Assembly (NCBI GenBank): GCA_034620365.1
Contig: JAQGEQ010000363.1
Location: 2,294,001 to 2,358,000 of the forward strand
DNA: 64,000 bases
Source of the DNA: Pegea sp. RAD2-039
Lineage: Eukaryota > Chordata > Thaliacea > Salpida > Salpidae
Direction: 5' to 3'
Shown here in pieces: positions 1 through 64,000 of the stretch (the first letter of the stretch is position 1; every line of letters begins with the position of its first letter). The notes beneath the pieces were generated by a model. That model saw only the letters and a list, made by a program, of their open reading frames with translations. It ran no database searches and had not been told where the DNA came from. The position numbers were made by a program, and so were the translations under genes.

Positions 1-1463
1 AATTGTGTGTCACTAGAGCAGCATCATCGGCAGAAAAAAGTTTACGAACCATGTTGTGGAATGTTTTACTTTTAAATTTTAGTAAATATCTCAGTATGAA
101 TAGTTAGTCATCAAGGCGATACTGAACATCAATTTTAACATTTATGTGAAATTAGCGGTTAAAAAACGTTTTAAAGATTGATTAGACTAATTAAAATTAT
201 CGAAGTCAAATTTGGTGAGTTTTTGCGTAGACATTTCTTCATTCGAATAAAGTGTTCTTCAAAGGTTTTGCGTTATATTTAAATACAAATTTTAAAGTAA
301 CCAACTGATTTATATTTATAAAAGCAGTTGCCTATAACATAATTTATAGAGTAACAAAATTCCAAGAGTAAGTTCCAACAAAATAGTTTTAATTTATCTA
401 AGATTATGTGAGTATGTCAGCAACAGATCGAAAAACTCATAAGTTTACTTAATTGCACCTCAATTTAACTCGTGTATTTTTCTTAGTTTATGGCAAAAAT
501 ATTACTTTAAAGAGTTTAAATATACTAAAAAGTTTTATTTTAGGAAATATTATTTTTATAAAGACTTAAGAATTATATTTTGGAAGCACTGTTAATTGTA
601 ACTTAGCGATTAATATTTTAAATTGTTTTGATGAAATGCTTGACTGAACAATCGTTCAAGATATTTACTTTTTTAGGACATATCGATAATTTTAATACAA
701 TTTTTCAATAAAACTGATCTGCTTAAAATTCAAAAGGACTATGATTGTACTATTTAGAAAATTCTTCCAATTCCTTGATAAAAGATTTAAAAACTTATTT
801 TGAAAAACATGTGTTTCAATTTTTAGCTTGTTAGTATTCGACATTTTTAATTACATTCTTTTATATCTGTCTTAACCTGCCAAAAAAAATTGATTTAATG
901 TTGATAAATTTCAAATAACTTTAAATTTTCAATTATTTCCGATTTTTTACGCTCTTAATATCTTTGTAAAAAGCGTTTGCAAAAATATTTGTATGAGGTA
1001 GAAATTTGAAAAAATGAATTAACTTCGATTTATTACTTGTTTAAAACAGTTTTAATTCTTGAAAATAGTTTTAAGACTTAGTTGTAGAACTAAAAAATTG
1101 ACCATTTCATCCGTTTACAGTTTATTAAAATATTACTTTAGTTTAACACACATTTTATTGTTTAATTTATTGAGTTAATTAATCACTAAGAAGTTATATT
1201 AATTTGATCATAAACGTTATAAAATTTGTTTTTTTTATTTATTATTAATCGTTATGTTTACTTTGAACTTTAAATAGACATACTATGGAAGTCTCAATTA
1301 CTTACCTTTATGTATAAAATACATAAATATCAATGAATTGATCAAATATAAGATCAGGAAATTTAATTAAAACAACTATATTTTTTCAGTTTTTGTAAAT
1401 TTAGAAAAAAATTGATAGAAAAGATAAAAAGAAAATTAAAGTTTGTGGTTAGTAATTATTAAA
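1..1463. other. AT-rich non-coding flank
   Basis: No coding exon, RNA gene or repeat array was recognised here. The end holds a pyrimidine-rich 3' splice site (TTTTTTCAG ending at 1389) that serves the gene starting at 1464, so 1390-1463 is probably its 5' UTR. Confidence 0.5.
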
Positions 1464-2069
1464 ATGCAGGTTGGTTTAATAAAATATGTCACCTTTCTTG
1501 GAGGGGTTATAGCTGGAAAAAAAATTGCAGTCAGCTCAAATAAATTCCAGTCTAGAGCTGAACAAAATAATGACTGGGATAAAAGAGGTGCCCCAGATCA
1601 GTGCTCTTGTAGAATTAGAAAAATGTTTGTTTTGTCATACATGCCTATGAAATATGGGACTTTTATTAACCCTGAGCAGTTAAAGAACAGTGCGGTTAAA
1701 ATTGTAGAAAAAATAAAAGAAGAATGTTCAGAAGATGCATATTTTCGTTTGAAATGCACCGATTCATTTTTTGGTGATATTTTTAGAAACAATTTGGATT
1801 TTAGCAGTTCAAATTCACTATTAAATTATGACTCATATGGTAATTCCAAAGCTTTTGGAAAGTATATTACAAGATTCTCAGCTGAAGCCGAACATGAGAC
1901 TGTAGATATAATTGTTTGCCCGCATCAAATAACTGAATATTTTTTTTCTCGCTTGAAGTCAAGTGGAAGAAAAAGATATTGTAAAATCAAGTTTAAAGAA
2001 CCAACATTGTTTAAAGTATCAATATCTAAAGATGACATTGATATAATGCCAATTATATACTCTGACTAA
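1464..2069 (+). CDS. PGAM5-like pseudoenzyme, copy A
   Basis: A single-exon ORF of 201 codons, started at the ATG at 1464 because the next copy begins at the same point of the alignment. It resembles PGAM5, the mitochondrial Ser/Thr/His phosphatase of the histidine phosphatase superfamily. Landmarks are an N-terminal hydrophobic segment with glycines (KYVTFLGGVIAGKKI), a degenerate WDPNWD-type motif (NNDWDKRG), and a C-terminal block VDIIVCPHQITEYFFSRL that aligns with the PGAM5 block around its second catalytic histidine. The first catalytic RH motif is gone (strand FVLSYMPM), and the second histidine position is proline, with a histidine one residue later. The protein is shorter and more divergent than copy B. 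PGAM5 genes usually have several exons, so an intronless copy suggests an ancient retrocopy. No AATAAA was seen close downstream. The assignment rests on remembered family sequence and is moderate. Confidence 0.6.
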   Translation: MQVGLIKYVTFLGGVIAGKKIAVSSNKFQSRAEQNNDWDKRGAPDQCSCRIRKMFVLSYMPMKYGTFINPEQLKNSAVKIVEKIKEECSEDAYFRLKCTDSFFGDIFRNNLDFSSSNSLLNYDSYGNSKAFGKYITRFSAEAEHETVDIIVCPHQITEYFFSRLKSSGRKRYCKIKFKEPTLFKVSISKDDIDIMPIIYSD

Positions 2070-2485
2070 TTACTTTTAGTTGAAATAATGGTTTTGTTGA
2101 TGTTTGTATTACTGTTAATGTAAACTTATGATTGGTAAATTAAAAGTAGTCTTATTTAGTTATTAAAAAAATTACTTTGTAATTTGTAAAGTATTCTTTC
2201 AATAACTGCCACAGATTGATTGTTTATTTATAGAACAATACTGAACAAGTGGACATTACAAGTTTTTTGAGCAAAATTAAATACTTTTAAATATATTTCT
2301 GGTTACACTAGCAAGTTAATTAGTTTAGTAACATGCAAAGTTAAATTTTCATTAAAATTTTAATAAGTATTAAATATCATTTATTTTTTATGAATCCGTC
2401 AGTTTTTGTTGTTGTAACTTTCAACTAATTTGCAGACTTTCTTTGGATTATAAGCTTTATGAATATTTGATAAGTTTTTTAAATA

Positions 2486-3184
2486 ATGCATTTTGCTAGC
2501 CTGAAATACATTTCAGTGCTAGGAGGGTTTTTAGCCGGATCTAAAATTAGTCATCAAAAGATAAAATCTGATGCCAGAGCACTTCAAGTAAACTGGCCAG
2601 TAATTAAAAATCGTATTGAATGGGATAATAATTGGGACAAATTGGATAATAAAAATCGATATAATCTCAGACATGATAGAAAGAAGCATGTCTTAGTTTT
2701 TTCGTTCGGACGTGGCATTGGTGATCTTTTGGAATTTAAAGCAAAACAAATCCTTGATGGCATAGATGAAGAGCTGGATTTTGAAGCTAAGTTTAGTAAA
2801 ATTTTTATAGGGAATCAAGAACTTGGCGATGAGGTCCAAACTAGTTTTTTATCTGATACAGATGGAGTAGTTGACAGTCTAATGTTTAAACCAATTAATT
2901 TATCTGATGAAAACCCTCGAACTAAACATATTTCTCATGCATTAGGAGAGGCTGCTTTCAGGACTGTTTTTCATAGACCTGTGTTAAAAGTACAATTTGA
3001 TTATGTCGATATTGTCTTTTGTAGTCATCAGACGCTAGTTTATTTTATTCAAAGAGCTCTTCAATTACCAGCTAATGCTGAAAGCGATTTAGGTGTGGAT
3101 CTCAGTGTTGATAATTCTGTTCCTCATGTTGCTCATTTCGTAATTTATGCTAATGGCGAGGTTGAGTTTGCATTAAGAGACTAA
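2486..3184 (+). CDS. PGAM5-like pseudoenzyme, copy B
   Basis: A single-exon ORF of 232 residues, tandem to copy A and 416 bp downstream. It has an N-terminal glycine-rich hydrophobic segment (residues 7-21, KYISVLGGFLAGSKI), then WDNNWDK near residue 48. The latter matches the WDPNWD motif through which PGAM5 assembles into active multimers. The fold follows: KKHVLVFSFGRG at the first catalytic strand, AAFRTVFHRP, VDIVFCSHQTLVYFIQRALQLP, and a C-terminal HFVIYANGEVEFALRD that matches PGAM5 closely. The catalytic RH is replaced by SF and the second histidine by serine (CSH instead of CHA), so phosphatase activity is probably lost. A 3' splice site, TTTGCAG, ends at 2435, 50 nt before the ATG. 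AATAAA lies at 3469-3474. A scaffold role is plausible but inferred. Confidence 0.72.
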   Translation: MHFASLKYISVLGGFLAGSKISHQKIKSDARALQVNWPVIKNRIEWDNNWDKLDNKNRYNLRHDRKKHVLVFSFGRGIGDLLEFKAKQILDGIDEELDFEAKFSKIFIGNQELGDEVQTSFLSDTDGVVDSLMFKPINLSDENPRTKHISHALGEAAFRTVFHRPVLKVQFDYVDIVFCSHQTLVYFIQRALQLPANAESDLGVDLSVDNSVPHVAHFVIYANGEVEFALRD

Positions 3185-6100
3185 AATCAATTCCCAAAAG
3201 CCTCATTGATGAGTTTAAAATTGTAAATTATAAAATTTCTTGACATTACTAAGCTAAGAAGCTTTTCATTTACGTGTATATAGGAAAACTTTGCAGAAAC
3301 TTGATTTAGACAGCAACTTATAAAAACTGTTTGTGTCAAAGTTCTTAAAAATAAAAAAAACCTAAAAAAAACTGAGCTTCTTGTATTTTTTGCTTTGTCT
3401 GATAAGTTATCATAAAGCAAGATTTATCTATCCATTAGTTAAGTTGATGAATACAACCAGTGAAATTGAATAAAGTCTTTTTATTGTATTCACAATTTTA
3501 ATTAGGTTTGTCGAAGAATAATTGTGAGCTGATAAGCTAACACCATTTCAAGTTTGAGGTTGTTTTCCTAATTACAGTAGAATCTAACATTTAAAAAGAG
3601 ACAAACTTAGATAGAAATGTAAAGTTTTTTATTTAAAGTACTTCATTTGATAAGTTCTTTTTACTGTTGTGAATTTGTCAGTTAAACAAGCGAAAATCTA
3701 CTTTCTATATATACATTGTTTTTATTTTTAATCATTAATTAAATTTTTGTACTAAAATTTTTCGACATGGCAAAATTTTCAATACAATTTAAGAACTTTT
3801 TAAACAAAGTTTTATCTCAGTGTAGTTGGAGCTTTTATTACCCTTAATCTAGATTAATAGAGTAGAAATTATGAAGATCCAGTTGTTACTCATGCATCAC
3901 GATTTTAATCTCCATGTCAACAACGTATGTGCAGAGCATGCAGGCTGATGCAGCTACGCCCGGCTGACGTCGCAGAAGCTGTTAGAACGACACTGACTAC
4001 AGTGACAAACAGTCTACGAAGCCCTAGTTCCACTACAATCGAAGTTTCGCGTCTTTTAAAAGTGTTGTCATTAACCAGACTACCATGACCCTTCTACCCA
4101 GACTTTATATGAACCTTTCTTTGTCGCAAATATATATTCGCCCGGGACCTATCGCGTGGTAGGTGGGCTTGATAACCGCTACACTACAGACACGGACGAA
4201 ACCAACAACTAACTACCGATAAAACCAAGCTGAAAAAGCTTGTAGTACAAACGAAACTTGCTCTTAGTTTAATAGAGTGCTGAAGACTTAATTTAAATTA
4301 AATAGTGGAGAAATGTGTCATCAAAAAAGTTATTTTTAATCTTTTTAGACTAACCCTACAGATTTATTATCTGTCAAGATTTATTATTTGATACGATATG
4401 CTATTTGTAGAAAGATTGGTGATACTAGTATAACGTTTTTTGAATAAATGCAATTCGTATTTAAGATTTCCTATCCTAAATCTACGCTTATAAACCATCT
4501 TATAACCTTCTTCTGTTGTATTTTGTAACAAGTAGCAATAAGATATTGTTTTAAAATGAGTTGAAAAACAAACTAATCGATATGAATCAATGCAATGAAC
4601 TATGAAAGTTTAAGCTCATCACCAAATCAAGTAAAGACTTAGCAGCTGAGTGATTTCAGATTGAGGTTGACCAAGAATTCAGCTTAATCTACAGTCTTAG
4701 AAATAATGATCTTTGAAATTACCTACAACATAATAATTGAAAATCACTGCTAAATATCAAGGATTTTAAAAGGAGTTTAAAGCAAGAAATAACTTTTGAA
4801 ATAAATTTGTGCTTTTGAAACCTTTTTGTAGGAATATACATTGTCAAGTACAAAACTTACCAAATCTTCAAAAAATATTAATTACAAAATGTTAATTAAT
4901 TTGTCTTTATAAAATACATATTTTTATAACAGTATAATGAAAAGTCACAGCTTATATAAGAGATTTAATTTTGATTTTTTTAAATCGGTGATTTAATTAT
5001 TCCGCATTTTTATAAGAAAGTTAGACTTAATTTTTAGGCTGTCGACAGTCTAAATGTCAGTCATTAGATAAGACAGTATATAAAACAGCCATTTTAGTCT
5101 TCCGAGTTGACCAAACCCTTCAGCTAACTTGAACTATAAGAAACTAAAAATCAATAAATGTAAACAAAAGCTTAAGTTTTAGATAAAAAGGTTTTTTGTC
5201 AGTTTGCTATGTTTAATTTTATAAGCTTTTTATGTAGATTGTCGAACTTATACAATTTTATTGGTCTTAGATTTTGTTTTTTACAGTATTGAGTTGTTTG
5301 TTATAATGAACATGTTCATCTTTAATTACAAATAAAACTTTTGTTTATTCTAGTTACTTTACTATCTTCAACAATTTAAAAAATGGTTTTTACAGTCATT
5401 TAGCTTTCAATTTATGCAATTAAAGTTACTTTTCTACATTTGTATAAACAAAAAGTTTGGACCAAAGGTTTTATTTATTGTTTATAAAGTATCCAAAAAG
5501 AATTATCTTTTTATACATTAATCAGAACAATTAGTATAGAAAATACTCAAACTTAATGCATTCAAAATTCTACAATTATTAATAACTTTAAACTTGCTAT
5601 ATATATGATAAACAAAAGTGTAATTTATTAATATGTTTAATTTATTTATAAAAAACTATTTATAAACCTTTTATTAGCTAATAATAATCTGATGTTTACC
5701 AAAGTTTTTTTTTCTTAATAGCATTTAAGCAACAAATTTAAGCTTGAAATGTTTTTTAATCAGTTATGATCTTTTAGATATGCACATTGATCTCACTTTT
5801 GTAAATTAGTAAACTAATTAAAGAAAAAATAAGAAGATACTATGCAATTAAAAACTTCATAGAAGTCAACCTACTATTGTTTATTAAAATTGAGTGTATA
5901 TTTTTTGTTGAAAAATCTATTAAACAGTTTATCTTTAATGATTTCTGTTCAAAATATGAATAGTTTTTGTATAAAGCTATTATTACTTATTTATTTTAAC
6001 TAATTATTTAAATCAATTAAAATACTATTTTATTTGATAGATTCTTGTTTAGATATTATTTTATTGACTTCTTATACTAATTTAATCTATAAATATTACA

Positions 6101-6344
6101 TTTTTATTCAATTTGTAAAATTATTTTTTGTAAAAATCAATTAATTTTAATTCCTACTGTAAATGGAAATATAAAATTTTATTTCCATCATAACTTTTAT
6201 TATATATTCTTCAACTTCTGAGTATATTCTGTAAAATATTTATAAAATACTAATATCAGCATAAGTTAAAAATAGCTTTTAAATTTTTTTTCCAAGATCT
6301 TAATTTGTTTAATATCTACAAGTTTATTTGCTTGATTTGACAAG
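3185..6344. other. AT-rich intergenic region with one SINE-like insertion
   Basis: Apart from the polyadenylation signal of the upstream gene (3469-3474) and the GC-richer element at 3864-4198, I see no exon, RNA gene or tandem array. From about 4250 to 6340 the sequence is low-complexity A/T. Confidence 0.5.
3864..4198 (-). mobile_element. tRNA-Val-derived SINE-like element, copy 1
   Basis: A GC-richer island in very AT-rich sequence. Its reverse complement aligns along its length with the element at 13281-13650. Shared blocks include TGTAGCGGTTA, GGGTAGAAGGG, GTCTGGTTAATGACAA, CAGCTTCTGCGA and GCTGCATCAG. The head reads GTAGTGTAGCGGTTATCA followed by a CACGCGATAGGTCCC block. This resembles the D arm and A box, the anticodon arm and the start of the T arm of tRNA-Val, with the B box eroded. 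A short non-autonomous retroelement is the best reading. Edges are approximate. Confidence 0.62.
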
Positions 6345-9199
6345 ATGGACAAAAGTGAATTATTAGTTGATTTATCTGATGATACGATACAAGATGATTT
6401 ACCAAACAGAGAAGAGAATGATCCTATCGAAGATTTCTTCGCTCAAAAAATAAAAGAAGAAACTAAAGCTGGTTAGAAGTTTCTCATTTTTTGTTTAAGA
6501 TAAAAAAAATTTCCAAAAGTTTATTATCCTTCAAGGAAAAAAACCAATTTCTTTGTGAACAAAAACAACAAAAAATAAACTGTTTAAAGCAAAATAAACT
6601 TTCTTTATTATCAAACTACCTTCAAAAGCTTTTAAAACTTTTCAATTAACCAACTAGTAAACAACCTGCTCACCTGTAAACTACATTGTCATAGCAACTG
6701 AGTATTGTCATGCTTGAGTGCGTGGGTAGTGAAGCGAGACGAAGAAGAAAGTTTTGTGATCGCTTTAAAGTGTCTGTTACTGATATTGTTCGTTCAAACC
6801 TTTCAGCTAGTTGACTTAACGAGTGTTGTTTATTATAGAAGGGCTTGGTGAGCTAGAAATGCTATGAATTAGTAATAAGTCCGTTTTAAAAGCTGATTTT
6901 TACTGGGTTTGCTGGAAATATTAGATATTTTTGTCTGTATTTTCTTTTAGTTAAAATTTCTGTTGAATGATTTGTTTAGGAAACTTCATTTTTTTAGTAA
7001 ATTTTTTTTTGTGTAGAATTTAAATTTTCTGAATTCTGTTTGCTCCTATTGATAATTAATCAATTAAAAAGAAATGTGAGATTTCCATTTTTCTGATGGG
7101 AAACACTTGTTGTAAAAAATCTACAGCAAAAGTCAATCCCTACAACGGTAACAACCAATCAAAAAACAGTATTGTTTTCATCTTTGTTATCCACAGAGCT
7201 TCAACATGGATCTGAATGTTCATCATCTCACACCAAAACAGATCTTCCTTACATTCCACCTACTGCTGAAGCCTGGGTTGATCCCATGGAAGAATTTGAT
7301 GACATCGCCAAATATGGAATTGTTGAGGTTCTATCAACAAACACTCATCAAAATTTATCCAATCAGATTTCGTGTTTAGGTATCTGGTTCAGATGTTAAT
7401 GGTCGACCGGTAATTGTGGTTTCAGCCTGCAAATTTCCACCAGTCAACCAACTGGACCACAAACGATTTTTAACGTAAATTTTGTGCAGTAAAATTTTCT
7501 TATTTTTATCACGTGATATGTTTACAGTTACCTAAAAATCACTTTAGATGGATATGTGGAATCTGATTACAGTTTGGTTTATTTCCATCATGGTTTGAAC
7601 AGCAGCAACAAACCGTCATTCACGTGGCTTCTAGAAGCTTATAGAGAATTTGACAGAAAGTAAATTAACTTTTTATAAAGTTTCAATAAATAAGATTAAA
7701 TCTCGATCAGAATCATTCAATTTAGTTTATAAAAACTCCTCGTTCAACGCTTGTCAAGCACTTCGCGCTCTCTTTGATCCTAATCGAGTTTTTTTAAAGA
7801 TATAAAAAGAACTTGAAGAATTTGTACATCATCCACCCCTCTACTATCATCAAACTGTTCTTTAATTTCCTTAAACCAATCATCAGTATCAAGTTTGGAC
7901 GGAAGATCAAATATTGCAATTATCTTCAAGATCTTCAGGACACTATTCCTCTGCAACAGATCCACATCCCTGATGACGTCAGAAGGTATCATCATCCTCA
8001 TCTTTCAATCTTTCATCATCATGTTTCAGACACGATAGCTCTTTGATGAGTAAGATCAAAGAGAAGACTTCTGATCCAGCTCACAGTTCAGAACCAATCG
8101 CGCTTCCTTCAACTCAACAATTCGGAGTCTCCTTACTATTGTCAGTTGCATCCAAGACTTACTCTTCTTCTAAATCTTCTTTTTCAGTCTGGAAACCAAC
8201 AACCCGGGTCTTCCAGTGCCGCGAGTGATGAAGGAAACAATTGAATATCTTCAACTTAATGGTATGACTCCAAATCCTGATCTTCATCTTTGATTTGTGT
8301 CTTTGTTTAGCTCTTAATACTGAAGGAATCTTCAGAAGATCTCCATCTGCATTAGAACTGAAGGCAGTTCAGCAAAAGTACAATTTAGGAGGAAGTCATG
8401 TGAGTTGATAGAGTTAGTTACGAAATATTGAAGTTGGCATGACAACAAGACGCCTAAAAGCGCGATCGACTATTTTGTAATTTCATAAAGTTCCATAAAA
8501 TGACAAAAAAGTTATTTAAAAGTGAAAATAAAACTTTTTTTTTCTGTTTTCTTACTTAATCGATTTTCTTAAATATTAGTTGAATTTTCAGCAATATTTG
8601 AAAAATTGATTTCTGCAAATTTCTTTTTTCTTGATTTAAAATAATTAAAAACTGTTTCAATAATCACTAGATCGAATATCATGATCCTCATCTGGCGGCT
8701 TGTACGTTAAAAGCATTTTTAAGAAGACTTCCAGAGCCGTTGATGACGTTTGAAGTTTATGATTTTGTTTTAAATATCACACGTAAGTCATCATCATCAT
8801 CAATTACTAAATTCACATCGATTCAAACATTCACTCAATCAAAATCTTTCTTTTTAGATGTAGAAGTCGAAACTAGAGTCCGTGTTGTAGCTAGCATCTT
8901 ACAAAAGCTTCCTAAACATAATCTTCAACTTCTCAAATATCTTATGGACTTTCTTACTGTGGTTGCTCAAAACTCAGAAATTAACAAAATGAACTCATCA
9001 AATCTGGCAGTGGTATTTGGACCAAACCTCATCTGGTCTAAAGATCAGGTTAGTCCTTCACATCTTGATTCTACTCTTTGAATCAGAAATCTTTTTAATT
9101 TAGGAAGCCTCCCTTATGGCAATGGGACACATCAACACCTTTGTCAAATTGTTAATTGATCATCATGAACAACTTTTCTCAACTGAAACCGATTGTTGA
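6345..9199 (+). CDS. ARHGAP1: Rho GTPase-activating protein 1 (p50RhoGAP/Cdc42GAP)
   Basis: A cytosolic activator of Cdc42/Rho GTP hydrolysis. Coding exons by splice phase are 6345-6471, 7197-7327, 7380-7474, 7528-7659, 7800-7985, 8030-8140, 8188-8261, 8311-8399, 8671-8782, 8858-9048 and 9104-9199. The N-terminus ([19 protein letters not shown]) is acidic, as in p50RhoGAP. The Sec14/CRAL-TRIO-like domain follows ([51 protein letters not shown]). A proline-containing linker ends in [11 protein letters not shown], which opens the RhoGAP domain. The arginine finger is in TEGIFRRS, and the conserved [10 protein letters not shown] helix is present. The C-terminus ([16 protein letters not shown]) fits the family end. 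A second first exon exists at 7096-7147. Poly(A) signal AATAAA is at 9358-9363, so its 3' UTR overlaps that of the convergent gene at 9386. Confidence 0.95.
6640..7095 (+). promoter_or_regulatory. candidate internal promoter of ARHGAP1
   Basis: This stretch of the first intron lies upstream of the alternative first exon. Around 6700-6790 it is richer in G+C (GCGTGGGTAGTGAAGCGAGACG) than its surroundings. It carries TTGTCATAGCAACTG, a half-palindrome close to an RFX X-box. A promoter here would explain the second N-terminus; no core element was identified with confidence. Confidence 0.3.
7096..7147 (+). CDS. ARHGAP1: alternative first exon of ARHGAP1 with dual-acylation signal
   Basis: ATG at 7096 opens 17 codons reading [17 protein letters not shown] plus one base, ending at a GTAACA donor at 7148. 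It splices in phase 1 to the acceptor at 7195-7196, exactly as the upstream exon 6345-6471 does, so both give a legal ARHGAP1 protein. Gly2 followed by Asn-Thr fits an N-myristoylation site, Cys5-Cys6 fits palmitoylation, and Lys7-Lys8 adds a basic patch. This would place the GAP on membranes. Exon use is predicted from sequence only. Confidence 0.68.
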
Positions 9200-9385
9200 A
9201 ACTGTTTCTTTTTCTATTCAATCTTTTATATTCATCAGTAGAGACTTCTTTGTATTTATTGAATCTCATTTAATAATCATGTAAACAAGCGGAGGATATT
9301 TGTTGTCATCTTTTTGTGTCACGTGTTACATGGATATGTAAATTAGGTGAAAAAATGAATAAAATTAAAAAGTTTTTTAGCAATT

Positions 9386-10676
9386 TTATTTGTGAAATTT
9401 CATTAAAGTTTTTGATGGAATTACTTCTAGTTGATCTTTGGAAACCTCTGAAGATAAAATAAAGATTAAAATTGAGATTTAAAGCAGTTTTCATTTGAAA
9501 CTAACCACGTGACCGTCTTCTGCGTCATCGACTACATCTTCAATCTCTGTTTGAGATCTTCGATATCGTAATTGATAATTTTGAACTTTTGGGACATACT
9601 TTTCCAGTTTTCCTTCTGATTGCAACACTTCTATTTGTTCTGGATGATATTTAAAGACTTTTGGTACAGAATAAAGTTCCCAGATTTGTTTTTGAGGAAT
9701 TTTACTGTAAATAAATTTCTAATCTGCTTATATGCCTACAAATCGATTATCAGATTAAAAATTAATTATTTATATTCAATTATGAATCAGTGTCACTCAA
9801 AACTGAGAAAAAAATCTTTAGTGAAGAGCTATCTTCTAAAAGACACTTTTATTGCTAGTAACAGTAAAAAACTCATCAATATTTGAAAGTTATAAATTTT
9901 TAATAAGTTTAGAGAAAGTATTGATTATCAGATTTAAATCTAATTATATTTTTTGCTTTCATTGACTAGATCCCTTTAACATCTAATTATGATAATTACT
10001 GAATATTTACATGAATATTTACACCGCGGTGAATAAATTATAAAAAATAAGAAATAAATTAAAAAACAAATTGCTTAAAATCAAATGATTGAGTTTTTAT
10101 GAAATATTTGAACCATATTTTAATAAATAAACAAAAATATATCACCTGGGTAATTTATAGTCTGGATGCCCTGGTATTTTCTCCCCTTTTTTATGATAAT
10201 CAAATATAGATGTTGGAATCTCATATTCTACATCTTTAATAAAGTTGAGGCATTGACAACCTATTAAGGAATGCCAAACCTTGCCCTGGCTATGAAATGA
10301 TTGATAACCCTCAAAAGGTGGAGAAAAATTCATATGATATCTAGTTCTGCAAGAAAAGTTTGAAACTGGATAAAAATTGTTTCTTGAATTAGTGGAGCTT
10401 TAATTTTGGTATAATTGAAGATATAGAAAAATTTAAATCCAAAAAATGTGGGAAACTTATCAACTGAGGTTGATTAAAATGTATCTTCATAAAACTAATT
10501 TTAATTAGTTTAAATCTAAATCGAACAAAGATAAAAGATTATGGATTGTTGATTGCATGAAAACTTATCTTATTTTTTACTCAAAACTTGAAATACTGAT
10601 CTCACCTTGGATCCATATCTACACGAGAAGGTTTGGGCCAAGTATAATGCTCCAAATATGCTGTAGAGGTTGACAT
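9386..10676 (-). CDS. unrecognised small protein
   Basis: Four exons read on the minus strand give about 165 residues. Exon 1 begins MSTSTAYLEHYTWPKPS at 10676 (an in-frame ATG at 10706 adds ten residues). Exon 2 contains MNFSPPFEGYQSFHSQGK and ends KLP. Exon 3 contains KIPQKQIWELYSVPKVF and an acidic stretch, EIEDVVDDAEDGHV. Exon 4 ends with KTLMKFHK. Splice phases agree throughout (2, 2, 0). The composition, rich in Tyr, Pro, His and Lys without hydrophobic segments, resembles small axonemal or sperm microtubule inner proteins, but I do not recognise the family and assign no function. The last acceptor is a CAGAG site where only the second AG keeps the frame open. Its poly(A) signal (TTTATT, 9255-9260) lies inside the ARHGAP1 3' UTR. 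Confidence 0.62.
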
Positions 10677-11044
10677 TTTATTTCTTTTATTGTACAAATA
10701 TGACATTTTGATGTTGAATTATAGAAAAAGACAATTTACAAAAACTTTTTAGCTTTACTTTTACTTAAAATTCATTTCTAACATTTGAGTCTGAGACTAT
10801 TTACTCGCTATTGTGACGTCATTTCAACTTAGAAACTTGTCAGCTGATAATTTGTTCAAATTTTTCTGTTAGTTTTCTTCAAAATTAACATTTAATGAAT
10901 TTTTTGCGACTAAAACTTCTACTGATTTTAAATAATTGATTGAACTCTAAAACTTGTAGTTTAAATCTCTAAATTTTTGATTTTTAAACAAATAAAAACA
11001 AAATTTGAACTAAATATCGTTTTATTGAAATTAAATAATTGAGG

Positions 11045-14000
11045 TTAAGAGGTTTCTTCTTCCATTTCTACATCATTAACATCAATTTTAAGATCTTGAA
11101 TCATTTCAGATAAAGACACAGTAGGAAACTCATCATTTCCACCATCATCATTATTAGAGCTTGTAGCATCAGCACCATCTAAAATAGTAAAAAATCAAAT
11201 TAACAACAAAAATAAACAAAAATAAAACCAACTAACCGATATATATGTCGATATTCTTTCTCATTTCCTGATCTTCTTCTAAATCTTCCAAAAACTGATT
11301 GTAATTATCATCATCTGTTGATACAGATGCAGTTCTGTTGGCCATTCTCTTCAAACGCCATTTTCGTCGCCGGCGTCGTTTTTGACGATCATAAACTTTC
11401 TTCACCAAAATCTGAATAAAATTTCCAGTTTTAAAAATCATTTCAAAAATCTTTGAATTTGAAACTAACGACATCAGGAAGATCATATTCACTGATCTTT
11501 GACATCTCAGAGTCATTGACATTTGCATTCTTTACATCCAGTCCCAACACCGAGTCCCCAATCTTGAGCAAGTGTCCTAGATGTGTCCTGACGTGGATAA
11601 AGTCCTCATGAAGACCTATCTCAGAGGTTTTGATGACCCAGCAATCAGCCAGAGCGTGCTGCGAAGAGATAGAGATTATTAGGATGACTTAAATCATAAG
11701 ATTAAAAGAAGATTTTGACGTCTTATCTTTGATAAGATGCCCAAAATGCAGAACCACTAAAAGCATATTTTGTGGTCGAGGAGTTTTTGCAGATTAAGGT
11801 GCAAAATTGAAGCAAAATAGTTTATGTTTTTAACTCTCTACGCGCGATTCAAATCAGCTGATATTTCAATTCAAGGAATTTTAGGGATTTCTCACATATT
11901 TCGAAAATCTTTTAATGAAAATGAGAAAAGAAAAAACTTCTTATCTCAAAACAAAAATCAAAAATCAGAATTCTTAGCAGAAAACTCAAACCGAAAACAT
12001 TAATTGATTCACAAAATTCATCGAACAAAAACTCTAACTGGATCAACAGACAACACGTGACCATCAAACTAGGTGCCCTAAATGAGTCCTCAACTACCAA
12101 GGCGAGGCTCTGATTAATTAGAAGAAAATTAGAATGAGATGGAAATTGAGTTTAAAATCTTTGAAATATCTCTTAAAAAGTCTTTACACAATTATTTCAT
12201 GAAAAGATCAAATTAAAGATGAACAATTTGATGCTAAGATGTGATTGGTTACTTTTTTTGAAATATTTCCTTCTCCTGATTTGATTGGTCGATTGTTGTT
12301 CATTTCAACTTCCATCACAGTGAAATGTGATAAACTAGAACTATCACATGCTGCATAAAACGGATTTCGCCAGTAAACGTTACCAGGAATCTTAGCAGCT
12401 AGAAGAAGATGAGGATTAGGATGAGAAAGATGAATAAGAGGACATACTTTGCAAAGTCTTCACATCAATCAGGTGGATGCAGTTAGTGACACGCAAGCAG
12501 ACTACAAACTGCCCCAAGTTGCCAAATTGCTGGGCCATTTTACGCGGAAGACAGATTATATCATTCTATAAAAATTTGATTAAAAGTTTGAATGAATTAA
12601 GAAAGAAATCAAACTTTGCAAATTCCAGGAAGTTCCACTGAATAAGAGATCTTGTAATTATAACTACTGTTATGTACATCATGAGAGATCAGTTTTTGGG
12701 ACTTTTCATATCTAAAAAAGATAACTGAATGAAGATCAGATGTAAGATCTGATTCAAGACTCACCTGCAAGGTAAAATACGAGTCAAAAACTCCGTCATC
12801 TTCCTTGCATCTTGATCAAGCGCATAGAAAAAGTCCAAGCCATCTGTGGAAGATAAAGATGAGGACTTGTTGATGTGATCAAGTGATCTTACTTGGTTGG
12901 GTGCTTATTTTTGAGGTACTTTTGTGCATCTCATACTTCAAAATGACTTGTTCTAGATAATAGAAGGTCCCTTTTTTAGTGGACTTCTGTCTGACCTGTA
13001 CTTGAGGGTCAGTGGTTGGTGAGAAGTTTTAATACAAATACCTGGACAGCGGATTTCCAGAAATCTTTCGCTTCGACTCGATGACAATCCAGACACATTT
13101 GATTATGGATGACGTACTCCACCACAAAACATTGTTCAAGACACGTTCCTCCTTGAATCTGAAGAAGATTTAAGATTAATCTTCAAGATGAGGATCACGT
13201 TTCAGGATCACTAAAAAGTCATTTGAATCAAGAAGGGCAAAAAGAGAGTTCTGATATAAGGATCACATATAGGAAGATACCTCTGTGGGGTGTAGCGGTT
13301 ACCACACCCGCCCACCGGGGAAGGTTTCGGCCCAGGTGGACACATAATTGTGACAACAAAAAGTCCATAAAAAACCCGGGTAGAAGGGACCCTGTGAGTC
13401 TGGTTAATGACAAAACTTCTAGGAGACGCAAAACTCCGAATTTAAAGCCGGAGTTGGAGCCTCATAAGCAGTTAGTTACTACTCAGTGTGCTTCTAGCAG
13501 CTTCTGCGATGCCAGCAGGGTGCAGCTGCATCAGTCCGTCTGTTCCGCTGCATAATATGACTGGCGTGGAATCCTGCTGCATGGACAACAACTAGATGCC
13601 CATAACTTTTGCCCTGGCTTACAGACATGGTCGTTCTCGGCCAGGGCAGGTAAAAAAACGGAAAAGGTTAAATGATGTTCCTTAGAAGCTTGTGGTTAGA
13701 GGTCAGTTGGAATAATTGAGGAATTAAAAAAGCAAACATTTTAAACATGGAAGATTTGAAACAGAAAAAAGACAAACTCTTTTTTGGACGGTGATCTTCA
13801 CTTTAACTCTTTTGGAGTGAGGTTCTGTCCAGATAAATGAAGCACCAACCACTCTCACTTTTGATAGAGCTGATTTCAATTTGCTCAAACAAATTTTCAA
13901 CAACTCATGAGACTCAAAAGTGGCGGAAATCCAAGAATTAGGAGGAGAAAGATACCTGTGAAGAAAGTTCCTTGTTGTAGATCAAGAATTAACTCTTTTT

Positions 14001-14343
14001 AACTTCATGTTTTAATTTTGTACTCAATTTAAAGACTTTTGAAAAAACAAATTCGATTTTAGTTTTTAATAAATTAATTTTGCAGATGCATTTTATGGAA
14101 TAAATCACCTTTCACAGTTTCTACAACTGAATAATGTTGAGTTCTTAGGGATACCCTCTGTGATATCAACTGTCATACGAAGACAATCACTACACATATT
14201 GCTGGGGTTGGCAATTATTGGGGTTCCACATTGGCAACATTTTCTTGATAAAAGAAATTTAATTATTTATAAAGTTTTAATTGATCAGAATTAACTTACA
14301 TATAGTTTTGTGTTTGATTTTGTACAAAGAAAGGTTTTTCCAT
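11045..14343 (-). CDS. NMD3: 60S ribosomal export protein NMD3
   Basis: NMD3 is the adaptor that links late pre-60S subunits to CRM1 for nuclear export. Exons on the minus strand include 14343-14300, 14242-14109, 13955-13778, 13158-13042, 12995-12893 and 12843-12775, then five or six more down to the stop at 11045. The N-terminal zinc region is intact: CCQCGTPI, MCSDCLR, CRNCER and MCLDCHRVEAKDFWK. The middle shows FIWTEPHSKRVKVKI, TFYYLEQVILKYEMH, HVRTHLGHLLKIGDSVLG. The basic nuclear-localisation stretch YDRQKRRRRRKWRLKRMA is followed by NQFLEDLEEDQEMRKNI and an acidic C-terminus with LSEMIQDLKI, a likely leucine-rich export signal. AATAAA (reverse strand, 11021-11026) follows the stop at once. 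An acceptor (TTTTTTTTAG) sits 36 nt upstream of the ATG. The intron between exons 3 and 4 carries a SINE. Confidence 0.95.
13281..13650 (+). mobile_element. tRNA-Val-derived SINE-like element, copy 2
   Basis: A GC-rich island inside an NMD3 intron, antisense to that gene. It is homologous to the element at 3864-4198 in inverted orientation. The head GGTGTAGCGGTTACCACACCC resembles the A-box region of tRNA-Val. The 3' end forms a perfect 8-bp stem, GCCCTGGC (13611-13618) with GCCAGGGC (13640-13647). The open frame crossing this area on the plus strand is incidental and shows no protein signature. Confidence 0.68.
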
Positions 14344-14381
14344 GTTGAAATTTGATTATCAACAACACAATAAGAAAAACT

Positions 14382-17300
14382 AAAAAAAAAGATTTGTTGA
14401 AATAATTTAAATGTATATTTACTATAAAGTAACTTAATTAATAATCAAATAAATAATATTGTAATTAGTAATTCATTGTAACTTCATTAAAATACAGGTA
14501 AATTAATTTATTTAAAAAGTTAATTTTATTTATAAAAACTATATTTCTAAATAAAAATTTATATATGATGTCTATAATAAGCTTTAATGACAAATAAAAG
14601 GAACTTAAATAAATAAAAATATATATAATAAATTATAATAATAATAAGTTACAAAAACCGATATTAAAAATTTTCTATTGAAATAATAACAATTAATAAA
14701 AACTCCTTTTTTAAATAGATAAACAAAATTTTTTTTATATCCATTTATATAAGTTTTCTAGATTAAAAGTTTAAAATAATAATGTATGATTTCACGAATA
14801 GAAAACTATATTTAAATAAAATAAAGAATAAATATAATGATTAATTTAATATAATTTGACCCTAATAAATAATCAAGAAAATGAAAATAAAATTGACAAA
14901 CCAAAAACCTGATAAATAAGATAAAAAACAAACTTATCAAAGGACAACTTAAATTAAAGGTTTATTAATGGCCCAAAAAACAAACCATACAAATGAAAAA
15001 ATTAAATTAAAAAATTAGATAATCAAAAGAAAAAGTTTAATTTATTTTTCTGAAAAGCACTTAGTCCTTATAAGTCGACTATGTACCACGTTTGGAGCTT
15101 TTTGAGAAAATGGCCTGATCACATTACTGGTTAGAGTCTACCTAGCTAGAGTAAAAGTGTAACTTAGATAATCTATATTTAATTTTGAGAAATTCTGATA
15201 TAAACTATATAAAAACCTTTAGCACATTAATTTAATGTATATTTATTATACTCTATTAATTATAAAAGCATTTGAACATAATGCTTTGATGAATAGCCCT
15301 CTATAAAAAGATATCATTTTTTTAGGTATATGTTGCCATCTTTCTTAAACAAACAATTCATTCTTATATAAAATTTTCTTTTTGATATCTTTTATAAATG
15401 TCACTCAACCGTCACTATTTAACTTACAGCTTATCTGATTTGTTCAAAGTTTTTTATTGAATAAGCAATTTTATGTTGACTAGGAGAGGCTAAACATCAT
15501 ATAAAAATTGCTAAAAACGTTGAAAAAATGTCTAGAAATTTAGAAAAAGATCAATTATTATACTACTAGTTTGTAGCGAAAGTAGTTCAAAACATTGAGT
15601 TACTTTTTTTTATTTTTTAGTATGATTGCATTTGATTTATAAGATGATTGTATTTTAGTATGATTGCGTTGTCTTGTTATTTAAGTTTTTAGATTGGTTG
15701 ATATACCCTTCTTTGTATCAAGAATATTTTTTCTAAATTTAAAAACGTATACATCTTAAAGAATTTATTTGCCTAAAATATTTCAACTTTCCCTGCCTTA
15801 GAATAAAGTTGACAAAATTTTAAATTTAAAACTTTTAATCGTTCTTAAATTACGCAAAACTTTCCTAAATTAAGTGTAAATTTAGCAAAAAATTTAAATT
15901 ATGATCTATTGATGTTCACTAATAGACAAATTTGTTAAAAATATAAACTAGTAAATTTCATTTCGAAAAAAAAGTAAACTTTAAAGTTTAAACTTTAACA
16001 TAACAAATATTTTCAGTTTTTTTATAAAAAGAAAACATCTTCTGAATATTTGTTTGATGTTTTATTTTATGAATCATTGGTCTTTGTAAATTAAATTCTG
16101 AATTTTTGTGATTTTTGAAATATTTCTAACAAAAACCAGAAATTTACTTATTGAAATCATTTAACTTATTTAAATTATTTTGAGTAATTATTTTAGTTCA
16201 ATTAATTTGTGATAATTTATTTGTAGATAATTAATGTTCTCATTAAATGATACAATTGAAACGTATTCATTTAAATGTTTATTCTCTAAAGTATAAATTT
16301 TCTAGCCATTTAAATTTGTACTTTTTCAATTATTTATGAATTTTATAATCTTTATTTTTATTATTTTAATATACACAACATCTTTCAAATAAATGACATA
16401 GTGCAGAGTTTTACAACTTTTTCAAAAGTACTTCATTCTCAAAAAACCTTAAAGTTTTAAGTTCTTATATCTCACAATTCTTAAGCTAATTACTAAAGTT
16501 GAATTGTTATTCAATTTATATTACAAATACTCACTTTAGAAATGTTTTTTTCATCTGATCTTTTTAAACTATAGTAACTTTATAAGTCATGTGTTCACAT
16601 TTTTTTTGGGTTTTTTACAGGCTTTTTTGAAGGTTTAAATTTTCAGCCGATATTTTATTAAAACAAAGTGGAACTTCCTACACATAAGATTATTGTATTA
16701 AATATGAGAGATTTTATTTTTAAATTGTTTTAGGAAGAACAAAGTCAGATCATTAGAAATCAAAAGCTTGAAGTTTAAAGACTTGACTCTTTTTCGAGAA
16801 TAATTTTCAAAGATATTTGTTTAGTTGCGCAGAAAATCGAAATAAGTTGAAGTGTGTATGCTTTAAGAGTCTTCTATTAGTTTGGAAACATGTATCATCA
16901 TGTTTAGTATCATCCAAATTTGATAATAAAATGTTATTTTGATGATTTTGTATGTTACTAATAGCAGAATTTTTAGTAACAGAAGTTTCTCTTGTTGCTT
17001 TCAATAAAATATCATTAAACTTACTTTTGACTCGCTTTGATCTACTAAATTTTCAAGACTTCGAGATCTTTTTTGATATCGTGATCTTTGTTCTTAATGT
17101 TTAATTACGAAATCAAGCGAAAAAGTTATAGAGTCTATAAAACTTATTCTATAAAGTTGTTAAAAAACTAAAATTTTTAAATTTTCTTTAAATTTCAATT
17201 TTTGTTTATGAAATCTAAACAGTTTATGCGATACATAATATAAATTCTCATAATTTGAATACTAAAATTTTTATTATTATCATTATTATCTTACATATAA

Positions 17301-18210
17301 GATCTTAAACTATTTTCTTTATTTGATAAAGTCCTAGAGATCAAGATTAACTCAATCTTTAGAATATTATAATAAATAAAAATAAAATAATTAATATTTG
17401 ATATTTTCAAGCAAACAGACTTTGATATTTTTCCATCTTAATTCTCTTTACGAACAAACTTTAAAGCTCTATGTATTTGGGTTCGCTTACAACACGAATA
17501 CGTCATCAGATTACGTCACAGCACCTTGATTTCTGATTTCAAAATTTATGTTTGATTGAAAAAGTTGTATACAACAAAATGAAAGTTTTTTACAGTAAAA
17601 GCCTCATAAAGGAAATTTGCTTGAAATTTATTTTTAGTAATTTTTGATAATGTAAATATTATATTTAAAATAATAAAAAGTTTAAAGTATATTGTATAAG
17701 AAAAACTGATAATACTTTTAGTAGTACTTTTTAAAAATACTTGAGCTAATTTTAGTTCTTCTTCTTGTATTTACTTGTCGTAAGGTAAATTTTTACATCA
17801 ATATATTTAAATGTTTTCAACGAGTTTTTATCTGTCTTTTGAAAGAATTTTTAGCTTTCATATAAGAATGTAAACATTGTTAGTTAAGTAATTATTTATG
17901 TAATTTATTCTTGCGACATTTTGCTCTATATAAAGTTTTTTTTATTGTTGTTATTAAACTTCTTTACAAAAGATTAATCTCTCTCTTTTGATCAGCCTGT
18001 AGTCAAATTTTTATGTTTCTTCTGTATTGTTATTCAGTAATTAAACTTTTTTTTATATTAAACTGTTGTCAGTAGAGTTCTCAGAAAGTTTGTTTACTTT
18101 TTGAGGTTTATATTTATCTTTAGTTAAGCTAAATAATCATTTTCGTTTATATTTATTATCGGTATTCTAAACATGTATTAAATCAAGTTTTAATAGCTCT
18201 AACAGTTTGC
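14382..18210. other. AT-rich intergenic region
   Basis: No exon, RNA gene or long tandem repeat recognised. Two short stretches of more balanced composition (about 15055-15150 and 17465-17530) may be relics of insertions or regulatory sequence. The 65-codon reverse ORF at 16807-17004 has no recognisable motif. Confidence 0.5.
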
Positions 18211-18229
18211 AGATTTGTAAGATAGAATT

Positions 18230-19864
18230 ATGAATGAAATAAGATCAATAGATAACGGAATTGTGAAAGTCTTTCAAAGTAATCTCAGAGAAGCTTTTAT
18301 TCAAATAATTGCAACAAGAGAGACCTTTCCATATATTGCAATTGTAAGTTACTAGCAGTATGTTTACAGACAATAACATCTTTAAATCAATTTATTTACT
18401 TAAAAGTTAGTTTTAACTCGAATTTTTTTCTAATTTAAATAAGATTTTTAATTTTTAACTAGGACACAGAATACACTGGTGTTATAAACAAACCTTTTCG
18501 AGTTCCATCTCCGGAAGTAAAGTATAGTTATATCAAGAGCAATGTCGACTCCACCAAAATCATTCAGCTCGGATTGACATTGATGAATGAGAAAGGGGAA
18601 CTAGCTTCTCCTATATCGACCTGGGAGTTCAATTTCAGAGTAGATATTTGGTGAGATTAAATACGCTGTAAATTCTTGTCTCATTAGTCATCTTTAGGAC
18701 GGATACTTTTAGTTGGGACGCTAGAGAGTTTCTTTTACAGCAAGGAGTAATTGATTTTGAAGCTCTTAAAACGGATGGTGTTTTAGCGAGTCATTTCAAG
18801 CGCCAAATGCTGAAATCAGGTTGCCTTAGAAACCCTCAGCATTCTTTTATCTTCTTTCAAGGGTTAGTTTATTGTATTTTATACTTGCACCTTGTTTGTA
18901 GTCCTTTTATTTCAAGTTTCATGTAGGCTTTTAGGTAACTCCACAAAACTGTTATTTCAACTTAGAGTAGACTCTAGATTTAAAAGATTTCCAAAAATAT
19001 CCATTCTAGGTACTTTTATTGTTTGGATGTTTATTGAAAGAAACTTTTAATGATTTGATTCCGTTTAGCAGCGAGATAAATAACTAATTAATTAGATAAA
19101 TAATTAAGAATCTTCTATAATAATTAAGCTCTAAATCCCGTTAACCTGTAGAAACTTCTCGTTCAACAGCGAGCGACTCTTATATTTGGAGAGTGCTGTG
19201 AAGTTGTCTGCTTCCATATTTTTACTCGCCTGCTTCTTTTGGCAAAACGCCTTTTTATCCGTTTTAAAAACATATATAACAAAAGAAAATATTGTAATAA
19301 GCCAAAAAAGTATTTTGATTTCAAAGCAATTTCTAGCAACCTACCAAGGCTTAAATTTTTTCAAAACAGCCTATTTTTTTTTATTTGAAATCTTTTTTGT
19401 AGAGAATATGATATCTTTTATTTGCTGAAGCTAATGAAGCAATCAAAACTTCCCTTGAAACGCATCGACGCTTGTCGATTAATCAAGAAGTACTTCGGAC
19501 AAAATGTCTTCGATTTGAAGTTCCTGATTCTTCATAATAGACAAGTAAGATGAGATAGATTCACATCAACTTCTAAAGTTGAATTTTTTAGAGAAAAAGT
19601 TGGGGCTTAAGCAAACTTGCCGATGATCTGAAAGTAGATCGAGTCGGAGCAGCTCATTCTGCGGGAAGTGACAGTCGTTTAACCGGGGAAACTTTTTTTG
19701 CCGCCAAAAATGTGAGTAATTTGAGATTCGATATTTAAATTTTACTTTAATGACTTTTATGGCAGCAGAAAGTATTTAGCGATGGACAGTTACAACATTT
19801 CAAGGGAAAGCTCAGTGGATTTGACGTTTTTCGCACAGTTAATGGAGAATATCATTATTACTAA
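18230..19864 (+). CDS. CNOT7/CNOT8-like CAF1 deadenylase, divergent
   Basis: Catalytic subunit type of the CCR4-NOT complex, a DEDDh 3'-5' exonuclease that shortens mRNA poly(A) tails. Exons are 18230-18343, 18473-18650, 18698-18862, 19403-19544, 19592-19711 and 19769-19864, phases consistent. The active-site set is complete. DTEYTG supplies the first Asp and Glu (family form DTEFPG), EYDIFYLLK matches GYDFGYLIK, NVFDLKFL supplies the next Asp, and AAHSAGSDSRLTG supplies the histidine and last Asp. KIIQLGLTLMNEKGE and STWEFNF are near-identical to the family. Elsewhere divergence is high (RKSWGLSKLADDLKV for the usual KGGLQEVA), and the C-terminus is short (ending YHYY). This suggests a fast-evolving paralog rather than the only housekeeping copy. 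A TTTGCAG acceptor lies 17 nt before the ATG; AATAAA is at 20015-20020. Confidence 0.9.
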
Positions 19865-22561
19865 ATCATTTACTTAAAATGCAAACTTACAGTGACCATT
19901 GTGATTATAATTGTATATTTCGGTGAAAATATTCGAGTTTTACGATTCGAATTTTCTATTTGCTGAGTCATCGCTTATACATCGTTCTTTTAGTGCTTTT
20001 TTATCAAACTTCCTAATAAATTTCTTCTTTTTTATTCATTTTTTTGTATATTTTTACCTGCTTGTTGGGATTAGCAATATTTTTTAATTTAGTAATTAGT
20101 TTAGAAGTATTTATCTGTGGATATGTCCTGAAAAATGTCTTTAATTTTTTGGACGCAGGAATTTTCTGATTGTTTTTTTTTTATCAAACGAACCTAATCA
20201 CTAAAAGATTTATTTTTTAACTTGCCATCTTCACTTAATTTTAGTCTCAGAAAATTATTTTGGGAAATTTTATAGATTTTTGATTAAAATCAATTATTTG
20301 TATTTATTTATTTTTTAATCTAAATACGAACTTTATTTTAAGACGAGGAAATTTTCTGAAAATTTTCCGGATTAAATTTTATCCTAAAAAACATCCCTTA
20401 ATGAAGTAGTTTTAAAAAATGGAAACAAAACTACATTTAGTGAAAAGTTTTATTTTACATCTGCTGTATACAATAAATTATTCGAAGCAAAGCTAGTTTC
20501 TAACCCTGTGCGTGATACAAGGTACTTATCTAGCTCGGTTATTAAAAACTCATCTGTCACTTTTTGGTGTACATAGTTAGTATTTTCAAATAAAATACCT
20601 ACATTTAGTGATTTGTTGCTTACTACTTCACACTTTACTTTTGTTGCTATGTGTAGTTTACAAAAAAGCACTTAAATTATAATTTATTTAAAAAAAGTGT
20701 TGTTAATAAACTAATTAAATTTCAATTAACATTTAGATTATTGTATGTTAAGGAAAGTTACTTTGTGAAAGAAAGTTTATTTTAATAAATATAAAACTGA
20801 AGAATTTGATATTAAAGCAAAAATCTAGGCATAAAAAGTTAATAATTACTTTTTACGGATATAAAAAGTCTTGTGATAACTAAAAGCAAGCTTGCTGTAA
20901 TTGTTTTGTTATTAATCTGTTGTGAAATTATTATTTTCTAATTGGTAACACTTTATTTGTAAGTTAAAATATACTTAAAATAAAGAAGTAGTGACCCAAG
21001 TAAAAATTATGAAACCATATACAATGATATATATTTATAAATATATCTATTGTAAGACTAAACTAAAATTATACTGAAATAAATTTGGGTAAAAAAAACA
21101 GTTCCGATAAAGCTGATGTAAAACTATATACAACCTTAATAACTATTTAAGGTTAGCTTAGCATTTCGCCAAATACTTTATTAAAAACAAAATAAAGCTC
21201 GATAAATAAAATAAGTCAATTTGCTTAAATTAGATTTATAAAATCGAGGTTATTGATTTCTTATTCTATCAAATTAAATCTTTTTACATTTTTTAATTCT
21301 ATACTTTATACATTCCATGCTTAAAAAGTAAGCTTGCAAACAAATAAATTCTTGACTATTTTTATAATAGGCAACTAAACAAAACATAAAAACCAGTTTT
21401 AAAGTTGTTTTTAACGTAGATATTTAAAGATATAGATTAAAACGCAACTTGTTAGAACAAATTAAGCTTTCTATAAACGATTAAAGATAACTAAACGACT
21501 AAAAGTAAATTTTTGTAGTTCTTAAATTAGATCGCACTTATTTCAATTTAATCTCTATTGGTATAAATATTTTGCGTTCGAATTCCCTCAGAGATAGTTT
21601 AGTGATAGTTTTAGTATTATACAAACTCTTGATTAATTTTTTAATTAAGAAATAAAGTTTTAATATTAGAGTATTTCAAACTAAAAAATAAAATAGTTAT
21701 TTTGTTAAGATTATCTTCAGGCACCCTCCGTCGCGTTTATTGTAATAAATTAATAGATTCTTATACTTGCTCTATACATAGATTTTGTTGTAGTCATTCT
21801 GGTTATTCTTATACAATTATTGTAGCCAAGAATGACATTTAGAAATGATCAGATCTTACAGCAAACTAATTTTTTTCATTATTATTAGATGGACTGACGT
21901 AATATGCTATATTTAAAATAAATAACTCATCATCTTTAGTATTAGAGTAATAATAAGTTCTAATAGTTACTATTTTAAATTTCTTAATATATATGTTTTA
22001 ATTTTGTAAAAGTTTTAAATACAAAACTTTAACTTTTTTTGTTTAAGCCTAAAAAAAAGTATTTTGTAAAATTTTACTAATTTGGTTTATTTATAAAAAT
22101 CCCCAATTCTATAGACAACGTTGTTTCTTCGTCATATTTTATAGGTAACCTGTGACGGTCTTTTTAATGCATTTTACTTTGGATATATCTAATTTATTGA
22201 TTTATATTATTTGCTTCGCATTATTATTTACTATTTTATTTACTTACATTTAGTATTAAATATTTTTTTAGTTTATTTTAAATTTATTTATAAATCTTTC
22301 TTATAGATTTTCTTAATAACTTACTAATATTTTTTTTGCTATTTTCTTAAAAACTGAATGTAATTGTTTATTAATCATTTCAAATTAATTTATTTTTGAT
22401 ATTAAATTTGTGTAGATATACATAATTAATTTTATTTTTTTGTATAAAAGATTTAAAATGTTTATATAAATTACTAATGTTTCCTTATTATTTTATATCA
22501 TATGCTGAAAACTTATTTGTATTTTTTATAAAAGATTTAATTTTTTAAAACTATTTTCACA
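19865..22561. other. AT-rich intergenic region
   Basis: Contains the presumed 3' UTR of the CNOT7/8-like gene (to about 20040) and one unassigned reverse ORF (20450-20671). The rest is low-complexity A/T without recognised features. Confidence 0.5.
20450..20671 (-). CDS. unassigned 73-codon ORF
   Basis: An ATG-to-stop frame of 73 codons whose composition is mixed rather than A/T-simple (for example DEFLITELDKYLVSRTGLE), unlike surrounding chance frames. No family was recognised, no partner exon with a good splice junction was found, and no promoter is visible. It could be a small gene, one exon of a longer one, or chance. Confidence 0.2.
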   Translation of the reverse strand: MLFCKLHIATKVKCEVVSNKSLNVGILFENTNYVHQKVTDEFLITELDKYLVSRTGLETSFASNNLLYTADVK

Positions 22562-22581
22562 GACTTATAGTTGCTGCAAAG

Positions 22582-25500
22582 ATGACTGAATCAACTGCAG
22601 CAGATAGAAATGTTGAAATGTGGAAGATAAAAAAGTTAATTAAAAGTTTAGAGGCTGCAAGAGGGTTAGTAACCATCCAATCATAATCCTTTATTTCATC
22701 TTTAATTGTTTGTTAAACTAGAAATGGAACAAGCATGATTTCATTAATTATTCCACCAAAGGATCAAGTTCCCAGAGTTTCAAAAATGCTGGCGGATGAA
22801 TATGGGACTGCTTCTAATATTAAAAGTAGAGTTAATCGTTTATCTGTACTTGGTGCTATCACTTCAGTTCAACAAAGACTCAAGCTCTATCATAGAGGTA
22901 ATTGTGATGATTTAGATGAATTAATTCTTCTAATTGTTATCCATCAGTCCCAGAAAACGGGCTAGTTGTATATTGTGGGACTATTGTAACAGATGAAGGG
23001 AAAGAAAAGAAAGTTAACATCGATTTTCAGCCTTTTAAACCTATTAATACTTCTCTATATCTATGTGATAACAAATTTCATACTGAGGTGATGTTTCATC
23101 TTTTGTATTAACTTCTTATTTCTTTTATATTTTTATTTAACTAATTTTTTTCTTGAAATGTTTATTTTATTATAAATATTAAAATATATAATTCATCTAT
23201 AAGCTTTTGATTATGTTTAAAGTTAACAAAATATAATTTAAGATTATTTTGATTTATAAATAAATTATTTATAATTCAATCATTTCTAGCATTTATTATC
23301 TCATTTTCATTTTAATATAAATCATCAAATGTAAATCATAAAAGCATCTGTTGACAACTTTATCTTACAACAATCTCAATTTTGTTTCAATTTCTATTTT
23401 AGCTAACTTTAATTTTTCATTTTAGGCTCTAACTAATTTACTTTCTGATGATAACAAATTTGGTTTTATTATCATGGATGGTAATGGAGCTTTGTTTGGA
23501 ACTTTACAAGGAAATACTAGAGATGTTTTACATAAGTTTAGTGTAGATTTGCCAAAAAAGCACGGTCAGTAGTGATTCAGTAGACATTGAAGTCAGAAAA
23601 TTCAAAGTTTTTTGGTGTTGTAATTTATTAATTGATTTCAAACAACTTCCTTTTAATTGTTTTAAATAAACTTTTAATCAGTTGTTGAAAATTGCTGATT
23701 TTTTCAGAGGTCTTAATTCCTGTTTAAACCATAAAATTTAGACTACTTTAGTTGGGTCACTTGGGCAACAAACAAATTTATTAGTTAGCTTGTAGTGCTG
23801 AAAGTTCATTCATAAAATTATTCACCACTAAATTAACCTCCAATATCTTTTAGCTTTACTTTGTAAACAACATCAATTCATCAAACTGTTTTTATTAAAT
23901 TGAGGGACACCAAGATGGTGACCACTAACTTGTCCTATTTACAGGTCGCGGTGGACAGTCTGCGGTCCGTTTTGCGCGTTTAAGAATGGAAAAACGCCAC
24001 AACTATGTCAGAAAAGTAGCTGAAACTGCTGTCCAGTTTTATATCACAAACGACCGTCCTAATGTCACTGGTCTGATTCTTGCTGGATCGGCGGACTTCA
24101 AACATGAACTAAGTCACTCAGACATGTTTGATGGGGTTAGTAGATGGCGTGAGGTGGTATTAAGGTGCTGAGGCGTATTTTTTCACAGCGTTTACAAAGT
24201 AAAATCATCAAATTAGTGGATGTATCATATGGAGGTGAACCAGGCTTCAATCAAGCTATCGAACTTTCTGCCGAGGTTTTGTCAAATGTGAAATTTATTC
24301 AAGAGAAAAAATTAATTGGTAATTAGTGTTAAAGTCTTGAAATTATCGGTTTAATGCTCGATGTTTTCAGCTCGTTACTTTGAGGAAATCTCACAAGGTA
24401 CAGGCAAATACTGTTATGGTGTTGATGATACGTTGAAAGCTCTTGATTTGGGTTGTGTTGAGACTTTGATTGTTTGGGAGAATTTAGATATAATGAGATA
24501 TGAATTGAAGAACCATTCTACAGACGGTTTGTTGATTGATTGGTTGGTTGGTTTGATAAATGTTCAATTTCTAATCTGTTTTCAGAAACCAAGATCCTCT
24601 TCTTAAGACCTGATCAAGAGCGAGATAAGACACATTTCACTGATGCTGCGGTAATGATCGTTATTTGCTGATCCTCATCTTCTGATCTTTATATTTTAAC
24701 ACTCACTTAAATTTATCTTTCTTTTTTAATCCTGATCGTATCATACAAATTTCTTCTTCTAATCCCCATCTTCCTCTTCTGATCTCCATCTTCCTCTTCT
24801 GATCCTCATCTTCCTCTTCTGATCTTCCTCTTCTGATCCTCATCTTTCTCTTCTGATCTTCATCTTCTAATCTTTTTTTCTAATTTTGATCATCTAATCT
24901 TCCTCTTCTGATCCTCATCTTCTAATCTTGATCCTCATCCTCTAATCTTTTTCTTCTGATCTTCATCTTCTAATATTTTTTTCTTATTTTGATCATCTAA
25001 TCTTCCTCTTCTGATCCTCATCTTCTAATCTTGATCCTCATCCTCTAATCTTTTTCTTCTAATCTTCATCTTCTAATATTTTTTTCTAATTTTGATCATC
25101 TAATCTTCCTCTTCTGATCCTCATCTTCTAATCTTGATCCTCATCCTCTAATCTTTTTCTTCTAATCTTCATCTTCTAATATTTTTTTCTAATTTTGATC
25201 ATCTAATCTTCCTCTTCTGATCCTCATCTTCTAATCTTTTCTTCTAATCTTCATATTCTAATATTTTTTTCTAATTTTGATCATCTAATTTTCCTCTTCT
25301 GATCCTCATCTTCTAATCTTTTCTTCTAATCTTCATATTCTAATATTTTTTTCTAATTTTGATCATCTAATCTTCCTCTTCTGATCTTCATCTTCTAATC
25401 TTGATCCTCATCCTCTAATCTTCATCTTCTAATATTTTTTTCTAATTTTGATCATCTAATCTTCCTCTTCTGATCTTCATCTTTTAATATTGATCCTCAT

Positions 25501-25811
25501 CCTCTAATCTTCCTCTTCTGATCTTCATCTTTCTTTCAAAGACACAAGTGGAGCTGGAGCAAACTGATTCATGCGCTTTGCTTGAATGGTTCGCAAACAA
25601 CTACAAGAAAAAAGGAGCAACTCTTGAGATTGTAACTGACCGATCCCAGGAAGGCTCCCAATTTGTCAAAGGATTTGGAGGCATTGGAGGTAGAAGAGAT
25701 AAAGACTAAAAAATGATTCTAAATTTATCATTTTTAGGACTTCTTCGGTACCGTTTGGACTTCCAGACTCTTGGTGAACCGGAAGATGATGATTTTTACG
25801 AAGATTACTAG
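22582..25811 (+). CDS. ETF1: eukaryotic peptide chain release factor 1 (eRF1)
   Basis: eRF1 recognises all three stop codons in the ribosomal A site and triggers release of the nascent chain together with eRF3. The gene has about ten exons. The protein begins [19 protein letters not shown]. The stop-codon-reading NIKS motif is in [13 protein letters not shown] and YxCxxxF is in SLYLCDNKF. The peptidyl-transferase GGQ is in [15 protein letters not shown]. Domain 3 follows ([27 protein letters not shown]), and the C-terminus keeps KGFGGIGG then an acidic tail ([11 protein letters not shown]). Conservation at the stop-reading site fits the standard genetic code. The penultimate large intron (24651-25541) is filled by a pyrimidine-rich repeat. 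A TTTTCACAG acceptor ends 19 nt before the ATG; AATAAA is at 25981-25986. Confidence 0.97.
24670..25535 (+). repeat. intronic pyrimidine-rich tandem repeat (GATCTTCATCTTCTAATC type)
   Basis: Fills most of an 891-bp eRF1 intron. Short modules TCTTCTGATC, CTCATCTTC, TCTTCTAATC and TTTTTTTCTAATTTTGATCATC recur. They assemble into longer units of roughly 100 bp that repeat four to six times from about 24860 to 25490. The coding strand is C/T-rich throughout. The same module set appears in other introns of the window. Confidence 0.85.
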
Positions 25812-26094
25812 AAAATGTGTTGACACCTAGTGTTGAAACCTTCTTTATCACTTTAAAACAACTAATGATCTCAGGACCCTCATATCAATGGACCCCTTTC
25901 AACTCATTCCTTATTATTTCAATTTAGATTGGTATTCTGTTTTGCTCGTTCAAATTATCTCTCAAATGTTAACAACTCTCAATAAAATTCTCATATGGAG
26001 TTTTGTCGAAATTTTCATCAAATTTAATAAATGATAAAATTTTATTAAATTTCAAACGATTAAATCAGAAGATTTTTTACTCTAAAACTAAAGT

Positions 26095-27080
26095 AACAAA
26101 TAGTTGAACCATTTAACAATTAGTTGAACCATCTAACGAATAGTTGAACCATCTAACAAATAGTTGAACCATCTAACAAATAGTTGAACCATCTAACGAA
26201 TAGTTGAGCCATCTAACGATTAGTTGAACCATCTAACAAATAGTTGAACCATCTAACAAATAGTTGAACCATCTGACAAATAGTTGAACCATCTAACAAA
26301 TAGTTGAACCATCTAACGAATAGTTGAACCATCTAACAAATAGTTGAGCCATCTAACGACTAGTTGAACCATCTAACAAATAGTTGAACCATCTGACAAA
26401 TAGTTGAACCATCTGACAAATAGTTGAACCATCTGACAAATAGTTGAACCATCTAATAACTAGTTGAACCATCTAATGAATAGTTGAACCATCTAACAAA
26501 TAGTTGAACCATCTAACAAATAGTTGAGCCATCTAACAAATAGTTGAACCATCTGACAAATAGTTGAACCATCTGATAACTAGTTGAACCATCTAACAAA
26601 TAGTTGAACCATCTAACAAATAGTTGAACCATCTAATAACTAGTTGAACCATCTAACAAATAGTTGAACCATCTAATGAATAGTTGAACCATCTGACAAA
26701 TAGTTGAACCATCTGATAACTAGTTGAACCATCTGACAAATAGTTGAACCATCTGACAAATAGTTGAACCATCTAATAACTAGTTGAACCATCTAATGAA
26801 TAGTTGAACCATCTAACAAATAGTTGAACCATCTAACAAATAGTTGAGCCATCTAACAAATAGTTGAACCATCTGACAAATAGTTGAACCATCTGATAAC
26901 TAGTTGAACCATCTAACAAATAGTTGAACCATCTAACAAATAGTTGAACCATCTAATAACTAGTTGAACCATCTAACAAATAGTTGAACCATCTAATGAA
27001 TAGTTGAACCATCTAACAAATAGTTGAACCATCTAACGAATAGTTGAACCATCTAACGAATAGTTGAACCATTTAACAAC
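26095..27080. repeat. 20-bp minisatellite with higher-order structure
   Basis: About 49 head-to-tail copies of a 20-bp unit (TAGTTGAACCATCT plus six variable bases: AACAAA, AACGAA, GACAAA, AATAAC, AATGAA or GATAAC). The order of variants from about 26420 to 26700 recurs from about 26740 to 27000, an offset of 16 units (320 bp), including a rare GAGCC unit in the same place. It lies between the 3' ends of eRF1 and PTRHD1. The unit length is not a multiple of three. Confidence 0.97.
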
Positions 27081-27112
27081 CAGATTAATTACCAAACAGC
27101 CAGTTGATGAGT

Positions 27113-27526
27113 TTATTTAAACAGTTTGAGACTTTTGAAATATTTTTGAACTAAATCTTTAGGATATGGTTTAGTAACGAGACACGTTGGGATATTTTCC
27201 GGTTCCTCAATCCAAACTTTATGATCAATTTGATCTTCTTCTAAATTTTGAGCAATCTTTAAAAGTTGATCTTGATCTTTAACCTTTAAAAGATCATAAA
27301 AAAGAAGTCGAAACGCGAAAAGTTCATCTAACTCTACCTGTAAGACTACTTTTCTCATTCGATCCACATTTTCAACATATTCCATAAAATAGCGATCAGT
27401 CGCGTATCTAACAGCAACCGCAGTTACAGCATGACACGCTTGAGCAATTACGGCGCCCTGGGGCCATTTCAACGAACCAATCAAATCACTTCTCATCACT
27501 ATATACTGAACAATCGGTGACGTCAT
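27113..27526 (-). CDS. PTRHD1: PTRHD1, Pth2-like peptidyl-tRNA hydrolase domain protein
   Basis: A single-exon protein of 137 residues, close to the family's usual length. The ATG at 27526 is chosen because MTSPIVQYIVMRSDL matches the family start and lies just 3' of a splice acceptor. It shows LKWPQGAVIAQACHAVTAVA, the Pth2-fold nucleotide-binding region, then RMRKVVLQVELDE, IDHKVWIEEPENIPTCLVT and the C-terminal PYPKDLVQKYFKSLKLFK. Relatives hydrolyse peptidyl-tRNA, although activity of PTRHD1 itself is less certain. It is the downstream member of a pair with TMEM129, 43 bp apart. Its AATAAA (reverse strand, 27112-27117) overlaps the stop codon, so the 3' UTR must be very short. Confidence 0.93.
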   Translation of the reverse strand: MTSPIVQYIVMRSDLIGSLKWPQGAVIAQACHAVTAVAVRYATDRYFMEYVENVDRMRKVVLQVELDELFAFRLLFYDLLKVKDQDQLLKIAQNLEEDQIDHKVWIEEPENIPTCLVTKPYPKDLVQKYFKSLKLFK

Positions 27527-27569
27527 TATCAAAAAAAAACTATAAATCAGCTGTGAAAGGAAGAAAAGA
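27527..27569 (-). promoter_or_regulatory. intercistronic 3' splice site (likely trans-splice acceptor)
   Basis: Between the TMEM129 stop and the PTRHD1 start the minus strand reads TCTTTTCTTCCTTTCACAG, then 24 nt of leader. This is a strong polypyrimidine-AG acceptor with its AG at 27552-27551. No donor, promoter or poly(A) signal fits in the gap. The arrangement fits spliced-leader addition to the second cistron of an operon. A cis-intron starting inside or upstream of TMEM129 is the alternative. Confidence 0.6.
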
Positions 27570-28891
27570 TCAAATGACGTCATCAAGTAGCGCAATATCG
27601 TGCACACAAAAGCGAGCGCGACACATGGGGCAAGGTGAGATGCCCCTAAACCATAAATGGGGCGAGTTGGGGTCCTGACGGCTGACAAACCATTCACCCA
27701 TACATCGGAAGCACCACATGGGCGGACATCGACATGACCCACAACCTTCATTGTCACAACGTTTCCATAGTTTTACTTCGGGCGCATTGTCATAGCAACC
27801 GATACACGCTTGCTGCTCGTGATGATTGCTAGGTGAGCGGTAGCGATGGTTGCTACTGACAACGTGCTGTTGAAGCTCTTCTATGAAGAGCTGAGAGTCT
27901 GTACGAGGTTCTTGATCCTCCTGGATGGGGACACGAAGAAACTCCTTAAAATCAGGATAAGATCTTGCTGATATGATGATCTGGAATTGATGATGATTTG
28001 AAGGATGGATGTTGATGCGTACGAGACGCGTGGCGCCCTCTCGTGACAGAGAACTTTCCACTGATAACTGTTTGATCGTCACATGATCAAGATGTGCAAT
28101 CGTGACGTCATATACAGCAGTTTTCAGCAACCAATCAGAAAGCAGAATTGTTTTGAAGGTGCCGATTGGTTCAATGAAAGTATTTAAGGCAAGAAAATCG
28201 CGTTGGATCGCGCTGCTAGCGGCATCAAAGTTGTCATGGTAACGGGAGATGGCAACACGGATTGGGTTGTTGATAAAATTGTTGGTGGTCCAATAGTAAA
28301 AAGTTGTGGCCCCTAAAACCACGAGAGTTGTGCTGAAGATAAGATAAAGGTCCCAAAAGTAAGTCTCAGTAAGCAAAGAAGAGTCTTCGATGCTGTCGAG
28401 TCCGTTTTCCCCAAGGAGCAAGATCAAGAAGTAGAAAACTGAAAATAGTTGAAGATAGAATTAAATTTATTTGAAAATTAAGAAATCAGATATTTTCAGT
28501 TATAAAAAATTAAATTAAAAAAAGTTCAAAATCAAATTATGAATATAGAAGAAATAAATTTGATGATAATTAAAAATAAGAATGAAAGCTTTAAACTTGA
28601 TTAATCAATTGTTTAATAATAAAACTATTTTTTAGAAATTTGTATTTTATCAACAGATTTTAAAAATGAAGAAAACTGACTGATAGGTAAAGAAGAATGG
28701 ATCAATACTGTCATAGAAATCCTCTTCATATGAAAATATATTAAATTTTTTCTCTCAGATCCCAGATATGACGAGAAAAGATTATTAATTGTGAAACCAA
28801 TATATGTAAAAGCAGGATTTATAGACATAAAACAAAAAGCAACAAACCAATAGAAAAATGAAAACATAACAATATAGGAATTATAATTCAT
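27570..28891 (-). CDS. TMEM129: E3 ubiquitin ligase TMEM129
   Basis: An ER-membrane ubiquitin ligase used in ER-associated degradation. There are two exons, 28891-28681 and 28438-27570, joined in phase 1, giving about 359 residues (human about 362). Exon 1 has the first membrane segment and NNLFSSYLGSERKNLIYFHM, matching the family's LLSGWLGSED...HL region. Exon 2 carries a further hydrophobic segment (LIFSTTLVVLGATTFYYW) and the atypical RING-like C-terminus: ACIGC, CDNEGCGSCRCPPMWCFRC, GEWFVSRQDP and CPMCRARFC. The Cys spacing is intact. The start is the ATG at 28891, only 10 nt downstream of a TTTTTAG acceptor. It is the upstream partner of PTRHD1. Confidence 0.95.
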
Positions 28892-28902
28892 GATGATAAA
28901 CC

Positions 28903-31900
28903 TAAAAAGTGATCAATAGAATAATAGATTTAAAAATAATTCTCTTCTAACTTTCCAGATATTTAGAAATAAAATTACCAATATTTTCTTTAGTTCTCAA
29001 TTTAAAAATATTCTATTTCTTTGTGATTGAATTATATTCAATTCAGTTACAGATAAAAATAATTTGAAGGTAAAAATATTGTTTTTTTAAATCAAAGTTT
29101 GTTTAGATAGTTATCAAATCATAATAAATTAGAAATTACTAACTAATAGTTAATTATCAAGTAACTATGTACAAAATTATTTATTACAAAAATATAAACA
29201 AACAATTTATACTTAACAAAATCACTAAAAATATTAAAGCTAACCAGAAATTCTATCAAAATATTTTTTTAAATTGTTTTTAATAATTTTGCTCAAGTAT
29301 GAAATCATAAAAGTTTAAACGGGCTTCTTTGGTATACGAGATGTTACTTAAATGAACTTTTTATAAAATTTATATGAAAATGAATTGAATTTGTTGTTGG
29401 ATTAATATGTAAAGATTATTTAATTTAAGTTTTAGGGCCACGTTAGCATACTATTTTTTTCTTAAGATTTAAGCCCCTATCATAAGAAAGGTTGTTAGTT
29501 TTCAAAACATTTATTATTTTTAAATAATCTTAACTTTTAGCAAATACTATAACTGATAAACAAAATAAAAACACAAATTTTAAGTTATCTTGTTTTTAAT
29601 TTTTAGTATCAGAATTCTTTTCCACTGTTTTAATTCAAACTTATTTTTTGTTTTGGTGACGGTTAAAAGTAAAATACAAAAGATAATGACAAATAATCTT
29701 TAAAAAATGTACTGTATCTTTAACTAAAAGTAAAAAGAAGAAGTATTTATCATTCATTTTATAAATTATTACTTTGTAAGATTATCTTTCCTTAGTTTTG
29801 ATAAAATTAAATGCCATAAAACATAGTAATAACGGCTAAGACGTAAGCACAGCCCAAAATATTAATCAAGCTCCTATAAAGAGTAGATTTTTATAATCTT
29901 AATTTTGTTTGTTGAAAGTAAAAGTAATGAGTTTAAAGACTCAAAATTGTAGTTGAAGAAAGCTTGTTTAAGAGGGTTATTAAAAGATTAATTTTTGATA
30001 ATTTCAGGAAAGTCATTATAGTTTTTGTTCTTTTATGTTTAAAGCTAAGAAATAAAATAACTAGCTAATACTGACTTATAATATAAGTATAAAACAATTT
30101 TTATTAGTAAATGTTTTCGTTATCTATTTGTAATTTTTATTGATTTTTAACATCAAGTTTATTTACTTTATTGTAAACAATCAAAACACAAGATGTTAGT
30201 AAAGATCTAACCACAAACTCAAACCACAAACTCTTTATCATATTATCTAATCAGGAATCTTTACCACTTTAGATGGCATGATTGCACAAGTTTGATTATA
30301 AGTATTAAAGATAGATTGATTTACCCTGCAATGAATTTTTAAATCAAGAACTATCAAAAGTTAGTTATTGATAATACTTGATTCCGTTTTTAGCTTGTTA
30401 TTAAAATCTTAGTATATATGCTGTCGTAATTTTTTAATAAATTAAATAAGTATTATTAAATACTAATCGTTTTGATTACTTAAGGACAATTTAACAAAAA
30501 ATAGTAAAAATGAAATTTTAAAATCATTAGTTTTCTAACTTTATTTCTAAACGCGTCTATTTTTCAATATAAATAAAAACAGAAACAGTTTTTAAGTTAA
30601 TTATTTATTTGTTTACAAGCTTATTAGTTTCAAGTAATTCTTATACTACTAGTTTGAAATTGTCAAGTTTTTTTTTTACTTTTACATTTAAAATTTTTAA
30701 CTTAGTTTCAATCATTGCAGTGTTTTTACAAATTTATAAAATTTTACTCAAATAATAAAAGTCTAAAAAAATATACAGTTTTTATATATTTAGTAAAAAT
30801 TTTATACTTAAAAATAAACTGTTTATTGACTTATATTTCAGTCTTATCATCAAAATATTCCTATTAAAACGCTGTCTTCTTATAAAACTTAATTTCTTTT
30901 TGTTCAGTTGTCTTCAAAAGTGAAAACTGAATATTATTATTATGTTAAAAATAATTTAACTTTATTTTTTCAGTCAAATCAATAAGATACAAATTTATTT
31001 TATTAGAAATTAGTTTAAGAACTCTGATTTATATATAAAAAATTTCAATTTACGTTTATTTTTAGGAAAATGAAAATTGCGCCATTATAGTTAAAAAGAG
31101 GAAATTACGAATAATAATTTTATTTAACCATCTAAAAGAAATTTAAATCATAAAACTAGTAAAAATAAAGATTTTTGCTTTTAATTTTTTATTTAGTCAG
31201 CTTTGTGTCATTAAATTAAGTTTTCAAGAAAAAGTTTGAACATGAAAATTATTGAGTAATAGCAAAATGACTTACAATAGATCAGTGTAAACGAAAATTA
31301 CTTTTTTTTCTTCAAAATTCTCTTTTTTATGTAAACTAATCATGCTCTATACACGTAGGCTAACCCATTTTATATTTTATTCCTATTTTTACAAATTATC
31401 TTTTTTTATATACGCGATGTTTCTTTAATTATTATCTATACTTTATTATTTTATTTGAGTTTCAATTTGTTATTTACATCTTTGCCGACTATCTCTGTAA
31501 CTGGTCAAAGTCTGCAGCATCCAAAAGACCTTTCTCAATTCCTCTTTTTTCAACAGTGTAAATAATTAAAAGAGAAATTTTTAACAACTCCTTATAAGCT
31601 CATAACTTGCTGTCATTATTTCTGTTTATATAAATTTCTGTTAATTTGTTCGAGTAGAATGATTGTTTTTCGATTTTAGATTATTTACTTCAACTTCGAA
31701 AACATTCAGTATGTTTGTTTTGAAATTAATTTGCTAAAAATATAAAGTTTTGTGTTTGTGTAGATACAAGTTCAGAGATATTTTACTTTAATAACTTTGT
31801 TTAATTTTGATTTTAATTTTATATTTTAAATATAGCAGAATAATTATTTAGAAATAAAAGTTTATATTTATATAACTGAGTAGTAACTAGATAATTTTCT

Positions 31901-32261
31901 ATATTTATAAACTAATTATTTTTTAATTTTGCTTTTCTTGCAGTTAATCAGAGCTTTTTAAAAGTTTATATATTTTTTCAAGTTTAGTTGTATTATTGTT
32001 TATTCTATTTGAGCAAACTTATTGATTTTAAAACAAATTAGCAAATATAATTATTTTAAAAGTTGTTTTTTACATTTATAAATGGTTTTTTTAGAAAATT
32101 AAACTTTGGAAAAACGTTTTGATTAAATGATAAAACATGTAACTAAAAAATGTTTAAAATATAAATCTAAATGTAAAACATTGTTATTGAATTTTCAAAT
32201 TCTTTATCTAGTAATATTTAACATAAAAAAATCTTCACATAAATATCTTATTCAATTTACA
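28903..32261. other. AT-rich intergenic region
   Basis: About 3.4 kb of A/T-rich sequence between the divergent TMEM129 and MICAL genes. I see no coding exon, RNA gene or tandem array. The TGACGTCA palindrome that crowds neighbouring genes appears to be absent here. Confidence 0.5.
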
Positions 32262-32323
32262 GATGAGTTAAACTCATTTTTGTAATTTTCATTGAAATAA
32301 TCCTATTTAAGAACTGACTCAAA

Positions 32324-35300
32324 ATGAAATCAAAAGAAAATATCGAATCAAATGAGTCTATAAAATTATTTGAAAGGTAAATTTCAACAAATATATTTTC
32401 ATTTCATTTATATTCATCCACTTTTAGTTTTGTCAACGCTCAATCATGTCTAGAAACTTTATCAACTTTCAAGAAATTGTGTGAAAAATTAGATGTTAAA
32501 TACCCCCCAGCTCAGGGGAACCACCTCAAGTTCTATGACGTCATTAAGGATAAGTTGCCAAGCCATTGGCAATGCAAGGAGTTATGGACAAAGTTAGATA
32601 AGAGATTTTATTGTAAAGATTATTATAGATCATCTAAGAGTGACTACCGAAGATCAGGGAGGATTTGTTCGGATCAACAGGTTCGAAAGGGGTCTTAGAT
32701 GACTGTGAGATCAAATGTGAAATTTTTTTAGGCACTAGTCATAGGTGCTGGTCCAGTTGGTATTCGAGCTGCGATTGAGATGACGTTGCTAGGCAACCGC
32801 GTCATCGTCGTCGAGAAGCGAGAATCATTTTCACGCAATAATGTTCTCCATCTTTGGCCGTTTCTGTTAACTGATCTTAAAGTAAAAAGTTGTAAAGTGA
32901 TGACGTCATCAACTTACGAACCATACTTGCAGCAACTTGGCGCAAAAAAATTTTACGGCCGTTTTTGTTCTGGTGCGCTGAACCACGTTTCAATCCGCCA
33001 ACTTCAGCTGATTCTCATGAAGACGGCGCTGTTGATCGGGGTTCAATTTGAAATTGGCCGGGCTTTTGATGCTCTAATCCCGCCACCGTCTCCACCAACG
33101 CCTGATGCTCCGTCAGAAAAAGGTGAAATGACGTCATCAACTGAATCACATAATGACGTCATCGCGTATTATAGGATGGCGCGCTGCTTTCACCCCTAGC
33201 AACGATGAGTTACGCGATTTTGAATTCGATGTTATAGTCGGGGCAGACGCACGAAGAAATCGCTTCGAAGGTTTGATGACGTCATTAAACGTGTCATTGT
33301 TTTACCAGTGACGTCACAGGCTTTCCAAAACGTGAATTACGCGCGCGGTTAGCGATTGGGTTGACTTGTAACTTCGTGAACCTCAAAACGAAAGCTGATT
33401 CGAATGTAGAAGAGATTAGTGGAGTTGCTTATCATTTCAATCAGCGATTCTTCGAGAAGTTGGCAGAACGCGATGGAATCGAACTTGAAAATATTGTTTA
33501 TTACAAAGGGGACACTCACTACTTCGTGATGTGCGCCAAAAAACTCAGCTTACTTCGAAGAGGAGTTCTCAAAAAAGTGATTACATTTACCATAGTGATA
33601 ACGTCATCGTTGTCATGGTGATTTGCAGGATCATGAAGTGACTGCGGATTTGGTTGCTAGTAGCAACGTCGATGAGGAATGTTTGAAAGATTTTATTCGA
33701 ACTGCAGCAGATCGCGCGACGCAAGGAAAAATGCCGCAGTTTGAATTCGCGAAGAATAATCGAGGAAATGATGACGTAGCGCTTTTCGACTTCACGAGAA
33801 TGTAAGTAGGTTTAGTGATGATGACGTCATCATTGGTGTTGGTTGCTAGGTACCGAGCGGAACATGCTTCGAGATTTGAAGAACTTCATGGAAGAAAGCT
33901 GATGTTGGCGTTAGTAGGAGATAGTTTGATTGAAGTGAGTTGAAATCTGAAGATCTCTGCTTCTGAAGATCTCTGCTTCTGAAGATCTCTGCTTCTGAAA
34001 ATCTCTACTTCTGAAGATCTCTGCTTCTAAAGATCTCTGCTTCTGAAGATCTCTGCTTCTGAAGATCTCTGCTTCTGAAGATCTTCTTCTAAGACATCTT
34101 TATCACTTTCAGCCTTTTTGGCCGATGGGAACCGGATGCGCGCGCGGCTTTTTCGCTGTTTTTGATTTAGCCTGGGTGACCCGAAACTGGCAATTGAAGC
34201 GAGACGACCAAGACCCAACAAGTCAGTTGGTCCACAACCACTGTAACCATAGTAACTGGTATTTATCAACAGAGTCCTCAGAGTTTGAAGCTCTGTGGCT
34301 CCATGATCAACTTTATCGACTTCTTCAATTTTCAACGCCATCAACAACCAATCAAACTTACCAACATTACACAATCGGTAACCATAGCAACCACTAAAAC
34401 GCGCGCGCTTCTAACAGCTTCTTTCACAGATCCACAAACAAGATATTTGAATATGTTTTGTAAGCCAATAAGATTGGAGAAAATCTTCCATCTCTACACT
34501 TCAAATCGTCCAATAGAAAAGCTTCCTGAAACACCCCTACCAGTCGTCGCTGATCAGCGCCCCAGACGTTCAACTTTGACCCGAAAAGGTGCCCCACGCC
34601 TCATTTGACCCTCAAAACCGTTTTTACCATTTTGGCGTCTTTTGTTTCTGGCCCACTTTGACAACTTTATTTTGCAGCTTCCTCATTGGGCGATAATAAA
34701 TTGCTGAATTGGTGTAAAAGTTCGACAGCTTATTATTCTGATGACGTCATCATCGAGGACATGACGTCATCATGGCGAAATGGACTCGCTATTTGCGCTA
34801 TCATCGCAGCTTTTCGACCAAATCTCATTGATATGAAGTCACTACGAGCTGATGACGTAGCAACTAACAACCAGCTGGTTGGTGATGACGTTTCGACGAG
34901 CTGATGACGTCATCAACGCGCGATTGTTTCAGGCGTTTGATGTGGCTGAAAAGCATTTAGGAATTTCGCCAGTGAAGACGGGAAGAGAGATTAAAGAGGA
35001 AGATCTTGTTGATCCGCTCTTCATCTACTCTTATGTCTCTCAGGTGATCTTCAAGTGATCCTTGTGATCTTTATATGATCTTCATCATTCTTTGTAGTTC
35101 TACGAGCTCTTCAAAGCAGAAGCTCCTGTCTGGAAGCGAGCTGATGACGTCATCAAGACGAATGGCGACAGTGGAAGTAGTAAAGTGACGTCATCACTTT
35201 CCCACTTCCTCACCAAGCTGGTTGGCAAGCGGCGCTCTCAGGTTCGAAATCAGTGAAGGGGAACTTGCTGTTCAGTAAAGCGTGACGTTTTGTAGGAAGG

Positions 35301-38300
35301 GAATGAGAATGATGAAAGCGCGAAAAAGCGACGATCGTCGTCGATTACGTCATCAACTATCTTCAAAAAGCGAAAAAGTTACAATTTACAAACAACAAAA
35401 CAAGAAAAGTAAAAATCGATTTATTGTGACGATTTAATTGGACGTTTTTAATTGGACGTTTCTGATTGGACGTTTCTGAATTTTTAGAGAACCTGAAGTG
35501 AAAATCACTTCAATGAAGAACGGATCTTCTCAGGGATCAGGGATCAACATCCGAGCCTCTTCAAAGATCAATTTGATTGGTCAACACCTAATCGAGCAAT
35601 GGAGTGGAAAAGTTCCTGCTACGTCATCACCAGTGACGTCATCAACAGCGGTTAGTATTCTACATAACAACAAGCAGCCGCTGATTGATGTGATGACGTC
35701 AGAAACGCGAGAGTAGCGGGACATGTTGTTTTTGTGAGAATCGATTGTACATCACTGAAAGACAAAGCGCTGAAGGAAGGTTCTTTCATCGAAGATGTTT
35801 CGCGTGCTTCATTTGTCGGCAACCACTCAACCGTAACGATTACTGTTTCCAAGCTTCGTCAGGTTTGTTTGAATGACGTCATCTGTAAGTTGATGACGTT
35901 ATTTTGAGTTTTCAGGTAAATTTTTTTGTCGTCTTCACGCTCCAAATGATGACAATCAAGAAAAAGATGAAGAAAAAGATGAAGAGGAGGAAGAAGAGAA
36001 GATAGAGATTAAAGATGGAGGTGATATTTTGTCTTTTTTTGATTTTGGCATTTCTCACTTTTTTCTTCATCTCATTGATTGGTTAGAAGTGAAACTGGAA
36101 CCCGTCACAAGGTGGCGATATCGGTTTCAGTCTCTCAACATCCGAGAATTTGTTCTTGATTGGATTTTATTAATCTTTGTTGGAACTCTTCTCATCTTAG
36201 CACATCATTATATCTTCATTTCGATTTACTCGATGCCTTAAAAGCCCCTATTGCCCCCTTTTGAGCGCCAGCTAGCGGCCATTTTGTACATGCTTCATTT
36301 ATCAGCCATATTTTTCATTCTTGGGAAATCCCCGCATTTGTGTCTGATTTGTATCTTGCCTTTTGTATATTTTTGTCGTGTTAATCGGTGAAGGAATAAA
36401 AACTACAATCGAATTTGTGTGCTTGTTTTTCAGTTTGTTAGAAAAGTTTTTTTTCACTATTTTTTTTTTATGTGTAGATTTGGGACCTTGTGAGAGCGTG
36501 TTGGATGTTGCGATGCTCTGTAATATCCCCGAAGAGGAAGACCTCATCTCACTTCATCATTCTTCCGACTTCCTTTTGTCAGTATTTTATTTTTTTTAAT
36601 TTATTTTATTTTTATCTAAATATTTGTCAAATAAAACTTCAGATTTTTGAATATTTTTTTAAATATTTAATCATTTTATCATCAATATTTAAATATTTTA
36701 TTTATTCTATTCAAATTTTAAGTTTAAAAAAAGATATTTTTAAAAGTCTAAAAATCGATCACAAAAGATTTTGGAATTTTATTTCAAGAAATTTTTACAC
36801 AAAAATTCCAATTTTCATTTCCTGTTGATCACGTGATGATTCAGGTTGTTGATCGCGTGATGATTCAGGTTGTTGATCGCGTGATGATTCAGGTTGTTGA
36901 TCGCGTGATGATTCAGGTTGTTGATCACGTGATGATTCAGGTTGTTGATCACGTGATGATTCAGGTTGTTGGTCACGTGATGATTCAGGTTGTCTAAAAA
37001 CTCCAAAATTTTTGAAACCTGAAAAAAAGATAAAGATGCCCCATTTTAAATATCCTAATCTGTTTGTCCTGACATAGCTGTCCTGACATAGCTGTTTTGT
37101 TTTAACTGTCTTAACCTAAATATCCTGATCTAACTGTTCTGAACAGATATCCTGTCCTAACTGTCCAAATCTAACTGTCCTGGTATAGATGTCCTGACTT
37201 ATCTGTCCTTAAAGTGATTAATTTACTTTCAATTAAACATTTAAAATCTAACTGTCCTGACCTAACTGTTTTGACTTAACTGTCCCAATCTAACTGTCCC
37301 AATCTAACTGTCCTGGTATAACTGTCCTGGTATAACTGTCCTAAAAGGGATTTATTTACTTTTTCTTAAATATTCTTCAAAATAAATTTTACTAAAAAAT
37401 CAAAAACCTTTCAGCCAGCTAACTAACCAACTAAAAAGCTAACTGGTCACCTCTGTAACCAACAAACCAGTCGACTTTCAACCAACCAACCAACTCGACA
37501 AACTAAAAAAGATAAAAAAAAAGATAAAAAAAAAAAGATTAAAAAAAGAAACTTTTCTCGGCAAACAGAAAAAGTTGTAAAAAGTCAATAATTAATAAAT
37601 TGATGAAAAATAAATAAAAAAAATCATTTATTTGAATTAAGATCAAAGAAATATTGATCTAAAAAACTAAAATCAAACGCTTCAACTGATGACGTCATTT
37701 CTGAATGACGTCATTACACTTCTCATTTTGCCCAAATTTGTCAATAAAAGTCAACAAGTTGTCATGACGACGTCTCGTTAGCAACGAATTAAATTTTTGA
37801 ATTTTGTTTTTCAGCAACTCATCGTCAAGTACAACTGTGACGTCATCATCATCATCATCAGGTAAAATCGATTTTTCTCTTCATCGAAGCGGAACGAACA
37901 AATTTTTCGCTCAAAACATCATTCTTAAAAAACAATTTTTTTTTCACCGGAAGTTTTAAACAAATTTCTAAAAAATAAAATTTTTTTTTTAAAACTGAAA
38001 AAAAAAAATTAAAAAAGAAAAAAATCCGAAAAAATTTTCGCGAAAAAAAATTCTCTCATTTTGAGGGAAAACCAAATGACGTCATAATCTCAATAATTCA
38101 CCTAAATTGCTCTAGAAGTCGAAGAGAAGATAGAAAATGGACAAAATAATCCTTTTCCGCCCCAAATGCCCCTACTTTTCAATCCTCATCGGCGATTTAC
38201 ACTTCCGCGGTCGTATCGCGTTCCAAACCTCACAAAAATTCACGATCATTCGCCACCTTTCGCATCGAGTGACGATGATGACGTCATAAGGTCATCGACG

Positions 38301-41300
38301 TCATCAGCACTTCGAGGTGCTATCGATGAATGGCTTCTTGAATGTGTAAATGGAACAATGACGTCATTGGCTAGTGGTGAGCAGCGCCATTTAGCGGTCT
38401 GCTTGTTAGCTGGTTTGATGGCCGCTAGATGACAGCAAAGAGAAATTTATTTTTAGATTTTTTTCAAGTTTTTTGAAAATTTTTATTTTTTTTTATTTTT
38501 TGGAATATTTTCTGCTTTTTAGTTTTTGAAATTTTATTTTTATCTTTTTTTATATTATTTAAAAAATTCGGTTTTTCTTTCAAAATTTTTTGAATAATAT
38601 TTTTTCTTTTTTTTTTCAAAAAATTTTGATTTTTTTTCACAATTTTATTCAGAAAAAATTGAAGAAGTTTCGGAGGAGGGAATTTCCCAAAAAGATGACA
38701 AAAGTAAAATTTTCTGAAAATAAAAAAATCCCAAAAATTATTTTTCAACATTTTCAGCAAATTCCGATCAATCAGTCTTCGGCAGCTCTGACGTCACTGA
38801 TGATGACGTAATGATCGCTATTCTATAATCTCCCACTCTTTATCTTACATTGTACAGAACGAGCAACTTGGTCAAGAAACTTTTGGACTTGTTAATCGCT
38901 ACAGCGAGTTGATGACGCAACAAGAAGCAGGACAGTTGATGACGTCATCACCATCTACTGCGTCATCAGCAACTGAATCAAAACCTTCAAACGATTTCCC
39001 AATCGATTTATCAACGTCAGTGCAATTATGACGTCACTGATGATGACTTAATTACTTTGATGACGTCATTAGGTCGTATGATTTGAAGATCGATGTCCGA
39101 AGATTAATGGAGGAGAGAAAGGAGCGAAAGAGAAGAAAAGATGTCCCTCTAGTGGTGAAAAAAACTGTCCGGCGATCTCACAGTGATCTTCAAACGCGTC
39201 CTGTTGCGTATGGAGGTCTTTTTACCGCTCCAGACGCGTCACCTAGTGGCGAGAGGAAGATTAGGAGGAGTTCTTCCCTAGAAGAAGGACTTGAAAGGTT
39301 TAAAAAGATCTTAAAAAATTAGAAAAACTAAAAAATGTTTTTTTTTTCAGTTTTGAGTTAAAAATGAGATTTCGAATCAATGAGAAGTAAGTTGATGATG
39401 ATGACGTCATCAAAATTTTCATTACGTCATTACTTCCAGCGGAAGGATAGATGATGACGTCACGATCGCTGTACAAGGTCAAGAGCTTTCTCAAGTTTGT
39501 AGAAATGTCCCTGAAGAAGATCAGTATCCGGAAGTAGTTGAAGAAGATCCAAATCCGGAAGTTGTTGAAGAAGATCAGTATCCGGAAGTAGTTGAAGAAG
39601 ATCCACATCCGGAAGTAATTGAAGAAGATCAACATTCGGAAGTAGTTGAAGAAGATCAGTATCCGGAAGTAATTGAAGAAGATCAACATCCGGAAGATAA
39701 AATCACAAAAGATCCGGAAAACGCTGCTCCTCCTCCACGACGGTTGCCACCGATACCGTTACCAAGGAAACAGCGTTCACTTCCGTTGCTACCCAAGATA
39801 CCTCATCTAGAACTTTATTCACCAACTCACAAAGTCCTTACAGAGGAGGAACATCAGGTGATTGTGACGTCACTACTTGTGTAGTGGTGATGACGTCATC
39901 ATATCTTATTGTTACAGTCTCGCCGAAGATCAAACGCTTTTTCTATCGAATCGGAAACTTCCCCGACGATGACGTCATCACCTCAACCAGCTGACACGTC
40001 ATCATCATCAGTTTTTTATTCGGGAAAATCCCCGAAACCGAAACGAAAGTCTTTCAGACGAAGTTTGTTGCCAAAGAGGAAAACTGGTTAGTTGGTGACG
40101 TCATCGTTTCTGCTTATGACGTCATTATCGCATGCAGACGACACACAAAAGAAAAAGAAGCTTGTCCCGGATGTGAAGCAAGCTCGTGACGTCAGAGAGG
40201 ACTCGAAGAAGAGAAAGATCAAAAAAAGATTATCGGCTGTTGAGAAGAAAGTTCGATTTCGTCAAAAGAAAAGTTCGTTTCGCTTCAGTGAACAACGCAG
40301 AAATACCCTTTGCTGATTGGACGATATTTTTAGATCAGAGTAGCAAGAATAAAGTTTCAAAAGTGGAAGTTCCGGATTTCGTTGAAGAAAATCAAATCAA
40401 AAAAACTCTTCCAGAAAACCAGGATGGTCTGATCAATTATTTTTTTAAAAATAATTTTATAATAATTTATAATTTATTTATATGTTATTAACCCAAGTCA
40501 GTTAACAAATTATATTTACTTTATATTTTCTTTAATATCTATGCGAACACCGGCCCGGTTAGCTCAGTCGGTAGAGCGTTGGACTTTTAATCCAACGGTC
40601 GCGGGTTCAAGTCCCTCATCGGGCGGATTTTTTTTTACACGTATTTTTTTTTAAAGAGCTCGAACTCGCTATAATCCGCGGTGAACAGTTCTTGGATGTC
40701 CTCCCTAATGCTCTAAATTCTGAAGATGAAGGTTTAGGACTTTTAAGATGATTAAAAGTAATTTTTAATTTCTAATTTGATTTTAGCTTCTGAACCTTTT
40801 GAAGAAGAAATCAAAACTTCGAAACGTCGAAAACGTGAAAAACGCAAAGAGCAAATAAAACAAGAAAAACGTTTTCAACACGCGCAAGTACGTCATCAAC
40901 ACGCGTGATGACGTCATCACTAATATCAACTTGTTTGTAGTATATTCAAAATCAACTGGAAATTTTAGAAATGAAATTAGCAGAATTAGAAGAACATGGT
41001 GTCTACATTGAACAAGTTATTCGTGGTGATCATAGCAAAGGTGATTTCATCTCAACTGTCCATGACGTCATCTAGTTGGCATGTGACGTCGTGTAGTTGG
41101 CATGTGACGTCATGTAGTTGGCATGTGACGTCATCTAATTTACATATTAATAGATTTAGCGGATGGCGTTGAATCAAAGTACATGCAAGAATGGTTGGAA
41201 GTAATTCGTGAAAAAAATACTCTTCATCTGATGGAACAAGAACTCTACATCCAGTATGTCTTCCTCATTACTTAATTGATCTTTTCATCATCTTCATCTT

Positions 41301-41930
41301 CCAGATCTTTGATCTGATCTTTTACATCTTTGATCTGATCTTCATCTTTGATCTGATCTTCATCTTTTATCTGATCTTCATCTTTTATCTGATCTTCATC
41401 TTTTATCTGATCTTCATCTTTTATCTGATCTTCATCTTTTATTTGATCTTCATCTTTTATCTGATCTTCATCTTTTTGTAGCCAGCGCGAATTACAGCTA
41501 AAAGATCAGCAAGATCAAATCTACAAGGAGCTACAACGCAACTTGGAAATTCCTGGTTTGTCGCGCATGTGACGTAATCAGTTGGTGACGTCATCATCTT
41601 TACAGACGCTGAGAAGACTGCAGAAGAATTAAAAGAGGAGAAAACGTTACTAAGTAACATGATGGAGCTTGTAGAGCAAAGAGATCGTCTCGTTAGATTA
41701 CTTGAAGAACAGAGGTCAGTTTCGGGAAAATCCCTCAATTGAAAATTTTTTAACAAAATTTTTTTAGGATTACCTCAGATCCTGTTGATCCGATCTGGTT
41801 GATGATGGATCGATTTGATAATTCGTTTTCGATCAGTGAAGGAAAACACGCGTTGATGACGTCATCACCTTCATCATTATCGCTAATGACGTCATCATGT
41901 GAAGCTACAACTTCGTCATCAAGAAATTAA
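32324..41930 (+). CDS. MICAL: MICAL-family flavoprotein monooxygenase
   Basis: MICAL proteins oxidise actin methionines to disassemble filaments downstream of semaphorin-plexin and Rab signals. About 35 exons. The FAD monooxygenase domain (32428 to about 34500) has YNVIK-type [69 protein letters not shown], and [10 protein letters not shown] joined to [13 protein letters not shown]. The CH domain begins at 34678 ([28 protein letters not shown]). A LIM domain spans 35703-36020 ([31 protein letters not shown]). After a long Ser/acidic/basic linker, the C-terminal bMERB Rab-binding coiled coil occupies 40787-41930 ([35 protein letters not shown]). The long form has AATAAA at 42275-42280. Exons are dense in TGACGTCA, read as MTSS or DDVI. 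A terminal exon at 36087 offers a shorter form. A two-codon uORF (ATGAGTTAA, 32263-32271) opens the leader. Confidence 0.93.
33945..34085 (+). repeat. intronic GATCTCTGCTTCTGAA tandem repeat
   Basis: About eight copies of a 16-bp unit, GATCTCTGCTTCTGAA, with minor changes, directly upstream of the MICAL exon that starts PFWPMGTG. It belongs to the pyrimidine-biased intron repeat class of this window. Confidence 0.9.
36087..36241 (+). CDS. MICAL: alternative terminal exon of MICAL encoding a C-terminal membrane anchor
   Basis: An acceptor (GGTTAG ending 36086) joins in phase 1 to the LIM-encoding exon ending at 36020. The frame then runs 51 codons to TAA at 36241. It starts [14 protein letters not shown] (basic) and contains a long hydrophobic stretch, [20 protein letters not shown], ending [10 protein letters not shown] at the stop. 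The alternative exon at 36478 is entered in the same phase, so either choice is legal. AATAAA at 36395-36400 with a GT-rich tract (36413-36432) supplies a poly(A) site. The resulting form would be FMO-CH-LIM with a tail anchor and no Rab-binding domain. I know of no such MICAL isoform. Confidence 0.62.
36395..36400 (+). terminator. alternative poly(A) signal in MICAL
   Basis: AATAAA followed 13-32 nt later by TTTGTGTGCTTGTTTTT, a typical GT/T-rich downstream element. It lies 154 nt after the stop of the membrane-anchor exon and upstream of the next internal exon, which supports a real alternative last exon. Confidence 0.6.
36823..36992. repeat. 24-bp minisatellite carrying E-box palindromes
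   Basis: Seven copies of a 24-bp unit (GATCACGTGATGATTCAGGT and the next four bases) in a MICAL intron. Copies 1, 5, 6 and 7 contain TCACGTGA; copies 2-4 contain TCGCGTGA. The unit is a multiple of three, which creates an incidental reverse-strand frame rich in NHH. Confidence 0.95.
37064..37350. repeat. degenerate CTGTCCTGACATAA-type tandem repeat
   Basis: Irregular repeats of CTGTCCTGA, TAACTGTCC and CTGGTATAACTGTCC, with spacing of about 12-16 bp, in the same MICAL intron as the E-box minisatellite. Copies are interrupted near 37210-37245. Confidence 0.75.
39513..39700 (+). repeat. 27-bp coding repeat in the MICAL linker
   Basis: Seven in-frame copies of a 9-residue unit of the form EEDQYPEVV (variants [27 protein letters not shown]). 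Being 27 bp it keeps the frame. It gives an acidic, Pro-containing stretch between the LIM and Rab-binding domains and is followed by a proline-rich [15 protein letters not shown] segment that could bind SH3 domains. Confidence 0.88.
40553..40625 (+). tRNA. tRNA-Lys(TTT)
   Basis: A complete 73-nt cloverleaf. The acceptor stem GCCCGGT pairs with ATCGGGC (one G-U). The A box is TAGCTCAGTCGG. Anticodon loop CTTTTAA has TTT at 40586-40588 between TTGGA and TCCAA. The T arm is GCGGG-TTCAAGT-CCCTC with B box GGTTCAAGTCC, and the discriminator is G. A T-rich pol III terminator (TTTTTTTT) follows at 40628. There is no intron. It lies in sense orientation inside a MICAL intron of about 240 bp. Confidence 0.97.
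41285..41475 (+). repeat. intronic TGATCTTCATCTTTTATC tandem repeat
   Basis: Nine or ten copies of an 18-bp unit (CTGATCTTCATCTTTTAT and close variants) fill one of the last MICAL introns and end just before its acceptor TTTTTGTAG. It is C/T-biased on the coding strand, like the repeats in eRF1 and FLYWCH introns. Confidence 0.9.
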
Positions 41931-44900
41931 AGAGATTATGCGTCATTATGATATCATGATCACGTGTTTTTGTGACGTCATTAGCAGTTATTTTCTTCTA
42001 ATCAGAGCTGGGACTTTTTGTGCAATGACGTCATCAATGTTGTCATTTTTACTTGCGATAAATATTCACTTAAGTGACGTCATCACCGCCAGATGACGTC
42101 ATCAGCATGTAAATGAGGAAAAGATTGCTTTGAAATAGTTTGAATCAAATTTTTCGTGACGTCATCTTCCATATGACGTCATCTTCCGTTTGTTGTTATA
42201 TCTCTGTGACGATTATCTTTTTAATCTATTATTTGTTTACTTTATTTTCTTTTTGTTTTACTTTTGTTTTGTCAAATAAATTAAAGGAACTTGAAATTTT
42301 GATAAAATACGAAATAAGACTTTCATGTGAGATTAAGAGATTAGAAAATCAAATCTCCAAAGTGATAAGCTGAAAAAAAAATGTTTCTCGCAAATTTTTG
42401 TGATTACAAAAATAAAATTGTTCAAATTACAACCGGTAGGTGGCGAAAGAGATTTATTCTCTATCATCTAACTTTTAAAAGTTGTTTAAAAACTTGACTT
42501 TCTTCAAATAACTTTAGATCTTCAACTAATCAACTGATTAGCAAATTTATTCAATCCTAAGGTCAAGATTCGATCAAAGTTAATTTGTAGCTTTTTACTA
42601 TTCGATTAAAATGGTCATTCTGTAAATAGCCGGAAGTCTTACAGGAGGAGTTATTAGATTGATAATTAAATTTCTGACAGTAATAATTAGTTGACAAATT
42701 GAAAAAAAATTTGAAAAATTTTGATTTTGTATCATTTAAAGTGTTTCAAAAATATTATTTGAAAATTGGAAAATTTACAAAAAAAATTCGAAATATTTTT
42801 TTGCATTTTTTTAATTTTTAAAAATTGTTAAATTAAAAAGTTTTAGATGCTAAAGATAAATATTTTTTACATAATCGTCACTAGATGTGATTACTTAAAT
42901 TCTTATTTCGAGTAATTTCAATGTCAAAACTTATTTTAAAGCTTTTAATTTGACATTGAAAGGTTTTAAAATAAAAATTTTAAAATATAATCAAAATTTA
43001 ATGATTTTAAAAACTAGAAAAAAAAATACTAGAATATGAATGACCAAAAACTACCATTTGTAAATTAGAATTTTGATTTAGAAACCCTTTTTACCAAAGC
43101 TGACAGCCAATTAATTTTTTTTTATCAAACTCTCTCCTTAACAACGATCGGTTGTCATGGAAACAAGCTTTCAAAGGAATTGTGCAAATTATCATTATTG
43201 TTACTATCTGATTTTTATCTGAAAATTTTTTCGAACTTTGATAAAAAATATTCGAACAAAAGATTTTTTTAAAGTTTCAATTTTATTTTTTATTTATTTT
43301 TCCGAAACATTTTTTTTTTGCAATTTTTCCCCTAATTTCAACAAAGAACAATTTTTTGTAAAAAATGTTTTTTGCACCCTATTAAATATTTATGAAAAAT
43401 CGAGATGGAAACGGAAGATGAAATCTTCTTGACTAATTAACACAAGACACCCACCACATGGTGGCGGTATACTAATCGCTAAATTACGTCACGATCGGTT
43501 TTTAGTAGTCGCATGTTGTAACGAAAAGTTGCCGATGATTTGGTTGTCATGACAACACTAAAGCTATTTTGACTCGATCAATAATTTAAATGAGATATAT
43601 CTAAAAGAGTTTTCGAGTCGAAAACGTTTCTTTAGCATCTAATAATCTAAATGAAAATTTATCTATATTTGAAATTATCGATTTGCTGATCACGTGACCA
43701 ATACCTGAGCTTGAAGCCAAAATCGATATGAGCCATTTTGGGATGTTTACTACGAAATAGTTTTGATGAAAAACAAATTTGATTAAAAAAAGTTTTTTGC
43801 TTTATCATTTTTTTGTTGTTGCAACTTTAAGTTGATCATTTTTTTCTATTTCAAAATCAATTTAGAAATTTTCCATCAATTTGTTGTACGAAGCAATGAC
43901 GTCACGCAATCGTGAACCTTGATTGGATGTTTATTTTGGCAACTCAGTGAGTTAAAACAATTTAAAGGCCGCTGGCTGATGTTGCCATGACAGTTCGTTC
44001 ATGTTTCAAATCAAAAAATTATTAATTTTAAAACAATTACACGATTTCAGAATCAAAATTTAAAAATGTTAATTTTCAAATCGACAACCAGCCACAAAAA
44101 TTTTGTTATTTTTTATTTGGGAAACTTCAAATATTAATCTGAAAAATTTCAGTTTTAGTTCATTCTTTCTACATCAATTTCTCGAATTTTATCTTTTTTT
44201 TTCTCGGAAACCTATTTTGCCGAAGGCCTTAGAGGAATCTATTTAGAAATTATGTTTAAATTAATATCAAATTCTTTAGTTTTATCTATAAGTTCATCTA
44301 GAAAATTGAGCGTTTCAAATTCGTTCGTAAAATCAGTGTTTCAAAGTATTTTATTTTAAAATTATTTACGATATTTATTTTTTTTTTCTAAAATGAAGAA
44401 TTTTTCCTTTTTTTTTTAACAAACTTTAATTCAAATAAATAAATTCAATTTTTTCAATTTTAATAATTTTTTCCTACATTTGTTCAAAGTGTTGCTTTAA
44501 AACATTTTTAAATCTTTATAAAATAAATATCATGAAAATTATTTGTAAAGATATTAGAACAGAAATTTAAATCTTTTAAAATCGGATATTTCTTATTCAT
44601 GACAAATCACAATAGGATTTGAAAAATTCTATAAAACAGTTTTTATTCGATAAATTTTGTTTGGCGAGGAGTTTTTGCAGGTGTAGGTGCAGGTGTAGGT
44701 TGTTCTTTTTAATAATTGTATTTAATTCAGTGATTTGTATAACATTAAAAAGAATTCTATTATCAATTTGGAAAAAAGTTAATTCCCAAGATACATTCAA
44801 ATTCATTTCTTCGAAATTAGTTGATAAAATACTTTGATAAACTCGATTTAGAATAAAAGAAGAAGATCTCGATATTTTGAAGATGTTCAACATTATTTTA

Positions 44901-45840
44901 ACTAAATTTTTATCTTCAAACGAAATTTAACATTTTCCCGAAAATTACCTTCCAAGAAAATCTTTAGAATTTCAATTAATTAATTTACTTTTTTTTTCAA
45001 AGAAAAACATTTTCTTGTAAATAGTTTCAAAATCGATTCGTAATTTATCTGTTACAATAATTTATATACATCAGATGAAATAGTGATTTTGTTCGAATCT
45101 TTTTGTTTATGTTCTTACTTTGATTTTTAAATATTATTTTTTTGGTTTTGAAACTCTTTTAATGTTATCAAGCCCAAGTTGGCAAAAGCCATTTTCGCCG
45201 TAACAAGTTTTTACTTTCAGTATTTTTGTCACTTTGATGAATCGCTTCAGGGACTGCCCCTAAAACAAAACAATAGTTTACGAAAATATCGAAACTAAAA
45301 ATGATTTCAACAAAATTTGGGGATTTCCCTAAGCCAAATAATTTTCAGCTCTAAGGGTCAAAGGTCAACTTGAGAAATTACGCGACTAATCGAAATGATT
45401 ACGTCATAATCTTGCTTCCATTGTCATCTATCGATGAATCGAGCAGTTACAACAATATTCTTTTTCAATGACAAATTTGTTTGTGTTTTAATCGAGGGAA
45501 AATCCATCCATCATCAATTAATTAATGACGTCATAGCCTCTATTTAAACCAAAATCGCTTTAAAATGGTTGCAAGGTGACGTTACAACAATTAATTAAAC
45601 GAATTGATAGTCAATCAAATGACGTCATCACTTGAAAAAAGAAGCTGCTTCTTTTCACGTGATGAAATTTTACAGATGATGACGTCATCATTTTTGTTGC
45701 TGTAGAAATTTTGGGAGTCTAAAAACACAATTTTTTTAATATCTAATCATCTTTTGATCTTCATCAACCAATCTTGCTCTGGTCATTTGTTTCAACTCTC
45801 ATTTCTTCTCCTGATCTTCATCTCTTGGAAGTTCTAAAAG
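41931..45840. other. intergenic region between MICAL and the GPCR gene
   Basis: The first 350-500 bp hold MICAL 3' UTR with AATAAA at 42275 and 42411. Several TGACGTCA sites continue to 42200. From 42500 to 45350 the sequence is AT-rich with scattered regulatory-looking sites (TTGTCATGGAAAC at 43152-43164, a CACGTG-containing stretch at 43690). TGACGTCA reappears from about 45530 as the GPCR gene is approached. No exon was recognised. Confidence 0.5.
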
Positions 45841-48173
45841 ATGAAATCTTGTTTTCGCTTTTTTCTTCCGCATCGATGTTTGTTTCTCATATTCCTGGTT
45901 ACTATGGACACCTTGCCACTGGTGATGCATGGCAACCAAGTGACATGACAACTAAACTCCTTGACAACTGCAGGCTCTCCCGTATGAGGTCCAGGCTTTG
46001 TTGTGCGAACTTTCCAAACGTAGGCAAGAATGTGAATCTAAAATTGAAGCAAATTTAAAGCATTTCGAAGGAAGTAAGTTGCTTGGTGACGGTTGCTATG
46101 GCAACCGAATATGTTTTTTGCTTGAAAGAGAAATTCTGTCGTGGCGGGGCTGATGGTTTATTTTGCTGGCCCAGTGTCTTCCCATCTAATGTTTCCACAC
46201 AAATTTGTTCGGTTCAATACTATAGTGAGTTTTTGAGGATCAGTTAGAGATGCGGGAACACTTTTTGGGTCATTTCAGCTCAACCTGATACAGTTTACCG
46301 ACTTTGTTTGGAGAATGGAACTTGGATGGTGGATCCTGATACAGGGTCAATTGCAGTTATCCACAGCTGTGAAGTCAAACCCCAGGCTTTCCTCTCAAGT
46401 CATGCTAAAATTGATCACAATGTAAATATTAAATGATTTTGTAAACATCATCAAGTTTGATGTCTTCTTTTCAGGAGAAGCTGCTAAACTCTTTAACTTT
46501 GGCATATAATGTTGGATATGCTTTTTCTCTCACCTTGCTTATTGCTGCATTGGTTGTTTTGACATTTATCAAGTAAAGTGTTTCTACTTGCAAAATTTTA
46601 AATTTTTTTGTGGAGCTGTTTATTTACTTTCTGGAATAATTTTTTCCGCAAAAATGTTCGTTAGATTTAAAAAAAAATATTTTTAAAAGATTTCTTTTTG
46701 ATGAAAACTACAAAATAATTCTTAAAAACATCTTCGGAAACCCTCAAAAATATTTTTAAGTGTTTCGAATTTTTTTTTCAAACATTTCTAATTTCTAAAA
46801 ACACTTTTAAAAATTGTAAAAAAATATTCTGAAAAAAATATTTCAGAAACTCTTAAAAAGTGTTTCCAAACATAAAAAATAAAATTAAAACTTCAGGAAA
46901 CTGCACTGTACCCGGAACTACGTTCATATCAACTTGATGATCAGCTTCATCTTCCGCTACTCCGTGATCTTGATAAAAGATAAAATCTTGAGATCACCAT
47001 ATGAAAATTTCAGTCGTGACCCAAGAGATATGACAGATGAGGAATTAGCTTCTTACTGCAACCCCATTGTAAGTTCCCCAAACGCCCTAATAATCATCTG
47101 ATGAAATAATTTAAAGGTCTCGTGTCGCGTTATCATGACAATGATGCACTACGCAGTTTTATGTAATTACTTTTGGCTCTTAATTGAAGGAGTGTATCTT
47201 CAATCGATCTTAAGCTTCGCGATGAATGAAAAGACCCACTTCCCTGTCTACATGGCTTTTGGTTGGGGTACGCAACCCTTCACACCTTCGCGTCGCGTTA
47301 AACCACTTGTGACGTCACAGGAGTACCATGGATCCCAGTATCTTTATGGATTGTGTCCCGACTCTTCTTTAGCAACATTGGATGCTGGGAGATGATGGAT
47401 AGTTTAGCAGTTTGGTTGACGATCCAAATCCCGTTGATTATCGCTATCGTGGTTAGTGATGTCACAACTTCATACGCGTCGCCATGACAACCGATATCAT
47501 TATAGATCAATTTTGGTATCTTCATCAATATTCTTCGGATCATCATCAACAAGTTACGAGCCAATCATATGGCGCGATCCGACTACAAGTATCGACTTGC
47601 GAGATCCACTCTTGCGTTGATCCCGTTGCTAGGCATTCATTACTTCATGTTTCTCTTCGTGGAACCCGAACCTGGCGGCACAGAAAACGCGGGAATCTAC
47701 ATCAAGCTCGCCTTCGAGATGGTTTTCACCTCGTTCCAGGTCAGTGGACATGCTGATGATGACGTCATGACCGGTGTGACGTCACACAGGGTGCGATGGT
47801 GGCCGTGTTGTATTGTTTTATGACCAGCGAAGTTCAAACTGAATTAAAAAAGTTGCTAAGGAATTGGAAATGGCGTCGTGAGCTTCCTACCTCATCAACT
47901 GTCCTGATTGGTCGAAAAATGTCCACTTTTCAGTCACAGGGTGGCCAGACTCAATTGACAAGGTGTACCGCGCGTGTTAGTGACGTCAGCAAGTTAAATG
48001 GACGACGTACATCGATGAGTAGCGGTGGAGCAGTGTCTAGTAGCGATTCTGCATACGATTCTACTCCTCGGCGCCCTCTGGTGGTCAGAGTAGCTCTTCC
48101 TGTCTCTGAGAATCTCAGTAATCATCCGAATGAGATCCTAGAAGAGCGGGATGAAGATTCTGAACTTATTTGA
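45841..48173 (+). CDS. class B1 (secretin/PTH-type) G protein-coupled receptor
   Basis: Ten exons: 45841-45921, 45974-46073, 46129-46224, 46279-46421, 46475-46572, 46897-47068, 47117-47267, 47321-47451, 47506-47739, 47790-48173; phases agree. Exon 1 is a signal peptide ([16 protein letters not shown]). The hormone-binding ectodomain has the conserved cysteines, FCWPS and ENGTW (a glycosylation site) in the usual order. TM1 is [22 protein letters not shown]2 opens with [14 protein letters not shown], almost the PTH/secretin receptor sequence. TM3 has [17 protein letters not shown]2 has [11 protein letters not shown]6 is [18 protein letters not shown]7 has [19 protein letters not shown]. The C-tail is Ser/Thr-rich. 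CTRN and [13 protein letters not shown] point to the PTHR/VIP-like branch, but the ligand is not predictable. AATAAA is at 48346-48351. Confidence 0.95.
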
Positions 48174-49480
48174 TCCTCATTAAATCTTTTTTGTAAATAA
48201 TTTGTTGATCGTTTTCTTTTTCAGCAATATTTGTCGTTTTATCAGTTATGGGGAAATCCCACAATTTTGTCCATTTGTAAAATAGCGCTTTTTGCGGCGG
48301 TCCCCCCTCCCCATCCGGAAACGCTGGAACCCGTTTTTGAACGCGAATAAATTTATTTTTTTCTTTTTGTTTTTTTTTAGTTTTTTTCTGAATTTTTTTA
48401 GACATTAGGTAATGATGACGTCATCATAGCGATTACAATCAAATCTTAAAACTTTTTATCATCATCTGGAAATGTTTTAATCTCATCCCAACGTCTTGGT
48501 TGTCATGGAAACCGCTTTTTTATCACACCATTTTCTAATAATTTATTAATGAACCGAATTTACAATAAAATATAAAAAATTGAATTTTTTTCGGTGTTTT
48601 TTTTTCACAGATTTAAAATTTTTTTTTTGCTGAAAATTTTGTTTTTTGTTCATTTTTTGGGAAAATTGAATTTTGTCGAAAATATTCAAAGACGAAAGAA
48701 AACTCATCTTAAGATTAAAACCGACAAAATGACAGGAAAATCAGAGTTGCCGTGACAACAGCTCTTCATTGAGTTCACATTTGCTGATGAAAAATCGATT
48801 TTACGGTTGTTATGGCAACAAACAAGAAAAGATTTTAACCCCCAAAAAAAATTGCGACAGAAAATGATGTCGTCATCGAAGAAGCAGTGACGTCACTTGC
48901 TGTTAAGAAAAATTGTCCAAATATAAATGTTACCTTTAAAGTATCCGGTTCCTAATTTCCATCAATTATCGTTTGTAATTGGCCGCGTGATGTCGCTGTT
49001 GCTTATAATATGAATTATTTGTGAATAATCGCTGAAATATTTTGCATTTCTATAAAATAAAATCTTTTCTGGGTTGTCAGAAATAATTTACATAAAAAAG
49101 TGAACAAAAAAACTGAAAACTTTTTGCCAAAAATCATTCAGTAAAAAGCTGAAACAGAAAACAATCTTAAATCAGCATTTCTGTTGCTTAGTGATGGATA
49201 TGCTACTGATGATTATTCCCAGCTGACTAACACGCCAATTTAGATGGGCCTTAATGATGACGTATAAATTGATTAGCGCGTTGTCATGGTAACTGCAGTA
49301 TTGTGTAACTTGCGTTGTTACTATCAACAATTAATGACAGTCTGTGGTGGAGTCTGTTTGTAACTTTATTTTAGAAAGTTATTTGAAATTCTTTTTAGTT
49401 AGTTTTTGTTTGTTTATATCTATTTTCAAGTAAACAGTTTATTTATGTTTACTTAAAATCAATTTAGGAACCCTTTTTTC
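48174..49480. other. intergenic region
   Basis: Holds the GPCR 3' UTR and poly(A) signal, one TGACGTCA near 48416, and three RFX-like half-palindromes (GTTGTCATGGAAACC at 48500-48514, GGTTGTTATGGCAAC at 48806-48820, GTTGTCATGGTAAC at 49282-49295). No coding exon or RNA gene recognised. Confidence 0.5.
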
Positions 49481-49500
49481 TGCAGCTTTTCTGCCTGAAA

Positions 49501-50682
49501 ATGATCACTAAAATCATTTTCTTTTCATCTCTTTTTTTCTGCTTCATCACTCTCATTCTACTGATCGCGGTTATGACGTCACCACATTGGCAAATAGTAA
49601 GTTAGCAACGCTTTTTGAAATGTAAACTTGTCAACATGACAACAAAACGCTTGGCAACGGTTGTTAACAGCTTGAAATCAAAACGGAGCTGATCAAAAGA
49701 CTTATAGTGGCAGAAGGTTTGTTGTCAGATCGACCGGTAAATCTGACAACTGATAATTTTAGTATTATTTGGAACCACCATTTGGTCCTTTATGTTGGTA
49801 TCATCCATGTGACTATCTGTATTGGACCATTGTCCCACAGTTTACCGGTCGATGGTCAGTTTTTTTTTTTATAATAGTGTTTCAAAACATTTTTTTTGTT
49901 AATGATTTTTTGTGTCATAAACCCCGAAAATCCCGAAAAAAGGTGTTTCCGAACATTTTTTGAAAATGTTAAGTTCCGTCATCGAAATTAATTCAATATT
50001 TTTATAAAAATATTTTCAACAAGATTGTTTTTTGACCAATTTGATAAATTATAGTTAAAAACAAATTCTGATAAAAATTAACCTTGTAACCCTCAGAATG
50101 CGTAGAATGTTGATGAATTTTAAAACTTCGCCAAAAAAAGAGTTTTTAGATAAATTATTGAAGTAAATTTTGAGGGCGCGTATGCGGCTACTGGATTCTG
50201 CATCTTCCTCATCGGGATGCTGCTCCTCCAATCTGCGGGATTTCTAATGGATGCTGATCACCCTAATAGAAGCTCTTTGCTCACAAAAAGTCTTGCGTCC
50301 GGGTCCTCCAGTTTTCTTCGATTTGGATGTAAGTTTCGTTAGATGGAGCTCTTCATCACCTGATCTTTTGTTAGCAGCAGGTATTTTGCTCTCTGGGATG
50401 TTAGTTTACTCCATCAAATATCAAAGACATCGAAATAAGGAAGATGATTTGATCAAGATGTTGATGAAGACTGTTAAGATCTTACAGCTCAGTCTAAACT
50501 CTAAGTTTATATCTTATGACATAAAAGATCTCAGAAAAGTGGATGAAGACCTCGAGAAAGATTTTCATAAACTCTTTTTTTACTTTGGATGGTGTTTTGT
50601 AACCAGTTGGTTTGCAGCCGGTACTGGTTTAATTGGTTCTGTTCTTGCTTGGGCAGTTTCAAATAAAATTACTGAACCCTAG
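49501..50682 (+). CDS. claudin/PMP22-like four-span membrane protein A
   Basis: Predicted exons start at 49501 (TM1, FFCFITLILLIAVMTSPHW), 49672 (loop, LEIKTELIKRLIVAEGLL), 49763 (YYLEPPFGPLCWYHPCDYLY), about 50163 (TM2, AATGFCIFLIGMLLLQSAG) and about 50377 (TM3, AGILLSGMLVYSI; then TM4, FGWCFVTSWFAAGTGLIGS). The loop's Trp, GPLCW and second Cys resemble the claudin W-GLW-C-C signature in order, not exactly. The junction from loop to TM2 was set by alignment with the neighbouring paralog, which shares EGxxxxTGxxxF and a phase 1 junction. Claudin relatives form paracellular or membrane contacts; the exact subfamily is unclear. A TTTTTTCTGCAG acceptor ends 15 nt before the ATG; AATAAA is at 50694. 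Confidence 0.72.
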
Positions 50683-52156
50683 TTGTGTTTATAAATAAAT
50701 TGTTGTTGGTTTCAACTAACTTCAAGGTTATTTCCAAAAAACAATCAAGTTATTGTTTAATTTAATAAATGGGCCATTTTAGTTAGTGGTCATTTTGTTA
50801 GTAGATAGTTTGTGGGATTTTTATATGAAAGTTTATAAAATATTCTAAGTTCAATTTAGGGTAAAATTTAAACATTTCAAAACTGAAAACAGAATATATT
50901 GACAATTAAAGCAATTAGTATTCTCTAGAGATATCAAATAACTTGAATTTGTAAATTATTCAGCCAAAAATTATTTTGCTTTTAATCAAATTCTGTAGTT
51001 AAGTTAATCGTAATTGACAAGTTCTATTTGTAATTTTTAACTATTTATTTTTAATTTTCGATTATATTAAATGAAATAATGAACAAACAAAAGCTTAAAA
51101 ATGAAAGACCTTATTAGATTACTTAAAACTACTTCAGTTAAAGTAATTTTAAATATGTGCAAAAAAATCACTTTAATATTGATTATTGTGACGCTATACT
51201 TACAAGCATATAACATATTGGAATAAACTTTATTATAATTTCTTCTTTTCTATATGCTTTTATAATAAAAGTTTATTAAGTTTTACTGAATGTAAGTTAA
51301 GTCCTTGTATTAAATGCATACAAGAATAGATAATGAACTGTTTGTTAGACTAATCGTTTGACTGTTTCTATTTTTAGTTCTGTAATATGAGAAAATGTTT
51401 CAAAGCAATCAACTCACTTTGTTTAAAAACGTTATTCAAGGTCAAAATAAAAATCTTGAATTAGTTTTCTGTCAAATAAATCAGTTTTTGTTATCCTTTC
51501 TATGTTCAAAAATATTTCAAAAACATACCACCAGATACAGCTTTTTTAAATACTATATACAAATAGAGCTAAGAATTCTAAAAATTTAAAAACATTGACT
51601 TTAACATTAGGCTTTACTCAACCAAAAACTTCTCTATAAATTAAATTATATTTAATCAAAATGAACTGGTATCGTATTTAAAAGTTTTGAAAAAGCTCCT
51701 ACGAGCTTCTATTACATAAGTCTTAAAAACAGATTTTCCTTTGAGGGTATAATTAATTTAAAAGTTGTTGGACTGTCCGTTAGACTATGCTGTTGACTTT
51801 GTTGATGGCTTTTTAGATCTATGGCAAGATACCAACTTGGATAGAAAAAGTTGTATGTTGTATTCGTCTATTTAAGAAAGTTGTCAACAGTATGTGCTTT
51901 GATTATTCTATATCATTACTTATAAAGTTTTTTTTTTCGGTTTTTTAGATTCAATGAAATATAGTTTAAGAAGCAATTTCTTTTTCAACACAATTTGAAG
52001 TTCAAAAAGTTGAGTTTTGATTCTTGTAGACAAAAGTAAACTAAATTAAAGGTTAAATGTTTATTAGAAGTATTTGTCATCACCAAAGATTTATTTATAG
52101 AGACCGCTAAAATAATTTATTTAACTTCATCTGCTTAATTCTTTAATCGGATTATA
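50683..52156. other. AT-rich spacer between tandem claudin-like genes
   Basis: Apart from the poly(A) signal at 50694-50699 no feature is recognised. The small frame at 51395-51589 shows no membrane or motif signature and is treated as chance. Confidence 0.45.
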
Positions 52157-53059
52157 ATGGGAAGAACAATCTTTTTTGCGACGATTTTTCTTTGTATCGC
52201 TTCCATCGCGTTTTTGACGTCAGCAACAAACTCTTCTCAGTGGTTGATGGTATAAAAATAAATTTTTAAAAGTTGATGTCAAGACCTTGACTTTTACAGA
52301 TAATTGTAAACCCAAAGTTGCTCTGGAGACTGACAGATAACTTCAGTAATTTTTCAACGAACCAACATGATGAGTTACTTTCTCTTTCGAAAGATGGGAT
52401 GATCTTAGGAGTTGGAACCGCGAAGATTAGCATCAAGATAGGCTACATCAGCTACGACATTAGTTCTGAATGTAAGCAAAAGTCTCTTCACTTCAAACTC
52501 TATTTTTTTTATAATTTCAGTGACTTTAGAAGGTGGTTTCCTAATCACTGGGGTCGGATTGTTTATTCTAGGAACAATTTTCTTTTTAGCAACAGCAATC
52601 TTGATGAACGGAGCTAGCGTTTCAAGCAACACTGCCAGCAAAATATCAGGGAAAATTGCCTCAATTTTACTACGATTAGGATGTGAGTACAAACACCTTA
52701 ATTTTGCTTCTTATAAAACGCCTCAATTTTTAGCTGGCGTGGTTTTATCGGGTATGGTAATCTACACCGTTCGTATTATCAAGCTTCATAATCCTAACAC
52801 TTATTACAAGATTTTCTTCTCACAAATTTTTGCTTATATTCAAAAAGGATTGATGAATAAGAGTTTAAATCACAGTTTAAATGATATTAACATATCTGGT
52901 GATGATTTAGTTGATGATATTTCGTCCTTACAATCTACGTTTGGCTGGTGTTTTATAGTTGGTTGGATTGGAGCTGGATTGAGTCTGGTGGCTGGAGTAA
53001 TATCTTGGGTTGCTACTACTACCGTTAAAACTAATAATCAAAATTTGGTGAAAAGTTAA
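52157..53059 (+). CDS. claudin/PMP22-like four-span membrane protein B
   Basis: Three exons, 52157-52249, 52300-52470 (approximately, ending DISSE) and 52521-53059, phases 0 and 1. TM1 is TIFFATIFLCIASIAFLTSA, ending in SSQW like TSPHW in paralog A. The first loop carries NFS and NQH-region sites and lacks the paired cysteines. TM2 is FLITGVGLFILGTIFFLATA, TM3 FLAGVVLSGMVIYTV, TM4 FGWCFIVGWIGAGLSLVAGV. LSGMxxY and FGWCF are shared with paralog A, proving a tandem duplication. The loop between TM3 and TM4 is unusually long (about 75 residues), as in A. Loss of the loop cysteines argues against a typical tight-junction claudin. Confidence 0.75.
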
Positions 53060-56000
53060 ACAAAAATTTCAAAATTATTTTTTTAATCTAGTTATCGTAA
53101 AAACTAAATGTTTTGTTGAAGTGGTTTTTGTTTAATCAAAATCACAATTTTGTTTGTCTATTTGATAATTTTCAGAAATATTGGTTTATGTCTTTTTTAG
53201 TTTAATCTATTTTAAAATACAATGATGCCCTAAATAAGTAGAGCTTAAAATACCGATAAAATGTAAATCAATTTCACAGCTTTTTACTGACACTTTAATT
53301 TCCACTATTGAACTTTTAGTACAACCTGTCAATAATAAACTCTCCAAATAATTAGTTAATCTAATAATGAATAATTAATTATTCCATAATATACTTTGTT
53401 AAATTTGTTTTGAAGCAAATCATTTTTTAGCTGTCATTACAAAAGCTTTATTGAAGATATGTAGTTTATAATTTATATAATCAATAGAAGACACAAGGCA
53501 TTTATGCTAAGTTATTCTATTAAAATAAAATCTTGTTTCATTTATTTAATTTTACATAATAACAAATTAACTCTGCATGTTTTTAATCAGTTATTGTATT
53601 TGTTGTATGAATGGTAATCTCATAATTTATATAAGACAAATAAAAAATTTTTATAGACTTATTCTAGTTTATATTGAACTACCAAAAAGAGGCTTTCATT
53701 AAATTAAAAGAAAACGATATACAATAAAATGATTAATTTTTTATGGACACTTTTTAAAGGTCTTGATGTTGCTTTTATTGTCTTAATATAGAAATACAAG
53801 ACCAAGTTACCAAATAGCTTTACTACAATAAAGTGAAAGATTAAATAATATTGATCTTAATTCATGTGATTAATTTTGTTAAAGACAATGTTCCAAATCT
53901 ACAGAATAAAAAAAAATAGAGTATGACGTGGTTTAAACTATTTATTAAAGGATTAAAATAATCTCACAAATATCCTTTATTATTATTAGTTAATTGTGTT
54001 AACTTTATGGCCGTAAATAATTGTGCGTAAGTTAAATTTTAGATAGTAGATTGAAAATAACTATAAGTTAAAAATATGATTAAACTTAGATATAAGTTAT
54101 AATTTTTCAATATCCAAGTTTATCTAATTGTTTAATTAAGTTTAAAAAATAAAGTTATTGGATTTAGGGTTTAGAATTTTAAAATCTTTTGATGAAAAGT
54201 AATTAGAATATTTTTTTGACTCTCAAGAAATTGAAATATCTTAAATCTATATTTCAGCATATTCCACTGAATAACCAGATGCCGAAATTGGAAAATCAAT
54301 TTTAGACTAAAATAAATTTAATCTTAAACTGATGTAGTGACTTACTAGAAAATTTAAATCTTCATAAGAAAAAGTAATCTCAAAATTAGAACTAGAGTTA
54401 TTTAACCTTTCAGTATCTAAAATATTGTTTTTATTTAAAACTTCAGCTTGTAATATTTCAAAAAGATATCATTAACTTACAGTTAATAGAAAACATTCAA
54501 CATTTGTAGCTTTCAAACCAAACCCTGAAACTTACAGATTGTTAGGCTAAGCTCATTTATTTGAACTATCTTTACCTGTCAGCTTACATGTAAATTGAAT
54601 TCGGGTAAAGATTCAAGAAAGTATTTTAGAGATTAAAAAAAAACATTCAAAATAGTTTTATAGATATTTATATTAGGTTGTCTTATCTTTCTAAACTGAA
54701 TTTTTGATCAAAATAATTTAAAATACCATATAATCTAAAAATTATATATTTATACTGATTAAGTTCAAAGAATAGCTTGACAAAGTTGACTTAAAAAAAA
54801 TAAAAAAAGATAACTTAAACAAATTTATATCAAACTAAATTTAAATTATAATTTAAGTAAATTTAAAATTAATTGCCTAGGAATATATAGATTTTTTTAA
54901 TATCTATTTAATGTAATCTATAAAAAGATACTTTAAAATAAAATTTAAGTTTTTTCATTATGTAAAAAATGTTTTTTTTCTTGAAATTGATTTTTTGCCT
55001 AAAAGTTAGAAAAAACTTGTCAGACTTTAATCTCTTTTATATTATTTTAAATTTATTTAAAAATCTTAAAAATATTCTTTCATACAATTTTTGCAATCTA
55101 TGGTACTAAAAACTACATTTAAACCATTTTGTTTAAATACTTTATCGACATTAAGCGTCGAGAAAGACTGACAATTAAGACGATTGACTTCTAATCCTGA
55201 GTTCAAATTTCACCGTCGACGAAGTTTCTATTCCGCCACCTATTGGTTGCGATCTTTTACTGCCTTGAGGTTGCTTCAGCAGCAATAGTAGACCTCGATG
55301 TCACTGTCCCTGGTCACAAGACCTTATCACCAAACTTGCGAATGTAAAGAAGACGTCGCTCTCCACTTTAATCAAAGCCAACGCACATGTATAAAAGGGT
55401 AATATGTCAATCAGTATACCTCAATTAGTCCTATAGTGGTAGTGGCGGTATTTGCAAGCCAGGGTTACCAGGGCAACAATCATCTTCATCTCATGTGGAA
55501 ACAAAAGCAGTACTTCGCACAACAATAAGAAAAGTTAGTAGTTTTGTAACTCAACTTAAGAAAGAATTTGTTTTTAAATTTTGATTAAAGCGACTTTAAA
55601 ATAAGGTAGAAGAACCAAATATTTCAAAAAGAAAACCGTTTAAAAATATATAAAAGGTTTAATAAAACCAAATTTATTGAAATTGCTTTAACATTTTACT
55701 ATTCTATCAAACTTTTAAGTATTTAGCTTATTGTACAAATATTTAAATCTTAAACTGTAAAGGTAGTTTCTTGGTATTTATTTCTATCTACAAGATATAA
55801 CTTTTTGATTTAATTATAAGCACTCCACCATTGGTCAACTACTTTGTAATTCAAGAAAAGCAAAATTTATAAGACTAATTCTTAATAGAAAACCCAGATT
55901 AATTATTATTATTATTTGAAGGAATATAATAAATTAGCTTTTGAACTTAAGGTCACAGTCCCAGTATATTGGGCAGTGTCACCAATCATCAGTTTTAAAG

Positions 56001-58108
56001 AGTGGCGCACTTTGCTGTTACCCACTACTATTGATACTAAGAGCAAGTATAACTTCACGTTCTTTTTATCTACTACTTCAGCCGATGAAGTTTAACAAAA
56101 AAAAGCAACAAAGATATTTAACTAGTGTGTACAAGATTACACAACTTTAAAATATCTCAACCATTACCTAAATTGAATCTTTTATCTACTGGCTGTTAGT
56201 TTAAAATTCAATAGAAATAAAAAAAAGTTTTTAAAGAAAGATTAAGTGTTACTTTCATATGTCTTGATTAATTTTCACCAGCTTTGGTTAGTTTTTTATG
56301 AAATAAATTACTTGCTACTAGTAGCAAAGATAAAAAAGTGAATTTGAATTCTGCTGATCGGCGATGAAGTGAATAAGTTTTATAACAACTTTAACATCAG
56401 TTACAATCATTTTCGAGTTTTTTACTAATTAAATAAAAACTAATAAAACTATTGTAAAGTTTTACGAGTTTACTTTAAGTTATTATTTAGAAAAAGCTTA
56501 TTTCACAGAAAATCTTTCGGAAATAATAATTTATAAACACTTTATGAGTTTTTAAATGAGATCCATTGATAAGCTTTCGCAATTGATCAAGTAAATCTAC
56601 AAGTTTTTTCCTGGGATTAGGTAATATTTTGGTTTTGGCAAGCTCACTAAAATTGATAAGACTTCGACGAAAAGAATTAAACAGATAATTTATTTAGACT
56701 CATTTAAGCTTATGTAAGCATTATTTAAATTTGAATTAACATCTTTCTATATTTTTAACTCAATTTAATTTATGCAGTTTTTGATAAATCTTAAACAAAA
56801 AATAAAAAATATACATTTGTAATAGCTATTTTAATTAAACTTTTAAATTACTCTATTTTGAAGATTTAAATTTTGATTTTTACATATTAAATACAAATAA
56901 AGTTTTTATTGCTTGAGTAAAACTAGTTTATTATTTGAACTCATAATACTTTACCAGAATCGAAAGACAGTAAACAAAGTAATGAAATTTTATAAATTAT
57001 CTTTTATTACTAAGCTTTAACAAAACGAAATAATCTTTTTAAACCAGAATAAACATTTTTATTGCAAATAATAGCAATAATTAAATGATCTATAAAATAT
57101 ATATCTTATAATTTTGTGTAGAACTAAGATACCCGGATGTAGATTTTTGCCGCTTCTATGACGTCATTCACCTAAATGGCAGAAAGTAGGCCTTTAGCTG
57201 AGTGAACCATTTTTTTGACGACTGTATGGCGGCTTAGGGCCTTTTCTGAATAGGGAGCATTTTATGTATCTTTAGAGATGTGTTATTTTTTGGCGGATGT
57301 TCGAGTTATATGTTAAAAATGCCAATGTTTTTATTAAATAAAGCATAAAATTTAGTGATTTTATGTTCTACTTGCGACTAAAATTTAAATTTTTGTCTAG
57401 GCCTAGACGCTGGTTCTGTTGTAACATGAATTTTTCATATTTTTTGCTTCTATTGTTTATTTTTTTACTAATTTTTGCTTTATATGAATCATACTACTGC
57501 TTTATACTTTTTTGACTTATATTTAATATACAAAAATATAAATTTTTAGATTTTTAACCATGTTTGACTCAGTAAAATCCAGTTATGATGATTTATGTTT
57601 AATATATTAAATATTTTTTTAGGCTTATATTTTTTGAATTAATTAGTTTTATTTTATAATTTTTATGAATTTTTCAAAGCTTTTACACTTTTTGTAATGC
57701 TTTAAATTTTGTAAAATATATTTATTATTTTATATACTTAATTTGTAAAATTTTCATTATTTATTATTAATAGATATTGTTTAAAAAAATGATTTATTCA
57801 GTTACATTTTTTGTCTTTTAAAAGTTGACTTGCAGTTACCATAATTTTTATAATATATTGTCAAGTTCTAATAAGAATTTGTTTTAATTATTTCAAAATT
57901 TTTATCTTATATGATTATAATAAGTTAAATTTTATTTTAGTGATTTGAGTTATATTAAAACTGCTTCAATATACCTAAGATATTTTTGAATTTTTACTCA
58001 ACTTTTATCATTTATTAAACAAAATAATGGCAACCCTTTTAATATTTATTAAAAAAATTATTCCATTTTTTTGATTATAGAATAGTATTCATTTCGCAGT
58101 TTTTTTCA
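53060..58108. other. AT-rich intergenic region
   Basis: Mostly featureless A/T-rich DNA. It holds one tRNA-like/SINE-like element (55156 to about 55480) and a more balanced stretch at about 55945-56090. The segment 57120-57300 contains a TGACGTCA (near 57159) and ATGGCGGC, and may be the promoter of the FLYWCH gene. No other gene recognised. Confidence 0.5.
55156..55480 (+). mobile_element. tRNA-like SINE-type element
   Basis: The head (55156-55221) has a 6-bp closing stem, CGTCGA with TCGACG. It also has GACTTCTAATC, the anticodon-arm sequence typical of tRNA-Arg(TCT), and GAGTTCAAATTTC in the place of the T arm and B box. The arms are too eroded for a working tRNA. A GC-richer body without coding potential follows to about 55480. 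I read it as a SINE of a different family from the tRNA-Val-like pair. Confidence 0.45.
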
Positions 58109-58116
58109 GTTTTATT

Positions 58117-61100
58117 ATGGATAATCAATCTGGAAATAAAAGTCAGACATTACATGTGCCACAAAAGGATAATATTGATGATATTTGCCTTTCTACTAAA
58201 GTTATTGATGGCAACGATAGAATGATTACTGAACCATCAATTTGTTTACCACCGTTAGTGAAACAAGAGAGTGGAGTTTCTCAGCAAAATATTTGTCTAG
58301 TACCAAAAGTAATTCAAGAAACTGAAGTTATAACTTCTATGGATTCACAAAATTTAATTTTGTCTTCTAATATGATAGAAGAAAGTAGAAATGTTACTGA
58401 CACATCTCAAAATATTTGTATGTCATCTAAATCTTTGGATGATAAATCAGTAATAACACCAACTCAAGAAAACATTTGTCTAGTATCTAAAGTCATTGAA
58501 GAAACTGAAGTTATGACCACAACTGACCATCAAACTATTTGTTTACCTTCAAAAGTATTAGAGGAATCAACACCACAAAATATATGTTTACCAGCTGAGT
58601 CAATAGATGACAAATCTATCATTAATTCAAATCAACAAAATATGTGTTTGATTCCAAAAGTTTTACAAGAAACTGAGGTAGTTACTGGTTCAGCTATCTG
58701 TTTGCCTACAGAAGAAGCAGTTATTTCTCAGCCTACAAGCACTATGTGCCTAATAACTAAGCCTGATCCATTAGAACATTCAAATGATGCCACAAATAGT
58801 TTACAATTGGTTCCTAAAGTTTTGGATAAACCAGTACATTTTCGTAAACCTCCCCCTGAAAAATTCATTCATGAAGGATGTATGTATAACTTCATAAGTT
58901 TTAGTAAAAATAGAAGATACAAATTCTGGCGATGCGACAAAAGAAGTCAAGGCTGTAAAGTTCGAATCCATACAGATAGCCGTACAAACAAGGTTAGATG
59001 TTTGTGAATTTTAAATCTGAATTTTCTAATAAGTTGACATTTTGTTTGTTTTTTATTAAATCTTTTTTAGTTAAGTTTTTGAAACTTTAGAATTTATTAT
59101 TTAAAAACAGAAAGAATATTATTTTAGTGATAACTTTTTATCAATTAAATTTTTTTTTATAAATTGATAAACAGATTGTGAAGATGAGGAACATCCACAA
59201 TCACGACAATGATCCTAAAGACGTCGAATTAAAAAGATTAAAAGCAATCGTGAAAGTTCGAGCTTTACAAACAGTTGAAAATCCAGCCCAAGTCAGTAGC
59301 AGCTTGAAAATTAAACCAAAAATTCATCTAAACTTGTCCAGGTCATCAAACAAAGCTTACTTGAAGTTCCAAATGGTCCATTTGAACTAAACGCGATTCA
59401 GAAAAGAAATTTAGCGAAAGTAATCAACCGCGAAAGAAGTCTCGCGTCACTAACTCTCGCTGCAAGCGCTCCTAGCATCGTAGAAGAAAGTCAAGAAGTC
59501 CTTTCAGGTGATCTTTCACTTCTGAAGCTCTTCCACTAAACTCTGACTTCTTCAGATGATATGATCGATGAAATCGATAGTCCGCGCGAACAGTCGATGT
59601 TGGAGGATAATCCGGACACAATCCAAAAAGTCCTAGTTGAGTTCGGGGGCGAATTATCTGATGAAGACCTTAACAACAGCTGTGATGCCCCAAATCTCTT
59701 CATCAACATTGACACAGGACCCCCAAACGCCCCATACATCAAAATGGAACTCGACAATTACTATTCGGTCAGCAAACCATAATTTCAATCGCGTTTGTGA
59801 CGTCATGATCGCGCAGCCGAACGAAAAAAAGCCGAAAGAGAAGCTGATTGAAGGAGGTTGCATGTACGCGTTCGATCGCTACAGTACCGATGGACGCGTG
59901 AAGTTTTGGAGATGTGATCATCGCGCTCACGGATGTGCGGTTCGACTCCACACGGATGCAGTGACAGATGAGGTAAGTGACGTCATCAACGCGATCGACA
60001 AACAACTCGATATGGTTGTAGATAGTGAAGCAAGTGAACATGCACAATCATGAGATTGATTCACGAGATGTTGAGATCAAAAGATTAAAACAAACTATCA
60101 AAAAAAAAGCTCTCGAAACCGATGACGAAGCCTGGCAGGTATCTATAGTAACTGGTCACCAGGTGGCGCTATTATGTGGTGTTTGTTGGTTGTTGAGGTG
60201 ATCAAGGAATGCTCGGAGACACTCAGTCCAGCGGCGCGCGCGATTTTGAATCCTCGAAATCTTGAAGTATTTATTCATCGGCATCGAAGGACTTCTGTGT
60301 CGCGCGATCCACCGCGATTCGAGAATTTGAAGATCTCACTACGCTACAGCACCTATAGCGCCTCACCACGTGAACCTCAACATGGTGAGTGACGTCACCG
60401 CTATCAAACTTCACTGATGACGTCACATTTGTAGCCGAGAACTTCCTACTACACGATTGTGGCACGGATGCTGGTCCCAACCGGATTTTGGTGTTTGGAC
60501 GCGAATCGAACGTTCGCGACGCGGGAAGTGAAGAAAATAACATCAAACACGTGATCTTTGATGGAACCTTCAGTTTAACTCCACCGATCTATCAAGATGG
60601 CAAAGTACTCTAACGCCTCCTAGTGGTCATTTTGTAATTGTTCTACATCTTCAGTTATATATCGTGATGATTCGACAAGATGAATGGATCTTTCCTTTCC
60701 TCTATGTCCTCCTTCCCAACAAGACTCCCTACATCTATGAACGCTTTTTCACTATTCTTCGCGATCTTTTACCTCATTTACATGTAAGCTTCTATCACTT
60801 CTCAATCGCCTCTCCATCACTTCATCATCTCAACAGCCCACCACAGTCTCCATCGACTTTGATCCTGACGCCTTCCGGTCGCTTACTAAGGCGTTTCCGA
60901 ACGCGCAAGCGACCGGCCACTTCTTCCACTTCGCTCAAGCAGTCAAGCGACAGTGGTTGTCATCGTCACCAGATCAACATCGTCGGTATTGCGAAGACGC
61001 CGAATTCGCGGTTTTATGCAAAGCGGTCGCGTCGATCGCGCTTGTACCTTTACCACGAATTCATCGAGCTCTTTGTGATCTAAGACACAATCTTCCGAAC

Positions 61101-62005
61101 GAACTGATGTTTTTGGTGGATTGGTTAGAAGAATATTTTACTGGTAAGTTGGTTTCTACGACCAGAAAAGCTTTTAAAGTTGATATTGGACAGGCAAAGT
61201 GAACGGAGACCATCAAACGGGACCCCTGTTTCCTATGGCCATGTGGAATGCTTATGACCGGTTTCTTGCCGATGCGGACAGCACCGTAAGTGGCTTTTAA
61301 CTTTTCTGCGCGACGCTCAATAAGCCAAAAAGTTACTTGAGAAGTAGTGACTTGTTTGCTTTCAAAGAGCGGAAATTGACCAGGGACGCCTACAGGGCAA
61401 AGTGTGTCCTAGTTTTGACACCTTTTGTAGTTGGCCTCACTACAGATATGATTTAAAAACTTGTTCGATCACCTGATCTTCTTCTAATCTTCATCTGATC
61501 ATCTTCTAATCTTCATCTGATCATCTTCTAATCTTCACCTGATCATCTTCTAATCTTCATCTGATCATCTAATCTTTATTTGATCATCTTCTAATCTTCA
61601 TCTGATCATCTTCTAATCTTTATCTAATCTTCTTCTAATCTTTATCTGATCATCTTCTAATCTTTATCTGATCATCTTCTAATCTTCATCTGATCATCTT
61701 CTAATCTTTAGGAGCTTGCTGACACAAACGCAGAAGCAGCACACCGACGAATCCAAACCGAACTAGGAATGAATCACAGCACAGTGTGGAAACTGATCGA
61801 TGCTTTCCGGAAAGTTCAACGAACACACGACGCTGAGTTTGATATGATGATAACCGGCCAGCGGCCACCAACTCAGCCCAAAAAATTCCGTTCTGCCTAT
61901 GCGACTATGCATAAGATCGTAAGATCGGAAACAGATGTGGAGTCAGATGCAGATGTCTGGCCTTATATGAGAGATCTTAGCAGAATATTTGAAGTTCTTC
62001 CCTAA
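58117..62005 (+). CDS. FLYWCH zinc-finger protein with MULE-type transposase domain
   Basis: About 12 exons with in-phase junctions. Exon 1 (58117 to about 58992) encodes some 12 divergent repeats built on ICLxxKVxxE (for example NICLVPKVIQETEV). Two FLYWCH zinc fingers follow: EGCMYNF, YKFWRCDKRSQGCKVRIHT, NIHNHDND; then GGCMYAF, VKFWRCDHRAHGCAVRLHT, NMHNHEID. The C-terminal half matches MULE transposases: HVIFDGTFSLTPPIYQ (first Asp), LLPNKTPYIYERFF, SIDFDPDAFRSLTKAFPNAQ (second Asp), GHFFHFAQAVKRQW, and TNAEAAHRRIQ (candidate Glu). Many introns and no terminal inverted repeats noticed argue for a domesticated gene rather than a mobile copy. FLYWCH fingers bind DNA; function here is unknown. 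An acceptor TTTTTTCAG ends 7 nt before the ATG. AATAAA is near 62246. Confidence 0.88.
61454..61711 (+). repeat. intronic TCATCTGATCATCTTCTAATCT tandem repeat
   Basis: About eleven copies of a 22-bp unit (ATCTGATCATCTTCTAATCTTC with variants), filling the last intron of the FLYWCH/MULE gene right up to its acceptor CTAATCTTTAG. The acceptor is itself built from the repeat unit. Confidence 0.92.
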
Positions 62006-62296
62006 ACTTTACTAACTGTGATCATCTTATGTTGTTTCAACATCAATCAAGTCATTGTTTGACAGTTTTCTTTCATTTAATCTATTTTGTAAACTTTATC
62101 GAGGTGGCTTACTTCGGACTACAGAATTCTCATTTGAGGGTTTCAGTCGCCATTTACGTAATTATTTTCGTTATAATAATAACCAGATGCAAACTAATCT
62201 GCTACTGGATTGGTTGGTTGGTTTGATGAGATTTCTCGGTTCTTGAATAAAAATAAAAATTTGAAAAGTTGTTCATTTATTCGCAAATTAGAATAA

Positions 62297-63926
62297 TTAG
62301 TTGATAGAAACAGCTAGTGATGACAATTGCTTGTTTTTTGAAGGTTCCTTTAACATTTGAGCTTCCATAGATGAAATCTTCTCTTTAAGACACTGATACA
62401 ATTCACTCATCACCTTACAGGGCTGAAAATTGAAAGTTTAATAAATAATTAGAAACATCAAAACTTCGCCACCTTCTTTTTTGGTTCAAATTTTGCGGCA
62501 ATCAGTTTCATTTTATCAACAGAGACTCGATGTGAGGTGTTTGTTAGAAGACGGATCACAAGTCGAAGATGAAGTTTACTGAAAAAGAAACTTTTAATTC
62601 ATAAAAAGTCGATGAGAATCGCGTCTCTTACTTTAGTGTCTTAACTGAACCGAAGAGTTTGTTGAAGATCAGATGGAAGACTTCCTCATCAGCGAGAAGT
62701 TCACTATTTGAAGGTAAACTGGAACATAAGCTGATGACAAATAGAAAATTCCCGGCAACCTCTCGACTAGATTTCACTGGAAGAAAAGTTTTATGTAAAC
62801 AAGCAGAGGGGGAATGGGGCGAGGGGCACCTAACACATGAAGAGCCTCGATGAATAAACTCTTCTTTTTATTTTTGATTAAATTTACTGTGAAACGAACC
62901 AAGATGTTCCGACACAAATGATCTTGAACACTTAATCTAAAAAGATCTTAAATAAGATTATTAAGATCGGATGTTGGGATGATGTACTTGCTGATTACTG
63001 CAATCGCTTTTGAAAGACTCGGTTTGGGAGCTTCATCTTTTGGAGGATTCTGTTGAGAGAAGAGTTTTAAACTGAAACTGAATGCTGATTGGATAATCAC
63101 TTTCCGCGCGCGCTTCTTGGGAACGACTACTTTTTCATCTTTATCTTTTTTTTCTTCATCTGATCCTTTCAAACTCTTCACCTTGTTTGTCAAACTAGAG
63201 ATTTGATCAGCTAAATTAACGCTGATTAGACTCGGCAGAAAACTGTGTAGAATCTCTCGTTCAATTTTCGGTTCCTTAAAAATCTAAACAAAAAGTTGAG
63301 AAGTAGAAGAAGAAGAAGAGGGGGCAGAGACCCAACCTGCTTGTCGATGATGTCCCAAGCTGACTGTCCCAAAGCCAACAAGCGGATCAGAAGAATGAAA
63401 TTCGGATTATCCTGTAAAAGACATTTAGTTTTGATGAGGTTAGGGGGGGCGTGTACCTTGGGTAGTATCGCCCTGTTTGCAGAATCTTGAAGATTCTTCA
63501 TCATGCTACACAGGATTGTATTCAAAGCGAAAGGATCACAAACAATCATAGAAAGATCCCTGGAGGTAGAAGATTAAAATTTGATCCCTTAAGAATCTCA
63601 ATTCACCCCAAAACTTTTTCAGAGCACTTCCGGATGCTATCAAGGAATCCCTGTAACTCTTTCGCTCTTTTGGAATCGACGTAGTTCTCGCGGATGCATG
63701 CGTTCAAGCACCATGTGAATTTGTAACAGGGATCGACGTTACAGACCTCGTTGACCTGAGAACAAGTTACTTTTGTTTCTGATTGATAAGGAGTCAATAA
63801 TTACCTCATCATCATGTAATGACATCAAGATCTCTGTTCTTAACGAGCAATAATGAGAATTATGTGTCTTAAGGAAGAAAGTTCGGAGGAATTGAAGAAC
63901 CATATCATATAATCGGATATTCTTTC
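62297..63926 (-). CDS. NELFB: negative elongation factor B (partial, 5' end outside window)
   Basis: A subunit of the NELF complex that holds RNA polymerase II in promoter-proximal pausing. Minus-strand exons give, in order, KNIRLYDMVLQFLRTFFLKT, VDPCYKFTWCLNACIRENYV, DSKRAKELQGFLDSIRK, DLSMIVCDPFALNTI, FILLIRLLALGQSAWDIIDK and FKEPKIEREILHSFLPSLI. A basic/acidic insert follows (DEEKKDKDEK, VPKKRARKV), then ELLADEEVFHLIFNKLFGS, HLRLVIRLLTNTSHRVSVDK and a C-terminus ending SSLAVSIN at the stop, 62297. The first half of the protein lies beyond the window end. The region after FLPSLI is diverged, with a lysine-rich loop. AATAAA (reverse, 62276-62281) is 16 nt after the stop; the gene is tail to tail with the FLYWCH gene. 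Confidence 0.94.
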
Positions 63927-64000
63927 CTTAAATATCAAATTTTAAATGAAACAAATTGTAATAATTAAATCTGAGAGTTTGAAATAATTACAAAAAACTT

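Follow-up and report, generated by a model that had tools for sequence, protein, structure and literature searches.

MICAL proteins dismantle actin by oxidation, and the central question about them is how this activity is confined in space. The known answers are based on autoinhibition that is relieved by Rabs or plexins. A MICAL gene in the tunicate Pegea sp. raises the question of whether the same enzyme can also be given a hydrophobic ending that would fix it on a membrane. A preliminary description of this DNA proposed that the gene has two alternative endings behind its LIM domain, one leading to the Rab-binding domain and the other to a short terminal exon with a hydrophobic segment. The window, that is, the whole 64,000-nucleotide stretch of DNA that was analysed, belongs to a genome assembly of 105.7 Mb in 387 contigs. 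No description of a membrane-anchored MICAL ending was found in the open-licence literature searched.

Organization of the MICAL gene

The MICAL gene is located on the plus strand and starts at position 32324. In the exon model, its monooxygenase (FMO), CH, and LIM part is formed by 18 exons separated by 17 introns, 14 of which are only 48–55 nt long. The features of the core and of the long form are as follows.

32324–36020, plus strand: MICAL core (FMO, CH, LIM), 18 exons; from the exon model and protein P0001 of a close relative (94% identity)
32324-32376, 32428-32680, 32732-32881, 32933-33122, 33175-33270, 33320-33576, 33629-33801, 33850-33934, 34113-34221, plus strand: exons 1–9 of the core
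34273-34377, 34430-34588, 34678-34877, 34933-35043, 35098-35241, 35296-35408, 35488-35650, 35703-35862, 35916-36020, plus strand: exons 10–18 of the core
35703–36020, plus strand: two LIM exons and an acidic linker, with intron 35863-35915 between the exons; protein P0121 of a close relative spans both exons without this 53-nt intron
36478–36581, plus strand: first long-form exon past the alternative ending; phase preserved, end placed by eye
40787–41930, plus strand: last six long-form exons, encoding the bMERB Rab-binding domain; from tblastn with the Clavelina protein and a match to Pfam PF12130 (E 3.3e-29)

The domains that characterize a MICAL are present. The MICAL-type monooxygenase domain is recognized by the Pfam profile Rossman_Mical with an E value of 5.2e-52 (175.7 bits against a cut-off of 27), and the CH domain by PF00307 with an E value of 2.5e-19. 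The LIM domain of the window scores 22.8 bits (E 0.00011), which is marginally below the curated cut-off of 22.9; nevertheless, it aligns to the LIM domain of the Clavelina MICAL, and the LIM portion within P0121 reaches 29.9 bits, above the Pfam cut-off. The bMERB domain of the long form was identified in the joined exons from 40787-41930, in a model that leaves out the exons between 36581 and 40787. In the tblastn search, the Clavelina protein has a further short match at 39774-39827. The strand and order of the bMERB exons and their alignment to the Clavelina protein suggest that they share one mRNA with the core. Among the best 120 of 3371 matches, the best named match of the FMO-CH-LIM part is the Clavelina MICAL (E 3.4e-228, 44% identity over 92% of the query), and the other named matches are vertebrate proteins, mostly MICAL2 and MICAL3, except for two from Ciona savignyi, P0006 and P0059.

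Introns 3 and 9 of the gene are in frame and without stops; the second of these, 34222-34272, is absent from P0001. Intron 35651-35702, with a length of 52 nt, ends in an acceptor that scores lower (−1.6 bits) than any other in the gene, and retention of this intron ahead of the LIM domain may be regulated. A tRNA-Lys (TTT) gene at 40553-40625, on the same strand and 5' of the six bMERB exons, is probably intronic. At 39490-39700, a coding stretch of the long form is repetitive, with imperfect copies of units such as VVEEDQYPE; a second repeat, about 18 bp in size and noticed by eye, lies between two bMERB exons at 41330-41470.

Splice and candidate polyadenylation signals behind the LIM exon

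The preliminary description placed the end of the last LIM exon at position 36020 in phase 1, in agreement with the exon model. The GT at 36021, which is the donor of the long form, scores 7.26 bits in a matrix derived from the 17 introns of the MICAL gene, a value reached by only 2.7% of the 3050 GT sites of the plus strand. The acceptor proposed for the long form, with its last base at 36477, is also supported: it scores 2.42 bits, keeps the phase, and continues with the residues DLGPCESV... towards the exons in which the bMERB domain was found. The features of the alternative ending are as follows.

36021–36086, plus strand: 66 nt without an in-frame stop, either an intron or the start of a terminal extension (22 residues); coding in P0121, with 20/22 residues identical
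36087–36241, plus strand: C-terminal hydrophobic tail with a TAA stop at 36239-36241; from the open frame, hydropathy, and P0121 (48/51 residues identical)
36149–36238, plus strand: predicted transmembrane helix and C-terminus; from hydropathy and an AlphaFold2 model of P0121
36242–36433, plus strand: putative 3' UTR of the short form, with AATAAA at 36395-36400 and a GT-rich run at about 36414-36430

Joining G36020 to position 36087 gives the 51-residue frame that had been proposed, which ends with ...YSMP in front of the stop. The acceptor postulated for this junction, at 36086, fares less well. It scores −1.87 bits, which is equalled or exceeded by 56% of the 3288 AG sites of the plus strand, and P0121 codes straight through it. 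Reading on from the LIM exon without splicing is possible in the window as well, since nucleotides 36021-36086 are stop-free in frame and lead into the same tail. The tail could alternatively be encoded by a separate terminal exon, 36087-36241, spliced to 36020 with the removal of the 66 nt, which would produce the same anchor shortened by 22 residues. We consider this arrangement unlikely, even though the donor at 36021 is strong and the acceptor at 36086 is barely weaker than the weakest of the true acceptors of the gene, which range from −1.6 to 13.0 bits in a leave-one-out calculation. The 66 nt also resemble an intron in composition, being T-rich with a GC content of 0.288, and their codon score of −0.246 bits per codon is matched by 65% of noncoding samples; moreover, introns 3 and 9 demonstrate that in-frame stop-free introns exist in this gene. 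However, P0121 retains 20 of the 22 residues encoded by the 66 nt with the frame intact. Although the source of P0121 may be partly spliced RNA, its reading through the 66 nt together with the weakness of the acceptor makes the read-through likelier than splicing at 36086.

The AATAAA at 36395 and the GT-rich run behind it are both present, as the preliminary description had claimed. The hexamer occurs about 2.2 times per kb in the window, and therefore it is weak evidence when taken alone. In the neighbourhood of the alternative ending, an AG ending at 36433 scores highest as an acceptor, with 11.0 bits, which places it in the top 0.4% of AG sites. Splicing of the donor 36021 to this site would generate a soluble short form that terminates with Gly-Val-Cys-stop two codons past the junction, and such a form might coexist with the others. 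We regard its existence as highly improbable: the AG sits at the end of the GT- and T-rich run behind the AATAAA (36412-36433), where a downstream element of a poly(A) site is expected, no protein in the comparison supports the form, and P0121 does not use the junction.

Hydrophobicity of the tail

The hydrophobic segment attributed to the 51-codon frame is clearly distinguished from the rest of the protein. Its best 19 residues have a Kyte-Doolittle value of 2.33, in comparison with 1.53 for the best segment elsewhere in the protein, and an octanol sum of −14.3, in comparison with +2.1; the octanol minimum of the tail itself is −15.3. The tail therefore contains one strongly hydrophobic segment at the C-terminus of the protein, as evidenced by its hydropathy and by the predicted helix described below. 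A search of the 105.7-Mb genome with the tail returns its own locus as the only match at E <= 0.001.

The probability that such a frame arises by chance was estimated from about 38.5 kb of the window, which was taken to be largely noncoding. Of 5416 plus-strand frames sampled there, 222 have no stop within 51 codons, and of 5376, 76 (1.4%) have none within 73 codons, the length of the tail together with the 66 nt. Among the 134 open frames of at least 51 codons on both strands, one reaches the Kyte-Doolittle value of 2.33 and five have an octanol sum of −14.3 or lower. An open frame that is also this hydrophobic seldom arises by chance. For its synonymous codons, the tail scores better than 96.7% of noncoding samples; however, three other frames of this stretch, one forward and two reverse, surpass it, and the score thus reflects composition more than reading frame.

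A structure was predicted by AlphaFold2 from a two-sequence alignment with P0121 as the target. The model is poor overall, with a mean pLDDT of 53.4 and a pTM of 0.25, and contains an unbroken helix formed by residues 118–147; the pLDDT values of the blocks over residues 121-150 are 79, 85, and 73. A second, less certain helix, residues 78–110, takes in the 66-nt stretch. If the 66 nt are coding, a moderately hydrophobic helix would thus precede the anchor. The 17 residues in front of the C-terminal helix include four arginines and two glutamates. According to the positive-inside rule, the basic flank of a membrane helix stays in the cytosol, and therefore the enzyme would be left on the cytosolic side.

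Conservation of the tail in a close relative

A protein search with the LIM domain and tail, which covered 10 candidates, identified a single match, P0121. It is a 150-residue JGI protein present in four contigs. P0121 starts within the LIM domain and has a spliced appearance, because its LIM exons are joined without the 53-nt intron 35863-35915, the length of which is not a multiple of three. It then continues through the 66 nt without a frame shift into the tail and ends with the same residue as the window frame. P0121 represents the best evidence, from sequence comparison, that the hydrophobic ending may be real. The two sequences differ at 1/47 positions of the LIM domain, 7/27 positions of the acidic linker, which also contains an insertion of three residues, 2/22 positions of the 66-nt stretch, 2/21 positions before the helix, and 1/30 positions of the helix and C-terminus. 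The 73 codons past the LIM exon have accumulated five changes and no insertions or deletions. The tail has changed less than the acidic linker (3/51 against 7/27, Fisher p 0.027). P0001, the 94% identical JGI protein, differs from the window at 8/490 positions of the N-terminal and monooxygenase part, 7/55 of the hinge, 7/110 of the CH domain, and 5/132 aligned positions of the CH-LIM linker. The rate of change of the tail is similar to that of the CH domain and above that of the monooxygenase. The hydrophobic frame is present in the relative with 48 of 51 residues identical, but the relatives are so close that this conservation is no proof of selection.

P0001 lacks the first 15 introns of the gene, including two that are in frame and stop-free, and therefore we read it as derived from a transcript and not from a gene prediction. 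Both P0001 and P0121 appear to be open reading frames identified on contigs of transcripts. The P0001 frame extends into intron 35651-35702, which appears to be retained there, and the start of P0121 corresponds to the first usable TTG start codon past the window stop in this same intron. Since both proteins fit the retention of intron 35651-35702, their contigs may originate from RNA that was incompletely spliced, in which case the P0121 tail could likewise be a retained intron.

In the extreme case, a functional short form would be absent, the tail would be intron sequence that is open by chance in two close relatives, and the gene would produce the long bMERB form only. The low divergence and the weak codon evidence are compatible with this explanation. 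Furthermore, the longest contigs of P0001 and P0121, 5338 and 4602 nt, exceed the mRNA length estimated for the short form, about 3 kb plus the 5' UTR, and no full-length protein with LIM and tail was found at E <= 10 among 467 candidates with lengths of 0.55–1.75 times that of the full protein. We nevertheless consider it unlikely that the tail is a retained intron. Chance would have to provide a 73-codon open frame, which occurs in 1.4% of noncoding attempts, with a hydrophobicity found in one to five of 134 chance frames, and to preserve it between relatives with five changes and no indels. In addition, the AATAAA is sensibly placed, and vertebrates have alternative endings at the same position of the gene. 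Searches of viral contigs with P0121 and P0001 did not find the DNA of the relative.

Comparison with vertebrate MICAL2 and MICAL3 endings

Among the matches listed, many vertebrate MICAL2 isoforms and the MICAL3 isoform P0031 end after the LIM domain in a tail with a hydrophobic segment, and other vertebrate isoforms, such as P0020 and P0051, end differently. An ending after the LIM domain that replaces the bMERB part is thus common to the window and to some vertebrate MICAL2 and MICAL3 isoforms, and the shared position is clear. Thirty-two vertebrate tails were collected from 121 proteins using a pattern set by eye, and 14 remained after the removal of near-duplicates. Nine of these 14 distinct tails open with Gly-x-x-x-Ser-Phe-Phe, and the extension in the window opens with Gly-Asp-Ile-Leu-Ser-Phe-Phe; the motif was noticed after the collection, for which the pattern already required Ser-(Phe/Leu)-(Phe/Leu/Cys).

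It is possible, although doubtful, that the tail descends from a short ending of ancestral chordate MICALs that vertebrates have also kept in MICAL2 and MICAL3; the ending might serve to bind proteins or to contact membranes reversibly, and not as a fixed anchor. Such an origin is compatible with the other explanations. It is consistent with the location of the endings at the same place after the LIM domain and linker, and with the lead-in motif that is found in the window, MICAL2 (P0017), and MICAL3 (P0031). A junction-anchored global alignment of the tail to 13 MICAL2 tails is matched by 22/1000 full and 29/1000 class shuffles, which is a marginal result; because several tests were run, values of 2–3% are not to be taken as significant. 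In the same comparison with MICAL3, 120/1000 and 259/1000 shuffles are as good, whereas the control comparison of MICAL3 with MICAL2 gives 0/1000 in both. Profile methods did not detect homology: hhalign is null, and in hmmsearch with shuffled controls the tail is equalled by 2233/4709 full and 2077/4734 class shuffles. When the tail is scored against each of the 14 tails, between 9 and 295 of 300 shuffles do equally well in local pairwise alignment, as do between 22 and 473 of 2000 in ungapped alignment anchored at the junction. The vertebrate segments are also less hydrophobic, with octanol sums from −3.9 to −7.5 in six tails in comparison with −14.3 in the window. The hydrophobicity of vertebrate tails is barely above that of an enzyme-internal helix (of eight MICALs scored, seven have octanol sums of −3.7 to −5.3 for this helix and one has +5.5). 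Shared ancestry of the tunicate and vertebrate endings is at most weakly indicated by the sequences.

Proposed model of a short membrane-anchored form

Judging from the sequences of the window and of its relative, this locus probably does encode a MICAL with a hydrophobic alternative ending. We lean towards an explanation in which the short form is made by reading on from the LIM exon, which becomes a composite terminal exon, 35916-36241, with a segment resembling a tail anchor. The sequence of the window and P0121 support the proposal, made in the preliminary description, of a short form in which the FMO, CH, and LIM domains are followed by a transmembrane-like tail and the bMERB domain is missing, whereas its production by splicing to a separate exon is considered less likely than read-through.

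In the read-through model, one MICAL gene would give rise to two 3' ends. Splicing from the donor at 36021 would join the LIM exon to 36478, and the product would carry the autoinhibitory, Rab-binding bMERB end. If the donor is skipped and the RNA is cleaved and polyadenylated behind the AATAAA at 36395, the LIM exon would be extended by 73 codons. Translation of this mRNA would yield a protein of about 948 residues, in which the monooxygenase, CH, and LIM domains are followed by a stretch of amphipathic or hydrophobic character and, at the C-terminus, by a transmembrane helix. The short form is predicted to insert into the membrane as a tail anchor, with the enzyme facing the cytosol. Because it lacks the bMERB domain, it would be neither autoinhibited nor recruited by Rabs, and it would oxidise actin solely beside its own membrane, outside of Rab control.

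If the model is correct, a permanently membrane-bound and uninhibited form provides a different answer to the problem of spatial confinement, obtained from the same gene by the choice of RNA ending. It would then be worth reconsidering those vertebrate MICAL2 and MICAL3 isoforms that have hydrophobic endings. The novelty probably consists of a variant ending in a known enzyme family. A broader and rather improbable proposal is that chordate MICALs have inherited from a common ancestor a switch between two endings behind the LIM domain, in which intronic polyadenylation selects between a Rab-gated soluble form and a membrane-fixed uninhibited form. In the tunicate, the latter would have a true tail anchor, possibly in the inner nuclear membrane or endoplasmic reticulum, as a counterpart of nuclear MICAL2 signalling. 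A basic stretch between the CH and LIM domains resembles, by eye, a nuclear localisation signal; in combination with the anchor, it could put an actin oxidase at the inner nuclear membrane or endoplasmic reticulum.

Other loci and repeats

The genome contains a paralogous locus on the minus strand (L008, G000:C29:937092-937515) that encodes a MICAL-type monooxygenase, 45–65% identical in the aligned stretches. No CH or LIM match was detected in the 9.9 kb examined there, and one stretch matching the family holds a TAG; the locus may be a paralogue that consists of the monooxygenase alone, or a copy in decay. It was considered as an internal comparison for the tail and dropped, as its match is confined to the monooxygenase part, and the missing CH and LIM matches make it uninformative on the tail. 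A second bMERB match in the genome (L006, G000:C14:526630-526752) perhaps belongs to a MICAL-like or EHBP gene.

The palindrome TGATGACGTCATCA has 1972 exact sites in the 105.7-Mb genome, in comparison with 0 for the reversed-pattern control. Its core, TGACGTCA, is present in 68 copies in the window, where 0.5 would be expected from base composition. Forty-seven of the 68 copies are located at 32000-43999; nine copies lie in seven of the 17 MICAL introns and six in exons. The sequence may be a CRE-like site or a mobile short element.

Relationship to known MICALs and tail-anchored proteins

The long form encoded in the window has the same domain order as the bMERB-bearing MICAL1 and Drosophila Mical. 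We know of no hydrophobic ending in these proteins, and, unlike the predicted short form, they are recruited by Rabs or plexins. Two articles describe the C-terminal autoinhibition of this group and its relief by Rabs; in MICAL1, it is the C-terminal CC/bMERB part that keeps the enzyme inactive until Rabs release it (PMC11557892, PMC9982024). The view in the preliminary description that known MICALs are soluble and recruited by Rabs agrees with this control of MICAL1. It is too general for MICAL2, which is described in the same articles as lacking the CC/ERM-like domain and being constitutively active and not autoinhibited (PMC11557892, PMC9982024), and for those MICAL2 and MICAL3 isoforms that have a mildly hydrophobic ending behind the LIM domain.

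Vertebrate MICAL2 isoforms, many of which are about 960 residues long, consist of FMO, CH, and LIM domains without bMERB, like the tunicate short form. Those with a hydrophobic ending have about 95 residues past the LIM domain that hold the hydrophobic segment. Unlike the tunicate tail, this segment is less hydrophobic, contains glutamate, and is followed by 20–30 further, mostly polar, residues. In a review, the region of MICAL2 behind the LIM domain is treated as a possible coiled coil (PMC3645671), and the splice form MICAL2-PV reportedly interacts with Miro2 through its monooxygenase domain (PMC8683290). The short MICAL3 isoform of zebra finch, P0031, has a shorter ending at the same place, with the lead-in GSSASFF and a hydrophobic segment, the similarity of which to the window tail is within chance.

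In tail-anchored proteins, one hydrophobic helix lies no more than about 30 residues from the C-terminus, with a basic flank on its N-terminal side, and a hydrophobic N-terminal signal is absent. The tunicate short form, as predicted, resembles this class in its C-terminal helix, its basic flank, and the absence of an N-terminal signal.
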